DNA from: Mycolicibacterium sp. | GTDB taxonomy: Bacteria; Actinomycetota; Actinomycetes; Mycobacteriales; Mycobacteriaceae | Direction of reading: 5' to 3' | DNA length: 64,000 bases | NCBI GenBank assembly: GCA_020637165.1 | Contig: JACJWN010000005.1 | Coordinates: 357,578-421,577 of the forward strand | Shown here: positions 1 through 64,000 of the stretch, in pieces | Layout of the letters: every line of letters starts with the position of its first letter | Position numbering within the stretch: position 1 is the first letter of the stretch | Notes under the pieces: generated by a model | The model's input: the letters and a program-made list of their open reading frames with translations, nothing else | What the model was told of the DNA's origin: nothing | The model's database searches: none | Position numbers and translations under genes: made by a program

Positions 1-1
1 C

Positions 2-1285
2 ACCCCGATCGTGGCCCCGTACGCACCGACACGACGTGCGGCCCCGACACCGCCTGTCGAGGCGCCCGAACCGCTGCGCGACGTCCAACCGATTGGCGCC
101 GTGAAGACGCCGACACCGGCCCCTCCGAAGAAGGCCCCACCGACCCCCCCACCAGCCAAGAAGGCCGTTCTGCGGGAGCCCTCCCGCGAGGTCCCACCTC
201 AAGATCCGGCTCCTCGTGGCGCAGCCAAACAGCGGCGATCCGGGCCACGGACCAAGGCTCAAGCCAGAGAGTTCACCGATTCTCCTGTATCGAAACCCGT
301 CGGCGCACAGAAGTATTCGTCGCCTCAACAAGCTCCGGCGAGAATCGCTCGGCGAGATGCCAACGGCGACATCGTCCACGACGCCAACGGCGCGGTCGTC
401 TACGACTTCTACGGCGGTAGCGGCGCCGTCGTCGACGACGTCGTCGGACGCACCGGTAACAGTGCTGCCGACCGCTTGGTGTCGGACGGCGGCAAGCTCA
501 CACCTGTCGGCAAGACGGTGACGTTTGGGTCGGTGGCCCTGACCCTTCTTGTTGTTCTGTTGTTGCTGAGCGAGTGCGGGACCGGGCAAGAATCCCCTTC
601 CCGGCCGGCAACCAAGACTTCATCGTCACCGATCTCCGCGCGCGGCGGTGAGGGCCAGCTTCCGGTGTTCGCGGCGCCGGCCGACTACGGCGCCAACTGC
701 CAGTACCCGGCAGCCCAGCCTGCCGTCAACGAGGTCGATCCGCCGAAGTCGGGGAAGGTGCCCACCGATCCGGCGACCATCAGCGTCAGCATGTCGACCA
801 ACGAGGGCAATATCGGCCTGATCCTCAACAACGCCGAGGCGCCGTGCACGGTCAACAGCTTCGCCAGCCTGGCCCAGAAGGCGTTCTTCGACGACACCGT
901 CTGCCACCGGCTGACCACCGCGGACTCTCTGGGCGTGCTGCAGTGCGGCGACCCGAGCGGTGACGGCAAGGGCGGCCCGGGCTACCGGTTCGCCAACGAG
1001 TACCCGACCAACCAGTACGAGAAGGGTGATCCGGCGCTGCAGAAGGAAGTGCTCTACCCGCGCGGCACGTTGGCCATGGCCAACGCCGGCCCGGACACCA
1101 ACGGCAGCCAGTTCTTCCTGGTCTACAAGGATTCCAAGTTGCCGCCGAACTACACGGTGTTCGGGACCATCGACGCCACCGGTCTGGCCACCCTGGACAA
1201 GATCGCCGAGGCCGGGGTCGCCGGAGGCGGCAAGGACGGCAAGCCGGCCACCGAGGTGAAGATCAAGTCGATCCGGCTGGACTAG
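2..1285 (+). CDS. Membrane-anchored cyclophilin-type peptidyl-prolyl isomerase (5' end outside window)
   Basis: The frame is open to the left edge, and the first in-window start (GTG at 11) has no ribosome site, so the protein is probably cut. The visible part has about 170 residues of Pro/Lys/Arg-rich cytoplasmic sequence, one membrane helix (about 173-187, a run of V and L), a Ser/Pro linker, then a cyclophilin domain (about 255-423). Cyclophilin signatures seen are NGSQFFLVY, the HRL strand and the YTVFG loop. Like mycobacterial PpiB (known family), it should catalyse proline cis-trans isomerisation outside the membrane. The cyclophilin is well supported. What precedes it is unknown; fusion to a kinase is possible because receptor kinases follow, but this is speculation. 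Confidence 0.85.
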   Translation, partial: TPIVAPYAPTRRAAPTPPVEAPEPLRDVQPIGAVKTPTPAPPKKAPPTPPPAKKAVLREPSREVPPQDPAPRGAAKQRRSGPRTKAQAREFTDSPVSKPVGAQKYSSPQQAPARIARRDANGDIVHDANGAVVYDFYGGSGAVVDDVVGRTGNSAADRLVSDGGKLTPVGKTVTFGSVALTLLVVLLLLSECGTGQESPSRPATKTSSSPISARGGEGQLPVFAAPADYGANCQYPAAQPAVNEVDPPKSGKVPTDPATISVSMSTNEGNIGLILNNAEAPCTVNSFASLAQKAFFDDTVCHRLTTADSLGVLQCGDPSGDGKGGPGYRFANEYPTNQYEKGDPALQKEVLYPRGTLAMANAGPDTNGSQFFLVYKDSKLPPNYTVFGTIDATGLATLDKIAEAGVAGGGKDGKPATEVKIKSIRLD

Positions 1286-1355
1286 AACGACGGACCGGCC
1301 GGATCCGCGGCTAACGTGACCGGCCTGGCACGAAGCGCTCGGTAGGCTCTCGGCC

Positions 1356-2822
1356 ATGTCATTGGGGGAGGGTCAGGACTTCGCTGGCTACACGATCGTG
1401 CGCCGGCTGGGGTCTGGGGGTATGGGCGAGGTCTACCTCGCGCAGCACCCGCGGCTGCCCAAGCATGTGGCGCTGAAACTCCTGAATCCGGCCCTGTCGG
1501 CGGAGCCGAACTTCCGCGAACGTTTCCTGCGCGAGGCCGACCTGTCGGCGAAGCTGTGGCATCCCAACATCGTCGGTGTTCATGACCGTGGCGAGTTCGA
1601 CGGCAGGCTCTGGATCGCCATGGACTTCGTCGACGGCGAGGACGCCGCCGCACTGTTAGCCCGCAAGTATCCGGCGGGCATGCCCGTGGACCTGGTGGTC
1701 TCCATCGTCACCGCCGTGGCCTCGGCGCTGGACTATCTGCACAAACAGGGTCTGCTTCACCGGGACGTCAAGCCCGCCAACATCATGTTGACCGACGTCG
1801 ACGACCCGGCAGAGCGGCGGATTTTATTGACCGACTTCGGTATTGCCCGTGGCGGTGATGAGGTCAGCGGCCTCACCCAGACGAACATGACCGTGGGAAC
1901 GGTCGCCTACAGCGCACCGGAGCAACTCAAAGGTGAGGACATTGACGGGCGCGCTGATCTGTACTCGCTGGCCGCGACGGCCTACCAGCTGCTTACGGGC
2001 AGCCCGCTGTTCCCTCGCAGCAGCCCGGCTGCTGTGATCGACGCCCATCTCAGCGCCGCACCCCCGTCACTCGGCGGCGCCCGGCCCGAGCTCGCCTCGC
2101 TGGACCCGGTGCTGGGCTTGGGCTTGGCCAAAAATCCCGGGGATCGTTTCCAGCGATGTGGCGACTTTGCGGAGGCTCTCGCCGAACAAGCAACCAATGC
2201 CGACCCCGGCGAACCGTTCGACGAGACCGTGTTCGGCCCGGTGCCGCCGCCCGGACCGCAGCCGCCCCATGCGGTGGAACGGCCACAAGCGGATAGGAGA
2301 CGACCGATCATCCTGGCGGGCGCGGCAATTGGACTTGGGTTGGTGTTCCTCGGCGCAATGCTGTTCGGCTGGAAACACGGAAGCGCCCCGGTGCCCGAAA
2401 CACCTGCGCCCACCGCCGCTCAGGCCACGACCTCGCCCCGGGAGACGACCCCGCCCGCCGTCACGGTCGCGCTTCCTCCCTCGACGATCACCAAGACCGT
2501 GATCCCAGTGCCTACCTTGCCCCCTGAATCGCTGACCACTCGACCACAAGTTTCAGGCGGCTCGGCGGTCATCGTCGGGACCTGCGACGAGGGCGGCTCC
2601 TGCGGCGTTCAGCAACGAGTCCTGCCCTACAACGATGCGCCGCGCATGTATCCCGAAGTGCTGCATGACGGTACGAAGGTTTCGGTGCTCTGCGGAACCA
2701 TCGGTGACGCGCGGTCAAGTCAGGGTTATGGATCAAGCAGGGTGTGGTTCCGGCTGGCCAACGGCTCCTACATCAATTCGGTCTACACGAGCGCTTCGCC
2801 GGAGGGCGTACCGCAGTGCTAG
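1356..2822 (+). CDS. Transmembrane Ser/Thr protein kinase, PknF/PknJ-like
   Basis: 488 aa. Cytoplasmic kinase domain (about 11-275) with Gly loop [13 protein letters not shown] lysine in VALKLL, catalytic [13 protein letters not shown], and a TVAYSAPEQ activation segment preceded by threonines. A Pro-rich juxtamembrane stretch is followed by one membrane helix (about 315-336) and an outer Pro/Thr linker. The external domain of about 90 residues has four cysteines ([13 protein letters not shown]-terminal Cys) and looks like a small SH3-like or ligand-binding module. The enzyme phosphorylates Ser/Thr in response to an outside signal. It is a close paralogue of the kinase at 9603-11183, from the MSLG start through the whole kinase core. 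The next gene overlaps its stop by 7 bp. Confidence 0.95.
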
Positions 2823-3601
2823 TCAGCCGGTCACTCGGCGGACTGCTCGCAGTGCTGATCGTCGTCGCGGGCTGCAGCCGTGAAGCGCCAACGGTGCCAG
2901 CGCCCGTGGTCTCCCAGGCCAAGCCCGCAGCGGGGACCGCTTCGACATCAGCGGCGCCGTCGTGGCAGGTGATCGCCACCTCGGTGCAGGGGCGTCCGTT
3001 GCGAACTCTGACTGTCGGGCAGGGGCCGCGCAAGGTGTTGTTCATCGGCGGTATTCACGGCGACGAGGCTGAAGGGGCCTACTCGACCTCCCAACTGCCC
3101 GCTGCCTTCGCCGACGCAGGCCTGGCCGACGCCGTTACCTTGACCGTCCTGGAGGACGCCAACCCCGACGGTCGCGCGGCCGTGCGGCGTGAGAACGCCA
3201 ATGGGGTGGACATCAATCGGAACTTTCCGGCGAAGAACTTTGACGGCGCGGGTCCAGCAGGCGGCGGTGAGCCGCTCAGCCAGCCCGAATCGCGTGCCGT
3301 GGTCGATGCGATTGATGGCACGTCTCCCGATCTGGTCATCGTCCTGCACTCCTGGGAAGGCCGCGAATTCATCAACTTCGACGGGCCCGCCCGCCCGATC
3401 GCGGAGCGGTTCTCCGCGTCCAGCGGATTGCCGGTCACCGCCTCGGACGAGTTCGCCCCCACTCCCGGTTCTTTGGGTTCCTATATCGGGCGTGACCGCG
3501 GAATCCCCTTGCTGACAGTCGAACTGCGTAAGGGTTCCGACCCGCAGGCCGACTGGAAACGGATTCGCGGCGCCTTACTGGAAGCGATCCGCGGTCAATG
3601 A
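2816..3601 (+). CDS. M14-type zinc carboxypeptidase lipoprotein (MpaA-like)
   Basis: 261 aa from GTG at 2816, overlapping the upstream kinase stop. This start is chosen because GGAGGG (2801-2806) sits at proper spacing and it yields a perfect lipoprotein signal: hydrophobic LLAVLIVV then lipobox VAGC. The mature part has M14 ligands: HGDEAEG (HxxE zinc pair), DINRNFP, LHSWEG (third zinc His) and TVELRKG (catalytic Glu). Small M14 enzymes of this type include MpaA, which trims the Glu-diaminopimelate bond of murein peptides (family knowledge). Here it would act on the outer face of the membrane. The overlap with a receptor kinase implies co-expression. The substrate is inferred, not shown. Confidence 0.85.
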
Positions 3602-3605
3602 CGGC

Positions 3606-4211
3606 TCAGCGCGGCCGATCGACGGCGTAGGTGCCGGCGTCGTCCTGGAATACCACCGCGACCTGACGGGGCGTCCCGTCGACCACCGCGTTGCAGGAGA
3701 AGGTCGCACCTCTGCGCACCGCCGGATTTTTACCGTCGTTGCACACGACCCCGCTCACCGACTGTGCGCCGTAGCCGTCCACGGGATCCATCAGCACCTG
3801 CTCGACCCCGCGCTGGGCGCCGCTGACATCGAGCACCGTCGAATCCGAGCTTTGTAGCCGCGACAGCACGACGCCGAGCACCACCGCTTCGACGGCGATC
3901 ACCGCAATACCGGCCCTGATCAGGAGTTTGCGTCGCGAGCGTGGTTTCGGTTGCTTGGTTGCCGAATCCAGGGTTCGCGGCGGGGCCGGCGGCTGCGGGC
4001 GCCGCGGCGGCGGCGGAGCGACGGGGCGTTCTCGGGGAGGTTGGGCCGGCCCGGGTGGTCGCGGCGCAGGGTGAGGTCGAGCCGGAGGAGGAGGCAGCGG
4101 TGGGACCTGCCGGTTGACGTTCTGCCACCACGGAGTCTCCGGTCTGTGGGCCGGGCGGGGCTGCGGGGTGCGGATCTCCCGGGTCTTGTCCGGATCTGGG
4201 CGCTGGTTCAT
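3606..4211 (-). CDS. Proline-rich membrane protein with DUF4333 domain
   Basis: 201 aa. The N-terminal half is about 90 residues of Pro/Arg-rich cytoplasmic sequence. One membrane helix (about 97-117) follows a basic KPRSRRKLL stretch. The outer domain has the DUF4333 pattern: GVEQVL, then two cysteines about 20 residues apart (VVCNDG and FSCNAV), a valine-rich strand and a terminal D-P-R. Function of DUF4333 is unknown; it is common in actinobacterial envelope proteins and kinases. The start overlaps the stop of the upstream metallopeptidase by 4 bp (ATGA), so it is the last gene of a four-gene minus-strand operon beginning at 8489. Confidence 0.85.
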   Translation of the reverse strand: MNQRPDPDKTREIRTPQPRPAHRPETPWWQNVNRQVPPLPPPPARPHPAPRPPGPAQPPRERPVAPPPPRRPQPPAPPRTLDSATKQPKPRSRRKLLIRAGIAVIAVEAVVLGVVLSRLQSSDSTVLDVSGAQRGVEQVLMDPVDGYGAQSVSGVVCNDGKNPAVRRGATFSCNAVVDGTPRQVAVVFQDDAGTYAVDRPR

Positions 4212-5665
4212 TGGTCCGGGAAACGTTCGTAGCAGCGCTCGAGGTCACCGGCGAGGCCTGAACGGAAGGCCAGGATGCGGGTGAAGCCGGAGGGCACCGT
4301 CATAGCGTTGACGTCACTGGCAACGATCCCATTGGTCAGCAGGCCCGATACCGCCTCATCGAGGTCTCCGGCGCTGAGCACCAATTGGTTGTTGGATGCG
4401 GAGGGGTCGGCCATCCGGCTCTGGGCGACTCCGGTGAGGCAGGCGGTTCGCATCGCCGCGGTCTCGCCTTCTATCTGTGCCCCCTGTTGCTGTTGCAGGG
4501 CAAGCACATAGCGCGATGTCACCACCGAGATGGCGGAGTTGTCTCCCTGCAGTAGCACGCGTTGGCTTTCGTCGGCGGGTGTCCCGATCTGAGCGAGAGC
4601 CCCCACGTCGACGCCGATGGTGTTGGTTTCGGGGCAGTACGCCGCCGGCCCGGTAGCGCACGACGGTCCGAATTCGATTGTGGGCGGGTTGGCGGGTGTG
4701 AAGATCTGGTTGAGCACATCGACAGTCGACGACAGCATCTGCGGGGTGATCCCCATATCGCTACTCGGGCTGGAGGGATCGAACAGAGAGGCCGGGATGC
4801 CGCCACGTCGCTGACGGATGTCGGCCATGTCGATGCCCGCGCAACTTGCCGGGCCGATGTCAAACCCCTGCTGAAAGGCGCCCACCCGATCCAGGGCGGT
4901 TCCGTGGGAGGCTTCGATCTCCAAGAACGGGATGCTGATCGACGGCGGCCGGTCGCGGATGGCGATCGCTCCGGCCAACACTTTGTCGAGGGCCTCGGTG
5001 GTGTTGATGGTGAACCGTGGCGAGTCTCCCTCAGCGACCCAACGCAGGTATGCCCCGGAGAAGCAGTCGGCCTGCTGTTCACTGACCAGTGTGGGGGTGT
5101 TGCGATCGACCAGTCCCGCTTTGTGCTGGAGTGCGTGTCCGTATTCGTGTGCCAGCAGGCCGTTGACAGACAATTCGCCGAAGTATTGCTGGGCGGTGGG
5201 CAGCAATCCCACGCGATCCCAGGCGATTACATCCTCGGGGACGCAGTAAGCGGCGTTGAAGGCAAATTCACTCGGCGAAGAATTGCAGACCTCCGGATAG
5301 CTGGTCTCCGGATCCATGGACACCAGCCCGGAGACCGGCGAGAAACGTCCCGGCAGCGAACCGGTGTAGTGCTGATCCCAGTAGTCCTCAACGTCCTCAA
5401 CGGCGAGCATGGCCAACTGGTCGATGGCCCCGCCGTCGGAGTTCTCGACCCTGCTGGTCGATGGCGCTTCGCGTACCAGCGCCCCGCTCGGGCCGTCGTC
5501 GGCGGGTAGTCCCGCGACCCGGTTCGGGTCGTACCTCATCGAGACGGCCCGGCCCTGGATCACGGTCGGCTCCTCAGCGCATCCGGCCAGGGTTACCGCG
5601 CAGAGGGCCAGAGCGATCAGCGGCTGCCGGGTCGATCGGACCCCCTCCAGCGTCACCGGAAGCAT
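4208..5665 (-). CDS. lpqM: Lipoprotein zinc metallopeptidase, LpqM-like
   Basis: 485 aa. Signal peptide with LALCAVTLAGC lipobox near residue 29. The catalytic site is HEYGHALQ (zinc His pair and Glu), and a downstream EQQADCFSG supplies the likely third ligand, as in neutral zinc metallopeptidases. Length and architecture resemble the mycobacterial lipoprotein peptidase LpqM (Rv0419), but the symbol is tentative. It would cleave peptides or proteins at the outer membrane face. Its start overlaps the end of the GH3 enzyme by 13 bp, and its stop overlaps the DUF4333 gene, so translation is coupled on both sides. Confidence 0.8.
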   Translation of the reverse strand: MLPVTLEGVRSTRQPLIALALCAVTLAGCAEEPTVIQGRAVSMRYDPNRVAGLPADDGPSGALVREAPSTSRVENSDGGAIDQLAMLAVEDVEDYWDQHYTGSLPGRFSPVSGLVSMDPETSYPEVCNSSPSEFAFNAAYCVPEDVIAWDRVGLLPTAQQYFGELSVNGLLAHEYGHALQHKAGLVDRNTPTLVSEQQADCFSGAYLRWVAEGDSPRFTINTTEALDKVLAGAIAIRDRPPSISIPFLEIEASHGTALDRVGAFQQGFDIGPASCAGIDMADIRQRRGGIPASLFDPSSPSSDMGITPQMLSSTVDVLNQIFTPANPPTIEFGPSCATGPAAYCPETNTIGVDVGALAQIGTPADESQRVLLQGDNSAISVVTSRYVLALQQQQGAQIEGETAAMRTACLTGVAQSRMADPSASNNQLVLSAGDLDEAVSGLLTNGIVASDVNAMTVPSGFTRILAFRSGLAGDLERCYERFPDQ

Positions 5666-6861
5666 CCCGCCAAGGGGGCTTTAGCGGCCGCCACTCGCGC
5701 AACGGAGGCATCCACGGTCGCCACGTCAAGCTCGCCGTTGTCGACCGCCGACTCAAGCCGATCCAGGACAGCCGGGACTTCCGCGGTGGAGACCCACAGC
5801 GCGACGTCGACTCCGGCCTGCAGCGCCTTGAGAACCGCCTCGGGAACGCTGTATCGGTCAGTGATGGCCTTCATTGTCGAGAGATCGTCGGTGAAAACGG
5901 GGCCATCGAAGGGTGGGGCGTTGTAGCCCGTACCGTCGCGCAGCAGTGAAACGGCAGGTCTACTCAGACTGGCTTGATCGCTTCCGGTGAGTCCCGGAAC
6001 CTGCATGTGACCCATCATCACGCCGACCGGCGCTTCTGCCACTAGGCTTCGGTAGGGCACCAGGTCAGTGGCCAGAAGTTGCCCGAGTGGCGGGGTCACC
6101 ACGTCGGTCTGATGAGAGTCTCCAGAGGCGTTTCCATGGCCGGGAAAGTGCTTGAGAACCGGCAGTAGTCCGGCATCGCGGAGACCGCGGGCGTACGCAC
6201 CGGCATATCGAGTGACGACGTCGGGGTTGTCCCCGAATGACCTGTCTCCGATCACCGTTTCGTCGGGGGCTGCGGTGACGTCCACGACCGGGGCGAAGTC
6301 GACATTGATGCCCAGAGAGCGCATCTGGTTGCCGCGGCTCAGCGCGAGTTGATACACCTGCTCCGGGGATTCGGACTGGGCGAGAACCCGCGCCGAGGGC
6401 GAAGGCCCGATGAGTGCCGACAGCCGGGAGACCCGACCTCCCTCCTCGTCGACGCTGACCAGCAGCGGAAGTGGGGTGGCCGTCGTTGCCAGCTGAGTCA
6501 GCGCACCATTGGTGAGCATCGACAGGTCAGTCCAACTCGCAATGAAGATGCCGCCGACCCGATAGTTGGCCACCACCGAGCGCGCGTCGGCTTCATCCTC
6601 GACACCGACCATAAGAAGCTGGGCCAGCTTGTCGCGCAGCGGCAGCCTGCTCAACTGGGACGGATCGGGACAACCCGGCTGAATGGGCAAGGACGACGTG
6701 GTCGGGGTGAGAGTTCTCGGTATCTCAGCGGGAAATGAAGTTGGCTGCGAGGCGGCTGGAGCCGCACGATCGGTCCTCTTGCCCAGATATGTGCCGGCGA
6801 CCACGCCCCCGGCAACAATTGCGACCGCGAGTCCGATCCCGATTACTGTGCGACGCTTCAT
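5653..6861 (-). CDS. GH3 beta-N-acetylhexosaminidase, NagZ/LpqI-like, membrane anchored
   Basis: 402 aa. N-terminal signal anchor (about 5-26, rich in Gly, Val and Ala) with no lipobox, then a Pro/Thr linker and a GH3 barrel. Diagnostic residues are DEEGGRVSR, KHFPGHG followed by GDSHQ (His-Asp acid/base dyad of NagZ enzymes) and the nucleophile region FTDDLS. The family removes N-acetylglucosamine from muropeptides; mycobacterial LpqI does this outside the membrane. It starts 2 nt after the kinase stop and overlaps the following metallopeptidase gene. Cell-wall recycling is the likely role, inferred from family and neighbours. Confidence 0.9.
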   Translation of the reverse strand: MKRRTVIGIGLAVAIVAGGVVAGTYLGKRTDRAAPAASQPTSFPAEIPRTLTPTTSSLPIQPGCPDPSQLSRLPLRDKLAQLLMVGVEDEADARSVVANYRVGGIFIASWTDLSMLTNGALTQLATTATPLPLLVSVDEEGGRVSRLSALIGPSPSARVLAQSESPEQVYQLALSRGNQMRSLGINVDFAPVVDVTAAPDETVIGDRSFGDNPDVVTRYAGAYARGLRDAGLLPVLKHFPGHGNASGDSHQTDVVTPPLGQLLATDLVPYRSLVAEAPVGVMMGHMQVPGLTGSDQASLSRPAVSLLRDGTGYNAPPFDGPVFTDDLSTMKAITDRYSVPEAVLKALQAGVDVALWVSTAEVPAVLDRLESAVDNGELDVATVDASVARVAAAKAPLAGCFR

Positions 6862-6863
6862 GT

Positions 6864-8489
6864 TTAGTTCGTTGCCGTGCTGCCGGCGATGGGGTGGGTG
6901 GTGCTGACCAACTTGGCCAGGCAGTGCCAGGAATCAAATCCCTGAGCTTTGCACCACTGAAGTGCCCCGTCCGAGGTGCTGAATGTCACGGGTACCACGG
7001 TCACCCAGAAGTTGGGGGCATTGAACGTCGACCAATCCCCGGACCACAACAGTTTCGCGTTGTATTGCTGCCGGAAGCCCAGGAATTCCTGCAGCGTGCG
7101 GGCGTTGTCCCAAACGACACCATCATCGACGACACCGGGCCGCTTGGAACTCACCTGCGGCACCCAGACGTCGGCCAGCCGCGCCTGTACGAAAGGTCGG
7201 TCAGCATTGGCGATCTGACGTAGCTGTGCCAGTGCTGTGAGTTCGGGGTCTGCCTGGGACGGTTGGTTGGGCGCCGGCGCTGCTACTTGGGTTTTGGTCA
7301 CGGTCTTGGTGGTTGGCGGCTCTGGCGGGGCGACCGTCTGATAGACGGTGGGAACCGCGACGGTCTGTGGTGGGGGAGCGGCGGCGGGCGCCGGCGCATC
7401 GTTTCCCTTCTTCGAAATCAACAGTCCGATAACCATTCCGAGAGCGCCAAGCAGCACCGCTGCGGTGATCCCGACCAACGCCATCGAGACAGAGGACGAG
7501 CGGCTACCGGTTGTGACTTCGCTGGAGATCGCGGAGTGGGTTTGCCCGGGCGGCGTGTAGACCGGATTCGGTGACCGAGGCGGTGCTGTCGGGGGCGTGT
7601 GAGGTGGAGCAGTCACCGTCGGAGCGCCCGGTGAAATACTGCCGGTGTCCGGGCCGCCCCCGGCAAGAGCACGTTGCGCGGCTCGCCCCAACGCACCCGC
7701 GCTGCCGTACCTGTCATCGGGTTCCTTGGCCATGCCCCTGGCGATCACCGCATCGAGTGCGGTCGGCACACGGGGATTCGCCGCGCTGGCCAGCGGGGGA
7801 GGCGCTGCCACGTGGGATGCGATGAGTTGTTCCATGCTGCTGCTGGAAAATGGCGCGTCACCGGTGAGCGCCTCGTAGAGCACGCAGGCCAGCGAGTAGG
7901 TGTCGGTCGCCGCCGACGTCTGGTCGTCGTTGAATCGCTCCGGTGCCATGTAGGCCAGCGATCCGATCTTTGTCCCCGCCATGGTCAGGCGGGAATCGCC
8001 CTCGGCCTCGGCGATGCCGAAGTCGACCAGATAGGTGAAGTCCTCCAGAGTGACCATGATGTTCTGCGGCTTGACGTCCCGGTGCACCAGGCCTTCTTTG
8101 TGCGCGGCATCCAGTGCGGCGGCGACCTGCTGGATGATCGCTACAGCCCGCGCCGGTTCCAGTGGCTTCTGCCGAGCCAACTCGTGCAGTGTCTTGCCCT
8201 GCACGAGTCGCATGTCGATGTAGAGCTTCCCGTCGATTTCGCCCCAGTCGTGTATGGGGACGATGTGCGGCTCCTGCAGGACAGCGGCGGCGTGTGACTC
8301 CCTGAGGAAGCGGGCACGGAAGCGCTCGTCCTTGGCGTGGTCCTCGGCCAGAACCTTCAGGGCGACAGTCCGGCCCTTCTCGGTGTCGTAGGCCTCGTAG
8401 ACCTCGCCCATGCCGCCCTTGCCCAGCAAAGTGATCAGCCGGTACTTCCCGAAATTCGTCCCTACCCGCGTACCCGCCACTGCTGACAC
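6864..8489 (-). CDS. Transmembrane Ser/Thr protein kinase, PknE/PknH-type
   Basis: 541 aa. Kinase domain (about 15-270): LGKGGMGEVY, VALKVL, HRDVKPQNIM, DFG, GSLAYMAPER. A Pro/Thr-rich linker is followed by a membrane helix (about 332-355), a second Pro/Thr linker and a 130-residue outer domain with two cysteines (QWCKAQGF and WHCLAKL), probably a disulfide. It differs from the other two kinases here (APER instead of APEQ/SPEQ, different sensor). It is the first gene of the minus operon with the GH3 enzyme, LpqM-like peptidase and DUF4333 protein. The start is likely GTG, and the exact codon is uncertain. Confidence 0.93.
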   Translation of the reverse strand: MSAVAGTRVGTNFGKYRLITLLGKGGMGEVYEAYDTEKGRTVALKVLAEDHAKDERFRARFLRESHAAAVLQEPHIVPIHDWGEIDGKLYIDMRLVQGKTLHELARQKPLEPARAVAIIQQVAAALDAAHKEGLVHRDVKPQNIMVTLEDFTYLVDFGIAEAEGDSRLTMAGTKIGSLAYMAPERFNDDQTSAATDTYSLACVLYEALTGDAPFSSSSMEQLIASHVAAPPPLASAANPRVPTALDAVIARGMAKEPDDRYGSAGALGRAAQRALAGGGPDTGSISPGAPTVTAPPHTPPTAPPRSPNPVYTPPGQTHSAISSEVTTGSRSSSVSMALVGITAAVLLGALGMVIGLLISKKGNDAPAPAAAPPPQTVAVPTVYQTVAPPEPPTTKTVTKTQVAAPAPNQPSQADPELTALAQLRQIANADRPFVQARLADVWVPQVSSKRPGVVDDGVVWDNARTLQEFLGFRQQYNAKLLWSGDWSTFNAPNFWVTVVPVTFSTSDGALQWCKAQGFDSWHCLAKLVSTTHPIAGSTATN

Positions 8490-8666
8490 CCCCTCGACTG
8501 TTCCGTAAGAGTAATTGCGGACTCCGACGATCGGACGGGATCACGCTGAGCTTCTCGCCTCGCACCCCATGGAACTGGTCCCCGCCTGCGGCGGGCAAAT
8601 CTCGGGCTTAGACAGCGGGCCAGCCCTTTTGCCATAATCAGTGCTTCACAGCGAGGGGCCGGTTTC

Positions 8667-9491
8667 ATGACGACAAACGCGGGGACGAATCCACCGGATA
8701 GCGGTTCGTCTCTCAGTCGCAGGCGGCTTCTGCAATGGACGGGCGTGGCGGGCGCGGCGGCCGTGGTCAGCGCCTGCTCGAACTCGGCCACCCCGCGGTT
8801 GCAAGCCGCTCCGACACCGACGGTGGTGCCCGCGGTCCCGTCGTCTCAACCATTGACAGCGGCGGTGCCGGTGCCCGCTCCGAGCCCGGCTCCGGCAGCG
8901 ATGGCAAAGGAATATCTGTGCCGTGATTCCTGGGGTGCCCTCGCTCCGCTGGGCCCCGGCCGGAAACACACCATCAGCCAAATGACGATCCATCACACCG
9001 CGGTGGTCCTGGGCGACAACAGCAACATGATTGCCCGTCTTCAGCAGCACCAGCGCTACCACCAGAACGAGAAGGGCTGGATCGACATCGCCTACCACAT
9101 GGCGGTGGACCGGCACGGAAACATTTTCGAGCTGCGCGACTGGAACCTAGCCGGTGACACCGCCACCAATTACGAAACCGCTGGCCACTTCCTGGTGGTC
9201 TGTGAGGGGAATTTCGACGAAGAACCGATCTCCGAGCGGCAGTTAGACAGCGCGGCCCTCGCGTTCGCCTGGGCCACCCAGCAGTTCCCCGCCATCACCG
9301 GCTCGGTGAAGGGCCACCAGCAGGTCGCACCGGGGACTTCCTGCCCCGGCGCCGACCTCCAGGCCCGCGTTACCAACGGGGAATTGCAACGCCGCATTGA
9401 CTTCTTCCGGAATGCCGGCCCGGTGGATCTTCAAAGGATCTGTGGACCGCAGGCCCTCGCGACGGTCGCGGCCATCCAGGGCGGCGCGTAA
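8667..9491 (+). CDS. Tat-exported lipoprotein N-acetylmuramoyl-L-alanine amidase (Amidase_2/PGRP)
   Basis: 274 aa. Signal has a twin-arginine motif (SRRRLLQW), a short hydrophobic core and lipobox VVSAC, so it is probably a Tat-dependent lipoprotein. After a Pro/Ala linker comes an amidase_2 fold: TIHHTAV (first zinc His), DIAYHMAVDRHGNIFE, GHQQVAPGTSCPG (second zinc His plus Cys ligand). This family cuts the bond between N-acetylmuramic acid and L-alanine in peptidoglycan. It is divergent from the kinase operon at 8489 with a 177-bp shared intergenic region. Zinc ligands are all present, so it should be active. Confidence 0.92.
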   Translation: MTTNAGTNPPDSGSSLSRRRLLQWTGVAGAAAVVSACSNSATPRLQAAPTPTVVPAVPSSQPLTAAVPVPAPSPAPAAMAKEYLCRDSWGALAPLGPGRKHTISQMTIHHTAVVLGDNSNMIARLQQHQRYHQNEKGWIDIAYHMAVDRHGNIFELRDWNLAGDTATNYETAGHFLVVCEGNFDEEPISERQLDSAALAFAWATQQFPAITGSVKGHQQVAPGTSCPGADLQARVTNGELQRRIDFFRNAGPVDLQRICGPQALATVAAIQGGA

Positions 9492-9602
9492 GAACCCGGC
9501 GCGTAAGAACCGCGTAAGAACGTGGTCGGGACGGGCATTCCCCCGTCCGATGTGACTGACGTCCCGTCGGCCGATCAACGAGACCGGCCCCAGAAGCGGT
9601 GG

Positions 9603-11183
9603 TCAGCAGACAATCTTGTGGGCCGGGGAGATGTCAGTGCTTAACCACCTGCCGTAGGCCCCGGGCCCAATTTGCGCCACCATGGAACACACGGACCCTT
9701 TGCTGTAGCCCGCCGGGTAGAAGACCGCATAGATCGGGGTGCCGTCGTCGCTGGACTGCCGCAGCGATGGACACGACTTGTCCGTGCGCAGATAGGACGA
9801 GCCGGGATGGGAACTCAACGCCTGCTGGACGTCGCGCCGGTAGGTGTTCGGATTCGTCGCTGAATACAGAACTGCGATGCCCATGCCGTTGCAGGGCGGA
9901 TAACTCATCGGTACCGAGAGGCCCAGGTCCCCGCCACCGCGGGAGGGTGCAGGGAGCTGAACCGGTGGTGGAGCGGGGCGGACCGTGGGCGGTGCGATCG
10001 TGACGGTTTCGGGAGGCTTGGCGACGGTGCGGGTGGCTGTCTCGGTCACTGTGCCCGGCGCGGACTGGGTGATCGTGGCCAGGGGTGCCTGGGCGGGCGT
10101 GGTCGGCGTGGCCTGCAGAGCCGGGTCATTGCTGTCATTGCTCGACAACAAGTAGCCGATCGTCCCGGCGAGGGCGAGGGCGAGGAGCCCTATCGCGATT
10201 AGCGCAGGTTGACCTATCCCGCTCCTCCGCGCCGGGGTGGCCTCCACGGCCGTCGCGGCAGGGGCAGGCGCCGGGGTGACGGGGACTGCCGCCGCAGCGT
10301 GGGCATAAGCGGTCGGCGCGCTGGCCTCGGTTGCGCCGACGCTATCGGCCTGCCCGGCGAGGGCTCGGGCGAAATCGCTGCAGGAGGCGAAGCGCTTGTC
10401 GGGTTCCTTGCTCAGCGCAGTGGCGAAGACCGGGTCGAGGGCGGCCAGATCAGGACGCGAAGCCGAAAGCGATGGCGGGACGGCGCTGAGATGGCTGCTG
10501 ATCACCACCCCGGGGTTGGTCAGGGGAAACAGCGTGGTGCCGGTGAGCAGGTGGTACGCGGTGGCGGCCAGGGCGTACTGGTCGGCGCGGCCGTCGATGC
10601 TGCCGCCCAACAACTGTTCCGGCGAGCAGTAGGCGACGGTTCCCACGGTCATGTTCGTCTGCGTCAGGCCGTTCAGATCGTTGATATCGCGGGCGATCCC
10701 GAAGTCGGTCAGCATGATTCGGCGCTCGGCCGGATCGTCGACATTGGCGAGCATGATGTTGGCCGGCTTCACGTCGCGATGCAGCAGACCCTGGCGGTGG
10801 GCGTAGTCCAGGGCAGAACCCACGGCGGTGACGATCGCGATTGCCAGTTCTGCAGGCATGCCTGCCGGGTAGCGACGATTCAGCAGGCTCCCCGCGTCTT
10901 CACCATCGACGAAATCCATCGAAATCCACAGCCGCCCGTCGTACTCGCCACGGTCGTGAACCCCGACGATGTGGGGATGCCACAACTTCGCGGCTGCATC
11001 GGCCTCGCGAAGGAAGCGCTCCCGGTAGCTGGGGTCAGCGGGCAACTCGGCGCTGAGCACCTTCAGCGCGTCGCGTCGGGGAAGGCGGGGATGCTGGGCG
11101 AGATAGACCTCGCCCATGCCGCCAGCCCCAAGCCGGCCGACGATCGTGAAGCCGGCAAACTCCTCGCCCAACCCTAATGACAC
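9603..11183 (-). CDS. Transmembrane Ser/Thr protein kinase, PknF/PknJ-like
   Basis: 526 aa. Kinase domain (about 11-275) with [29 protein letters not shown] and TVAYCSPEQ. The membrane helix lies at about 324-347 after an Ala/Pro linker. The outer part has a Thr/Pro stalk and a sensor-like domain with cysteines at [21 protein letters not shown] and the C-terminus, four in all. The N-terminal 20 residues and the core are nearly the same as the kinase at 1356-2822, yet the outer domains are unrelated by eye. The two paralogues lie in opposite orientation at the ends of the 1-11 kb block. Confidence 0.93.
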
Positions 11184-11397
11184 GTGCGGATCGTATCGAA
11201 ATTAGCCGTCACTGGACCGGTCAACCTTGAATCAGTCCCAATGCCGCTGGCCCTCTCAGCAACTCCTCATCACGTTCCGTCTTCGCAGCCACCCCTGCGC
11301 GTTGGATCCGCGCGGGGCGGCCGCCGCAACCCAAAAGGATTCAGACGACCTCCAGGGAACACTGCCTTCCCAACCTGCTCGGCGCTCCGCTCGGTGG

Positions 11398-11637
11398 TGA
11401 CGAATCCGATTCTTTGAGCGCTTCGGCAAGGACGCGCACGGGATGGTCCTGGAGGTCTATCCCGACGCCGTCTCGGCAGGTGCAGCCGTCTTCGACCGGT
11501 ATGACAAGGTTGCTGATCCCGCGACTGGCAAGAAGCTCAGCAGAACCGGGTGGCTGGCCCTCTGCATGCGTGCCGTTGCCGACGCCGCTGTTGGGGAGCT
11601 TGTTCGGGCGGTGTTCTCCTACCATCACAGCGTGTAG
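11398..11637 (+). pseudogene. Gene fragment, unrecognised
   Basis: An open stretch with coding-like third-position GC encodes about 79 residues ending in FSYHHSV. It includes the readable core VLEVYPDAVSAGAAVFDRYD and LSRTGWLALCMRAVAD. An in-frame stop lies immediately upstream (11398-11400), and the only ATG (11443) has no ribosome site and would remove the start of the readable sequence. I read it as the 3' remnant of a broken gene. I do not recognise the family. Confidence 0.35.
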
Positions 11638-11639
11638 AG

Positions 11640-11990
11640 CCGTAGACGGGGGATCGAGACGAGGGCTCGGCAAGGTGCCAGCGCGATGGCGGACGATCAG
11701 CCAGGCGGCGGAAATCAGTGGACTTCTTCTTGGGCGGTGAGGACGCCAAACGAGCTAGGTGCCGCGCCGCGGTCGAACCGGCGGAGCTGTGGCAGGCGGG
11801 GTGGGCCTGCATGGTCCACCAGCGGTCGTGGCCGGGACCCCGCGCCTACTGCTGTCGGTGCGCTCCGGCACTCGCCGGCGTACTCCGTGAAGCACTCGCC
11901 GCACACCGTGGGCCGGGGCGACTCGTCGTAGATCACCGTGGCCGGAACTGCGACGGCATCGTAGTGGCGGTTCTCCGCGTACCAACGGCC
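11640..11990 (-). pseudogene. Degraded hypothetical gene (frame-disrupted)
   Basis: On the minus strand, a coding-like segment at about 11990-11870 (containing WYAENRHYDAV and CGECFTEYAGEC) loses codon bias. Good codon bias resumes in another frame at about 11840-11690 (WWTMQAHPACHSSAG...). A stop separates the segments in the second frame. This is what an indel in a single gene would give. No start codon is well placed. The family is not recognised; the Cys/His spacing (CGEC, later HPACH) might suggest a small zinc-binding protein, but this is weak. Confidence 0.3.
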
Positions 11991-12009
11991 CTCGCCCTTA
12001 CCGACCCGC

Positions 12010-13425
12010 TCAACTCGCCCCAGAGCCGTGCGGCGGTTCGAGTTCGGCGAATCTGGCCTTCATCGTCTCGTTGCCCCGGGTGAGTTTCTTGACGGTCAGG
12101 GCGGTCGCCTTGTCGTTGGCCAGGCGCAGGTTGTTCTCGGAGCCGAGCAAAGCGTCCTTCACCTTCTGCAGGCGATCAATGGCTTTGTCGATCTCAGTGA
12201 TCGCGGTATCGAACTTGCGCTTGGCGAGGTCGTAGTTCCTGCCGAATGCCGACTTGAAGCCTTCGAGTTCGGCCTCGAAGTTGGTGATGTCGATGGTCTG
12301 CTTCTTCGCCTGCTCAAGCTCGGCCTTGACCGCGATGGTCTCCTGGGCGGCATTGCGCAGCAGCGCGATGATGGCGAGGAAGAACTGCGGCCGGACGACG
12401 AACATCTTCGGGTACTCGTGTGAGACGTCGGTGATGCCGGTGTACAGCTCGGAGTCCTCTTCGAGCATGGAGACGAGCACGGCGTATTCGCAGGCCTTTT
12501 CCCGCCGGTCCTTGTCGAGTTTGGCGAAGAAGTCGGCGTTCTTCTGCCTGTTCGAGGAGACGTCGGACTCGTTCTTCATCTCGAACATGATCGAGATGTA
12601 TTCGACCCCGTCGCCGCTGAAGTCACGCAGGACGTAGTCGCCCTTGGTTCCGCTCGAGGCGTCGTTGTCCTTGCCGAACTGGGCGTTCGGGAACGCCAGC
12701 GCCCGCACCCGGTTGAACTCGTTTTCGCAGTGCTGCTCCAGGTTCTCGCCGAGCAGCTTGACCGAAAGCCTGGCCTTCCAGTCCTTGAGACGTTCGATGA
12801 GATCGTCCTTGAGCGAGATTTCCTTGGAGTGGGAATCCTTGAGCGCCGCCTCGGTGAGCTTCCGCTCGGCTTCTTGAAGGGCGAGCTTCTTCTCGGCCTC
12901 GTCGAGCTTGTGCTGCACCTCGGAGACGGCCTTTACCCGGGCGAGTTCCTGGGTGGTTCCCGAATTCTCGAGCTCTGCCTTCAAACGCTGGATCTCCGCG
13001 TCCTTCTCGGCGGCAGCCTTCTGGGCCTCCTCGGCCGTCTTCGCGATCGCCAGAGCCTGAGCGGTGTCCGCCCCCTTCAGCTCGGCCTTGAGACGCTCGA
13101 TCTGAGTGTCTTTGTCGCCGAGAGTCTTCTGGGCCTCCTCGGCGGCCTTCGCCATGGCGAGAGCCTGCGCGTTGGCGGCCCCTTCGATCTCGTTCTTGAG
13201 TCGCTGAATCTCGGCTTCCTGCTTCGAGGCGGCTTCTTGGGCTTGCTGAGCGACCTTCGCCTCGGCGAGTTTGATCTCTGCTTCCTTGGCCTTTTCGGCT
13301 TCAGCGAGTCGCGCGTGTAAGTCCTTCTCGAACTCCACCGTGCGCACCTGCTGCACCAGGCTGGCGTAATCCGCCTCGTCGATGCTGAACACCGTCCCGC
13401 AGTGCGGGCACTTGATCTCATTCAT
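12010..13425 (-). CDS. DUF2130 coiled-coil protein with N-terminal zinc ribbon knuckle
   Basis: 471 aa. The N-terminus [13 protein letters not shown] is a zinc-ribbon half. Residues about 30-215 form a long charged coiled coil with degenerate internal repeats of the type [10 protein letters not shown].. AQALAxAKxAEEAQK at about 37-residue spacing (three copies). The C-terminal part (about 225-440) is the DUF2130 domain, with [18 protein letters not shown] and a nuclease-like FEMKNE acidic core. DUF2130 proteins are widespread, of unknown function, and often proposed to be nuclease-related. It diverges from the RES gene and sits next to gene fragments, so it probably belongs to an accessory insertion. 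Confidence 0.9.
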
Positions 13426-13543
13426 CGGCTACCCCCTCGTATTTCCACCAGTTCAATCTCATGATCGGGATCCCCGCGGAACTCCCGGATCCGGAAGCCC
13501 AGGCTCCGCGAACCAGTAAACCGCGAGACACCGACAGGCAACG

Positions 13544-14209
13544 GTGGAACCTCCCGTTCGACCGGTAGATCCTCACGCTCGGTTGCCTAGTGTCGAAGCC
13601 CTGAACTGCGGCGATCCCATTTGTCCCACGAAACGCTGCGTTTGCGCCAACCACGGCCGGTTACCGACCGGCATGGGGGCCGGTAGGCCTCATGTGCTGG
13701 CGTGGAACGCCTTTCGCGAACACGGCCCGCATCTGCGCTTCGACCCCCACCCGCCACCGGCACGCCGCCATCCCGGGGTGGGCGTCTGGTACGGAGCTTG
13801 CGGGCCGCTTGCGGCGCTGGCCGAAGCCTTCCAAACCACGCGCACCATCGACCGGCGCCGCGGCGAGCCGTACCTCACCGCGATGCGGTTCTCCAGCGAA
13901 CTTCAGCTGCTCGACGTCGCGCCCGACAGTCCCGGCTCGTGGCCGACTCGTGCCGCCGGCACCGTCGCGGTCTCGACCGGCCCCTACTCGATCACCCAGC
14001 ACTGGGCCCGTCGGATCACCGAGGCGTTCCCGGCCCTCGACGGCCTGCACTACAACAGCCGTTTCGCCGGTCAGCCGTGCATCGCACTGTTCGCCCCGGC
14101 TGCCACGGCGATGCCGCGCCGTCCCGCACTCTCGTTGCCGCTGGCCCACCCGGGCCTTGCCATCCGAATCGCCACCGCGGCAGGACGTCTCGGCTATCTG
14201 ACGATCTGA
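13544..14209 (+). CDS. RES-domain protein (candidate NAD+-degrading toxin family)
   Basis: Up to 221 aa from GTG at 13544; ATG at 13673 is the other plausible start. The RES family pattern is clear from about residue 50: LAWNAFREHGPHLRFDPHP, GVWYGACGPLAALAEAF, STGPYSITQHWARRI, FPALDGLHYNSRFAGQPCIALF. RES proteins include MbcT of M. tuberculosis, which destroys NAD+ (known), normally with an upstream Xre-type antitoxin. No antitoxin is visible here, and the usual N-terminal Arg/Trp motif is missing, so it may be an orphan, truncated or inactive. Its upstream neighbour is the divergent DUF2130 gene. Confidence 0.75.
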   Translation: MEPPVRPVDPHARLPSVEALNCGDPICPTKRCVCANHGRLPTGMGAGRPHVLAWNAFREHGPHLRFDPHPPPARRHPGVGVWYGACGPLAALAEAFQTTRTIDRRRGEPYLTAMRFSSELQLLDVAPDSPGSWPTRAAGTVAVSTGPYSITQHWARRITEAFPALDGLHYNSRFAGQPCIALFAPAATAMPRRPALSLPLAHPGLAIRIATAAGRLGYLTI

Positions 14210-14322
14210 CCGGGTTGCGCCACGTCTCCAGCACGTGGCGATCTCCGATGCCGGCTGACGGCCGTCGTCCAACTGCGTGGCATGTGCGACGCGAAACGAC
14301 TCAGGCCGCAATACTTGCCTCC

Positions 14323-15792
14323 ATGCGGTTGGTTGTCGTTCTGCGGCGAACACTCCTGTCGCTGCTGGCAGCGGCGGTGCTCTCGGTGACCGGCCTGGCA
14401 TATTGGCAGGCCCAGGGCGTTCTGGACGGGTTCACGGTCTCCCATGCCCTCGGGGGTGATGCACCCCGGTCGGACAAGGGCAGCATGAACATCCTTCTGA
14501 TCGGTCTGGATTCGCGGAAGGATCAGGACGGCAACGACCTGCCGCAGGGCATCCTCGATAAGTTGCACGCCGGAGACTCCAGTTCCGGCGGCTACAACAC
14601 CAACACCCTGATCCTTGTGCATATCGGGGCCGACGACAGGGTCTCCGCCTTCTCCATCCCGCGAGACGACTACGTCGCGGTCAGCGGCATTGCGGGATAC
14701 GACCACATCAAGATCAAGGAGGCCTACGGGCTGACCAAGGCGCAGACCGAGGACGAACTCGAAAACCAGGGTGTCACCGACCCGGCCGAACTGGAGGCGC
14801 GTGGCCGCGAAGCGGGTCGGGAGGCCACCCTTCGCGCGGTCCGCTCGCTCACCGGGCAACCGATCGACTACTTCGCCGAGGTGAACCTGGCCGGCTTCTA
14901 CGATCTGGCCGAAAGCCTCGGGGGGATCGAGGTCTGCCTCAACCACGATGTCTATGACGAATATTCAGGCGCTGACTTCCCGGCAGGCCCTCAGACCCTC
15001 AACGCCTCTCAAGCGTTGGCCTTCGTCCGTCAGCGCCACGGACTGGAGAACGGCGATCTCGATCGCACCCACCGGCAGCAGGCCTTCCTGCTCTCGGTGA
15101 GCCACAGCTTGAAGGCAGCGGGCGTGTTCGGCAACCTCGACGCATTCCGCGACCTGATCGCGGTGGCGCACAAGAATCTGGTGCTGTCCCAGGGCTGGAA
15201 CGAGACATTGTTCCGGCGGTTGGCGGCATTGGCCGACGGCAAGGTCGAATTCCGCACCCTTCCTGTCGTTCGCTACGACAACATCGACGGTCAGGACGTC
15301 AACATCGTCGATCCGGCCGCAATCCGCGCCGAGATCGCCGGCGTCATCGACCGGTCCCCGGCCACCGGCGTTGCGTCGCCGCCCGCCGAGAATCCGGCCC
15401 CGAAAGCCCCCGTGGCCGTCGTGAACGCCGGCGATACCTATGGGCTGGCCTCGCGGGTGGCCGATGTCCTGACCCGGGCCGGTTACACGATCGAGGAAAT
15501 CCGGGACCGCAACGACGGTGAACTGCCGGATACGGCCGTGTACTACGGGCATGGTGCCCAACCGGATGCCGACGCGCTCGCCGCGATGCTGGGAATCGCT
15601 ACCCCGGCCCAAAAGGCTGAACAGGTTGATCCGGGCGAGGTCCGGGTCATACTGGGGCAAGGATATGAACTGCCCTCTGCAGCAGTGAATTCCGCGATCG
15701 AAAATGTCAGTGGGGATGACGTCCCCTCCGATTTCCCGCTTCCGGACGCGGGTTCGCCCATCGGTGGCGGCGGAATACCCTGTGTCAACTGA
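14323..15792 (+). CDS. LytR-CpsA-Psr (LCP) family protein with LytR_C domain
   Basis: 489 aa from ATG at 14323; the open frame extends upstream into the RES gene, but that part is a shadow. The membrane helix is at about 8-28. LCP domain: NILLIGLDSR, SIPRDDYV (catalytic Arg-Asp), HIKIKEAYG, ALAFVRQRH, LDRTHRQQ. A second small domain (about 345-440) matches LytR_C, with VVNAGDTYGLASRVADVL. In mycobacteria LCP enzymes (Lcp1, CpsA) attach arabinogalactan to peptidoglycan (family knowledge). It acts on the outer membrane face. The stop codon lies inside the first copy of a 14-bp tandem duplication. Confidence 0.93.
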   Translation: MRLVVVLRRTLLSLLAAAVLSVTGLAYWQAQGVLDGFTVSHALGGDAPRSDKGSMNILLIGLDSRKDQDGNDLPQGILDKLHAGDSSSGGYNTNTLILVHIGADDRVSAFSIPRDDYVAVSGIAGYDHIKIKEAYGLTKAQTEDELENQGVTDPAELEARGREAGREATLRAVRSLTGQPIDYFAEVNLAGFYDLAESLGGIEVCLNHDVYDEYSGADFPAGPQTLNASQALAFVRQRHGLENGDLDRTHRQQAFLLSVSHSLKAAGVFGNLDAFRDLIAVAHKNLVLSQGWNETLFRRLAALADGKVEFRTLPVVRYDNIDGQDVNIVDPAAIRAEIAGVIDRSPATGVASPPAENPAPKAPVAVVNAGDTYGLASRVADVLTRAGYTIEEIRDRNDGELPDTAVYYGHGAQPDADALAAMLGIATPAQKAEQVDPGEVRVILGQGYELPSAAVNSAIENVSGDDVPSDFPLPDAGSPIGGGGIPCVN

Positions 15793-15811
15793 ACAACGTC
15801 AACTGAACAAC
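15784..15811 (+). repeat. 14-bp perfect tandem duplication at LCP stop codon
   Basis: GTCAACTGAACAAC occurs twice in succession, at 15784-15797 and 15798-15811. The first copy contains the last sense codons and TGA of the LCP gene. It is followed by a short hairpin (ACAAC-ATG-GTTGT) that may contribute to termination. Confidence 0.9.
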
Positions 15812-15871
15812 ATGGTTGTGTCCGACAGATCGGGTGAATGGTCGAGCCCTTGGCCCCCGTCCCAGCAGCGG

Positions 15872-17638
15872 TCAGCTTCCGGGCATGCCGATGTCGGAGT
15901 AAGTGACCAGCAGCGGACCGACGTCGAAGTTGCCGAGATTGCCGAAAGCCCTTTGGGTATTGAGGGAGCCGTCCCAGGCGTCGGGCAAGAACCTGAAGTT
16001 GGCGGCGACATTGTCGAAGCCGGACACCTGTTGCCACCATGCGGCGAAGCCGCCGTCGGGGGAGGGGTGCGCCGCGGCAGCCTCCCTGGCGGCCGCTGTG
16101 ACCCGCTGGGCTTCACTCTGATCGACCGCCGCGAATTCCCAAGGATTGCCCTTGGTCTTCTCAACCCAGGCCGCGGCCGCCGTCAGATCCTTGCCGCCGG
16201 CGGCGGCGATCTCGCGGATGCGGTCGCGTAGCGACTCGGGGACCTCGGAGGCGTCGGCGTCCGGGTTGTTCCACAGGGCCAGCACGTTGGGCAGCGACTG
16301 CCCGAAAAGCAGGTTGGTCGCCTCGCCGAGAAGCTGAGAGTCATCGCCTTCGGGGGTGAGGGCGCCCACCACGCGGTAGTAGGGGGCAAACGGATGCCGG
16401 CGGAAATGCACGAGGTACTCCGTGCCGTCGGGCAGGGCGCAGACCTCGGTGCTGCTTACGGTCGGCCCCATCGGGTTGAACCACGCCGCGACCACCAGGG
16501 TCTGGCGGTGTTCAAGCCAGAGCAGCCGCCGGTCTGCCGGCGCCTGGCCCTCTTCTGGCCGTTCGGCCACCGCGGGGCGCGCCTGCTCGCTGATCGCGGC
16601 GATGACTATCTCGGCCCGGCCAGCGGCGTCAGTGCCAGCGTCGCTGTCGCCGTCCTGGGGTGGCTGCCGCTGGGAGAGCAGAACCATCACGTCGCTGAGG
16701 GTGGAGGTGAAGCCCCACAGGTCGGTGGCCGAGTGACCGGTGTAGGAGTCCAGCTGTTCCTGGTTGCGGATCTCCGACACGGTGTTCCACTGCTGGAACG
16801 TCAACCCATTGGCCTCGGGTGCCCATCCGCCGAGCAGGTTGGTGTCGGGACCGCCGAACAGCGCCCACGTCATCTCCGAGATGTAGTCGGCCAAAGCTCC
16901 GGTCACTGGCCGGGGGCCGATCACCAGGGAGCTTTTCCAGCCGGTGCCGAAGACCGGATGCTTGTGGAAGCCGGCGGCCAGTTCCAGGCCGGAACCCACC
17001 GCGATGCGTAGCTGCTGTCCCTCGGACTGCACCGACTCCGACGGTGCGCCAACGAACTTGGCGATAACGGATGCGATGTCCTCGATGGCATCGAACCGGT
17101 AGCGGGTCAGATCGAGAAGCCACTCCGGGCGCCCGCGAAGAGTTTCCAGGTAGTGGTAGGTCCCGTCGTAGTCCTCCCGCGGCCCGGCCTGGGCGGCGGG
17201 ATGGCTGAACGCCGGAACTCCGCCGAGCGTCTGCGCGAGCCGCTCGGCGATGACATCGCACATCCAGGCGCTGAGTTTGGCCGTCTCCGACAGGCGGAGC
17301 AGGAAGGTGTCCCACTGCGGCGGGGCGTACGCCGCGGCGATGGCGTAGACGGTGTGGTCGTCGGCGTTGTAGGCGAAACTCCAGCCGGCGGCATACCGGT
17401 TCAGCATCAAACAGACTTCACGGGCGTCGGCGCCATCGTGGACCTGTTCGACGATCCGGGTCCTGATCCGCCACTTCGCCCAGCCCTCGGAGCTCAGCTC
17501 CACCGTCGTGGTCTGGGCCAGTCGGGCCTGCCAGTAGGTGGCGCTGGCCCCATCGACCTCGAGCCAGTCCTCATCGGCCCACAGGTAACGGTGCAGATAC
17601 TCTGCCAGCAACGCTTCGGCCGTGGTTTCGACGCTCAT
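15872..17638 (-). CDS. Conserved-looking hypothetical protein, 588 aa
   Basis: Start ATG at 17638 is preferred because a GGGGGA ribosome site lies just upstream; an in-frame extension to 17722 has none. The protein is soluble-looking and acidic, with no signal peptide or membrane helix. It is rich in Trp and Ala. The N-terminal part (about 1-100, including YLHRYLWADEDWLEVDG) could be a YbjN-like or chaperone-like fold by eye. The middle has SGLELAAGFHKHPVFGTGWK, and the C-terminus has GGFAAWWQQVSGFDNV. I do not recognise the family. It follows the VWA gene on the same strand, 334 bp away. It could be cell-surface or stress related, but nothing in the sequence proves it. Confidence 0.8.
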   Translation of the reverse strand: MSVETTAEALLAEYLHRYLWADEDWLEVDGASATYWQARLAQTTTVELSSEGWAKWRIRTRIVEQVHDGADAREVCLMLNRYAAGWSFAYNADDHTVYAIAAAYAPPQWDTFLLRLSETAKLSAWMCDVIAERLAQTLGGVPAFSHPAAQAGPREDYDGTYHYLETLRGRPEWLLDLTRYRFDAIEDIASVIAKFVGAPSESVQSEGQQLRIAVGSGLELAAGFHKHPVFGTGWKSSLVIGPRPVTGALADYISEMTWALFGGPDTNLLGGWAPEANGLTFQQWNTVSEIRNQEQLDSYTGHSATDLWGFTSTLSDVMVLLSQRQPPQDGDSDAGTDAAGRAEIVIAAISEQARPAVAERPEEGQAPADRRLLWLEHRQTLVVAAWFNPMGPTVSSTEVCALPDGTEYLVHFRRHPFAPYYRVVGALTPEGDDSQLLGEATNLLFGQSLPNVLALWNNPDADASEVPESLRDRIREIAAAGGKDLTAAAAWVEKTKGNPWEFAAVDQSEAQRVTAAAREAAAAHPSPDGGFAAWWQQVSGFDNVAANFRFLPDAWDGSLNTQRAFGNLGNFDVGPLLVTYSDIGMPGS

Positions 17639-17702
17639 CGTTCCCCCGTGATTTAGCTCGCCGTGTCGCCAAACGCCTCGGCGATCACTCTGAACCCGAA
17701 GG

Positions 17703-17906
17703 CTAGATGAAGGATCCGACAAGTCGTCGGACTGTGCGTCGTGGCCCGTCGGGAAACCTCAGAATCCGTTGGGCAGTGGTGGATTTGCAGTCGCGGCCCT
17801 CGAGCACGGCGACGGGACTCCCTGCCGGGATGCGACTCGCCAGCACGCTGAGGTGATTGCGATCCGCGGGTTTGTCGCCGCGTGCGTCGGCGCGGTGCTG
17901 CGGCAT
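17703..17906 (-). CDS. Possible small protein, 67 aa
   Basis: Lies in the 334-bp gap between the VWA gene and the 588-aa gene, same strand. ATG at 17906. The readable section NHLSVLASRIPAGSPVAVLEG has good codon bias, which falls off towards the basic C-terminus (RRTVRRLVGSFI). No recognised family and no clear ribosome site. It could be a real small gene or a remnant. Confidence 0.3.
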   Translation of the reverse strand: MPQHRADARGDKPADRNHLSVLASRIPAGSPVAVLEGRDCKSTTAQRILRFPDGPRRTVRRLVGSFI

Positions 17907-17972
17907 AGCACCGCGCCGACGGACACGGCTTGTTGAGGGGCGGACGGCTCAGACCGTCGGGGCCTGAAACTA

Positions 17973-18620
17973 TTACTGCCCCATCGCCTTCTTGCGGTCT
18001 TCGTCGCTGAAGCCGTCGTCGTCGGAGCGTCGGTACGCCTCCTTGCGCTTGCGGCTCATCACATCGTGCGTCGAGGCGAAGGCCGCACGGTTGGCGACGT
18101 AGTCGTACTTGTCGAAGGACATCGAGTACTTGGATTCCACGCCCATCCGCCGGCCGACTTCGACGGCGTCGATATCGGCGCCGAGGAAGATGAAGTCCCA
18201 GCTGTAGACCTCGCGTTGCTGGGTGATCAGCTTCTGGACGGCGTCCCAGGTCCAGTGCCGGCTGGCGTTCTCCATGCCGTCGGTCATGATCAGGCAGATG
18301 ACGTGGCCGGGCCGCTCGTGTTCGGGAAGCGCCGAAAGCGCTTCGCCCACTTCGGTGATGAACCGTCCGGCCGAGTCGAGCAGGGCGGTGCTGCCGCGCG
18401 GTACGAGGGTGAATTCGGGCACCGCGGCGATGTCGGTGGGCGGGTAGACCAGCTCGTATTCGTTGTCGAACTGCGCGAGGGTCACCTGGCAGTGCCCCGG
18501 TTCGGCGAGCTGCGAGGTGATGATCTCCCGCCAGCCGTCCTCGGTGGCGGTCACGGAGGTCGACATCGAGCCGGACCGGTCGAGCAGTGCGGCGATCAGG
18601 GTTTTGCTGGAGTCGGTCAA
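17973..18620 (-). CDS. VWA-domain protein (TerY-like)
   Basis: 215 aa from TTG at 18620, chosen because GGAAGG sits seven bases upstream; a GTG at 18656 would add 12 residues without a ribosome site. MIDAS motif DRSGSMS near residue 14, then a conserved Thr region (RGSTALLDS) and Asp (MTDGMENAS) complete the metal site. The C-terminus is charged (RKRKEAYRRSDDDGFSDEDRKKAMGQ). Soluble VWA proteins like this bind partners through a divalent metal; related TerY proteins sit in tellurite/stress loci. It is divergent from the SHOCT/SPFH pair. Confidence 0.85.
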   Translation of the reverse strand: MTDSSKTLIAALLDRSGSMSTSVTATEDGWREIITSQLAEPGHCQVTLAQFDNEYELVYPPTDIAAVPEFTLVPRGSTALLDSAGRFITEVGEALSALPEHERPGHVICLIMTDGMENASRHWTWDAVQKLITQQREVYSWDFIFLGADIDAVEVGRRMGVESKYSMSFDKYDYVANRAAFASTHDVMSRKRKEAYRRSDDDGFSDEDRKKAMGQ

Positions 18621-18863
18621 GGTTTGCCTTCCGTAGGATTGCGGAGGCCATGGCACGCCGAAGGAAAACCCGACTCGTGACAGCCCCCGCAGATGAAGAA
18701 GCAGCCGGACTGGCCGGCCGCCGCTGATACTTCATTTATACCAGTTTATCTGGGATTTTGCAACCCACAGGCGCCGTTCCACCGGTGGTGTTAGCGATAC
18801 CGTCGCACCCCGTCAACTCTTGGCTGGGTTGATCCCTTCCAAGGGAGTTCCACCCCTGGAATT

Positions 18864-18877
18864 TTCCCGTACGGGAA
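18864..18877. promoter_or_regulatory. 14-bp perfect palindrome in divergent intergenic region
   Basis: TTCCCGTACGGGAA is self-complementary over its whole length, between the divergent VWA (start 18620) and SHOCT (start 19021) genes. A second 10-bp palindrome CCACCGGTGG is at 18779-18788. It could be an operator; no regulator is known. Confidence 0.4.
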
Positions 18878-18944
18878 CAACGGCCATGGTCTTGACGTTG
18901 TTGCTGCGGCTGTCGGCGGCGGGGTGGAGCTGGAAGTGAAAAAG

Positions 18945-18966
18945 TGTCGTACCCCGTTCGTAGTAT
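18945..18966 (+). promoter_or_regulatory. Candidate PafBC/RecA-NDp-type promoter
   Basis: TGTC, twelve bases, then TAGTAT: this is the element spacing of the LexA-independent DNA-damage promoter of mycobacteria (TGTCRGTG-N8-TANNNT). Only the TGTC, the following purine and the TANNNT match, so this is tentative. It lies 55 bp before the start of the SHOCT gene. Confidence 0.35.
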
Positions 18967-19020
18967 CCGTGCGCAAGGGGTTGTCGTTGGCATCTCCTGG
19001 GGGAGTGAAGGGAGTCTTTG

Positions 19021-19752
19021 GTGGAGGCGTTCGTCTTTCTGCTGGTTGTGGTGCTCGTCTTTGTTTTGTTCAGGGCGTGGATCAGGTCGGGTGATCAGAC
19101 CGCCCGGGTGGTGGACGGCGGGGTGGGTGCGGCGGCGGCGGTGTTGCGCGACGCGCGCGGTGGTGCTGCGGTGGTGGCGTACCGGAATCTGGAGAAGACG
19201 GTCGGCAAGGAGCACGGGCGCAGCGAGCGGTCGGCGGTGTTGGCTTCGGCGCTGGCCTCGATCAGGTTCGACCGGTCGAGGCTGGAGTCCCCGCTTGTGG
19301 GTGAGGTGAGCGTGAAGTTCGGCCCGGGTGTTGAGGTGTATCGGGATTGGGTGATCCGCGGGCAGGAGGCCCATGACGTGGAGGCCACGACGTGGGCGAA
19401 GGTTCTGACCAGCGGGCGGGAGTTCAAGGACCGGGATACCCGCACTGCGGAGTTGCAGATCGTCTCGGCGTCGTGGTCGATGAGGGTGCCGGTTGATCCG
19501 GATCGCGCGAACGGGGCGCGGTTTGTGGCCGACCAGCTCAATGCCATCACCCGCTCGGCGAGGCCGCGGGCGGCGACCTCGGCCGATATCAAAGCTTTGG
19601 GCTCGGATATGGAGGCGATGCTGGAGAAGCTGGTGATGGCCTCGGGTGCCTCGCCGGCGGAGAAGATCTCGGAGTTGTCCGATCTGCGGTTCGGGCGGCT
19701 GATTTCTGATGACGAGTACGAAGCGGCGAAGTCGCGGATTCTGGGGATCTGA
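19021..19752 (+). CDS. Membrane-anchored SHOCT-domain protein
   Basis: 243 aa from GTG at 19021; a TTG at 19018 is also possible, and AAGGGAG is at proper distance. One N-terminal helix (about 3-17, FVFLLVVVLVFVLF), then a cytoplasmic or outer body without recognised domain. A C-terminal SHOCT motif follows: KISELSDLRFGRLISDDEYEAAKSRIL. The next gene (SPFH) starts one base after its stop and also ends in SHOCT. SHOCT is a short oligomerisation tail. The two products probably form one membrane assembly. The body sequence is unrecognised. Confidence 0.8.
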   Translation: MEAFVFLLVVVLVFVLFRAWIRSGDQTARVVDGGVGAAAAVLRDARGGAAVVAYRNLEKTVGKEHGRSERSAVLASALASIRFDRSRLESPLVGEVSVKFGPGVEVYRDWVIRGQEAHDVEATTWAKVLTSGREFKDRDTRTAELQIVSASWSMRVPVDPDRANGARFVADQLNAITRSARPRAATSADIKALGSDMEAMLEKLVMASGASPAEKISELSDLRFGRLISDDEYEAAKSRILGI

Positions 19753-19753
19753 G

Positions 19754-20896
19754 ATGGGACTGTTGAAGGCGGCCGGTTCGGCGGTCGCCGGTGTGCTGGC
19801 TGATCAGTGGAAGGACTTCTACACCGTTGCTGACGGGGTGGCGCCGACGGCGGCGTTGTTCCCGGCGGTGCGGCGCGGAACCAATCTGGGTCGGGGGTCG
19901 AACACCCGCGGCTCGGTCGACGTCATCACCAACGGCAGCACGATCGTGGTTCCCCAGGGGTACGGGCTGGTCTTCATGGAGGGCGGGGCGTTCACCGCCT
20001 TCGTCGCCGAACCCGGGGTGTATGAGTGGAGCTCGGGGGCGCACGACTCGCGGTCGGTGTTCGCCGGCGGGAATCTGCTGGATCCGCTGGTCACGGCATC
20101 TTGGGAGCGGTTCAAATACGGTGGCCGGCCGGCGGCGCAGCAGCGGGCGTTCTTCGTCTCGCTTCAGGAGTTGACGAACAACAAGTTCGGTACGGCCTCG
20201 GACATCTATTGGGATGACCGCTATCTCAACGCCCAGGTCGGGGCCAGCGCGCGGGGCACCTACACCCTGCGGATCACCGACCCGTTGTTGTTCATCCACA
20301 ACTTCGTCCCGGCGAGCTATCTGCAGAACGGCGCGGTGTTCGACTTCACCGATCTGCGCAACGCCGCGGCCGATCAGCTCTTCAACGAGGTGGTCGCCAG
20401 CCTGTCAACGGCGCTGTCGGCCTACACCAACGATCCGGCGCGGGGCAACCGCATCGTCGGCATCCAGCAGGACGCGGTGGGCTTCGCCCGGTGTCTTGGC
20501 GACGCCGTGGAGGCCAACTACCAGTGGCGATCCGAGCGTGGCCTCGAGATCGTCAGTACGGCGATCGTCGCCATCGAGTACGACGCCCCATCAAGGGAAT
20601 TGCTGAAGGCGGTGCAGCGTGCCGACGCCCTGTCGGGGGTTCGGGCAACGGCGAATCTTCAGGCCGCCACCGCCGCCGGCATCGAGGCCGCCGGCGCCAA
20701 CGCCGGCACCGACGGTCTCATCGGCATCGGCATGGCCGCCGGCACCGTCGGTACCCACGCCCTCGACCAACCAGCGACCGCCGACCCCGCCGAGGACCAC
20801 TTCGCCACCCTGGCGGGCTTCAAGCGGATGCTCGACGCCGGACTGATCACCCAGGACGACTACAACGCGGCGAAGGCCAAGGCACTAGGCCTATGA
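19754..20896 (+). CDS. SPFH-domain protein with C-terminal SHOCT (YdjI/virion-core-like)
   Basis: 380 aa from ATG at 19754. N-terminal body (about 30-290) is the bacterial SPFH 'virion core protein' type: STIVVPQGYGLVFMEGGAF, PGVYEWSSG, WERFKYGG, RGTYTLRITDPLLF, LQNGAVFDFTDL. A Gly/Ala-rich linker and SHOCT tail (FKRMLDAGLITQDDYNAAKAKAL) follow. In Bacillus, YdjI-type proteins recruit PspA-like membrane-stress proteins (known family role). Here no PspA is present. Coupled to the upstream SHOCT membrane protein; both likely coat or scaffold the membrane under stress. Confidence 0.88.
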   Translation: MGLLKAAGSAVAGVLADQWKDFYTVADGVAPTAALFPAVRRGTNLGRGSNTRGSVDVITNGSTIVVPQGYGLVFMEGGAFTAFVAEPGVYEWSSGAHDSRSVFAGGNLLDPLVTASWERFKYGGRPAAQQRAFFVSLQELTNNKFGTASDIYWDDRYLNAQVGASARGTYTLRITDPLLFIHNFVPASYLQNGAVFDFTDLRNAAADQLFNEVVASLSTALSAYTNDPARGNRIVGIQQDAVGFARCLGDAVEANYQWRSERGLEIVSTAIVAIEYDAPSRELLKAVQRADALSGVRATANLQAATAAGIEAAGANAGTDGLIGIGMAAGTVGTHALDQPATADPAEDHFATLAGFKRMLDAGLITQDDYNAAKAKALGL

Positions 20897-21020
20897 AGCT
20901 CCACCCGGGGTGTGAACGGGCGCAACGCCCCCACCGGAGGTGTCACGGATTGTCGTCATGGCTATCAGGCACCCTGGGGCATGGGGTCAGTTCGTCGGTC
21001 TTCCCTTCTAGGTTGGCGTG

Positions 21021-21446
21021 ATGGACGCCGAAGGGGCCTTCGTACCGCACACTCCTGATCCGAACCTTGGCGGCACGATCGTCTACGCGGTGCGGCTGGA
21101 CTATTTCGGCAAGCTCTCAAAGAGTGATCAAGAGCGGCTGGACGCACTGAACCCCCGGGCCAACAAGAAGGCCCCCGTCTTCTACGTCGGCCGGACGTCG
21201 CTGCCGGCCTCGAAGCGCTACGAAAACCACCGGAACGCACATAAGGCCAGCCGCTGGGTCAGGATATACGGCCAGCGCCTGATCGAGGTCGATCAGTGGA
21301 AGCCGGATTTTGGGGTGGCTCTGCCGCAGAAGGTTATCCGCGCCGCCTGGCAACTGGCCCGGCGCAGCAACGGCGATCCCCGCGAGCGGGAGAAGGCTTT
21401 GGCCGAGTTGCTTCGTGCGCAGGGCTACTACGTCATCTCGCATTGA
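21021..21446 (+). CDS. GIY-YIG-like nuclease-fold protein
   Basis: 141 aa from ATG at 21021 (a GTG directly before is also open). Pattern: TIVYAVRLD strand, then VFYVGRTSLPASKRYENHRNAHKAS, which matches the YIG-x-T ... R ... H spacing of GIY-YIG domains. The C-terminal catalytic Glu/Asn cannot be assigned with certainty. Solo GIY-YIG proteins vary in role (repair, defence, mobile). It stands alone between the SPFH gene and the converging GntR gene. Confidence 0.65.
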   Translation: MDAEGAFVPHTPDPNLGGTIVYAVRLDYFGKLSKSDQERLDALNPRANKKAPVFYVGRTSLPASKRYENHRNAHKASRWVRIYGQRLIEVDQWKPDFGVALPQKVIRAAWQLARRSNGDPREREKALAELLRAQGYYVISH

Positions 21447-21581
21447 GGGGAAGCGTCGGAACTGGCCGGCACACCGCTCTACGGAGTTGGTGAGTGTCGT
21501 ACCCGCAGTCGATACCTTCGGAAGCCGCCAGGCCGCCACGACGGGGAACCCATCGCCTTTCGCGGCTGTTGATACCGATCG

Positions 21582-22286
21582 CTACCGAGGTCGCTGACGG
21601 TAGCCCATCCTGGTCCGCTCTGCGTGGCGGCGCATCAGGTCGCACGCGCGCCTGCTTTTGCCGGCGCTGATCGCTTCGACGATCTCGGCGTGCTCGTCCC
21701 ACGAGGCACGTCCACGGGTTCGGGCGAAGGACACGTGGTACCAGCGCACGCGTCGTTCCAGGGATCCGAGCGTTTCGGCCAGGAAGCCGTTGCCCGTCAT
21801 CGACACGATGTAGCCGTGGAAATCGGAGTTGGCGGCTACGAGGGCCGCCGGATCTTCTGATGCGACAGCCTGTTCTCCTGTGTGCAGCACGTCGCGGAGC
21901 CGTTCGACATGTTCGGCGTTGGTGTGCTGGGCGGCCAGTCTGGCGGACTCTGCTTCGAGCACGGCTCGGACAGCCAGGAGTTCGTCGGCTTCGGTATCGC
22001 TCGGGATATGGACGAAGGTGCCGTAGGCCGGCCGTTGATCGACCCACCCCTCGAACTGCAGGCGCAGCAGGGCCTCTCGGATCGGTTGTCTGCTCACCCC
22101 GAGGATGCGGGCCAACTCGGTCTCGACGAGGTGATGGCCCGGTTGCAGTTCCCGGGAGGTGATCATCTCCAGCAGGGTGTGATACACGGCGTCCCGTAGG
22201 GGGGCGGGACGCTCCAAGGGCGTTCGCTGCGGCAATCCCGATGGTTTCGCGGCTGCTGCCGGGGGCTCTGAGGCGTGCTGAGTCAT
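21582..22286 (-). CDS. GntR-family regulator with FCD ligand domain
   Basis: 234 aa. Winged helix (about 28-95: LLEMITSRELQPGHHLVETELARILGVSRQPIREALLRLQFEGW), then an all-helical FCD domain (about 105-225) with likely metal/ligand residues in SDFHGYIV and DEHAEIVEAI. This group represses catabolic or transport genes and is released by a carboxylate ligand (family knowledge). A 22-bp perfect palindrome with GTATAC centre lies in the divergent intergenic region (22398-22419), a typical operator. The likely targets are itself and the divergent GlxA-like gene. Confidence 0.93.
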   Translation of the reverse strand: MTQHASEPPAAAAKPSGLPQRTPLERPAPLRDAVYHTLLEMITSRELQPGHHLVETELARILGVSRQPIREALLRLQFEGWVDQRPAYGTFVHIPSDTEADELLAVRAVLEAESARLAAQHTNAEHVERLRDVLHTGEQAVASEDPAALVAANSDFHGYIVSMTGNGFLAETLGSLERRVRWYHVSFARTRGRASWDEHAEIVEAISAGKSRRACDLMRRHAERTRMGYRQRPR

Positions 22287-22397
22287 AAAAGTCCTTCTGA
22301 CGCCGGGCGGCAGGTCGGTGACGTGCGGTGTCGAGGATACGACCGCTGCCCCGCGGCGTCACGGTCCGACGGCCACTCCGGCGATTTGATCCACTAC

Positions 22398-22419
22398 TGT
22401 CGACTGTATACAGTCGACA
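22398..22419. promoter_or_regulatory. 22-bp perfect palindromic operator, GntR/FCD type
   Basis: Half-site TGTCGACTGTA is followed directly by its reverse complement. The centre TGTATACA is the usual FCD-GntR core. It is 112 bp upstream of the GntR start and 35 bp upstream of the GlxA-like start. Confidence 0.8.
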
Positions 22420-22453
22420 AATCAGCGTGGTTTAATGCAAGGAGCTGCAGGGA

Positions 22454-23500
22454 TTGGTTCACGGCGTGGTGATATTCAGCTTTCCGGGGGTGAAGGCTTT
22501 CGACGTGGTCGCGCCGAGCGAGGTTTTCACTCACGCGGCGCATCTCACCGACGGCGGGTACGAGGTCGCCATCGCGTCGATCTCCGGGGGACCGGTAACG
22601 GCCGAAAGCGGACTCACATTCCCGACGGTGGCAATGCCGGAGCCGGGAATGATCGACACGTTGGTGATGCCCGGTGGTTCCGGAGTTCATTCGGCGCTGT
22701 CCGACTCGACGACGATGTCCTGGGTCCGGACCGCTTCAAGCCGGGCGCGACGTTCGGTGGGTATCGGCGCCGGTACCCTCCTTGTGGCCGAGGCGGCAAC
22801 GCCGGCCGGTCGCCAGGACGTGACGCACCGGTCGGGTTCGGAACATTCGGCGCGGGTGTTCCCGCCGACGTCAGGCGACTTCGACTCGTTGGTTGCGCGC
22901 AGCTCGTCGAACGCACGGTGGACCGCTGGAACGTCGGGGGGAATCGACACAGCACTTGCGATCGTCGAGGCGGATTTCGGCGCCGAGGTCGCCCAGGAGG
23001 TCGCTCGTTGTCTGGTCCTGTACCGCTGTGGCGCTGGTGCTTCCCGCCGGTTCGACACCCCGCTCTGGACTCCGCGGGCGACCCGTGACGCAATTCGACA
23101 GGCGCAGGAGGCCATCGAGGCCGATCCGGGTGCCAGACACACGGTCGCCGAGTTGGCCCGTCGCGCGGCCATGAGCAGCCGCCATTTCGTCCGGGTGTTC
23201 CTCGCCGAAGTCGGCGAAACGCCGAGCGTGTACGTGGAGCGGGCGCGCACCGAACTGGCCTGCCGCAAGTTGGCGGAGACCACCGACACCGTGGCGGCCA
23301 TTGCTGCTCGCTGCGGGTTCGGGACCGCGGAGACGATGCGGCGTACCTTCGCCCGCCGTTTGGGTGTCTCGCCTACCGAGTACCGCAGAAGGCTGGACCG
23401 TCATGGGGACGGTGGTGCTGAGTGGTTCACCCCAGCTCCAATGCCTCGACTGACTGCGCCGGCGGTCACCGGCCGGCCCAATGAGAGGGCCGAGAGGTGA
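22454..23500 (+). CDS. GlxA/FtrA-type transcriptional regulator (DJ-1/PfpI + AraC)
   Basis: 348 aa from TTG at 22454 (AAGGAG at 22439-22444). N-terminal DJ-1/PfpI fold (about 4-190; FSFPGVKAFDVVAPSEVF, DTLVMPGGSG) joined to a C-terminal AraC double helix-turn-helix (about 225-320; HTVAELARRAAMSSRHFVRVF, TVAAIAARCGFGTAETMRRTFARRLGVSPTEYRRR). In the usual nucleophile elbow (S-V-C-T-G-A) the Cys is absent (SVGIGAGTLL), so the DJ-1 part is probably a ligand sensor. Divergent from GntR with a shared operator. Confidence 0.9.
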   Translation: MVHGVVIFSFPGVKAFDVVAPSEVFTHAAHLTDGGYEVAIASISGGPVTAESGLTFPTVAMPEPGMIDTLVMPGGSGVHSALSDSTTMSWVRTASSRARRSVGIGAGTLLVAEAATPAGRQDVTHRSGSEHSARVFPPTSGDFDSLVARSSSNARWTAGTSGGIDTALAIVEADFGAEVAQEVARCLVLYRCGAGASRRFDTPLWTPRATRDAIRQAQEAIEADPGARHTVAELARRAAMSSRHFVRVFLAEVGETPSVYVERARTELACRKLAETTDTVAAIAARCGFGTAETMRRTFARRLGVSPTEYRRRLDRHGDGGAEWFTPAPMPRLTAPAVTGRPNERAER

Positions 23501-23665
23501 TACGCGAGCGGTCATTTCCGCGGGGCCATCGAGGTGTGAGGCGCCACGAATCCGGACAGGCATCCCACGCATTTCGACCCATGTGCCGGCAGCGGCATGG
23601 GGGTCAAGAAATCGCTCGTACCGTTTGTCGTTGGAGAAGAAGTGATTCGGAAAGGGTTTGGCAAC

Positions 23666-24898
23666 ATGGGTTCATCGGAGTTCGTCGTGAACGCCGAAAC
23701 GTGCGCGGTCGCGACTGACTCCGGTCATCGCAACCGATCCACTCCTGGTCGTCAGATGCATGTGCCCCCGGCGGCACGGTCAGGTGGCATCGGCCGCGTG
23801 AATTCGGTTGGGCGCGTGGGCGCTCTGGCCGTGGCTCTGGGTATCGGTGCCGCGGTGCTGTCGATGCCCCCGACGGCTGCAGCGGAGACCAACGGCTCAT
23901 CCGGTTCGAGTGCAACGCCTTCGTCCTCCCGGGGGTCCAACGCGGCCAATCATGCCGGGCCGGGTGCGAAGACTCCCCGTTCCCGCGCGACTGCGGGGGC
24001 GCCCTCGCGGCCGAATTCCAGGGTTGGGGCGGGGCCGTCGATGGGCTCTGCGGCGGGGGAGGCGCGATCCGGAATCGCCGCAAGCCGTCCGGCGGCGTCG
24101 AAGCCCGCCAAGTCCGATTCGGATATTCCCGTGGCGTCGGTCGTTGGGGGAACCTCCAAGATGGCCTCGGCGGCCACCGCGCCCGCGAACCAACCCGCAG
24201 CGGCGGCCGATTCGGCGGGGTCCGGCAATGCGGGGCCACCGGTATGGGCCGCGTCCGCGATGGCGTCGGCGACTCCCAGCGGCTCAGTAGCAGCGTCCAG
24301 CGCGCCCGTGGTTCCTGATTTCATCCGCTTCTTCATCGGGGATGGCACGGCGACCAATCCGGATGCGGGGTTGTTGGTCGGTGATGGCTTCAGCTACGAC
24401 GCCAGCACGTGTGTGGGCACGGCGGCATGTGACGGCGGTCGGGGCGGGTTCCTGTTCGGTAATGGTGGTAGCGGCTGGAATGGAGGTTCGGGCGGCTCGG
24501 CCGGGCTGTTCGGCAACGGCGGCAACGGCGGGGCAGGGGTCCCGGGCGTCTTCGCGGGCTTTGGTGGTCTCGGTGGCCGGGGCGGGTTGCTCTGGGGCTT
24601 GCGCGGCGCCGACGGCCCGGTCGTGCCTTCTGCGTGGGATCAGCCCGACACGGTCGTCCCCGAGGACGGCGAAAGCCCTACCGACACCCCGAGCGGGGAA
24701 GACCCGCAGGCGGCTCCCGTTGTCGCCCCCTACACTCCCGTTGTCGACCCCTACAAAGGATGGACAAAGCCCGGGAGTCTCGTGATTCCCGCGGGTGGCG
24801 GTCCGCCGGTGGTGTCCGCAGGTTTGTTCCCGCCCGGGGCGCCCGTCGTCACCGCGGGTGGTCGTCTGGTTATCCCCGGCGCGCCTCCGATCGGCTGA
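23666..24898 (+). CDS. PE-less PGRS-like secreted protein, short member
   Basis: 410 aa from ATG at 23666, preceded by GGAAAGGG; ATG at 23597 or 23756 cannot be excluded. Long basic N-region, then hydrophobic core [18 protein letters not shown] and an Ala-rich cleavage site. A long Ser/Ala/Pro/Gly linker leads to the shared module FFIGDGTATNPDAGLL ... STCVGTAACDGG, with a Cys pair at about residues 249 and 255. A short Gly-Asn-Gly stretch (about 255-315) follows, then a Pro/Val tail. It has no PE domain. The module is shared with the two giant genes at 49.5 and 59.0 kb. Surface or cell-wall location is inferred. Confidence 0.75.
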   Translation: MGSSEFVVNAETCAVATDSGHRNRSTPGRQMHVPPAARSGGIGRVNSVGRVGALAVALGIGAAVLSMPPTAAAETNGSSGSSATPSSSRGSNAANHAGPGAKTPRSRATAGAPSRPNSRVGAGPSMGSAAGEARSGIAASRPAASKPAKSDSDIPVASVVGGTSKMASAATAPANQPAAAADSAGSGNAGPPVWAASAMASATPSGSVAASSAPVVPDFIRFFIGDGTATNPDAGLLVGDGFSYDASTCVGTAACDGGRGGFLFGNGGSGWNGGSGGSAGLFGNGGNGGAGVPGVFAGFGGLGGRGGLLWGLRGADGPVVPSAWDQPDTVVPEDGESPTDTPSGEDPQAAPVVAPYTPVVDPYKGWTKPGSLVIPAGGGPPVVSAGLFPPGAPVVTAGGRLVIPGAPPIG

Positions 24899-25095
24899 TA
24901 TCCGCAGGGGAGAGCGGGTGCCGCCGGGCTTCGGCCGGTCGGTGTCGGTGAAGGGCGTGCCACACGCCGTGCGCCACAGCCCTAAGTGGCCGAGCTCTCC
25001 ACGATCCCGGGGGAACCACACGCGGGTGGCGGGCCCCCTATGCACCGCGGTCCGGTCGACGGTCTGAGAGGATCGCTCTGGCGGAGGTGGTGCCG

Positions 25096-26460
25096 GTGAC
25101 GATCTGGGCCGCGGTCAAGGGGCGCAATGCCTGGTTGCTTGACCTGATCCGTAGCCGGCTGTGGCCGGTACCGGTGATCGGCGTCGTGACGGCTGCCGCC
25201 ACAGGATTCCTGCTGCCCTACTTCGAAGGTCGGTTGCCGACGCCGGCAACGGAGGAACTGTTCGGCGGTGGAGCGGCCGCCGCACGCGGCGTCCTGAGCA
25301 CGATTGCCGCATCGATGATCACCGTGACCTCACTGACATTCTCGCTGACCCTGGTGACTCTGCAATTGGCCAGCGGGCAGTTCTCGCCCCGACTGTTGCG
25401 GACTTTCGCCCGGGACAGGTTCGTGCAACGCACGCTGGCACTATTCGTGGCCACCTTTGTGTACGCGCTGACGGTGCTGCGGGCGGTGCGCTCCGGTCGC
25501 GACGGCCAGGCTGATTTCATACCGCAGGTCTCGGTGAGCCTCGCCTACCTGCTTGCGCTGGTCAGTGCCGTCACACTCGTTGTGTTTCTGGGGCACCTGG
25601 TTCGGCAGATCCGAGTTGAGACGATTCTTGAGACAGTTCAGGCCGAATCGATCAACGTCGCCGACGCGATGTCCAGCGAGTTGGATGACGCTGAGGTCGA
25701 CGGGCGGGCGCCCACGCCACCTTCTGACGCGGTGGCGATCACCGCCGAACGAACGGGTTTCCTGCTTGGCGTGGACGAGCAGGTGCTCGTCGGGGCAGTT
25801 GCTCGGGTCGACGGGATGGTCGCGATGGACCGGATGCCTGGCGAATGGCTTGTGGCCGGGACGCCGGTCGCGCTCGCTTGGCCGGCTGCTGGCGGGAATT
25901 TCGAGACTGACGCCCTGGATTGCATCCGCCGATCGCTGGTGGAAGCGGTCCGGATCGGTGAAGAGCGCACCCCGGTGCAGGACGTCGCCTACGGGCTACG
26001 CCAGCTCACCGACGTCGCGATCAAGGCTCTTTCACCGGGGATCAACGATCCGACCACCGCCGTCCACGTTCTCGGAAACAGTTCCGCGCTGCTCTGCGAC
26101 TTCGCCGACCGCCGTCTTGGCCCGACGGTCCACCGTGATCACGACGGCAAGGCTCGGGTCGTGATTCTCCGGCCTGGATTCGGCGATCTGCTGGAACTCG
26201 CCGTTGCGCAACCCCGGCGCTACGGTGCCGCCGATGCGCAGGTACAGGCCGGGCTTCTGCGGCTGTTGCGGGATCTGGCGTGGCGCACGTCAGCGCCCGA
26301 GCACAAGTCCGAGATCATCATGCAATTGCGCAGATCCCGCCGGACGGTGTCCAGCCAGGATTTCGATGAGGTGGAACGCGATCATCTTGAGTGTCTGGCG
26401 GTAGCCGTCGATGAGGCGCTCGCGGGCCGGTGGCAGACGGTTCCCGGCCGGTGTGGCTAG
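25096..26460 (+). CDS. DUF2254 integral membrane protein
   Basis: 454 aa from GTG at 25096, chosen because GGAGG at 25083-25087 is at proper spacing; GTG at 25087 is also open. Four predicted membrane helices in the first 165 residues, with the conserved ASMITVTSLTFSLTLVTLQLASGQFSPRLL block of DUF2254. A soluble C-terminal half follows, with SPGINDPTTAVHVL. Function of the family is unknown. It converges on the epimerase gene with a 17-bp gap. Confidence 0.9.
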   Translation: MTIWAAVKGRNAWLLDLIRSRLWPVPVIGVVTAAATGFLLPYFEGRLPTPATEELFGGGAAAARGVLSTIAASMITVTSLTFSLTLVTLQLASGQFSPRLLRTFARDRFVQRTLALFVATFVYALTVLRAVRSGRDGQADFIPQVSVSLAYLLALVSAVTLVVFLGHLVRQIRVETILETVQAESINVADAMSSELDDAEVDGRAPTPPSDAVAITAERTGFLLGVDEQVLVGAVARVDGMVAMDRMPGEWLVAGTPVALAWPAAGGNFETDALDCIRRSLVEAVRIGEERTPVQDVAYGLRQLTDVAIKALSPGINDPTTAVHVLGNSSALLCDFADRRLGPTVHRDHDGKARVVILRPGFGDLLELAVAQPRRYGAADAQVQAGLLRLLRDLAWRTSAPEHKSEIIMQLRRSRRTVSSQDFDEVERDHLECLAVAVDEALAGRWQTVPGRCG

Positions 26461-26477
26461 TCGGACGCAGCCCGGTA

Positions 26478-27476
26478 TCAGATGATTCCTTCTGCGCGGG
26501 CCCAATTCTCGACGCGCTGCATACCCTCGTCGATCGAGACCAGCGGCCGGTACCCCAGCACCTTCCGGGCCTTGCCGATCGCGTACGTCCCTGGACGGTT
26601 CAGCAGCCCCATGGTGCCCGCCGACAGGTCGGTGTCCTGTCCGAAGCGCCGCAACAGCTTTCCCAGCACCTGTGCGGTGGGCGCGGCGATGGTCATCGGC
26701 AGGGTGCGGATCGTGCCGTCGCACATGGTGGCCATCCGGCCGAAGAAGTCGGCGCAGCGAACGCCCACGCCGTCGCTGATGATGAATACCTGGCCGATGG
26801 CCGCGTCGTCAGCGAGCGAGAGCACCAGTCCGTCGACGAAATTGTCGATGTAGACCGGCGAGAAGATGCCGTTTCCGCCGTTGGGCAACGGAAGGCCGGT
26901 CGGCTTCTGCAGTTCAGCGAGGGGCGAGCGCACCCACACCGAGCCCGGACCCCAGACATCGCCGGGCCGGATGACGGTGACGTCGATCTGTTTGGCGGCA
27001 TGCGCGGCGAGCACGACGGCTTCGGAGTTGACCTTGGTGTCGGTGTAGACGTCGCCGTTGACGCGGACCGGGTAGGTCTCGTCGACACCGTCGGGGAAGT
27101 CGAAGCCGTAGGCGGCCACCGAGGACAGGTGCACGAATCGCTTGACCCCCGCCTCGATCGAGGCGCGCAGGACGCGGCTGGTGCCCAGGACGTTGACCTG
27201 CCACGCCTGGGAAAGGCTGAACTTCGAACCCAGCAGCGCGGCGGTGTGCACGACGGTGTCGACGCCGGCCAGCGCGCCCGCCCACACCTCGGGCCGTGTG
27301 GTGTCACCGGCCACCACGCTGCGCCCGGGGTCGGCGACCAGGTCGACGCCGCGGACGTCCGCGCCGAGGGTGCGAAAGCGTTCGGCCAGGGCGCGGCCGA
27401 TGAAGCCGTTCGCCCCGGTGATGAGGATGCCGCGGTTGGCCAGCGACGGGGCCGGACGGTCGGTATCGGAAGTCAT
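26478..27476 (-). CDS. NAD(P)-dependent extended-SDR epimerase/3-beta-HSD-like dehydrogenase
   Basis: 332 aa from ATG at 27476; a longer open frame to 27593 overlaps the AraC gene and lacks family support. Rossmann motif ITGANGFIG, acidic NAD selector (GVDL), HTAALLG, catalytic S-Y-K with an unusual triad region (LSSVAAYGF then VYTDTKVNSE, YxxxK kept). IRPGDVWGPG is typical of sugar epimerases and sterol dehydrogenases. Substrate not predictable. It may be co-transcribed with the AraC gene upstream (61-bp gap). Confidence 0.88.
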   Translation of the reverse strand: MTSDTDRPAPSLANRGILITGANGFIGRALAERFRTLGADVRGVDLVADPGRSVVAGDTTRPEVWAGALAGVDTVVHTAALLGSKFSLSQAWQVNVLGTSRVLRASIEAGVKRFVHLSSVAAYGFDFPDGVDETYPVRVNGDVYTDTKVNSEAVVLAAHAAKQIDVTVIRPGDVWGPGSVWVRSPLAELQKPTGLPLPNGGNGIFSPVYIDNFVDGLVLSLADDAAIGQVFIISDGVGVRCADFFGRMATMCDGTIRTLPMTIAAPTAQVLGKLLRRFGQDTDLSAGTMGLLNRPGTYAIGKARKVLGYRPLVSIDEGMQRVENWARAEGII

Positions 27477-27537
27477 GGACCCAGCCTTTCTCAGCAACGC
27501 CTCTGAGGTCTTGACCCTAGAGGACGTCGGCATGACA

Positions 27538-28548
27538 TCAGGGGACAGACTGCGTCGACCGCCACGCCGACCGCAGGGCGGCGGGGCCCGCACCGAACCA
27601 GCGCTGACAGGACCGCGAGAGAACGCTCTGCTCGGCGTAGCCGAGCTCGCGGGCCAAGTGGCTCAACGTCATATCGGTGTCGCGCAGATACCGCTGCGCG
27701 AGTTCGCGACGCACGTCGTCGACAACCGCGTTGAACGTGGATCCCTCGGCGACGAGCCGCCGTCGTAACGCCTTGGGGTGCAGCCGAAACTGGGCCGCGA
27801 TCACCGCAACGGTGGCCGCGCCGGCGGGCAGCAGCTGGCGAATCAGCGGCCGGATGGACGAGGCCATCGCCGGCTGGTGGCGGTCGATGACGGTGTCCAG
27901 ATACTCCACGACCACGCGATGGGCCATCTCATCCCTGGCCATCGGCCGATTCAAGTCGGCGGCGGGGATCACGAAGCCGGCGCGGGGCGAGCCGAATCGC
28001 GGTGTGCAGGAGAAGTCGCGGACGTAGTCCTGCCGCGGCGAGAGCGGCTGGTGGGGCAGATGCACCGAAGTCGGCGTGTACCCCGCGCCGAAGAGGAAGC
28101 GCAACACGCGCAGCATGACGGTCAGCGACAGTTCGACGGTCTGCGGGTGGGCCGGAGGATGTTCGATGACCACCTTGAACTCGACGAACGCGGACTCGCC
28201 TTCGGTAGTGATGGTGACTGTGATCGCGGTGCTGTAGGCGGCGAGGTACTGCTCGAAGATGGTGAACGCGTCCGCGACGCGGGCGCCGGTGCGCGCGGCC
28301 ACCCCGACCGGCCCCAGGATCTCGATGCCCTGACGTTCGCCGAGCCGGCGGCCGAAGGGCGGCGTGCGCGTTGCCGCCGCCGCCGACTCGACCACGTTGA
28401 TCAGCGACAGGTAGGTCAGAAAGGCGTCGAATCGGCCGACGTCGGCACCATTGATGCCGGCGCGGGACAGCAGCGGGCAGGGATCGCCACCGAGTTCGGT
28501 TACCAACGCCGGGAAACCGGTCAAGGCCGTGCCCCTGATCACCGACAT
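27538..28548 (-). CDS. AraC-family regulator with arabinose-binding-type N-domain
   Basis: 336 aa from ATG at 28548; GTG at 28542 has better spacing to AAAGGA, and a TTG at 28563 is also open. N-terminal ligand domain of the OruR/VirS type (about 20-200; GFPALVTELGGDPCPLLSRAGI), C-terminal HTH (about 240-335; AAQFRLHPKALRRRLVAEG, TLSHLARELGYAEQSVLSRSCQRWFG). Such regulators usually activate a divergent catabolic gene, here the cupin/ADH pair at 28656. Direct repeats in the gap fit this. Confidence 0.9.
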   Translation of the reverse strand: MSVIRGTALTGFPALVTELGGDPCPLLSRAGINGADVGRFDAFLTYLSLINVVESAAAATRTPPFGRRLGERQGIEILGPVGVAARTGARVADAFTIFEQYLAAYSTAITVTITTEGESAFVEFKVVIEHPPAHPQTVELSLTVMLRVLRFLFGAGYTPTSVHLPHQPLSPRQDYVRDFSCTPRFGSPRAGFVIPAADLNRPMARDEMAHRVVVEYLDTVIDRHQPAMASSIRPLIRQLLPAGAATVAVIAAQFRLHPKALRRRLVAEGSTFNAVVDDVRRELAQRYLRDTDMTLSHLARELGYAEQSVLSRSCQRWFGAGPAALRSAWRSTQSVP

Positions 28549-28556
28549 GTCCTTTA

Positions 28557-28584
28557 CTGTCAACTATTTGTTCTCTGCTGTCAA
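28557..28584. promoter_or_regulatory. Direct-repeat AraC-type binding sites
   Basis: CTGTCAA occurs at 28557-28563 and again at 28578-28584, 21 bp apart (two helical turns, same orientation). This is the layout used by AraC proteins. It lies between the AraC gene and the divergent cupin gene. Confidence 0.5.
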
Positions 28585-28655
28585 GATTTGCGGGATCCGC
28601 GCAGGCATCGTTGAGGTCACGAGCACAACCCACACCCCCTAGGAAAGGACCTCAC

Positions 28656-29216
28656 ATGACCCTGATGACCGCCCCCGCCCCCGCGACCACGGCCACCGGC
28701 GCGCCGCTGCCGATGGTGGCGCTGCCGCAGGGCGAACTGCTCACCGTCAACGCCAACGACAACCCGCTGATCCGTGACGCGCTCGGTGACGGTGTGCACT
28801 TCAAGCCGCTGCGCCTGGACCTGGAGAACGGCGAGTGGGTGGTGCTGGCGACCTTCGCGCCCGGCGCGCGGATTCCGCTGCACTACCACACCGGCACGGT
28901 GGACGCCTGGACGATCAGCGGCAGCTGGCACTACTACGAGTACGCCGATCAGCCGCAGACCGCCGGCTCCTACCTCTACGAGCCTGGGTCATCGGTGCAC
29001 ACGCTGGTGTGCCCCGACTCCAACACCGAAGACACCGTGGTGTTGTTCCGGGTGAGCGGCGCCAATGTCAACTTCACCGACGACGGCCAGTTCCATTCCA
29101 TCCTCGACGCGGCCTTGATTGCACACCTCACGGGCCTTCTTGCGGCCGAGCAGAACGTGGGAACCGTCACCTACATCAGCGGCGGCGCCGCCGGCTCCAC
29201 CTACGTGGGGGCATGA
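28656..29216 (+). CDS. Cupin-family dioxygenase-like protein (2,4'-dihydroxyacetophenone dioxygenase type)
   Basis: 186 aa; ribosome site AGGAAAGG at 28641. Cupin barrel with metal motif PLHYHTGTVDAWTISGSWHYYEY and a second-strand His in SSVHTLVCPD. The pattern resembles the ChrR-like/DAD-type cupins that cleave hydroxylated aryl ketones or sense metal (family knowledge), but activity cannot be fixed from sequence. Its stop overlaps the ADH start by 4 bp (ATGA), so the two are coupled. Likely under control of the divergent AraC protein. Confidence 0.85.
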   Translation: MTLMTAPAPATTATGAPLPMVALPQGELLTVNANDNPLIRDALGDGVHFKPLRLDLENGEWVVLATFAPGARIPLHYHTGTVDAWTISGSWHYYEYADQPQTAGSYLYEPGSSVHTLVCPDSNTEDTVVLFRVSGANVNFTDDGQFHSILDAALIAHLTGLLAAEQNVGTVTYISGGAAGSTYVGA

Positions 29217-30298
29217 TGCGCGCCGTCGTGATGAAGGACGCCACGCTGCGAGTGCAGGACGTGCTCGAGCCGGTTCCCGGCTCGGGCGAGGTCCTGGTCG
29301 ACGTCCTCGCCTGCGGCATCTGCGGCACCGATCTGCACTGCGCCGCCCACGCTCCGGAGTTCAACGCGGCGACGAAAGGTGCGGCGGGAATCGAGTTGAT
29401 GGACCTTGACGCCCCGGTGGTGTTCGGACATGAGTTCGTCGGCCGCATCGTGGCCTACGGACCCGACACCGAACAGCGGATCCCGCTCGGCCGCCGGGTG
29501 GTGTCGATGCCGATTCTGCTCCGCGAGCAGCCGGTGATGCTCGGCTTCGCCGGCCCCGGCAGCCCGGGCGGCTACAGCGAGCGGATGGTGCTCTCCGAGC
29601 CGCTGCTCATCGAGGTTCCGGATCATGTGAGCACCGAGGTCGCGGCGTTGACCGAACCCCTCGCCGTGGCGTACCGGACGGTGACCAGAGCCGACGTCGA
29701 CGCCAATGACGTCGCGCTCGTGGTCGGCTGCGGGCCGATTGGACTGGCCGTGATCGCGGTGCTCAAGATGAAGGGCGTCGGACCCATTGTCGCGTCGGAC
29801 TTCTCGCCCGAGCGGCGCGAACTGGCCCGCCGACTCGGCGCCGACGTCGTCGTCGACCCCAACCAGGGGTCTCCGTACGGAGCGCTGATGGCGGCCGCCG
29901 CCACCGATGACCCCGCGAAGATGGCGGGCCCCAACGCGGTGCTCGGCCAATTGCCGATCCGGCCCACCGTGGCGTTCGAGTGCGTCGGGGTGCCCGGGCT
30001 CATCCAGCAGATGATTGCCGGCGTACCGCCCGGCTCGCGGATCGCGGTCGCCGGAATCAACATGGGCTCAGACAGTTTCGAGCCGGCGCAGTGCATCCTC
30101 AAAGAGCTCGACATCCGCTTCTCGCTCTACTACTCGCCGGAACAGTTCGCCGAGACCTTCGCGCACCTGGCGGCAGGTGACTTCGACGTCGCGGCGCTGC
30201 TGACCGGCACGGTGGGCCTCGACGGTGTGGCGGACGCTTTTAAACGGCTGCGTTCCAACCCCCGCGACGCGAAGATCCTGCTCGATCCCACCCGCTGA
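29213..30298 (+). CDS. Zinc-type MDR alcohol/polyol dehydrogenase
   Basis: 361 aa. Catalytic zinc residues: Cys in ACGICGTDLHC, His-Glu in VVFGHEF, later TEPLAVAYR. Rossmann motif VVGCGPIGLAV with ASDFSPERR acceptor. The usual four-Cys structural zinc lobe is missing, replaced by MPILLREQPVMLGFAGPGSPGGYSERMV. It oxidises an alcohol with NAD(P)+; substrate unknown. Probably the second step after or before the cupin enzyme. In-frame upstream extension is not real because it covers the cupin gene in another frame. Confidence 0.9.
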   Translation: MMRAVVMKDATLRVQDVLEPVPGSGEVLVDVLACGICGTDLHCAAHAPEFNAATKGAAGIELMDLDAPVVFGHEFVGRIVAYGPDTEQRIPLGRRVVSMPILLREQPVMLGFAGPGSPGGYSERMVLSEPLLIEVPDHVSTEVAALTEPLAVAYRTVTRADVDANDVALVVGCGPIGLAVIAVLKMKGVGPIVASDFSPERRELARRLGADVVVDPNQGSPYGALMAAAATDDPAKMAGPNAVLGQLPIRPTVAFECVGVPGLIQQMIAGVPPGSRIAVAGINMGSDSFEPAQCILKELDIRFSLYYSPEQFAETFAHLAAGDFDVAALLTGTVGLDGVADAFKRLRSNPRDAKILLDPTR

Positions 30299-30340
30299 CG
30301 ACGTTCAGCAACCCGCCCAGCCCCAGAAAGTACCCGTGAC

Positions 30341-31825
30341 ATGCGTGCCCTCACCAGTCTCGACAGCATGTTCCTCGCCACCGAGGACGGCCGAACCGTC
30401 GCCAACGTATCCAGCCTGGCTGTGCTGGATCACGCCGACAGCAGTGGTAAAGCACTGACGCGCAGGGATATTCAGGAGCTCTTTGCTGAGCGCCTGCATC
30501 TCCTGCCGCCCTTGCGCTGGCGGCTGGTCGATGTCCCGCTGGGGCTGGGTCACCCCCGGTGGGCCGATTGTGGGGGCGATGTCGACCTGGACTTCCATGT
30601 GCGCGAAACCGCTGTGGTCAGCCCGGGTGACCAACACGCGCTGGAAACACTGGTCGCTCGGCTGTCGGCGCATCCGATGGACCGGTCCCGACCGCTATGG
30701 GAGGTCCACCTGATCCACGGGCTGCAGGACGGCAAAGTGGCGTTGTTGACCAAACTGCATCACGCGGCGGTCGACGGCATGTCCGGCGGCGAGGTACTCA
30801 ACGTCCTCTTCGATATGACGCCCGAGGGGCGTGATCCGATGCCGACGCCCGGTTTACCCCGTGAGCGCGACCCCGGCCAACTCGCCATGCTCGCGCGGAC
30901 TGTCGCGGACCTGCCGCGGCGTCAGTGGAGCACCGCGACAGCCGCGCGGAACACGCTGACCAACCTCGACCACTTCGCCCCGCTGAGGTCGGTGCCGGGC
31001 GTTGGAACGTTGGGGCGGGTCCTACGTCGTATGGCGAAGCCGACCGCCGGCCCGAGTGTTCTCGACACGGCGCTGCCCAGATCGCCGAGAATGCCGTTCA
31101 ACGGCAAGATCACCCCGCATCGGAGGGTGGCGCTGACCCGCCTGTCGCTTGACACCGTCAAAGACATCAAGAACCACTACGAGGCCACCGTCAACGATGT
31201 GGTCGTCGCGCTGTGCGCGGGTGCGCTGCGCCGATGGCTGACCGGGCACGCGGCGCTGCCGGAGCAACCACTGGTGGCCGCGATTCCCATATCGATGCGT
31301 TCGCAGGCGGAGTTGGGAGCCTTCGGCAACCGGGTCGGCACGCTGCTCACGGCGCTGGCCACCGACGAGTGCGACCCGGTCGTCCGGCTGCGCAAATGCC
31401 GGGCCGGCCTTCGAGCGGCCAAGGAACGCAACAAAGCCGTGCCGGCGTCGCTGATGCGCGACGCCAACGATCTCATCCCGCCGATCCTGTTCGGACCGGC
31501 CATCCGAATGATGACCGGCATCGCTGCCAGCGACGCGCTGACGCCTGTCGCCAACGTCGTGATCTCGAATGTGCCCGGACCGCGAATTCCGCTCTACTGC
31601 AAGGGCCGACAGATCCGGGAGCACTACCCGGTGTCGACCATCAGTGACAGCCTTGGCCTCAACGTGACGGTCTTCAGCTACACCGACCGTCTCGAGATCG
31701 GACTCGTCGCTGACCGCGGTTCCGTCGTCGATGCGCCGGGACTCGCCGCCGCGTTCGGCGAGGAGTTGGATCTGCTCAAGCAGAGCATGCAGGAACAGAG
31801 CGACTCCGAGGGGCCGACGAAGTGA
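30341..31825 (+). CDS. WS/DGAT wax ester synthase/diacylglycerol acyltransferase
   Basis: 494 aa. N-terminal condensation-like fold with catalytic LHHAAVDGMSGGEVL (HHxxxDG), a PLWEVHLIHGL motif before it, and C-terminal conserved NVVISNVPGPRIPLY and LGLNVTVFSYTD. The family joins acyl-CoA to diacylglycerol or fatty alcohol for storage lipid. All catalytic residues are intact. It begins 42 bp after the ADH and overlaps the second WS/DGAT by 4 bp. Confidence 0.95.
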   Translation: MRALTSLDSMFLATEDGRTVANVSSLAVLDHADSSGKALTRRDIQELFAERLHLLPPLRWRLVDVPLGLGHPRWADCGGDVDLDFHVRETAVVSPGDQHALETLVARLSAHPMDRSRPLWEVHLIHGLQDGKVALLTKLHHAAVDGMSGGEVLNVLFDMTPEGRDPMPTPGLPRERDPGQLAMLARTVADLPRRQWSTATAARNTLTNLDHFAPLRSVPGVGTLGRVLRRMAKPTAGPSVLDTALPRSPRMPFNGKITPHRRVALTRLSLDTVKDIKNHYEATVNDVVVALCAGALRRWLTGHAALPEQPLVAAIPISMRSQAELGAFGNRVGTLLTALATDECDPVVRLRKCRAGLRAAKERNKAVPASLMRDANDLIPPILFGPAIRMMTGIAASDALTPVANVVISNVPGPRIPLYCKGRQIREHYPVSTISDSLGLNVTVFSYTDRLEIGLVADRGSVVDAPGLAAAFGEELDLLKQSMQEQSDSEGPTK

Positions 31826-33300
31826 AACGGCTCAGCAGTGTCGATGCCCAGTTCCTGGCCATGGAAGACGGGCGCGTCCATTCCCACGTCTGCCAGCTGA
31901 CGATCATCGAGGGTAGGACAGGCAACGGCAGCACGATCGATGGTCGGCGTATCCGTGATCTGCTCGCCCAACGCATCGATCTGATGCCACCGTTTCGCTG
32001 GCGGATCAAGGCGGTCCCGTTCGGAATCGACTATCCGGTCGTGGTCGAGGACGAGGCGTTCGACCTTGATTCGCATATCTGGGAAAGCGCTCTGCCCGTT
32101 CCCGGAACCGATCAACAACTCGGTGAGGCCGTAGGGGACATCGCCTCGCGCCCGCTCGACCGGGCGCGGTCACTGTGGGAGTTGCACGTCATCAACGGCC
32201 TGGCCGACGGCCGGGTGGCGCTGGTGACCAAAGTGCACCATGCGATCGTCGACGGTGTCTCGGGGACGGAGTTGCTCGGAGTCCTGCTCGACCCGACTCC
32301 GGAGACCGTCTCCGATATCGACAGGCCCAAAGCAGCCCAGCCCGGGGTCGGTTCGGCCCCGTCGGACATCGGCCTGCTGGTTCGCGCGGTCGGATCGTTG
32401 CCAATGCAGCCGGTACGGATGGTGCGCCACCTGCCCATGGTCCTCCGTCATGTCGACCAACTGCCGACGATGCGACATCTTCCCGGCGCGGGACTCATAG
32501 CCCGTGCGGCCGATCGCGCCGAGCGCATCGCGAGTCGCAACAAAGACGGCCGCAACCTAGAACATCGGAACGCCGCGGCCCCGAAAGTATCGTTCGGGGG
32601 CCGGATCTCGGCTCAGCGCCGCTTCGCGTTTGGCTCGCTTCCTCTCAGTGGCATCAAGGCCGTCAAAGACGCGGTTCCGGGTGCCACGGTCAACGACGTG
32701 GTCGTTGCCCTGTGCGCCGGAGGGCTGCGGCGTCGAATGCTGGCCCGGGGTGACGACGTCTCTGCACCCCTGGTGAGTCTGGTGCCGGTGTCGGTGCGAA
32801 CCGGTCAGCGGCAGCAGTTCGGCAACCAGATCTCGTCGATGATCGTGCCGATCCCCACCGACGAGCGCGATCCCCGGCGTCGGCTCGCGCGGGCGCACGC
32901 CGTCATGCGTGCGGCCAAGGAACGCCACCGCGCGATCCCTGCCAAGCTCCTCACCGCGGCCAACCACAGCGTTCCACCGGCGCTGCTGACCAGAACCGCC
33001 CGGATGATCTCGATGACCACCGGCGCGGGCTGGATCAGACCGCCGTTCAACGTCACCATCTCCAACATCCCCGGATCGCGGCGCGCGCTGTTCTGTGCGG
33101 ATGCCCGAGTGGTGTCCCAGCACCCGGTGAACGTCCTGCTTGATGGCGTCGGGTTGAGCATCACGCTGCTCAGCTACGAGGACCGGATCGATTTCGGTCT
33201 CACCGCCGACCGGGAATTGTTGCCCGATGTCTGGTGCCTCGCCGACGAGTTGGCTGACGAGTTGCGAACCTTGGCAACCGAGTTCGAAGCCCTTGTCTAG
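31822..33300 (+). CDS. WS/DGAT wax ester synthase/diacylglycerol acyltransferase (second copy)
   Basis: 492 aa. HHAIVDGVSGTELLG is the active site, with SLWELHVINGL before and NVTISNIPGSRRALF and VGLSITLLSYED after. It is clearly a paralogue of the preceding gene but divergent in the middle. Overlap of stop and start suggests a two-gene unit and perhaps a heteromer or different acyl preference. Followed by tandem hairpins that may end the transcript. Confidence 0.95.
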   Translation: MKRLSSVDAQFLAMEDGRVHSHVCQLTIIEGRTGNGSTIDGRRIRDLLAQRIDLMPPFRWRIKAVPFGIDYPVVVEDEAFDLDSHIWESALPVPGTDQQLGEAVGDIASRPLDRARSLWELHVINGLADGRVALVTKVHHAIVDGVSGTELLGVLLDPTPETVSDIDRPKAAQPGVGSAPSDIGLLVRAVGSLPMQPVRMVRHLPMVLRHVDQLPTMRHLPGAGLIARAADRAERIASRNKDGRNLEHRNAAAPKVSFGGRISAQRRFAFGSLPLSGIKAVKDAVPGATVNDVVVALCAGGLRRRMLARGDDVSAPLVSLVPVSVRTGQRQQFGNQISSMIVPIPTDERDPRRRLARAHAVMRAAKERHRAIPAKLLTAANHSVPPALLTRTARMISMTTGAGWIRPPFNVTISNIPGSRRALFCADARVVSQHPVNVLLDGVGLSITLLSYEDRIDFGLTADRELLPDVWCLADELADELRTLATEFEALV

Positions 33301-33333
33301 GTGACCAGCTTCTCGCAGTTCCGAGCACAGCTC

Positions 33334-33408
33334 AACCTTGAAATCGGGGAGTGCGATTTCAAAGTCACGCCATGAACCTTGAAATTCGCCGGGCGCAATT
33401 CAAGGTTA
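33334..33408. repeat. Two tandem stem-loops built from a shared AACCTTGAAAT arm
   Basis: First hairpin: TTGAAATCG, 7-nt loop, CGATTTCAA (33338-33362). Second: AACCTTGAAATT ... AATTCAAGGTT (about 33375-33406). Both left arms begin with AACCTTGAAAT. They lie 35 bp after the WS/DGAT stop and could end transcription or be a dispersed intergenic repeat. The AT-rich arms stand out in this GC-rich sequence. Confidence 0.6.
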
Positions 33409-33486
33409 GCTGCGGACTGCCGACGGTCAGACATGCCGGCGTCCGACCTTGTGTCAATCCGGTCAACGGCGGAGAGGCTCCGAGTT

Positions 33487-33499
33487 CCCGAAATTCGGG
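33487..33499. promoter_or_regulatory. CCCGAA-A-TTCGGG inverted repeat
   Basis: A six-base perfect inverted repeat with one central base, 35 bp before the start of the 134-aa gene. Possible operator or short terminator; nothing more can be said. Confidence 0.35.
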
Positions 33500-33534
33500 T
33501 TTGGCCGGGTGCGAATCGGCTAGCGTGTGCGCGC

Positions 33535-33939
33535 GTGAACCCTGAGACACCAGGACTACATCCGCACTACACGCTGATCTGCGACGACGTCCGACTCGAG
33601 TTGGGCAACCGCTTCTCGCTGATCGGCGTGTTTCAGAACATCGTGACTGCGCAACTACCCATATCGCTGGTGAAGTTGGCGGCGGTTACCTACTGGCACG
33701 GGCAGGGAACGGGTTCTGCGCAGGTCAGGGTTGTCTCGCCGGATCGCACGGAGGTCATCGTGATCTCCGAGCCCACGACCATTGACCTTCCGGCCGGTGG
33801 GTTCACCCACAACGTGGTCCTGTTCGTCAACGTCGTGCTGCAGAGGGAGGGAACGTACTGGGTGCAAACGCTTCTCGATTCCAAGGTCGTTGGTGAGGTC
33901 CCTTTCTCAGTCGTGCTCCAACGGCCCGAGTCCGTCTGA
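33535..33939 (+). CDS. Conserved hypothetical (DUF6941-like)
   Basis: 134 aa from GTG at 33535. Opens with PHYTLICDDVRLELGNRFSLIGVFQNI, a pattern I associate with a small all-beta family (DUF6941) of unknown function. No signal or helix. A LPAGGFTHNVVLFVNVVL strand pair and YWVQTLLDS follow. The family assignment is from memory and should be treated as likely rather than certain. Confidence 0.75.
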   Translation: MNPETPGLHPHYTLICDDVRLELGNRFSLIGVFQNIVTAQLPISLVKLAAVTYWHGQGTGSAQVRVVSPDRTEVIVISEPTTIDLPAGGFTHNVVLFVNVVLQREGTYWVQTLLDSKVVGEVPFSVVLQRPESV

Positions 33940-34036
33940 GTGACGCGGTAAGGTTCTGCCCGCTTCACCGGCAGCCTGATGAATTTCACCGCGGCCGGTC
34001 GCGCCGCTTGAGCAGCGATGCGAGGCGATGGTCCAG

Positions 34037-34363
34037 CTACTTCTGGGCATCTTCTCCGTGGGTCTCGCAGGCCAGGGACGCGATGTCCCCGGCGAGCATG
34101 ATGGCGACGGCCTTCCAGCGGTCGGCCGCGTCGATCTCGGCAACGGCGGCCAGGAAGTTGTCGGCCGCGCCGGAGTGCAGCGAGGACACGAGGCGGCCGG
34201 TGGCGATCGCGTTCCGCTCGCCCGAACCACCCCGATGCCCCACAGCCAGCGCAATACCGCCAACCCCGCCCAGGTATGCCGGTGTCCCCACCCCCATCAA
34301 CCCAGCGACACGCTCGTCGATCGCGGGGATCCCCTGCTCCCACGCGCCGGCCCTTCTCGGCAT
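34037..34363 (-). CDS. Small hypothetical protein, about 108 aa
   Basis: Good codon bias on the minus strand. ATG at 34363 is a reasonable start; 34297 or an upstream one to 34528 are alternatives. Readable sequence: EQGIPAIDERVAGLM, GVGTPAYLGGVGGIALAVGHRGG, NFLAAVAEIDAADRWKAVAIML and a C-terminal CETHGEDAQK. One Gly-rich hydrophobic segment. No family recognised. Confidence 0.5.
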   Translation of the reverse strand: MPRRAGAWEQGIPAIDERVAGLMGVGTPAYLGGVGGIALAVGHRGGSGERNAIATGRLVSSLHSGAADNFLAAVAEIDAADRWKAVAIMLAGDIASLACETHGEDAQK

Positions 34364-34450
34364 GGCCAATCTCGAGGGCCGAAGTCGTCCCCGAATCCCG
34401 ACCTGCCAGCATGTCGCCGTCTCCGGTCGGGTAACTAGCATGTCAACGGC

Positions 34451-34543
34451 ATGACTGACATCTCGAGCGGCCCGGCCGTCGATGCCGCCGAGCCCGATGA
34501 CGGCTTTGTCGACTCCGTCGGCCGGCACCGCGCGCGGAAGTGA
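34451..34543 (+). CDS. Possible 30-aa leader peptide upstream of SGNH gene
   Basis: ATG at 34451 opens a short acidic-then-basic peptide (MTDISSGPAVDAAEPDDGFV...RARK) with strong GC third positions. Its TGA overlaps the GTG start of the SGNH gene by 4 bp, the same coupling seen elsewhere in the window. No strong ribosome site. It may instead be an alternative N-terminus broken by a frameshift. Confidence 0.35.
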   Translation: MTDISSGPAVDAAEPDDGFVDSVGRHRARK

Positions 34544-35262
34544 CCGCAGCCGCGATGCGCCACCTGCTCGCCAGCGCTGCCCTCGGCCCGCTGCTGCTGG
34601 TGCAGGGGCGCCGCGTGCGCGCGGTCACGCCGCGACTGCCGGAGCCTTCCGGCCCGCGCTCCGGGCGAGTGGGCGAGGGTGCCCCATTGCGGCTTCTGGT
34701 GGCGGGGGACTCCGCAGCGGCTGGGGTGGGCGCGGCCTCGCAGGACGAGGCCCTGTGCGGTCGCCTGGTGGCGGAACTGTCGGCACGGCGCACGCTGGAC
34801 TGGCGGCTGGAGGCTCGGACGGGCTACACCACCGCCGACGCGCACGCGCACCTGGCGGCCCTGCCCGAAGGCCGTTTCGACGTGGTGGTGCTGTCATTGG
34901 GCGTCAACGATGTGACGAGCGGCATCGGCCGCGCGAGATGGCTGGGGCGGCAGGGGGCGCTGGCCGACATGCTGCAGACCCGCTTCGCCTCACGAGCTGT
35001 ACTGTTCACCGCGCTTCCGCCGATGCACCTGTTTCCCGCGCTGCCGCAGCCGCTGCGTTGGTACCTGGGCGCCCGAGCCCGCGACTTCAATGCCGCGCTC
35101 GCGGATTGGCTGCCGGGCTCGCCGGGCTGCCATCTGTCGGCCCCGGAGTTCGAGCCCAATTCGGCGTACATCGCCAGCGACGGTTTCCATCCCGGGCCGG
35201 CTGCCTATGCGGCGTGGGCGACGCGGATTGCCCGCGATATCGACAGGCTGTTCCCCCTGTAG
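34540..35262 (+). CDS. SGNH/GDSL-family hydrolase
   Basis: 240 aa. Block I VAGDSAAAGVG (nucleophile Ser), block III LSLGVNDVTSG (Gly, Asn), block V SDGFHPGPAAYAAWA (Asp-His). The N-terminal segment MRHLLASAALGPLLLVQGRRVR could be a weak signal anchor. A serine esterase or lipase acting on acyl esters is expected. Converges with the oxidoreductase gene (11-bp gap). Confidence 0.9.
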   Translation: MTAAAMRHLLASAALGPLLLVQGRRVRAVTPRLPEPSGPRSGRVGEGAPLRLLVAGDSAAAGVGAASQDEALCGRLVAELSARRTLDWRLEARTGYTTADAHAHLAALPEGRFDVVVLSLGVNDVTSGIGRARWLGRQGALADMLQTRFASRAVLFTALPPMHLFPALPQPLRWYLGARARDFNAALADWLPGSPGCHLSAPEFEPNSAYIASDGFHPGPAAYAAWATRIARDIDRLFPL

Positions 35263-35273
35263 CGGCTAGCGAT

Positions 35274-36353
35274 TCACCGCGGTCGTTGATCCCAATGCGC
35301 CCGCTCGTCTTGGGACAGGGCGAGTTCGGCGCGGTGCCCCGTCCGCGCTGCCTCCCGGGCGGCGTCGACGACGGCCATCACGGCCAGAATCTCCTGCGGG
35401 GGTGTGGGATTGGGGCCGTACCCGGTGATCGCCCGGGCCAGTTCTCGGTAGTACTGCAGTTGGTCTCCGGCCGGCGTCGGGAGGCGGTGCCGGCGACCGG
35501 CGGCATCGTAGAGGAGCATCTCTTCGGGATCCTCGCCCCAGCCCGGCGCACCGGGTGAGACACCGGCCTTGAGTTGATCCTCCTGAATGTCGCTGCCGTG
35601 CTTGACCACTGTGCCTGCAGTGCCGTGCGCGACGAACCGGGTGTGCGCGCCTGCGGCGAGCATGCTGGCGTGCAGGACCACCCGACGCCGCGGGTAGTCG
35701 AGGAGGACATGCGCCCAGTCATCGGTGCGAGATCCCGCACGCAGGCTGGCGAGGTCGGCGGTGACCGCGTCGGGCAGGCCGAACAGTTGCAGGGCCTGAT
35801 CGGCCAGGTGCGGGCCGAGGTCGAACCACAGTCCTGCACCCGGGCCGGGGTTCTCCCGCCAGCGGTCGCGCGGGTTGGGGCGGAACCGGTCGATGTGGGA
35901 TTCGAAGTGGACAACCTCGCCGATGAGGCCGTCGTCGATGACCTGCTTGATGCCCAGGTAGTCGCTGTCCCAGCGCCGGTTCTGAAACACCGACACGATC
36001 CGCCGACAACGATCGGCGGTGGCGAGGACCGCTCGGGCGTCCTGTAGCGACAGCGTGAACGGTTTGTCGACAGCCACGTGGCGCCCGGCCCTCAGCGCCG
36101 CCTCCGCGAGCGGCCGGTGGGTGTCATTGGGCGAGGCGATCACCACCAGGTCCACATCGCCGCGGGCGATGAGTCTGTCGGCATTGACGACCTCGATACC
36201 GGGATGGTCGGCGTGGACGTCGGCGGCGCGGGACGATGCGACGGCGACGAGTTCCAGCCCCGGCGTGGCGGTGATCATGGGGGCGTGGAACGTCTTGGCC
36301 GCGTACCCGTACCCGATCAGGCCCACCCGCACGGTGTCATCGGTGCCAGACAT
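35274..36353 (-). CDS. Gfo/Idh/MocA-family NAD(P)-dependent oxidoreductase
   Basis: 359 aa from ATG at 36353. N-terminal Rossmann fold (GLIGYGYAAKTFHAP, VVIASPNDTH), active EKP-like motif in the form VDKPFTLS, and an alpha/beta C-domain with FESHIDRFRP, WFDLGPHLADQAL. The signature DLGPHxxD His is present. Typical substrates are sugars or inositol. It diverges from the secreted-protein gene at 36734 across a region with a CRP box. Confidence 0.92.
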   Translation of the reverse strand: MSGTDDTVRVGLIGYGYAAKTFHAPMITATPGLELVAVASSRAADVHADHPGIEVVNADRLIARGDVDLVVIASPNDTHRPLAEAALRAGRHVAVDKPFTLSLQDARAVLATADRCRRIVSVFQNRRWDSDYLGIKQVIDDGLIGEVVHFESHIDRFRPNPRDRWRENPGPGAGLWFDLGPHLADQALQLFGLPDAVTADLASLRAGSRTDDWAHVLLDYPRRRVVLHASMLAAGAHTRFVAHGTAGTVVKHGSDIQEDQLKAGVSPGAPGWGEDPEEMLLYDAAGRRHRLPTPAGDQLQYYRELARAITGYGPNPTPPQEILAVMAVVDAAREAARTGHRAELALSQDERAHWDQRPR

Positions 36354-36535
36354 GGCTCTCCTTCCCGAAGGAACCCATCCTCCCAGTTCAGGGGAACCCC
36401 TGCCGCGATCCTCAGCGACCAGACCCTGAACTGACCCTCGCCGGCCCGACCAGCGCATGTTGATCGGACATAGTGCCGAGGCGCGGCGCCCTGCTGTCGG
36501 TGCGGCGCGACCCGTCAACCGACCAAAGGCCATTT

Positions 36536-36551
36536 TGTGACATAAGTCACA
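36536..36551. promoter_or_regulatory. Perfect CRP/cAMP-receptor box
   Basis: TGTGACATAAGTCACA matches the consensus TGTGA-N6-TCACA used by M. tuberculosis CRP (Rv3676). It lies 183 bp before the oxidoreductase start (36353) and about 183 bp before the secreted-protein start (36734). The rest of the 380-bp gap shows no gene. Confidence 0.75.
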
Positions 36552-36733
36552 TCCATAGTCAACTACTTCTGCGCGGCGGCGATGGCGCGAAATCCTCTCT
36601 GTAAGAATGCGTTTGGCCTATGACGCGATCGATTGAGATGCTGGGGATGGCCGCGTTTTCGGTATTGCCCACCCGGGGATGGGCGGTCTAGCCTCGGTGA
36701 CTGGGCGGGGTTGGCGAAAGGCAAGCGGGGGAT

Positions 36734-38581
36734 ATGTCCAAAGTGAATTGCGGTCTTCGTATGGGTGCGGCGGCGTTCGTCGCGGGGCTGTCTCTGGTCG
36801 GGACGCCCGGTCCGGCGGTCGCCGTGGCCGACACGGCCGAGGACGCTGGGACGCACTCGGCGGGCAAGGCGGAAACGGGGCGAACCGGTAGGCCCGATGC
36901 TGGGACGAGCCGCCCTTCCGCCGTAACAGCGGCTCCCGCAGTGGCGGTTCCGGGGTCTGGCTCGGCCGTCAACTCCTCGACGCAGCGACGGGCTGGGCGG
37001 ATCGTGTCGCAGGAACGGAGCGCGCTGACTGCGGTGCAGGACCGGCGGGCGCGTCTCTCAACGCCGTTCCTTCCCGCGATCCCCTCGACGCTCGGCGAAC
37101 CTGCCTCCCCGGCAGCGGCTTTACCGGACCGGCCGCGGGCCGCGGCCGGCGGCCCCTCCGCGGCACTGGTCGCCCCTGACGCAGCCCCGGCAGGGGCGAA
37201 GGTGCCGGTGGTCCCGCTCCCGGCCTCGGCGCAACCGGCCGCCCCTGCACTGATCAACACTGCACTGATCGACAACACTGCACTGATCGACACTGCACCA
37301 ATCAACACCCGGGTCATCAGCGTGGTCTCCCCGCCGACCGCCGCCGCGGTGGCCTCGACGCCCGCGGATGCCGTGGCCGCGGCACCGTCGATCACCGCGA
37401 CCGTCACCGGCGCCCTCGACAACGCCGCCAACTGGCTGTCCGGGCGTCCTGCCGAGTCTGCCGCGGCCTTCCTGCAGGGCGCACTGCTCCTGGTGCGGCG
37501 CAACCTTTTCGGTGGGAACGCGACCGCTCCTGCCGCTGCGACCGTCTCGGTGCTCGTCGACGACAACCTCCCCATCACGGTTTCCCCCACGAACTCATTC
37601 AGGACCATCTACGGCACCACCGCCGCCGGTTCGGTGACCGTCAACGGGCACACCTGGGTTGCCGACCCGAAGACGCACCTCTACACCACAACCGCCGATC
37701 TGGCCCAAGAGTGGCAGACCTACTACAGCGAAATGCAGGCTGGTCGAGGTGCTGAACTCAATGATGTGCAGCGCCTTGCGGGTAATGCGCAGGCGGTGTT
37801 CGAGAACACCGACCTGAAGTTCCAGCCCGAAGCCCAGCTGTCGGTCGATCGGCAGGATGTGCAGAAGGTGCTCGACGCTGTTTACGCGGCCATGATTGGT
37901 GCCGGTGTGGACCCGAGTTCAACGCTGACCGAAGATCAGTACCTGGCTATTGGTGCTGTGCTGCAGAACAATCCGACTCTTCGTGAGCTGGCGGTTCAGG
38001 GACACGGACTCAACAACGCCTGGATCCCGCGGTACGCGGGCTTCACCAGACACTTCCAGAACAACGTCGACGGGCAGACCCGCTACATCGGCCCCGGCTT
38101 CAACAGCGGCCAGCGAGCCCTCGCCGACTTTTTCGATGACAACATCATCACTCACCTGCCGTTCCCGACCGTCGTTCACAATGGCGTCCTGTGGCAGCTG
38201 AACCAGAACGGAAATCGTGAAGCGACCGTTGCCGATTCGGTCGCAGCGCTGAACGAGAGCCTGACCTCCACGTACACTTCCGACGATTTCCGGCAGCCGC
38301 CGGCGCTGGTGAACAAGACGCCGAATCAGGCGCTAGAAGCCGGTCAACCATTCAACTTCGCGCTGCCGGACGACACCTTCGTCGACCCCCAGGGGGAGGC
38401 CATCACCTACACGGCGACAAGGATCTTCGGAATCCCGTTGCCCAAGTGGCTGTCCTTCGATGCCGAGACCCGGCAGTTCTCGGGAACGGCGCCCGTTTGG
38501 AGAATCGCGCTGGTTTTCGTTAAGGCCACGAATTCCTCTGGCATCAGCCGAACCGAGGCGTTCTTCGTTCACACGAAGTAG
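36734..38581 (+). CDS. Large exported protein with Ala/Pro linker and cadherin-like C-domain
   Basis: 615 aa. Signal peptide with hydrophobic core about 9-27, cleaved near AVAVADT. About 190 residues of Ala/Pro/Ser-rich disordered linker include four short tandem units of the ALI(D/N)T type. A globular middle (about 250-510) begins DDNLPITVSPTNSFRTIYGT and has no recognised family. The C-terminus (about 515-612) resembles a cadherin-like/putative Ig (CADG) domain: NQALEAGQPFNFALPDDTFVDPQGEAITYTA, FSGTAPVW. It is probably a surface or secreted protein. The CRP box lies upstream. Confidence 0.8.
   Translation: MSKVNCGLRMGAAAFVAGLSLVGTPGPAVAVADTAEDAGTHSAGKAETGRTGRPDAGTSRPSAVTAAPAVAVPGSGSAVNSSTQRRAGRIVSQERSALTAVQDRRARLSTPFLPAIPSTLGEPASPAAALPDRPRAAAGGPSAALVAPDAAPAGAKVPVVPLPASAQPAAPALINTALIDNTALIDTAPINTRVISVVSPPTAAAVASTPADAVAAAPSITATVTGALDNAANWLSGRPAESAAAFLQGALLLVRRNLFGGNATAPAAATVSVLVDDNLPITVSPTNSFRTIYGTTAAGSVTVNGHTWVADPKTHLYTTTADLAQEWQTYYSEMQAGRGAELNDVQRLAGNAQAVFENTDLKFQPEAQLSVDRQDVQKVLDAVYAAMIGAGVDPSSTLTEDQYLAIGAVLQNNPTLRELAVQGHGLNNAWIPRYAGFTRHFQNNVDGQTRYIGPGFNSGQRALADFFDDNIITHLPFPTVVHNGVLWQLNQNGNREATVADSVAALNESLTSTYTSDDFRQPPALVNKTPNQALEAGQPFNFALPDDTFVDPQGEAITYTATRIFGIPLPKWLSFDAETRQFSGTAPVWRIALVFVKATNSSGISRTEAFFVHTK
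37246..37308 (+). repeat. Four degenerate tandem 15-18 bp units inside the exported-protein gene
   Basis: TGCACTGATCAACAC and variants recur at 37246, 37261, about 37279 and about 37294. They encode TALINTALIDNTALIDTAPI-like text in the linker, so length variation between strains is likely. Confidence 0.7.
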
Positions 38582-38595
38582 CGACCGGGCGTTGT

Positions 38596-38614
38596 CGACC
38601 GGAAGCGCCGGTCG
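38596..38614. terminator. Hairpin terminator between convergent genes
   Basis: CGACCGG, loop AAGCG, CCGGTCG: a seven-pair GC stem 14 bp after the exported-protein stop and 14 bp before the end of the SDR gene. No U-tract, as is usual in mycobacteria. It may serve both directions. Confidence 0.6.
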
Positions 38615-38627
38615 GGCGTTTGGAGTC

Positions 38628-39404
38628 CTACTTCGGTGGCATCCTGATGCCGCCGTCGACGCGAACCACCTCGGCGTTCATGTAGGAGTTCGTGATCAGC
38701 TCTAGCACCATCGAGGCCAGTTCCTCGGGCTTGCCGAGCCGGTGCGGGAACAGCACGGACTGGCCGAGTTTGGCCTTGAACGCCTCGGAGGCCTCACCCT
38801 GGCCGTAGATCGGCGTGTCGATCAGGCCCGGCGCGACGGTGTTGACCCGGATCCCCACGGCGGCGAGATCACGGGCCACCGGGAGCGTCAGACCGACGAC
38901 GCCGCCCTTGGACGACGAGTACGCCGCCTGGCCGATCTGGCCGTCGAAGGCCGCGACGCTGGTCATGTTCACGATCGCGCCGCGTTCGCCGGTGGCGGTC
39001 GGTTCCAGCCGGCTCATTGCGGTCGCGGCGATGCGGATGCAGTCGAAAGTCCCGATCAGGTTGATCTCGATGACCTTGCGATACACCCCGAGGTCATGCG
39101 CCGAAGCGAATTCGCCGTCCTTGCCGATGGTGCGCTGGGCCCAGCCGATGCCGGCGGAGTTCACCAGCGAACGCAGCGGACCGAGATCCATCGCGGTGTT
39201 GACGGCATCGATGATCTGATCGGTGTTGGTGACGTCGACGGTGACGAACACACCGCCGATCTCGTGGGCGAGTTCCTGCCCGCGTTCGGCCTGCAGGTCG
39301 GCGATGACGACGCGGGCGCCGCGATCGGCCAACTGGCGTGCGGTGGCCGCACCGATTCCGGATGCGCCGCCGGTGACGATTGCACTGGTTCCATTGAGAT
39401 CCAC
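38628..39404 (-). CDS. SDR dehydrogenase, HSD10-like
   Basis: 258 aa from GTG at 39404. TGGASGIG Rossmann motif, NSAGIG, catalytic S-Y-K (SVAAFDGQIGQAAYSSSKGG), and substrate-side VAPGLIDTPIYGQG. The ARDLAAVGIRVNTVAPG segment resembles 3-hydroxyacyl/2-methyl-3-hydroxybutyryl-CoA dehydrogenases of the HSD17B10 group. Likely NAD+-dependent oxidation of a hydroxyacyl-CoA or steroid. Longer upstream open frame is discarded because the divergent hydrolase gene starts there. Confidence 0.92.
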   Translation of the reverse strand: MDLNGTSAIVTGGASGIGAATARQLADRGARVVIADLQAERGQELAHEIGGVFVTVDVTNTDQIIDAVNTAMDLGPLRSLVNSAGIGWAQRTIGKDGEFASAHDLGVYRKVIEINLIGTFDCIRIAATAMSRLEPTATGERGAIVNMTSVAAFDGQIGQAAYSSSKGGVVGLTLPVARDLAAVGIRVNTVAPGLIDTPIYGQGEASEAFKAKLGQSVLFPHRLGKPEELASMVLELITNSYMNAEVVRVDGGIRMPPK

Positions 39405-39483
39405 GTCCTGAAGCTTACGGGGAGCCGACCGATCCGCTGCGGGTGGTTCCGCCGGCGCCGGGGAACTGCGTAGGTTTTCTGTC

Positions 39484-40713
39484 ATGGCGGAAACAACACT
39501 GCGCAGCGCCACCAGGGTCGCCGGCTTCGAGGATCCTGAACTGGACTTCCAGCTTCTCCGCCAACTCGGCACGGCGGCCTACGGGGGCGCATCGGTGGGG
39601 GAGTGCCTCGCTGTGGCGGAGCAGATCCGACGAAGCGGTGCCGCGGCGTGGACCGGCGCGTTCGCCGCGCTCGCCGAACGCCAGCACGCCGACGCCGTGC
39701 GGCACGATGCCGCCGGCCACGCGCTCAGCGCACGGGAGCGGTACTTGCATGCGGCCAACAGCTTCCGCGCGGCGGAGTACTTCTCACCCTTCGGTACCGA
39801 ACAGCATGCGGAGCTGGGCCTGGCCAGCCGCGACGCGTTCTTGGCCGCGATGGCCAACGATCCCGTCCACATCGAACAGGCGTGGTTACCCTGGCGCGGT
39901 CAACGCCTACCCGGCTACTGGCTGGTCCCACCGGGTGCCGACGAACCCGGGCCGGCCCTGATAGTGACCAGTGGCTTCGACGGGACCCTCGAGGAAAGCT
40001 ACTTCCAGGTCGGGCTGGCCGCCCTGCAACGCGGCTGGCGGGTGATGCTGATCTGCGGGCCGGGCCAGATGGACACCGCGCGAACCGAGTCCGGTACCCA
40101 TTTCGTTCCGGACACCGAAAGCTGGGTATCGGCCTGGACCGACCGCGTCCTCGACCGTTCCCAGGTCGACCGGGAGCGGCTGGCCCTGCTCGGAATCAGT
40201 TTCGGAGGCTACTTCGCCGCACGCGCCGCCGCCCACGACCCGAGAATCTCTGCGCTCGTGGCGAATTCGCCGGTGATCGACCTGCGCGCCTACATGGTCT
40301 CGTTCGTCGCCGGGATGGGCGGAGATCCCGAGGAGGTGCTGACCCCGGCGGATGACTTCAGCCTTGACGAGATCGACGACATCCCGGACGACGAGATGCC
40401 GCATCAGGTCAAGGAGATGTCGCGGTCGTTGATCCGCAGGTTCGGACAGACGACCTTCCTGGGCACCTTCGCATATCTGCGCGACTTCGTCGTCGATCCG
40501 TCGATGATCCGTTGTCCGGCCCTGGCGCTGGTCGGAACCGGCGAGGGCGGCGAGCCGATCCGTCAGTTTGAGGTGTTCGGCCAAAGCTGCGGGGGCCCGG
40601 TGACCCGTCGGATGTTCACCGCCGCCGAGGGTGCCGATACCCACTGCCAACTGGGCAATCTCACACTGTCCAACGCCGTGGTCATGGACTGGCTCGACGA
40701 GACGTTCGCATAA
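39484..40713 (+). CDS. Alpha/beta hydrolase
   Basis: 409 aa. Helical N-terminal cap (about 1-130), then alpha/beta core with LIVTSGFDGT oxyanion region, nucleophile elbow GISFGGYFA and late acid/His in VGTGEGGEP and GADTHCQLGN. The cap-plus-core design resembles the pseudooxynicotine-hydrolase/FrsA-type group. Substrate unknown. Shares its promoter gap with the SDR gene. Confidence 0.88.
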   Translation: MAETTLRSATRVAGFEDPELDFQLLRQLGTAAYGGASVGECLAVAEQIRRSGAAAWTGAFAALAERQHADAVRHDAAGHALSARERYLHAANSFRAAEYFSPFGTEQHAELGLASRDAFLAAMANDPVHIEQAWLPWRGQRLPGYWLVPPGADEPGPALIVTSGFDGTLEESYFQVGLAALQRGWRVMLICGPGQMDTARTESGTHFVPDTESWVSAWTDRVLDRSQVDRERLALLGISFGGYFAARAAAHDPRISALVANSPVIDLRAYMVSFVAGMGGDPEEVLTPADDFSLDEIDDIPDDEMPHQVKEMSRSLIRRFGQTTFLGTFAYLRDFVVDPSMIRCPALALVGTGEGGEPIRQFEVFGQSCGGPVTRRMFTAAEGADTHCQLGNLTLSNAVVMDWLDETFA

Positions 40714-40729
40714 GCCACGCTGGCTCGGG

Positions 40730-41785
40730 CTAGTGGCGGGAGTGGCCGTTCTGCCGGCCCAGCTCCCGTTGCACCATCGGCCAGACCTCCCCGGCCAGTA
40801 GTTCGATGGTCCGGCAGACGATTCGGTTCTCCATGCCCATCCACTGGACCCGGGCGATAAGCCGCGTGAACCCGATCCTTCGGCCAAGCCGTACCAGTTC
40901 CTCGGCGCAGTCCTCAGCGGATCCGATGATGACCCGGCCGGCCAGCAGCTCGGGAATGCCTCTGGCCGCGCCGGGATCGCCGATGACATCGGTGAACAAA
41001 CCCCATCGGTCGAAAACCCGGTAACTGGCCTGAAGGTAGGGGACCGCCTCGCGCACCGCGGTCTCGCGGTCCTCTGCGACAACGATGTTGCGCAACAGCG
41101 GGAAGTCGGCAGGCTTCGGCTTGCCCAGCGCTTCCAGCCGCGAGGCGAAAGCCTCCGACTGCTCAACGATCGTGGAGTCGGTGAGGTGTGAAGATGCCAC
41201 CCAGGTGTCCCCAATCGCCGTGTCGGCCACGTCGGCGGCCCGCTCGACCGACCGGATCGCGCTGGCGCCGAGCCAGAGTGGCGGCCGGGGCTTCCGCACC
41301 GGACGCAGAGCCAGCGACAGGTCCTCGGCCCGGTAGTAACGGCCGTCGAAGCTCACCGACTCCTCCGACCACAGTCGGGTGATCAGTTCGATGGCTTCGG
41401 TGAAGCGTCCGATGCGTTCGCGACGGTCGATTCCCAGTAGCGCGAATTCGGCGGGGGTCCAGCCCGCCGAAGCGCCGAGGACGAACCGGCCGCCGCACAC
41501 AACGTCGAGAAACGCGCCGTCGATGGCCACCTGAACGGGGTGGTGATGGGGGAGGACCAGCATGCACGTCGACAGCGACATTCCCTCGGCGGACGCGGCC
41601 AGGCGGGCCAGCATCGGAAGGGCTGGCAGCCAGGCTGCCGAACCGTAGGACAGATGGGTCCCGATCGTCACGCCGTCATAGCCGGCCGCCCGGGCAATCG
41701 ACACCTGCCGCTCGTGTTCGGCCACCCGCACATCGAGCGCATCCCCGGCCGGATGCTCGGGATTGATGAAGAGAGTCAAGCCCAT
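40730..41785 (-). CDS. LLM-class flavin/F420-dependent oxidoreductase
   Basis: 351 aa. Luciferase-like barrel: GYDGVTIGTHLSYG, STCMLVLPHHHPVQVA, GRFVLGASAGWTPAEF, PLWLGASA. Mycobacteria have many F420-dependent members of this family; the cofactor here cannot be told from sequence with certainty. It converges with the hydrolase (16-bp gap). Confidence 0.9.
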   Translation of the reverse strand: MGLTLFINPEHPAGDALDVRVAEHERQVSIARAAGYDGVTIGTHLSYGSAAWLPALPMLARLAASAEGMSLSTCMLVLPHHHPVQVAIDGAFLDVVCGGRFVLGASAGWTPAEFALLGIDRRERIGRFTEAIELITRLWSEESVSFDGRYYRAEDLSLALRPVRKPRPPLWLGASAIRSVERAADVADTAIGDTWVASSHLTDSTIVEQSEAFASRLEALGKPKPADFPLLRNIVVAEDRETAVREAVPYLQASYRVFDRWGLFTDVIGDPGAARGIPELLAGRVIIGSAEDCAEELVRLGRRIGFTRLIARVQWMGMENRIVCRTIELLAGEVWPMVQRELGRQNGHSRH

Positions 41786-41852
41786 GGCAACAAGCTATCC
41801 AAGGGGTGCGGTGCGTCGGTCTAGCTCCGGTCTAGGTCGTGGTGTCGGACGG

Positions 41853-42131
41853 TCACGATGTCCTGACCGTGCCGTCAACAGCGGTCTTGATGTAGGCGCC
41901 GGCAGCGGTGCTGGCGCCCACCCGGGCTCCGCCGTGGTGGCTGTCGGCGCCCTGCGCGGAGAGTACGGTTTTGGCTCCGCCGCCGCCGAGCTGGCCGGGT
42001 GCCGCGGCGGCGGTGGCGGCCGCCTCCTGGGTCCCCGCCGCCGGGGCCGGGCTGGCGTAGGCCGGTCCCGCCAGAGTCAATGACGCGGCGGCCATTGCTG
42101 CTCCGATGAAAACCGCTGACTTCTTCAACAT
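41853..42131 (-). CDS. Small exported Ala/Gly-rich protein
   Basis: 92 aa from ATG at 42131 with GAGAGG upstream. Clear signal peptide (KKSAVFIGAAMAAASLTLAG) cleaved after AYA. Mature part Ala/Gly-rich with QLGGGGAKTVLSAQGADSHHGGARVGA. No cysteine, no recognised family. It could be a secreted structural or signalling peptide. Confidence 0.7.
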   Translation of the reverse strand: MLKKSAVFIGAAMAAASLTLAGPAYASPAPAAGTQEAAATAAAAPGQLGGGGAKTVLSAQGADSHHGGARVGASTAAGAYIKTAVDGTVRTS

Positions 42132-42248
42132 CGACCTCTCAAACTGCGGGGCCGCTGGGGTTATTGGCCGCCGTGATGGGTAAAGCATCTCCTGCCCGCC
42201 GAACCCGGTCCGTCCGCCGAACAGGCTGTTGTGAGGATGAAGTCGTGT

Positions 42249-42264
42249 TCCACCGATCGGTGGA
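42249..42264. promoter_or_regulatory. 16-bp perfect palindrome between exported peptide and atsA
   Basis: TCCACCGATCGGTGGA is self-complementary. It lies 98 bp before the sulfatase start and 118 bp before the start of the divergent small exported protein. TetR-type operators look like this; no regulator gene is adjacent. Confidence 0.45.
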
Positions 42265-42361
42265 CGCGCTCGCCTCGGCGTCCCGCGACGCGATCGCCTG
42301 CCCCGGCACGGGAACATCACCGGTTCGTCCGAAATCCATCCGGGGCAGCTAGCGTGGGTGG

Positions 42362-44722
42362 ATGGTGACTCCCAACCGGCCCCCGGTGCGACGCGACATC
42401 CTGCCCATCCCCGATGCCCAGCACGTGGGCGTCACTACCTACGACGCCCGTGACCCGCACACCAGCTACCCGCCGATCACCATGTTGCGGCCGCCGCCGG
42501 GAGCGCCGAACGTGCTGATCGTGCTGATCGACGACGTCGGCTTCGCCGCCTCCTCGGCCTTCGGCGGACCCTGCCACACCCCGGCCGCCGAACGATTGGC
42601 CGGCGAGGGTGTGAAGCTCAACCGATTCCACACCACCGCGCTGTGCTCACCGACCCGCCAGGCACTGCTGACCGGACGCAACCACCATTCGGTGGGCATG
42701 GGCGCCATCACCGAGATGGCGACGTCGGCGCCGGGCAACAGCAGTATCCGCCCGAAGGACAAGGCTCCGATCGCCGAGACGCTGCGGCTCAACGGCTACT
42801 CCACCGCGCAGTTCGGCAAGTGCCACGAGGTCCCCGCATGGGAGGTCTCTCCGGTCGGCCCGTTCGACCGCTGGCCCACCGGTTCGGGGTTCGAGTACTT
42901 CTACGGCTTCGTGGGCGGCGAGGCCAACCAGTACTACCCAGGCCTCTACGAGGGAACCACCGCCGTCGAGCCGCCCCGCACACCGGAGCAGGGTTATACC
43001 CTCACCGAGGACCTCGCCGACCGTGCGATCACCTGGGTGCGCCAGCAGAAGGCGTTGGCCCCGGACAAGCCGTTCTTCATGTATTTCGCCCCCGGGGCCA
43101 CCCACGCCCCGCACCACGTTCCCAAGGAGTGGTCGGACAAGTACCGCGGAGAGTTCGACGAAGGCTGGGATGTGCTGAGGGAGAAGATCTTCGCCCGCCA
43201 GAAGCAACTCGGTGTGATTCCGCAGGACGCGGTCATCACCCCCAGGCCGGAGCCCATCCCCGGCTGGGATGATATGCCGGCCGAACTCAAGCCGGTGCTG
43301 GCCCGGCAGATGGAGATCTACGCCGGATTCCTGGAGCAGACCGACCACGAGATCGGCCGGGTCGTCGAGGCGATCGCCGACCTCGGTGCTCTCGAGGACA
43401 CCCTGGTCTACTACATCATCGGCGACAATGGCGCCTCGGCCGAGGGAACCCCGAACGGGTGCTTCAACGAGATGTGCACGCTGAACGGGATGGCGGGGAT
43501 CGAGACCCCCGAGTTCCTGCTCTCCAAGATCGACGACTTCGGCACCCCGGACGCCTACAACCACTACGCCGTCGGCTGGGCCCACGCGTTGTGCACGCCG
43601 TACCAGTGGACCAAGCAGATCGCCTCGCACTGGGGCGGCACCCGCAACGGAACCATCGTGCACTGGCCGAGGGGCCTGGCCGACAAGGGCGGCACCCGTA
43701 ACCAGTTCCATCACGTCATCGACGTCGCACCGACCATTCTGGAAGCCGCCGGGATCCCGGCGCCGTTGTTCGTCAACGGAATTCAGCAGGCCCCGATGGA
43801 GGGCGCCAGCATGCTGGGGACGTTGCGGGAATCCTCCGCGCCGGAATCCCACCTGGTGCAGTACTTCGAGATCATGGGCAACCGCGGCATCTACCACGAG
43901 GGCTGGACGGCCTGCACCAAACACCGGACACCGTGGCTGCCGGATGCCCCGCCCTCGTTCGACGCCGACGTCTGGGAGCTCTACGGGCCCGACGACTGGA
44001 CCCAGTCGCGCAACCTCGCCGCGGAGAACCCCGGCAAGCTCGCCGAGCTGCAACGACTCTGGCTGATCGAGGCGGTGAAGTACAACGTGGTGCCGCTCGA
44101 TGACCGCTCCTTCGAGCGGATCAACTCCGATATCGCCGGGCGGCCGACACTGATCCGCGGCAACAGCCAGCTGCTGTTCGAGGGCATGCGCGTCAGCGAG
44201 AACTGCGTGGTCAACATCAAGAACAAGTCCCACCAGGTGACCGCTGACCTGGTGGTCCCCGACGGCGGCGGCAACGGTGTGATCGTCACCCAGGGCGGCC
44301 AGGTCGGCGGCTGGTCGCTCTACGTCCACGAGGGAAGGCTGAAGTACTGCTACAACTTCTTCGGCATCCAACACTTCATCGTCGCCGCCGACGGGCCGCT
44401 GCCCACCGGCAGGCACCAGGTCCGCATGGAGTTCGCCTATGACGGCGGCGGACTGGCCAAGGGGGGAACGGTGACGCTCTACTGCGACGGGAAGCCGGTC
44501 GGGTCGGGCAGGGTCGAGATCACCATCCCGATGGGCTTCTCCGCCGACGAGGCATGCGACGTCGGCTGCGACACGGGCTCGCCGGCCTCCCCGGACTACG
44601 GCCCGAGTGGCAACCGGTTCACCGGGAAAATCGACTGGGTGCAGATCGACGTCGGCGAGGACGGCCACGACCACCTCATCACCGGCGAGGACCGCCTGAA
44701 ACTGGCTATGGGGAAGCAGTAG
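42362..44722 (+). CDS. atsA: Type I arylsulfatase, AtsA
   Basis: 786 aa, the same length class as M. tuberculosis AtsA (Rv0711). Metal-binding VLIDDVGFAASS, formylglycine motif CSPTRQALLTGR with Cys at about residue 95 (to be oxidised by a formylglycine-generating enzyme not in this window), and HAPHHVP, IGDNGASAEGT later metal/active residues. No signal peptide, consistent with AtsA homologues. Hydrolyses sulfate esters. The NAGGN operon follows 37 bp later on the same strand. Confidence 0.93.
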   Translation: MVTPNRPPVRRDILPIPDAQHVGVTTYDARDPHTSYPPITMLRPPPGAPNVLIVLIDDVGFAASSAFGGPCHTPAAERLAGEGVKLNRFHTTALCSPTRQALLTGRNHHSVGMGAITEMATSAPGNSSIRPKDKAPIAETLRLNGYSTAQFGKCHEVPAWEVSPVGPFDRWPTGSGFEYFYGFVGGEANQYYPGLYEGTTAVEPPRTPEQGYTLTEDLADRAITWVRQQKALAPDKPFFMYFAPGATHAPHHVPKEWSDKYRGEFDEGWDVLREKIFARQKQLGVIPQDAVITPRPEPIPGWDDMPAELKPVLARQMEIYAGFLEQTDHEIGRVVEAIADLGALEDTLVYYIIGDNGASAEGTPNGCFNEMCTLNGMAGIETPEFLLSKIDDFGTPDAYNHYAVGWAHALCTPYQWTKQIASHWGGTRNGTIVHWPRGLADKGGTRNQFHHVIDVAPTILEAAGIPAPLFVNGIQQAPMEGASMLGTLRESSAPESHLVQYFEIMGNRGIYHEGWTACTKHRTPWLPDAPPSFDADVWELYGPDDWTQSRNLAAENPGKLAELQRLWLIEAVKYNVVPLDDRSFERINSDIAGRPTLIRGNSQLLFEGMRVSENCVVNIKNKSHQVTADLVVPDGGGNGVIVTQGGQVGGWSLYVHEGRLKYCYNFFGIQHFIVAADGPLPTGRHQVRMEFAYDGGGLAKGGTVTLYCDGKPVGSGRVEITIPMGFSADEACDVGCDTGSPASPDYGPSGNRFTGKIDWVQIDVGEDGHDHLITGEDRLKLAMGKQ

Positions 44723-44759
44723 ACGGCGGCGAGACCGCGGGCCTGAGACAATGGTGTCC

Positions 44760-46541
44760 ATGTGCGGTCTCGCAGGAGAGATTCGGTTGGACGGCAGACG
44801 GGCGGACGTGGTCGCCGTCGACCGTATGGCGGCGACGATGGCCGATCGGGGGCCCGATGACTCAGGGACCTGGGCATCGGGCCGGGTTGCTTTGGCGCAC
44901 AGGCGGCTGAAGATCATCGACCTGTCCGCGGCCAGCGGCCAGCCGATCGTCGACTCGGCGTCCGGGCTGGCCGGGGTGTTCAACGGATGCATCTACAACT
45001 ACCGCGAACTGCGCGAGGAACTCGGCGCCAAGGGCCACCGCTTCTTCTCCCACGGCGACTCCGAGGTGGTGGTGAAAGCCTACGCCGAATGGGGCGAGGC
45101 CTTTGTGGAGCACCTCATCGGCATGTTCGCGGTGGCCATCGTCGAACGCGACACCGGACGGGTCGTGCTGGCCCGCGACCGGCTCGGGATCAAGCCGTTG
45201 TACCTTGCCGAGGACGGCGCCACCGTGCGGTTCGCCTCGACACTGCCGGCCCTGCTGGCCGGCGGCGGCATCGACACCGGCATCGACACCGTCGCCCTGG
45301 CGCACTACATGTCGTTCCACGCGGTGGTTCCCCCGCCGCGCACCATCCTGGCCGGGGTGCGCAAACTGCCACCGGCCACCGTGCGCGTCTACGAACCGGA
45401 CGGCACCCACCACGAGCGCCGCTACTGGGACGCCCAGTTCGCCCGCGACCCCGCCCGCAGCGACTGGACCGAGACCGACTGGCAGGACGCGCTGGCCGAG
45501 TCGCTGGCCACGGCGGTGCGCCGGCGGATGGTGGCCGACGTGCCGGTCGGGGTCCTGCTCTCCGGCGGACTGGACTCCTCACTGGTGGTGGCCCTGCTCG
45601 CCGAGCAGGGGCAGACCGGGTTGTCGACCTTCTCGATCGGCTTCGAGTCGGTGGGCGGCCGGGAGGGCGACGAGTTCCAGTACTCCGACGTGATCGCCGA
45701 GAGGTTCGCCACCGATCACCACCGCATCCTGATTCCGCACAGCGACCTGCTACCCCCGCTGGAAGCCGCGGTCAACGCGATGGCCGAGCCGATGCTCAGC
45801 CACGACGCCGTCGCCTTCTACCTGCTCTCCGAGGCCGTCGCCCGACACCTCAAGGTGGTGCAGTCCGGCCAGGGCGCCGACGAGATCCTCGGCGGCTACC
45901 ACTGGTACCCGCCGCTGGCGGGGGTGTCGCGCGAGGCCGCGGTGGACACCTATGCCACGGCGTTCTTCGACCGCGACGCCGCCGGACTGGCCCGTGTGCT
46001 GACCCCGGAGTACCTGCCCGACGGCGATCCCGCGCGGGACTACGTCGCCGCGCACATGTCCGCCCCCGGCGCGCAGACGGCCGTGGACGCCGCGTTGCGC
46101 ATCGACACCGAGGTGATGCTCGTCGACGACCCGGTCAAGCGGGTCGACAACATGACCATGGCCCACGGTCTGGAGGCCCGGGTGCCGTTCCTTGACCACG
46201 AGTTCGTCGAACTCGCCGCGACCTGCCCGCCGGAGCTCAAACTCGCCCAGGGCGGCAAGGGTGTGCTGAAGTCCATCGGCCGCCGAATGCTGCCCTGGGA
46301 GGTGATCGACCGCCCGAAGGGGTATTTCCCGGTCCCGGGCATCACCCACCTCGAGGGCAAGGTGCTCGCCCGGGTGCGCGACGCCCTGCACGATCCGGCC
46401 GCCCGGCGCCGCGGGATGTTCCGCGAGGATTACGTCGATGCTCTGCTGGCCGACCCCAACAGCGAACTGACACCACTGCGGGGAAACAAACTCTGGCAGC
46501 TGGGCCTGCTCGAGATGTGGCTGCAGAACCATGGAATCTGA
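44760..46541 (+). CDS. asnO: N-acetylglutaminylglutamine amidotransferase (asparagine synthase type)
   Basis: 593 aa. The start at 44760 puts Cys at position 2, as required for the N-terminal glutaminase. N-domain to about 200 (MCGLAGEIR, RGPDDSG, ARDRLGIKPLYL), synthetase PPi loop LLSGGLDSSLV near residue 265, and DNMTMAHGLEARVPFLDHEFVE. The downstream NGG synthetase identifies this as the AsnO-type enzyme that amidates the dipeptide to NAGGN, an osmoprotectant (known in Sinorhizobium and Pseudomonas). Overlaps the next gene by 11 bp. Confidence 0.92.
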   Translation: MCGLAGEIRLDGRRADVVAVDRMAATMADRGPDDSGTWASGRVALAHRRLKIIDLSAASGQPIVDSASGLAGVFNGCIYNYRELREELGAKGHRFFSHGDSEVVVKAYAEWGEAFVEHLIGMFAVAIVERDTGRVVLARDRLGIKPLYLAEDGATVRFASTLPALLAGGGIDTGIDTVALAHYMSFHAVVPPPRTILAGVRKLPPATVRVYEPDGTHHERRYWDAQFARDPARSDWTETDWQDALAESLATAVRRRMVADVPVGVLLSGGLDSSLVVALLAEQGQTGLSTFSIGFESVGGREGDEFQYSDVIAERFATDHHRILIPHSDLLPPLEAAVNAMAEPMLSHDAVAFYLLSEAVARHLKVVQSGQGADEILGGYHWYPPLAGVSREAAVDTYATAFFDRDAAGLARVLTPEYLPDGDPARDYVAAHMSAPGAQTAVDAALRIDTEVMLVDDPVKRVDNMTMAHGLEARVPFLDHEFVELAATCPPELKLAQGGKGVLKSIGRRMLPWEVIDRPKGYFPVPGITHLEGKVLARVRDALHDPAARRRGMFREDYVDALLADPNSELTPLRGNKLWQLGLLEMWLQNHGI

Positions 46542-48318
46542 GGCGAAGACGGGCGTCCCGGCCCGGGAGGTCATCGGCCCGGGCGGCGATCCGCGGATCG
46601 CGCACCCCGAGGTGGAGCAGGCGACCCCCTCGCAGGGAGTGGCATTGGACTGCGGCTGGGGCCAGATCGTCTTCGGACAGACCTTCGAGCATCGAAGCCA
46701 GGCCGCAGAGGTGCTGCGCGCCGAGGCCGAGGGAACCCGCGACATCTGCATCTATCTGCGCGACGCCCACGTCTTCGTCGCCCAACACCCCGACGAGTTC
46801 TTCGTCGATCCGTCGCTGACCTATCGCCTCGATCTGCCCGCCGCACAGATCAACACCGAGCCGCCGCCGAACGTCACGATCACGCCGTTGCAGACCGTCG
46901 AGGAGGCCGACGCGGTCAACGCGATCTACGCGCGCAACGGCATGGTGACCGCGCCGTCGGAGGTCTTGGTGCAGGTGGCCTCCCGGCCCGAGGTGCTGCA
47001 TCTGGTGGCGACGCTGTCGACCGGCCGGGTGGTCGGCACCGTCACCGTCGTCGACCACACGGTGCTGTTCAACGACCCGGACAACGGATCGTCGCTGTGG
47101 TGCCTGACGGTGGATCCCGACGCCGCCCCGGTGGGGCTGGGCCAGGCGCTGCTGGGTCGGCTGGCCTCCGAGATGGCGGCCCGGGGACGTGCCTTCGTCG
47201 ATCTGTCGGTGCTTGCCGACAACACCGGCGCCATCCGACTCTACGAACGGCTGGGGTTTCGTCAGGTGCCTGAACTCGTCGTCAAGCGCAAGAACCCGAT
47301 CAACGAGCGGCTCTTCCGCGCCGCACACCCGGCGCACTACGAGGAACTGAACCCCTACGCGAAGATCGTGGCGGACGAGGCGTTGCGGCGCGGCATCCGG
47401 GTGGAGGTAACCGACCCGCAGTGGGGCGAACTGCGGCTCACCCACGGCGCCAGCGTCATTCACACCCGGGAGTCGCTGTCGGAGCTGACCAGCGCGCTGG
47501 CCATGGCCCGCTGCGACGACAAGCGCGTCACCCGGCGGGTTCTCTCCGATGCCGGTCTGGACATCCCGCGCGGCGTCACCGCCGGCGACGATGCCACCGA
47601 CGTCGATTTCCTCAACGAGGTGGGAGAGGTCGTGGTCAAGCCTGCCCGCGGTGAGCAGGGCCGGGGAATCACGGTGGGGGTCGCCGACCCGGAGTCGCTG
47701 CGGCACGCGATCGCCGAGGCCCGCGCGCACTGTCCCGACGTCCTGATCGAGGAGTTGGTCAGCGGCGAAGATCTGCGGGTGCTCGTCATCGACTACAAGG
47801 TGGTCGCCGCCGCGGTGCGCCGGCCGGCCAGCGTCCTGGGGGACGGCACCCACACCATCACGGAGTTGATCGAGCGGCAGTCGCGGCGCCGCGCCGCCGC
47901 CACCGGGGGCGAGTCGCGGATACCCATGGACAGCGGGACCGTCGACACCGTGGCGGACGCCGGGTGGTCGATGGACGACGTGCTGCCCGAAGGGGAGGAG
48001 CTCACCGTCTGCAGGACCGCCAACCTGCACACCGGCGGCACCATCCACGACGTCACCGCGGAGCTGCATCCGCTGCTGGCGGAGGCCTGCGTGGCGGCCA
48101 GCCGTGCCCTGGCCATTCCGGTCACCGGGATCGACCTGCTGGTGACCGCACCCGACCAGCCCGGGTACGTCATCATCGAGGCCAACGAACGGCCCGGACT
48201 GGCCAATCACGAGCCGCAACCGACCGTCGAGCGGTTCATGGACCTGCTCTTCCCGACCACCGCCTCGCCGTCGCGGACCGCTCAGCCCGCCCCGGCTCGC
48301 GATACGGTTCGGGAATGA
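46531..48318 (+). CDS. ngg: N-acetylglutaminylglutamine synthetase (GNAT + ATP-grasp)
   Basis: 595 aa. N-terminal GNAT acetyltransferase (about 110-260; SLWCLTVDPDAAPVGLGQALL, AIRLYERLGF), C-terminal ATP-grasp ligase (about 300-585; VVVKPARGEQGRGITVGV, EELVSGEDLRVLVID, IIEANERPGL). It acetylates glutamine and joins a second glutamine in one protein, the Ngg design. The start overlaps asnO and the stop overlaps the peptidase (ATGA), so this is a tight operon. Confidence 0.93.
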   Translation: MESEAKTGVPAREVIGPGGDPRIAHPEVEQATPSQGVALDCGWGQIVFGQTFEHRSQAAEVLRAEAEGTRDICIYLRDAHVFVAQHPDEFFVDPSLTYRLDLPAAQINTEPPPNVTITPLQTVEEADAVNAIYARNGMVTAPSEVLVQVASRPEVLHLVATLSTGRVVGTVTVVDHTVLFNDPDNGSSLWCLTVDPDAAPVGLGQALLGRLASEMAARGRAFVDLSVLADNTGAIRLYERLGFRQVPELVVKRKNPINERLFRAAHPAHYEELNPYAKIVADEALRRGIRVEVTDPQWGELRLTHGASVIHTRESLSELTSALAMARCDDKRVTRRVLSDAGLDIPRGVTAGDDATDVDFLNEVGEVVVKPARGEQGRGITVGVADPESLRHAIAEARAHCPDVLIEELVSGEDLRVLVIDYKVVAAAVRRPASVLGDGTHTITELIERQSRRRAAATGGESRIPMDSGTVDTVADAGWSMDDVLPEGEELTVCRTANLHTGGTIHDVTAELHPLLAEACVAASRALAIPVTGIDLLVTAPDQPGYVIIEANERPGLANHEPQPTVERFMDLLFPTTASPSRTAQPAPARDTVRE

Positions 48319-49493
48319 GTCCGTTGGAGATCGACCTCGACTTCCTGCGCTTGGTGCTGGTGGAGCTCCTCGACATCCCTAGTCCGACCGGGCGGACCGA
48401 CCATGTTCAGCAGTACGTGGGAGAGCGGCTGGACCAGCTGGAGGTCCCGTTCATCGTCACCCGGCGGGGCGCCATCGTGGCGGATCTGGGCGGGCCGACC
48501 GAGGTCGAGGCCAGCCGGGCCGTGGTCGTGCACACCGACACCATCGGCGCCATGGTCCGCAACCTCAAGAGCAACGGCCGCCTGGAACTCAAGCCGGTCG
48601 GTCACCACTCGGCCCGCTTCTCCGAGGGAGCGGGGGTGTGGGTGTTCCCCGATGACCTGGAGACCGTCTACAGCGGTCAGGTACTGCCGTTGAAGGCCTC
48701 CGGGCATCGCTGGAACGAGGAGGTCGACTCGCAGGGGGTTTCCTGGGATGACGTCGAGGTCCGCCTCGACGAGCGGGTGTCCAGCGTCGAGGAGCTGCGT
48801 GCCCTCGGGCTGGACGTGGGGGACTTCGTGGTTCCGCTCGCGCACCCGCTGATCACCGACAGCGGGTTCGTTCGCTCCCGACACCTCGACGACAAAGCCG
48901 GTGTAGCGGCCACCCTGGCGGCCCTCAAGGCACTCAAGGAGGCCGACGTCGAACTACCGGTGCGCGCCCAGCTGCTCGTGACCTGCACCGAGGAGGTCGG
49001 GCACGGAGCCAGCCACGGACTGGAAGCCGATGTCGCAGAGATGGTTTCGGTCGACGCCGCTATCGTCGCACCCGGGCAGCAGTCCCGGGAGACGGCCGTG
49101 ACGGTGGCGATGGCCGACAGCGTCGGCCCGTTCGACTACCACCTGACCCGTCGCCTGCATGCCCTGGCGCGGGAGCACGGGATCGAGGCCGTGCGCGACA
49201 CCTTCGCCTTCTACCGCTCCGATGCCGCCGCGGCGATCGAGGCGGGCGCCCACGTGCGGGTGGCGCTTCTGGGCTTCGGTGTCGACGCCAGCCACGGCCA
49301 CGAGCGCACCCATCTGGACAGCCTCGACGGCCTGGCACGGCTGCTGACGGTGTGGCTGCAGACGGACCTGGTCTTCCCCGGTTGGGACGCGAATCCGGAC
49401 GGCCCGCTGCGCAAGTTCCCCTCGCTGGCGGTCCAGCCTGCGCAGGAGGAAGGGCCGCAGGAAGGGCCGATCGAGTTGGACGAGCTGGACTAG
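48315..49493 (+). CDS. NAGGN-system M42-family peptidase
   Basis: 392 aa from ATG at 48315. M42/M20-type metal residues: VVVHTDTIG (His, Asp), SRHLDDKAGV (bridging Asp), CTEEVGHGAS (catalytic Glu pair), later SHGHERTHLDS (His). The gene is the constant third member of NAGGN loci in other bacteria (known association). It presumably breaks down or trims the osmolyte. The end converges with the giant PGRS gene (29 bp). Confidence 0.9.
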   Translation: MSPLEIDLDFLRLVLVELLDIPSPTGRTDHVQQYVGERLDQLEVPFIVTRRGAIVADLGGPTEVEASRAVVVHTDTIGAMVRNLKSNGRLELKPVGHHSARFSEGAGVWVFPDDLETVYSGQVLPLKASGHRWNEEVDSQGVSWDDVEVRLDERVSSVEELRALGLDVGDFVVPLAHPLITDSGFVRSRHLDDKAGVAATLAALKALKEADVELPVRAQLLVTCTEEVGHGASHGLEADVAEMVSVDAAIVAPGQQSRETAVTVAMADSVGPFDYHLTRRLHALAREHGIEAVRDTFAFYRSDAAAAIEAGAHVRVALLGFGVDASHGHERTHLDSLDGLARLLTVWLQTDLVFPGWDANPDGPLRKFPSLAVQPAQEEGPQEGPIELDELD

Positions 49494-49496
49494 AAG

Positions 49497-49520
49497 CGGC
49501 CGACTCGGCTGCGCCGGCCG
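49497..49520. terminator. Possible CGGCCG stem between convergent genes
   Basis: CGGCCG at 49497-49502 and again at 49515-49520 (self-complementary) with a 12-nt loop, right after the peptidase stop. Weak, as GC-rich stems are common here. Confidence 0.3.
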
Positions 49521-49522
49521 AC

Positions 49523-52500
49523 TCAGCCCGGCTGACCGTCAGAACCAGGGCTGCCCGTCGCCCCGCCGGAGGCTCCACCGGTACCGCCGGGAGCCCCGTT
49601 GCCCCCACTAGCACCGACTCCATCTGTTCCGCCGGCGGTCGCAATGCCGCCGCTGCCGCCGTCGCCGCCGCCACCACCCGACCCGCCGTCGCCGCCAGGG
49701 CCGTCGGTGGAGTTGCCTCCGTTGCCCCCGCTGCCGCCGGTGCCGCCATTGCCGCCGGTGCCGCCGTTGCCGCCGGTACCGCTGGTTGCCGTTCCGCCGT
49801 CACCGCCGCTGCCCCCGGATGCGCCGGAACCGCCCTGACCGCCCGGGTGTCCGCTACCGAAGAGCTCGTTACCGCCGTCTCCGCCGTTGCCGCCGCCACC
49901 GCCACCGCCGCCGACACCGCCGTCGCCGCCGTTCAAGCCGTTGCCGCCGTCTCCGCCGCCGCCCCCGGCGCCGGCGGTCCCACCGTTGCTGCCGTTGAAG
50001 GCCAGGGTGGCGTTGGTCGGGCCCACGCTGCCGCCGTTGCCGCCGGCACCACCGGCGCCGCCGTCACCGCCGTCACCGTCGTTGCCGTTGATTCCCGCGC
50101 CACCGTCACCGCCCCGGCCGCCCGCCCTGCCCGCGGTGCCGCTGCCCCCGGTGTACCTCGTGCCCGGTATCCCTGGCCAGCTGGCGGTTCCGCCGGCGCC
50201 GCCGGCGCCGCCGTTGCCGCCGTTGCCGCCGTCGCCGCCCTTGAAGCCGGTCCCGCCGGTTCCGCCGTTGCCGGCGGTGCCCGCGGTCCCGGCGTTGCCG
50301 CCGTTGTGGCTGCTGATGTCCTCAGGGTTGCCGCTGCCGCCAGTGCCGCCGTTGCCGCCGTTGCCGCCGTTGCCGCCGTTGCCGGTCACGCCAGTGGCGC
50401 TGATGCCGCCGTTGCCGCCGACACCCCCGTTGGCGCCGTTACCGGCGCTGCCCCCGCTACCTCCCGAGGCTGTTTGGCTGTAGCGCCCGGCACCACCGGC
50501 GCCGCCGTTGCCGCCGTTGCCGCCGGCACCACCGTTGCCGCCATTGCCGCTGGTTGCCGTACCGCCGTTGCCGCCTGTGCCGCCAGTGGTCCCGGAACTG
50601 CCGTTCCCACCGTCATATCCAGTGCCAATAGCCGTTCCGGCCTGGCCGCCTGCCGCGCCGTTGCCGCCGGCACCGCCGGCCCCGCCGTCGCCACCGTTCA
50701 AGCCGTTGCCGCCGTCACCGCCGTCTCCTGCAGCACCGGCGGAACCGGCGCTGCTGCCGTTGGTGGCCAGGGTGGTGTTGGTCGGGCCGACACCACCGGC
50801 ACTTCCGCCGGCACCACCGGCGCCTCCGTCACCGCCGTCACCGTCGTTGCCGTTGATTCCCGCGCCGCCGTCACCGCCACGACCACCCGCTTGACCAGCG
50901 CTGCCGTTACCGCCCCGGTACGGCGACCTGAACTCCCCTGGCCAGCTGGCAGTTCCCCCGGTGGCGCCGTTGCCGCCGGCACCGCCGTTGCCGCCGTCAC
51001 CGCCCTTGAAGCCGGTCCCGCCGTTGCCGCCGTTGCCGGCGGTGCCCGCGGCCCCGGCGTTGCCGCCATTGTGGCTGCTGGATTCATCCGGGTTGGTTCC
51101 GCCGCCGGCTCCGCCGTTGCCGCCGTTGCCGCCGTTGCCGCCGTTGCCGGTCACACCAGTGGCGCTGATGCCGCCGTTGCCGCCGGCACCCCCGTCGGCG
51201 CCGCTGCCGGCCGTGCCGCCATTGCCGCCGTCGGCAGAAAAGACGTTCACGCCTACGCCGATGTTGCCGTTCCCGCCAGCTCCGCCGGTGCCGCCGGTGC
51301 CTCCGTTGCCTCCGTTGCCGCCCGTGCCGCTGGTTGCGGTGCCGCCGTCGCCGCCGCGGCCGCCCGCGGTGCCGGAGCTGCCGCTGCCGCCGTCATAGCC
51401 ACTGCCGGCGACGCCCTTGCCGCCGTTGCCGCCGTTGGCGCCGTTGCCGCCGTTGCCGCCAGTTCCGCCGTCGCCGCCGTTCGCGCCGTTGCCGCCCGCG
51501 CCGCCGGCTCCCGCAGCGCCGGCGGCTCCGGCGCTACCGCCGTTCTGGAAGCTGGTGTCGGTCACGACGCCACCACCATTGCCGCCGTTGCCGCCCGCGC
51601 CGCCGGCTCCGCCGTCACCGTCGTTGCCATCGATGCCCGCACCGCCGTCGCCACCGCGGCCGCCCGCCGTCCCGGCACTGCCGGTACCGCCATTCCAGGG
51701 CCCCACGAATTCCCCGGCCCAGCTGGCCAGGCCGCCAGCGGCGCCGTTGCCACCGTTGCCGCCGTTGCCGCCGTTGCCGCCCCGGAAGCCGCCACCGCCG
51801 TTGCCTCCATTGCCGGCAGTGCCCGCCGCACCGGCGTTGCCGCCGTTGCGGCTGGTGCGGTTGTCATTGGTGGCCAAATTTCCGCCGCCGTTGCCGCCGG
51901 CACCGCCGTTGCCGCCGGCCCCGCCGTTGCCGGCCACACCGGAGGCGCTGGTGCCTCCGGTGCCGCCCTCACCGCCATCGGCCCCGTTGCCGCCGGCTCC
52001 GCCGTCACCGCCGCTGCCAACCTCGCCGATGTTGCCGTACCCGCCGTTGCCGCCCCCGCCGCCGGTGCCGCCCACGCCGCCGTCGCCGCCGTTGCCGGTG
52101 CCGGCCGCGACACCGCCCTGTCCGCCTCGCGCGCCGGCGCTGGCGTTCCCGCCTTGATTTCCGGCGTAGCCATCCCCGGACCACCCCGGACCCAGAATGC
52201 CCACGCCGCCGTTGCCGCCGTTGCCGCCCGCGCCGCCGCTGCCGCCCACACCGCCGTTGCCGCCGTTGCCGGTGTTGTAGCCCGTACCCCCGGTGCCGCC
52301 CACGCCGGCCGTCCCGGCCGCACCCCCGATGCCGCCGTTGCCGCCGCCGTTGCCCCCAGCGCCACCGTTGCCGGCGTTGCCGCCAGCGCCGCCGACGCCG
52401 CCGTTGCCGCCGCCGACGCCGATCTGACCGCCGTTGCCCCCGGTGCCGCCCCTGCCGCCATCGGCGCCGGTTCCGCCGGTGTGGCCGTCGGTGCCGCCGC

Positions 52501-55500
52501 TGGTTTCGCCGCCGAGTCCGCCCCAGCCGCCGCCGCCGCCGTCGCCGCCGGCTCCACCGTCGCCCGCGGCCCCCGTACCGGCGCCGCCGGTTCCGCCGTT
52601 GCCCCCGTTGCCGCCGGTTCCGCCGTCGCCGCCGCTACTTCCTGAGCTGCCGTCGAATCCGTTGCTGAGCCCGCTGAAGCCGGCGCCGCCCGCCCCGCCG
52701 GTGCCGCCGCCACCGCCGCTTCCGCCGGTGCCGCTGCCGGTACTCAGGCCGCCATTGCCGCCGTCGCCTCCGAGGCCGCCATCGCCGGCGCTGCCGGCCG
52801 TTCCCAACGGGGCGCCGGCAGCACCGTTGGCGCCGCCCGCGCCACCGGCTCCGCCGTTGCCACCGTTGCCGCCGGTGCCCGCGTTGCCGCCGTTGCCGTT
52901 GCCGTTGGTCGTTCCGCCGTTGCCGCCGGCGCCGCCCGTCGCGCCGTCGCTGCCGTTGCCGCCGCTGCTGCCCACCGGGGAGGTGTAGGTGTCGCCGGAG
53001 CCGCCGTAGCCGCCATAGCCGCCGTTACCCCCCGCGCCGCCGGCGCCGCCGTTACCGCCGCTGACGGCGTACCCCATGCCGCCGTTTCCACCGACGCCGC
53101 CGGCCGCGGCCGTACCGGCGTCGCCGCCGACGCCGCCGGCGTTGCCGCCGACGCCGCCGTTGCCGGCAGAGCCGCCCACACCGGCGGAGCCGCCGTTGCC
53201 GCCGAGGGCCCCGCCGAGGCCCGCGTCGCCGCCGTTGCCGCCGTTGCCGCCGATGGCGCCGTTGCCGCCGTCACCGCCCCTCTCCTGATAGCCGCCGGCG
53301 CCGCCCGCGCCGCCGCTACCGCCGTCGCCGCCGATTCCCCCGGCGCCGCCGTTGCCGCCCACGCCGTCGGTACCGGCGCTGCCGGCGGTGCCGCCCTCGG
53401 CGACGCTGCCAGCCGCCCCGCCGGCGCCCGCGTTGCCACCGGTACCGCCGTTGCCACCCGCGCCGCCCGCGGTGCCGTTGCCGCCGTTGCCGCCCGGGGG
53501 GCCGTCCGGGAGATCAGTGCCGTTGGTCCCGGCGATGCCGCTGACTCCCGCCCCGCCGTTGCCCCCTGCGCCGCCGGCCGCACCGTTGCCGCCCATGCCG
53601 CCGCTGCCGGCGATTCCACCGTTGGCGGCGCCACCGCGACCGCCCGCGCCGCCGGATCCGCCCGAGTAGCCGGTGCCACCGGCGCTGCCGGCCGCCCCCG
53701 CCTGGCCGCTCGCTCCGACCCCGCCGTTGCCGCCGTTTCCACCGAGACCACCCACACCGGCGGCGCCGACCGCCCCGCCGGTTCCGATTCCGCTCCCCGC
53801 CGACCCGGACCTGCCCGCGGCGCCGCCGTCAGCGCCCGAACCGCCATCGAAACCGGCCCCGCCGGCATTTGCCCCGGCGTTGCCGCCGTTGCCGCCGTTG
53901 CCGCCCAAGCCGCCCCGGCCGCCGCTGCCCCGGATACCGCCGAGGCCCGCGTCGCCGCCGTCTCCGCCGATGCCGCCGGCACCACCGGAGAATCCGTCGG
54001 TGCCGTTGCCGGTCGTCGGCGACGTGCCGTTGGCTCCGGCGCTGCCGTTGCCGCCGTTGCCGCCGTTGCCGGCCACACCGGCGTTGCCCGCGCTGCCACC
54101 GGTACCGGTCCCGGCGCCGGCGGTGCCGCCGTTGCCGGCGTCGCCCCCGTTGCCGCCGTTGCCGCCGTCGAAGCCGGCAGCCCCACCGTTGGCGGGGCCG
54201 TTGCCGCCGTTGCCGCCGTTGCCGCCGTAGCCCCCCTGGCCGCCGCTGCCCCGGGTGCCGCCGTCCCCGGCGTCGCCGCCGTCGCCGCCCAGGCCGCCAT
54301 TGCCGCCGGCGTAGCCATCCGTTCCCGCGCCGCCGACTCCCGCGATGCCGCTGGCTCCCGTGCCGCCATTGCCGCCGTTGCCGCCGCTGCCGGCCACACC
54401 GGCAGTGCCCGCGGTGCCGCCGCTGCCCGTCCCGGACCCGGCGGTGCCGCCGTTTCCGGCGTTGCCGCCGTCGCCGCCGTTGCCGCCGTCGAAGCCGACG
54501 CCGGTGCTGCTGGCGCCGTGGCCACCACGGCCGCCGTATCCGCCGGCCCCGCCCTGGCCGCCGCTACCCCGGGTGCCACCGTCCCCGGCGTCGCCCCCGT
54601 CGCCGCCGTTGCCGCCGTTGCCGCCGGCGTATCCGTCGGTGCCGTCGCCGCCGTTGCCGACGACACCGTTGGCGCCGGCTGAGCCGTATCCGCCGTTACC
54701 TCCGCTGCCGGCGGTGCCGGCGGTGCCGGCAGTGCCACCGGTGCCCGCCCCGGTACCCGCCGTGCCGCCGTTTCCGGCGTTGCCGCCCTTGCCGCCATCG
54801 CCGCCGTCGAAGCCGGTGGTCCCGGTGTTGCTGCCGGCGTTGCCGCCGGCCCCGCCCTGGCCGCCGTTGCCGCCAATGCCGCCGTCACCCCGGGTGCCGC
54901 CCGCCCCGGCCGTGCCGCCGTTGCCGCCCTGGCCGCCGTTGCCGCCGGCGTACCCGTCGTTGCCGTCGCCGGTGAGCACCGCGGTGCCGGCGGCGCCCGC
55001 GCTGCCGCCACCGCCGTTGCCGCCGTTGCCGGCGAAGCCGGTGGCCCCGACAACCCCGTCGGCTGCCAGGCGGGCGCCCGCACCGCCGCTGCCGCCGACG
55101 CCGGCCTTGCCGCCGTTGCCGCCCTTGCCCCCGTCGAATCCGTTGCTGGCGTTGACCGTTGCCGCGTTGCCGCCGTTGCCGCCGATCCCGGCGTTGCCGC
55201 CCTTGCCGCCGGCCCCGCCGGCACCGTCGGTGCCCGCGAGGGCACTGCCCGCCCCCGTGCCGCCGACGCCGCCGGCGCCCCCGACTCCACCGCTGCCCGC
55301 GTTGCCGCCGTTGCCGCCGGCGCCGCCGGCCGCGCCGTCACCACCCGCGCCGTCGGTGCCGGAGGCGGCGCTGCCCGCCCCGGTGCCGCCGAGGCCGCCG
55401 CTGCCGCCCCGGCCGCCGTCGCCGCCGTTGCCGGCGTCGCCACCGTCGCCGCCGTCGGCTCCGGGGGTGGCGCCGTTGGCGCCCTGATAGCCGTATCCTC

Positions 55501-58500
55501 CGTTGCCGCCGGCCCCGGCGTTGCCGCCCTTGCCGCCGGCACCTCCGGAGCCGTCGGTGCCCGCGAGCGCGGTTCCCGCACCGGCTCCGCCGGCCCCGCC
55601 GGATCCTCCGCGCCCGGCGTTGCCGCCGTTTCCACCATTGCCGCCGACCCCGCCGGCGGCCGACGGGTCGGTGCTCATCGAGCCGGCCGCGCCGATTCCG
55701 CCGAAGCCGCCGTTGCCGCCGACGCCGCCGGCCGCGCCGTCGCCGCCCACGCCGTCGGCGCCGGAGGCGGCGCTGCCCGCTCCGGTGCCGCCGAGGCCGC
55801 CGTCGCCGCCCTGCCCGCCGTCACCGCCGTTGCCGGCGTCCCCGCCGTCTTCCCCATCCGCTCCGGCGCTGGCGCCCACTGCGCCCTGGGTTCCGTTGCC
55901 GCCGTTGCCGCCTGTTCCGCCGCCGCCGCCCTTGCCGCCCGCGCCGCCGGCGCCGTCGACACCCGCCGGGGCGCCCTCGCCGCTGGATCCCGCGATGCCG
56001 CCGGCACCACCCTGGCCGCCGGCGCCGCCCCGACCGCCGTCGCCACCGTCGAGGGAGTCGCTGGCGCCCCCGACTCCGGTGGCGCCCCGGCCACCCCGGC
56101 CGCCATTGCCGGCGGCACCCCCGACGCCGCCGGATCCTCCGACGCCCGCGGCACCGCTGCCGGTGCCGCCGAGACCGCCGGCGCCGCCGTTACCGCCCAT
56201 GGTGCCGCCGGTCCCGGTGCCGCCCGGCAGCGTTGCGTCGATGCCGTTCGCGCCGGTGGCGCCGGCGCCACCTTTTCCGCCCGCGCCGCCGTTGCCCGCG
56301 CCGCCGGCGTCGCCGCCGTTGCCGCCCATGCCGCCGTTGCCGCCGTTGCTCGACGCTGAGGCCGTGCCGCCGTTGCCCCCGGAGCCGCCACGGCCGCCCG
56401 CACCGGAGGTCGCGCCGCCTGCGCCGCCTGCGCCGCCGGTGCCGCCGTCGCCGCCGCCCGGACCGCCCTGACCGCCGTTGCCGCCGCTTCCGCCGGCGCC
56501 GATGGATCCGCCGTCGCCGCCGTCGCCGCCACTGCCTCCGGTTCCTGCCGCGGTGGTGCTTGCGGCGCCGTCGCCGCCCCTGCCGCCGCTGCCCGCGACG
56601 CCGGTCACCGCCAGGCCGCTGCTTCCGGTGGAACCCTTGCCGCCGCCGGTCCCGCCGGTTCCGGCCGCACCGCCCGATCCGCCGGCACCCGCGGTTCCGG
56701 GGTTGCCGCCGGCGCCGCCGCGGCCGCCGTGTGAGGTCTGGGCGTCACCGGCCCCGCCGTTGCCGCCGTCGCCGGGACTACCTGCGGCGCCACCCTTGCC
56801 GCCGGTGCCTCCGGTGCCGTTGACACCAGCCGTGTCAAAAAGCAGCAGGCTGCGTCCGCTGCCCGCGTTGCCCCCGGCACCGCCGGTGCCGCCATCGGCG
56901 CCGTTGCCGCCGTTGCCGCCCGCCCCGCCGGTCGCGCCAGCCACGGTGGCATCGGCGCCGGATTGGCCGTCGCCGCCGTCGCCGCCTTCGCCGCCGGCTC
57001 CGCCGGCTCCGCCGTTGCCGCCGGAGCCGAAGATGATGCTGCCGTTGCCGCCATTGCCCCCGGCGCCGCCCTTGCCGCCGGTAGTGCCGTCGGTACCCGA
57101 TCCGCCGGCCAGGATCGCACTGGTGCCGGTGGCTCCGGTGCCGCCAGCTCCGCCCGAGCCGCCGGTACCGCCTTGGCCGAATATCGAGAGCGTGCCCACG
57201 TTGCCGCCGTTGCCGCCGTTGCCGCCGATGCCCATCGGAGAGGTCGCCGCCGCACCGGCGCCGCCGTTTCCACCGGCTCCGGTGAACAGTCCGCCTGATC
57301 CGCCACGGCCACCGGAGCCCGCGTTGACGCCGAGGATCCCCGCGCCGCCGTCGCCGCCGCGGCCGAACCACCCTGCCGCGCCGCCGTTTCCGCCGTTGTA
57401 GCCGTTGCCGCCGTTGCCAAAAATCCCGCCGTTGCCGCCGGTGCAGGCGAGGCCGCCGGTGCAGGTCTCGGCAGTCCATGAGAATCCGTTGCCGAACAGG
57501 ATTCCGCCATCGGGGTGTTCGGCGGTGCCGTCACCGAACAACCAGATGTCGCCGATCGCGACGGCGGAAGCCGCCGATGCCTGAACCGCTTTCGTAGTGA
57601 CACTCACCACCGGGGGGGCTGTCGTGCCGGCGCCCGCCGTATCCGGTGGGCTCGGGTCGACCGGGTCGCTGGACGAGGCGGGGGAGGCGGCGAGCCTCGC
57701 GACCGGTCCGCCGGACAAGTCCCGGCGAACCAGCCCGAGTGCGGCCCACATCTGCGGGGAGGAACCCGGTTCGTCCCCGCCACCGCTGCCGAACTGGGCT
57801 CCGAATCCCAGCCAGGACAATAGTTTTGAGTTCCATCCGTACGCGCTGTCGGATGCCACGGCGGCAGTCGGTGCGGTGGCCATCGGCACTGCGGCGGCGT
57901 CCACCGTCACCGGCGGCACCGAGACGGCGTCGGAGACCGCCGGCACGGCCGTCGACGGGGTTGCCGCGGCGTCGACGGCGACCGGCACCGTGGCGATCGT
58001 GACTCCGGCGACATCCGCGGATGACACGGCCGCCGCGGGCGGCGGTGTCTGCTCACGAAGAGCCTCGGTCGGAACGGACAATGCCGCGGAGCCGGACCCC
58101 CGCTGTCGGGTCGGCCTCGCCGATGGGCCACCCGACCGCTTCGGGGCCGATCCCGCAACGGTGTCCGTGGTGCCGGCCCTCGGCGACGACCCGACGGCCG
58201 CGCCGTCGCCGGGATCCGTCGAGGCCGGCCCCGGCGCCGCTGCCGGGCGACCGCCGCGAGGCCCCGCGTGCGCCCGCGTCGCGGGGCCCGTCGCCGTGGA
58301 CGAGTCTGCCTGCGAGGCCGATCCCGCCGAACCCGTGGAATCCGCGTAGGCCAGTCCGGGCAGCGAACCGATCCCGGCGCCGATGCCGAGTGCAATGGCC
58401 AAGGCTCCGACGCGGCCCACGTTCCTCGCGTTGCCGGATTCGGCGAACTTTGCTGCGCCGGCCACCGACTGCACCACCCGAATCCGCAGGCCGGAGTCCG

Positions 58501-58627
58501 GTGCGCGATGGCGACCGCCTCGCCCGGCGCGGTGACGACCCGGCCGGTGAGCGTCCGCGGGAAACGGCACGGCAGGGGCTGACACCATGGCACCGCCGGC
58601 GGTGCCGACGGAAAAATCAGGCTTCAT
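49523..58627 (-). CDS. Giant PE-less PGRS-like secreted protein (3034 aa)
   Basis: Start ATG at 58627 with GGGGGAG eight bases upstream; an in-frame extension to 58933 lacks one. Long basic N-region, hydrophobic core [17 protein letters not shown] and AYA cleavage near residue 94. Then about 260 residues of Ser/Ala/Pro linker. The shared module [21 protein letters not shown] plus a CTGGLAC Cys pair is at about 57.4-57.5 kb. About 2,550 residues of GGN/GGA/GGD triplet repeats follow to the stop, with higher-order units of about 320 and 770 bp. No PE domain. Calcium-binding or wall-associated behaviour of PGRS regions is known elsewhere; its role here is unknown. Confidence 0.85.
49800..52100 (-). 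repeat. About 770-bp higher-order repeat, three copies
   Basis: The anchor A-S-W-P/A-G occurs once per unit at about 50177, 50942 and 51719 (spacing 765 and 777 bp, i.e. 255-259 residues). Each unit carries [11 protein letters not shown](N/D)GNDGDGG, then GGTATSG; the ATGVTGNGG and SSHNGGNAG stretches are clear in two copies. Units are near-identical in places, so recent duplication is likely. Confidence 0.8.
53650..54990 (-). repeat. About 320-bp repeat, five copies
   Basis: The text [11 protein letters not shown] (or GFSGG/GYSGG) followed by [15 protein letters not shown] and FDGGNGG recurs at about 54950, 54629, 54311, 53990 and 53664. Spacing is about 320 bp (105-108 residues). Confidence 0.75.
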
Positions 58628-58779
58628 GTGATTTTCTCCCCCACCGGGAACGGCATACAGAGCACTGCGTCGCATCGAACCACTTCCGGGGCCCCGCCAA
58701 CGCCGAAACGCCGACAATGGGCCGGGTCGCGTCGAGGTTGAGTTGCCGCGTCCCGAATCGGCTCGGGGCCCTCGGCCGG

Positions 58780-58795
58780 TGTGATATAACTCACC
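58780..58795. promoter_or_regulatory. CRP-type box between the two giant PGRS-like genes
   Basis: TGTGATATAACTCACC fits TGTGA-N6-TCACA at all but the last base. It is 153 bp before the minus-strand start (58627) and 175 bp before the plus-strand start (58970), so one site can serve both. The 342-bp gap shows no gene. Confidence 0.65.
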
Positions 58796-58969
58796 GCTAG
58801 CGTTTGCTGCGTTGAGGGCGAAGGCAGGGTTGGAGGGGGTTGTTTCTGCCCATGGTTTGCCGTGGGGGAACACCATATCCCTCTGGTCCTGACTCTCTGG
58901 TCTTTGCCGTGAGCGGCGAGGTCGTGCTGGCACAAGGCGTGCCGATCAGGTGGCCAACGGAGGTCGGTG

Positions 58970-61900
58970 ATGTGCCCAGATAACGTCTCCCGTCGAGATC
59001 GCCGAGCCGACGGTGCCAAGCAGCACGGCGCACGCCATCGCCCCGCAACCGGGACGCTACGAGTCACCCACGACAGCGCGGGGCGCTGGCATCTCACCCC
59101 GGCACCGCGCCCCACGCATTTCGTGGGTCGCGTCGGCGCGCTGGCCATTGCACTCGGCATCGGGGTCGTGATCGCAGAACTTCCGGCCGTCGCCGCAGCG
59201 GACCCGGGCCCGGTGAACGGGGCAGGATCGACGCAGAGTTCAGGTTCGAGCGACTCCGCGGCGGGCGCTGCCAGGCAGCGCGGCGGGACGCGGTCCGGGG
59301 CCCAACGCGCCACCGGTGCCCCTGCGGCGGGCGGTCCGGCCGATTCGGCGGCCGGCGGTCCGGGGGCCGGTCCCAGGACCGGAGTGGCGGGTCCGAATCG
59401 CCGGACACGGGTGGTTCGACCCCCGGCCGATGCGGTCGCCGACATTGCCGTCGGCGGCATCGCGGGTCCCGGCGGCATCAGAGTCGGCGCACCCCCCGAC
59501 GGCGGTTCGGCCACCGTCCCGGCGTCGGGGGACGACGTCGGCACGAACCCGGCTGTGTCGTCGCCTACCGAGTTTGCTGTTGTCGCGCCCCGCCAGTCCG
59601 CTTCGGCTGACGAAGCCCGGTTGCTGGAGAGGGCGCTGGCCGGCGATTCCTCCGCTGACTCCCCGCCGGGCGGCGCGGGGGATGGATCGCTTTCGGCGGT
59701 GGTCCTCACCGAGGGCGTCGCGGTGGAAGTGGCGACTGCCGAACCGCCGGTGATGACCGCGGCGGAACCCAAGGGTGAGGTCTCGGGCTCCGACCCCCTC
59801 ACGCGATCGGGGTCCGGCGAGGATTCGCTGCCCGGCAACACACCCCTGGTCCTGGCGTCGCAGGCACTGGTGGCGGCGTGGGCGGGCCGGCGCGAATCGC
59901 GCACCACCGTCTCGGCGGTCATGCCGGCGGCGGCTGCCGGCACGGGAGAGCCGGCGGCGCCAGCGGCCCCAGTTGCCGAGGGTGCAGCCACTGAGAGTGC
60001 GGCGCCCGAGAGCGCAGGGCGCGAAAGTGCTTCCACCGCAATGGAATCCGCATCAGCGGCATCGGCCGATCCGATCGCCGCGCTGATCCGGTTCTTCGTC
60101 GGCGACGGCACCGCCGACAACCCTAACGCGGGCATTCTCTACGGCAATGGCTACAGCTTCACCGAGTACGGCGGGACCTGTACCTCGGGTGCCTGCGACG
60201 GCGGCAACGGCGGCCTCATCGGCAACGGCGGCGACGGTTTCAACGGTGGCAACGGCGGGGCGGCCGGATGGTTCGGCAACGGCGGCGCGGGTGGCGCCGG
60301 GGTCGCCGGCGTCAACGGCGGGGCGGGCGGCAACGGCGGCCGGGCCGGGCTGTTCTCCGGCGACGGCGGCAAGGGCGGTGACGGCGCCGCGGCAACCGAC
60401 CCGACCGGTGACGGTGGCGACGGTGGCGACGGTGGCGACGCCGGGATGTTGTCATCGAGCGGTACGGCGGGCGCGGGCGGAACCGGCGGCAGCAGCGGGG
60501 TCTCCGGTGGCTCGGGCGGGCACGGCGGTGCCGGCGGTGATGCCGGACTGCTCGGCTCCGGTGGTGACGGTGGTGACGGCGGCGTCGGCGTGGAGGCCGG
60601 CGGGGCGGGTGGTGACGGCGGCGCCGGCGGCTTCATCGGTGGAGACGGCGGCGACGGAGGGGTGGGCGGCACCTCCACGCTGACTCCCGCGAACCGGGGT
60701 GCATCCGGCTCCGGTGGTGCCGCAGGGGCGCTGTTCGGCAGCGCCGGAATCGATGGACCCGCTGCCGAAGAGATCGGCGTGGACGTGCCGCTGGCGGCCG
60801 CCGCTGCCCCGGATCCTTACTCCGGCAACGTGATCGCCGCAGCCGTCCAACTCTTCCAGAGCGAGATCACCGCCGCCATCGAGTCGTTCGTCGCGGGTGC
60901 CTCTCCGATCGTGCTGCCGCCGAATATTCTTTCCCTGATCGGGAACGTCGGCTACAACATCCTGCTCAACGTGGTGGTCGGGTACTGGCCGGGCGTCATC
61001 GCGGCCTTCAATGAACTCGTCTACGACCCCGCGTTCCTGCCGTTCGTCTCCGACGAGGTCGCCACCCTGCTGACGCCTGAGGGGGAGACCCCCACCGCTC
61101 TGAGTGCGACTATCGGCAACGCCGTGGCGTATCTCATCGAGCAGACCCTCGGCAACCCGATCATCCAGCAGGGGCTGGCCTACTCGGTGTTCACCCAGAT
61201 TCCGCCGTTCACGGCGGCGGGGATTGTCGAGTGGGTCAGCCTCCTCATCGGGGAGGGCGGCTTCTCGGAAGCCATCGCCTATCTGCTGAACAACGGCGTG
61301 CTGTCCGGACTCGAGGTCTTCTTCGGCAGCCCGGCGGTCCAGGTGCAGATCGGCACCGCCCTGGCGGGCACCGTCAACGTCGTATTCGGCCAGATCACAC
61401 CGGATTTCGTGACCACCCCTCCGCTGGAAACCCCGGCCCTGGCAACGTACGCCGGCGAGTTGATCGCCACCGCTCTGCTGGGGGAGGGCAACCCCGGCAT
61501 CCCGGAGGTCGCCGCGGTCGCTTCCGCCGACGTGGCCTACCTCCTGGCCGTTATCTCCAATCCGCTGAGCACCCTCATCGGAACCACCTACCAGCAGTTC
61601 ATGCTCTACCCGGGGGTGGGCACCTACCTGGCGACCACCGCGATGAACACCCTGCTCGCCGCGCTGGGTCAGCCGACCCGGCCGATCGGTTCCATAGTGG
61701 TCCCGGTCGAAACCGTCGTCACCCAGGCCGTGAACTCGTTCCTCAGCAGCTCCGCGCTGTTCGGAGCGGTCGGCGATTTCATCACCCAATTGGCCACCGA
61801 TCTCGTTGCCAATTCCACGGTGCAGGAGTTCGCCAGCCAGACGGTCGCCGACTTCGTCGCCACGACCCTGGGCGGCGATCCGCTGGCCGTCGCCGTCGGC

Positions 61901-64000
61901 GCGCAGGCCGGTGGCGTGGTCGTCTCGCTGATGGCCAATTCGAATTTCGTGGGCCCCGTGGTCTTCGCGTTGGTGTCACTGGTCGAGGGCATGAACAACC
62001 CCAACGTGTCCGGTGCGATCGCGGCGGCGGCAGGGGCGATCGCGGGCAACCTGGTCGGCCCGGATCCACTGCCGCTCATCGAGCAGATCCAGGCCGCCGT
62101 GGCGGAGCTGCTGCAGGAACCCGCCTTCCAGGACGTCCTCGTCGGCAACGTCACCTCGGTCGTGCGCACGCTGCTGAGCACCACGGGGTTCTGGACGGCG
62201 TTGGGCGGTGGGCTCTCGGGGTTGGTGACCGGACTCGCCGGTGACAACACCGTGCAGGTCCAGGCCGCCGATGTGGTCGCCACGATGATCGCCGAAATGC
62301 TGCCCGGCAGCCCCATCGCCGCGGCCGTCGGTTCGGCGGTGGGCAACGCGGTCGAGCAGCTGCTGGCCAATTCCGCGGCGGTGGCCGGGGTGGCCACGTT
62401 GCTGGGCTCGGCGCTGCCGGACTTCTTCGGCCAGACCGGGGTGCCCAGCGTGCTGGCCGACGCGGCCGGCCAGTTGGTGCTCGCCGCCGTGAACGGCACC
62501 CTGGACGCCGTCCTGCCCCAGGTGATCGCGGCGCTGCAAGCCAATACCGACATTCTCAACGCCGTCGACGTGACCGTCGCCGACGTCGTCACCGCCCTGT
62601 TCAGCCCCTCGATACTGCAGGGCGCCAGCCTGGCCCTGTCCGGTCTGGTCGCCGATCTTATCGGCGACCCCACCATCCAGACCTACGCAGACCAGCAAGT
62701 CGCCGAGACGGTGGCGACACTGCTGGGCGGCGGCCCGGCCGCGGTGCTGGTCGGTGACGCGGTCGGCAACGCGGTGGTCCAGATCCTGACCGTTCCGGCT
62801 CTGGGGACCGCCGTCACCGGAGTCGTCGACACGATCTTCGGGTTCTTCAGCCAGCCCGATGTGGTTCCGACGCTGGCCACCACGGTGGGCCAGTTCGCGT
62901 CGGCCGTCGTGTCCGGGGAGGACTTCAACGCGGCCCTGGCGATCGCCGTGTTGGCTCTGCAAAGCAGTACGGCGATTCTGGGAGCCGTCCGGACGACCGC
63001 CTCGGACGCGGTGCTGACGGTTCTGGGGGATTCCCAGCTGTGGGGCGGCATCGGTCTCTCCCTGAACGACCTGATCACCGGACTGGGCACCGACCCGGCC
63101 CTCCAACTGGCTGCGGCCCAAGGGGTTTCGGATTTCGTGGCTTCGATGCTGGCGGGCAATCCGCTGGCCGCGGTGATCGGCGACGCCGCCGGGAACGCGG
63201 TGGCGGGCTTCCTGGCCGCCCCCGGCGGAGTGGTGGAGCTGGCCGCACTGGCGGGTGGGTTGCTGCCGGATCTGTTCGGCCAGCCCGGATTCTCCGCCGA
63301 GATCGCCGATGCGGTCGGTGCGGCGGCCGAAGCGCTGGCCTCCGGTCAAGACTCCACGACGGTGATCGACGCGCTGATCGCAACGCTGCGCTCCAGCAGC
63401 GTCATTCAGGACGGCCTCGGCGGCTTCACCACCGACGCCCTGACCGCACTGTTCGGTGACAGCGCGGTGTGGACCGCGGCGGGCATCAGCCTTGCCGGGC
63501 TGATCACGGATCTGGGCACCGACGCCGAGGTGCAGCAGTACGCGGCCGAGACGGTGTCAGCTCTGGTGGTCAGCCTGCTCGGTGACCTTCCGGTCGCCCC
63601 GGTGGTCGGCGATGCGGTCGGCGCGGCGGTGGCCGGTTTCCTGGCCACCCCGGGCGCGGTGGCCAACCTGGGTGCGGTGATCGGCGGGCTGGTGCCGGAT
63701 CTGTTCGCCCAGCCGGGACTCGGGGCCGAGATCGCCGGCGCTGTCGGCACCGCGGTCTCGGCGCTGGTGGCCGGGGAGGACACCACCACGGTGATCGACG
63801 CGCTGATCGCCACGCTGCGGGCCAGCACGGTGGTTCAGGACGGTCTGGGCGGCTTCACCGCCGACGCTCTGAGCGCGTTGCTCGCCGATATGACGCTGTG
63901 GACGGCGGTCGGTGCCAGCGTTTCCGGGCTGATCACCGACCTGGGCACCAACGCCGAGGTTCAGCAGTACGCGGCATCGACGGTGTCGGCGTTCGTGGTC
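58970..64000 (+). CDS. Giant PGRS-like exported protein with 143-residue C-terminal repeats (cut by window end)
   Basis: At least 1677 aa, open to the right edge; ATG at 58970 has GGAGG at 58959-58963. Basic N-region, core [17 protein letters not shown] and VAAAD cleavage. About 290 residues of linker, then the shared module RFFVGDGTADNPNAGILYGNG with a CTSGAC Cys pair near 60.18 kb. A Gly-rich stretch runs to about 60.75 kb. From about 60.8 kb it changes to hydrophobic, helical-looking sequence, with repeats of about 143 residues from about 61.8 kb: GDAVGNAV..FLA, LPDLFGQPG, TTVIDALIATLRSS, GLITDLGTDAEVQQYAA. No known family was recognised for these repeats. The frame was checked by eye at several points. 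Confidence 0.8.
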   Translation, partial: MCPDNVSRRDRRADGAKQHGARHRPATGTLRVTHDSAGRWHLTPAPRPTHFVGRVGALAIALGIGVVIAELPAVAAADPGPVNGAGSTQSSGSSDSAAGAARQRGGTRSGAQRATGAPAAGGPADSAAGGPGAGPRTGVAGPNRRTRVVRPPADAVADIAVGGIAGPGGIRVGAPPDGGSATVPASGDDVGTNPAVSSPTEFAVVAPRQSASADEARLLERALAGDSSADSPPGGAGDGSLSAVVLTEGVAVEVATAEPPVMTAAEPKGEVSGSDPLTRSGSGEDSLPGNTPLVLASQALVAAWAGRRESRTTVSAVMPAAAAGTGEPAAPAAPVAEGAATESAAPESAGRESASTAMESASAASADPIAALIRFFVGDGTADNPNAGILYGNGYSFTEYGGTCTSGACDGGNGGLIGNGGDGFNGGNGGAAGWFGNGGAGGAGVAGVNGGAGGNGGRAGLFSGDGGKGGDGAAATDPTGDGGDGGDGGDAGMLSSSGTAGAGGTGGSSGVSGGSGGHGGAGGDAGLLGSGGDGGDGGVGVEAGGAGGDGGAGGFIGGDGGDGGVGGTSTLTPANRGASGSGGAAGALFGSAGIDGPAAEEIGVDVPLAAAAAPDPYSGNVIAAAVQLFQSEITAAIESFVAGASPIVLPPNILSLIGNVGYNILLNVVVGYWPGVIAAFNELVYDPAFLPFVSDEVATLLTPEGETPTALSATIGNAVAYLIEQTLGNPIIQQGLAYSVFTQIPPFTAAGIVEWVSLLIGEGGFSEAIAYLLNNGVLSGLEVFFGSPAVQVQIGTALAGTVNVVFGQITPDFVTTPPLETPALATYAGELIATALLGEGNPGIPEVAAVASADVAYLLAVISNPLSTLIGTTYQQFMLYPGVGTYLATTAMNTLLAALGQPTRPIGSIVVPVETVVTQAVNSFLSSSALFGAVGDFITQLATDLVANSTVQEFASQTVADFVATTLGGDPLAVAVGAQAGGVVVSLMANSNFVGPVVFALVSLVEGMNNPNVSGAIAAAAGAIAGNLVGPDPLPLIEQIQAAVAELLQEPAFQDVLVGNVTSVVRTLLSTTGFWTALGGGLSGLVTGLAGDNTVQVQAADVVATMIAEMLPGSPIAAAVGSAVGNAVEQLLANSAAVAGVATLLGSALPDFFGQTGVPSVLADAAGQLVLAAVNGTLDAVLPQVIAALQANTDILNAVDVTVADVVTALFSPSILQGASLALSGLVADLIGDPTIQTYADQQVAETVATLLGGGPAAVLVGDAVGNAVVQILTVPALGTAVTGVVDTIFGFFSQPDVVPTLATTVGQFASAVVSGEDFNAALAIAVLALQSSTAILGAVRTTASDAVLTVLGDSQLWGGIGLSLNDLITGLGTDPALQLAAAQGVSDFVASMLAGNPLAAVIGDAAGNAVAGFLAAPGGVVELAALAGGLLPDLFGQPGFSAEIADAVGAAAEALASGQDSTTVIDALIATLRSSSVIQDGLGGFTTDALTALFGDSAVWTAAGISLAGLITDLGTDAEVQQYAAETVSALVVSLLGDLPVAPVVGDAVGAAVAGFLATPGAVANLGAVIGGLVPDLFAQPGLGAEIAGAVGTAVSALVAGEDTTTVIDALIATLRASTVVQDGLGGFTADALSALLADMTLWTAVGASVSGLITDLGTNAEVQQYAASTVSAFVV
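61750..64000 (+). repeat. About 429-bp tandem repeats (five or more copies)
   Basis: The text (V)ATxLGGxPxAxxVGxAxGxAV recurs at about 61867, 62297, 62720, 63147 and 63577, spacing 423-430 bp. The last two units are the most alike: GGTGATCGACGCGCTGATCG occurs at 63361 and 63790, exactly 429 bp apart. The window ends inside the series. Confidence 0.85.

Follow-up and report, generated by a model that had tools for sequence, protein, structure and literature searches.

What kind of protein is encoded by a gene that joins a Gly-rich head of the PGRS type to a long hydrophobic repeat, and does it belong to a family already described? The question is raised by an open reading frame at the end of the window, that is, the whole stretch of 64,000 nucleotides analysed here (contig C28 of the source genome G000, positions 357578-421577). 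The observation made in a preliminary description of this locus was confirmed by our analysis and its interpretation was partly supported. The repeat array protein represents a real and apparently undescribed family, which is novel as a family and not as a principle. We put at about one half the probability that the product of this gene is an exported rod, variable in length and anchored in the envelope.

The open reading frame at the contig end

The composite reading frame is open at its 3' end and the contig ends exactly at the end of the window, so that its stop codon lies beyond reach (Table 1). The GC content by codon position in the array was 69.9/48.6/88.2%, indicating that the frame is coding. 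The hydrophobic stretch near the N-terminus is a putative signal peptide, and a similar stretch is common to the family members and to the neighbouring PGRS gene. A linker separates it from the Gly-rich segment; the linker end of one short relative was of low confidence in a predicted structure model. The pattern GG[ANDTVSIL] matched 30 times within aa 379-611, revealing GGA-GGX repeats of the PE_PGRS type. The helical part follows the Gly-rich part, as had been described, and begins at about 60800 (aa 612) rather than at 60750.

Table 1. Features of the repeat gene and its neighbour, numbered from the first nucleotide of the window
Feature	Position	Strand	Basis
Divergent neighbour, giant PGRS-like ORF (3136 aa as listed)	49523..58933	-	ORF list, head alignment
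Composite-protein ORF	58967..64000	+	1678 aa, cut by contig end; GGAGG a few bases before GTG/ATG
Extended N-terminal region and signal-like hydrophobic stretch (...AVAAADP)	58967..59203	+	Sequence
Low-complexity linker, Ala/Ser/Pro/Glu-rich	59204..60100	+	Sequence
PGRS-like Gly-rich segment, opening with GDGTADNPNAGILYGNG	60101..60799 (aa 379-611)	+	98 Gly in 233 residues
Start of hydrophobic region, ahead of first recognisable unit	60800..60991	+	Autocorrelation, unit profile
Unit 1, divergent	60992..61393 (aa 676-809)	+	Unit profile (weaker match); tree
Unit 2, divergent	61409..61759 (aa 815-931)	+	Unit profile (weaker match); tree
Unit 3	61766..62182 (aa 934-1072)	+	Unit profile
Unit 4	62198..62605 (aa 1078-1213)	+	Unit profile
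Unit 5	62621..63031 (aa 1219-1355)	+	Unit profile, AlphaFold2 model
Unit 6	63047..63460 (aa 1361-1498)	+	Unit profile, AlphaFold2 model; 63% identical to unit 7
Unit 7	63476..63889 (aa 1504-1641)	+	Unit profile, AlphaFold2 model
Unit 8, cut off by contig end	63905..64000 (aa 1647-1678)	+	Unit profile

After the Gly-rich part, the lag autocorrelation of the protein peaked at 143 residues (score 0.12, robust z 7.6), and in the last 650 residues the score at this lag was 0.80 (z 9.6); the best score over all lags in 200 shuffles was -0.32 or lower. The reported junction of a PGRS-like head with a 143-residue repeat is thus real. A unit profile detected five clear copies, two divergent copies ahead of them and a cut-off eighth, in agreement with the earlier count of at least five, and the motifs assigned to the repeat (GDAVGNAV, LPDLFGQPG, VIDALIATLR and GLITDLGT) are present in the translation. 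The copies nearest the window end are the most alike, as had been noticed: units 6 and 7 share 63% protein identity, whereas the other pairs in the window share 17-43%. Gaps were counted in these comparisons of divergent units; DNA identities leave gaps out, which inflates divergent pairs, and were used for close pairs only.

Of the 1067 residues in the hydrophobic region from aa 612, 5 are Lys/Arg and 83 are Asp/Glu, and the GRAVY value of the region is 0.83. When three units of the window were modelled by AlphaFold2 with 59 homologous triples, seven helices were predicted in each 143-residue unit (pLDDT 89.5, pTM 0.73), and equivalent helices were 142-144 residues apart in 13 of the 14 comparisons (136 in the other). 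The array is predicted with confidence to be an all-helical repeat, as the preliminary description had proposed from the sequence. Further, a 21-residue sub-period (lags 21, 42 and 63) was seen on averaging six arrays. Exact harmonics of 143/7 fitted this sub-period poorly, and the helix spacing of the model agreed with it, 14 of the 20 steps being 20-22 residues and the others 15 or 24. None of the known solenoids, such as HEAT, ARM or TPR, matched the predicted repeat, and the fold matches were at chance level; the giant solenoid proposed in the preliminary description is a candidate shape.

The amphipathic signal at 100 degrees was 0.73, compared with 0.58 +/- 0.02 in 20 shuffles, and only 2.6% of the 19-residue segments of the array had a hydropathy above 1.6, suggesting that the helices are amphipathic rather than classical transmembrane helices. 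These properties bear on the main rival of a soluble rod. Because the helices are unusually hydrophobic and poor in Lys/Arg, the array may be a lipid-binding or membrane-embedded structure, the hydrophobic faces of which would bind or store envelope lipids such as mycolates, or would lie within the outer mycomembrane; more units would then provide more lipid capacity or a longer hydrophobic path. Given the amphipathic helices and the chance-level fold matches, we regard this as possible, though on balance doubtful.

Searches against known families

The window protein matched no family of Pfam-A in hmmscan up to an E-value of 1, and hence has no PE domain; the GRPLI string was also absent from it. 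Secretion that depends on ESX-5 is a criterion for PE_PGRS proteins. Their definition, in the passages of PMC7550000 that deal with it, includes a GRPLI motif between PE and PGRS. Since it has neither the PE domain nor GRPLI, the window protein is not a PE_PGRS.

No curated Pfam or NCBIfam cut-off was reached by the window protein, by the two family ORFs on contig C29 of the source genome or by five further members. Known adhesive and stalk domains were likewise represented by no Pfam family above the cut-off in these proteins, the window protein being taken as it stands with its 3' end missing. The PDB held no credible sequence match to the repeat family. In the open-licence PMC literature, we found no description of this 143-residue repeat family and, for mycobacteria, no length-variable exported repeat family outside PE/PPE. 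The statement that the repeat belongs to no known family therefore holds for the curated collections and the PDB, and a match to a known Pfam family, which would have refuted the preliminary description, did not occur.

Several weaker matches would fit an array that was amplified within a remote branch of DUF445 (PF04286), a family of membrane proteins. Two members matched DUF445 in hmmscan below the cut-off (8.8e-6, 26.3 bits, and 8.4e-8, 32.9 bits; cut-off 33.8), and a purpose-built DUF445 profile gave 3.3e-7 for the whole of p2, a paralogue on C29 (L009:2558-10033), and 0.003 for the open tail on the same contig, the best single stretch of p2 reaching only E 1.3. However, DUF445 gave no hit in the window protein or p2 up to E 1, nor in four of the five further members up to E 0.1. 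In a profile-profile comparison (hhalign), the window array with 59 homologous triples matched 17 DUF445 proteins with a probability of 0.3% over 27 columns. The unrelated families PF00390 (4.3e-4) and PF19802 (3.1e-4) also gave sub-threshold hits on members. We consider a derivation from DUF445 very improbable.

Relatives of the gene and growth of the array

With the window protein as the query, 24 of 198 genomes of the genus matched, and with the C-terminal module described below, 49 of 396, including G562, which matched only at 7e-4 and with an internal stop. In an order-level sample, 4 of 298 genomes matched, all from the window's genus (1 of 76 genera), and in a phylum-level sample the unit profile matched 2 of 296 genomes (1 of 198 genera); the source genome is included in each of these counts. 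Thus, the search across genomes retrieved a family, which among the genomes sampled was seen only in the window's own genus. The named members of that genus are Mycobacterium and Mycolicibacterium. The titled records (29 loci, five of them labelled only at the level of Actinobacteria or Actinomycetota) comprise Mycolicibacterium litorale F4, M. sphagni, Mycobacterium pinniadriaticum, strains CH28, M26 and shizuoka-1, and many metagenome bins; we take the named host species to be mostly environmental.

The relatives form two rough classes. Short members of the family are about 725-1000 aa long, with four to six recognised unit matches, and have no PGRS part. Long members (1250-2824 aa) have six to seventeen unit matches and many of them carry a PGRS-like head, others, such as L070, L080 and p2, being without it. 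The full composite of PGRS-like head, array and C-terminal end was found as an open frame in G136 (2396 aa), G004 (2046 aa), G151 (2113 aa) and G098 (1780 aa). The number of recognised units was 12 in G136, 10 in G004 and 10 in G151, which are related species represented by one genome each. As a side observation, a strong charge bias was seen in the arrays of 47 family ORFs (L009 and L044-L090), in which Lys/Arg make up 0.3-4.7% (mean 1.9%) and Asp/Glu 2.8-11.7% of the residues.

The composite is not confined to this window but conserved among other mycobacteria, including genomes assembled in one to six contigs, and is therefore no assembly chimera. This also decides whether the gene could be an artefact, that is, a chimeric contig or a low-complexity translation of GC-rich DNA. 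Its position at a contig end would fit such an origin, as would the breaking of contigs by arrays in G000 and G182. However, the same order of head and array in independent assemblies, single-contig genomes among them, refutes it, and the strong codon-position bias and the DNA identity of 87-91% (gaps left out) between the units and those of an orthologue in G182 also speak against it. Its probability is negligible.

A conserved hydrophobic, Gly-patterned C-terminal module was present in all 19 uncut members fetched through the array; its presence in 34 of 34 members of the loci fetched through the module itself is by construction. Five further family ORFs are cut before it. The 17 members aligned for the module, which were chosen by a related motif, share the invariants Q.A.G...G.G.G.L.G.N and seven invariant Gly columns. 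In 41 of 42 members, the highest 19-residue hydropathy from the motif onward was greater than 1.6, the lowest value being 1.57. Between the motif and the C-terminus lie 53-162 residues, counting the hydrophobic stretch. On this sequence pattern, the segment is likely a membrane anchor in the relatives. Two more 3'-open repeat genes, L052:5670-10229 and L045:3595-8946, lie at contig ends with their upstream genes conserved; in L045, the two ORFs upstream of the repeat gene are Proton_antipo_M (NADH:quinone oxidoreductase/Mrp antiporter) proteins.

The divergent neighbour of the window gene, with which it lies head-to-head, has the same signal-like segment and the same GDGTA opening motif, and the two heads are 40.6% identical over 618 alignment positions. 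No repeat unit was found in this PGRS giant (best E 1). The similarity of the heads would suit a PE_PGRS-like antigen in which a Sec-type signal replaces PE, the head does the work, the repeat provides surface retention and the copy number serves antigenic variation. Parts of PMC7550000 describe PE_PGRS proteins as having unique C-terminal domains that vary, and the lipase domain of LipY as being preceded by PE, PPE or a signal peptide in different species. However, many short and long members have no PGRS part, so that the array is the constant part of the family. The named hosts, mostly environmental species, and the many metagenome bins also speak against an antigen, and we think this reading unlikely.

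Many short members are followed by a gene for a signal-like, Asn/Gly-rich protein (L059:8300-9814 and equivalents), which has no match in Pfam or NCBIfam. Of 198 genomes, 15 carry strong orthologues of this partner (E below 1e-90, a threshold set after the gap was seen), and every one of these 15 belongs to the 24 family-positive genomes (Fisher p 1e-16); any match was found in 19 of the 24 family-positive genomes compared with 22 of the 174 others (p 4e-11). Among the 15 genomes with strong copies, 11 have the partner 24-114 bases behind the C-terminal match of the short member on the same strand, which points to an operon-like pair. Elsewhere, it precedes a long gene on the same strand (G098), lies on another contig (G106) or is some kilobases off on the other strand (G156 and G009). 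No such partner was found upstream of the window gene, the downstream side being unassembled.

The closest relative of the window gene is the orthologue in G182, which is 90% identical over the last 745 residues of the window protein. Units 1-7 pair one to one with its units 1-7 at 82-93% protein identity. It had been suggested that the array may continue past the window, and in this relative it does: units 8-10 follow, with 94% identity between 9 and 10, before it too is cut by a contig end. The most similar units of the orthologue therefore sit in the 3' part, which the assembly of the window gene lacks. Since each of the last two whole copies in the window is orthologous to a single unit in G182, they do not stem from a very recent duplication. 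Thus, the suggestion of an expanding array is correct for the family, whose arrays expand by unit duplication, and not for these two copies.

A tree of 65 different units from seven genes, which carries a long-branch warning and leaves deep forks unresolved, grouped by position the first two units in all seven genes and the last two in the five uncut genes. Unit 1 of the window gene fell into one clade with the first units of the six other genes and unit 2 into one with their second units, as N-terminal caps, whereas most middle units grouped by species or close species group. In p2, six consecutive units are identical at 429 of 429 bases and the next copy is about 93% similar to them, indicating that the units were amplified very recently or are being actively homogenised. 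The positional clades of the caps, the lineage-specific middles and the duplicates in G182 and p2 together indicate that the arrays of the family grow in the middle between fixed caps. Downstream of p2 lies a Rv3169-family gene (L009:11109-12323).

The 794-aa open tail on C29 (L009:1-2385) was considered as the missing end of the window gene, a link that is unproven and that we rejected as improbable. At the C-terminus, it shares 63% identity with the adjacent p2, and it pairs in a tree with the G182 tail L062 (100/98). A 3'-open gene with a p2-like N-terminus lies at the end of contig C4, and its final 37 bases are 97% like the start of C29, although it is not proven that C4 adjoins C29. The source genome holds four family N-termini (C28, C4 and two on C29) and three C-terminal modules.

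Proposed role and comparison with known systems

Because lineages multiplied the units separately, the protein looks like a cell-envelope rod of adjustable length, and for such a rod we infer export, a surface location and adhesion. The long signal peptide, to which the conserved GRVGALAVALGVG...AxA segment points, would take the protein across the inner membrane. The PGRS-like head on its disordered linker would form the free distal part, judging from the order of the parts and from published PE_PGRS models. The body would be a run of 143-residue units, each with seven short amphipathic helices as predicted, that may stack into a continuous helical rod. The last units would lead into the Gly-patterned hydrophobic segment, which is known from members that reach their C-terminus and may anchor the rod in the membrane near this end. 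The pattern of the units suggests that the rod lengthens or shortens as internal units are duplicated or lost between conserved caps, with recombination of near-identical copies as the probable mechanism. The rod may serve to hold the head out through the thick mycobacterial envelope, or past it, and to tune surface properties or adhesion in free-living mycobacteria.

A bolder combination is also conceivable: the near Lys/Arg-free seven-helix units of these giant exported, mycobacteria-only proteins might form an envelope-spanning lipid-binding rod or conduit, with its length tuned by unit duplication between fixed caps, that works with the Asn/Gly-rich downstream partner of many short members. 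We hold this to be quite unlikely. The envelope-anchored rod would represent a repeat family not yet described in the mycobacterial envelope. With its fixed caps and lineage-specific middle, the array has a unit number that can be counted and tested as a trait. A first handle on partners is offered by the gene pair found with the short members. Because assemblies can cut such genes inside the array, the family may be under-reported.

The protein resembles the PE_PGRS proteins in its Gly-rich PGRS-type repeats, its mycobacterial host, its putative export signal and a unique domain C-terminal to PGRS (as outlined in sections of PMC7550000). It differs from them in having a signal-like N-terminus in place of PE and GRPLI, and a helical array that far exceeds the PGRS part in size and, in many members, occurs without it. 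The order of N-terminal head, repetitive stalk and putative C-terminal anchor recalls the fibrillar adhesins of Firmicutes and Actinobacteria (from the portion of PMC9210967 that describes them). In contrast to these, the family has no known adhesive or stalk domain, its stalk is helical, hydrophobic and poor in Lys/Arg, and its C-terminus is a hydrophobic Gly-patterned segment.

Length-variable exported repeat proteins have been studied in other bacteria (in extracts of PMC9704523). Like the periscope proteins described in parts of PMC9704523 (see also PMC8201768), the members are long and carry large tandem repeats, the units of which multiply with nearly the same DNA sequence while the ends are conserved. 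The repeats named in those parts of PMC9704523 are beta-sandwich or beta-helical, whereas a seven-helix unit is predicted here. Periscope proteins are recognised by a repeat number that varies among the strains of a species, by attachment to the cell surface and by tandem repeats that are longer than 50 residues and highly identical in DNA; the units of the window gene, whose 3' part is missing, are 17-63% identical in protein, and p2 shows exactly such repeats in its six identical 429-bp units.
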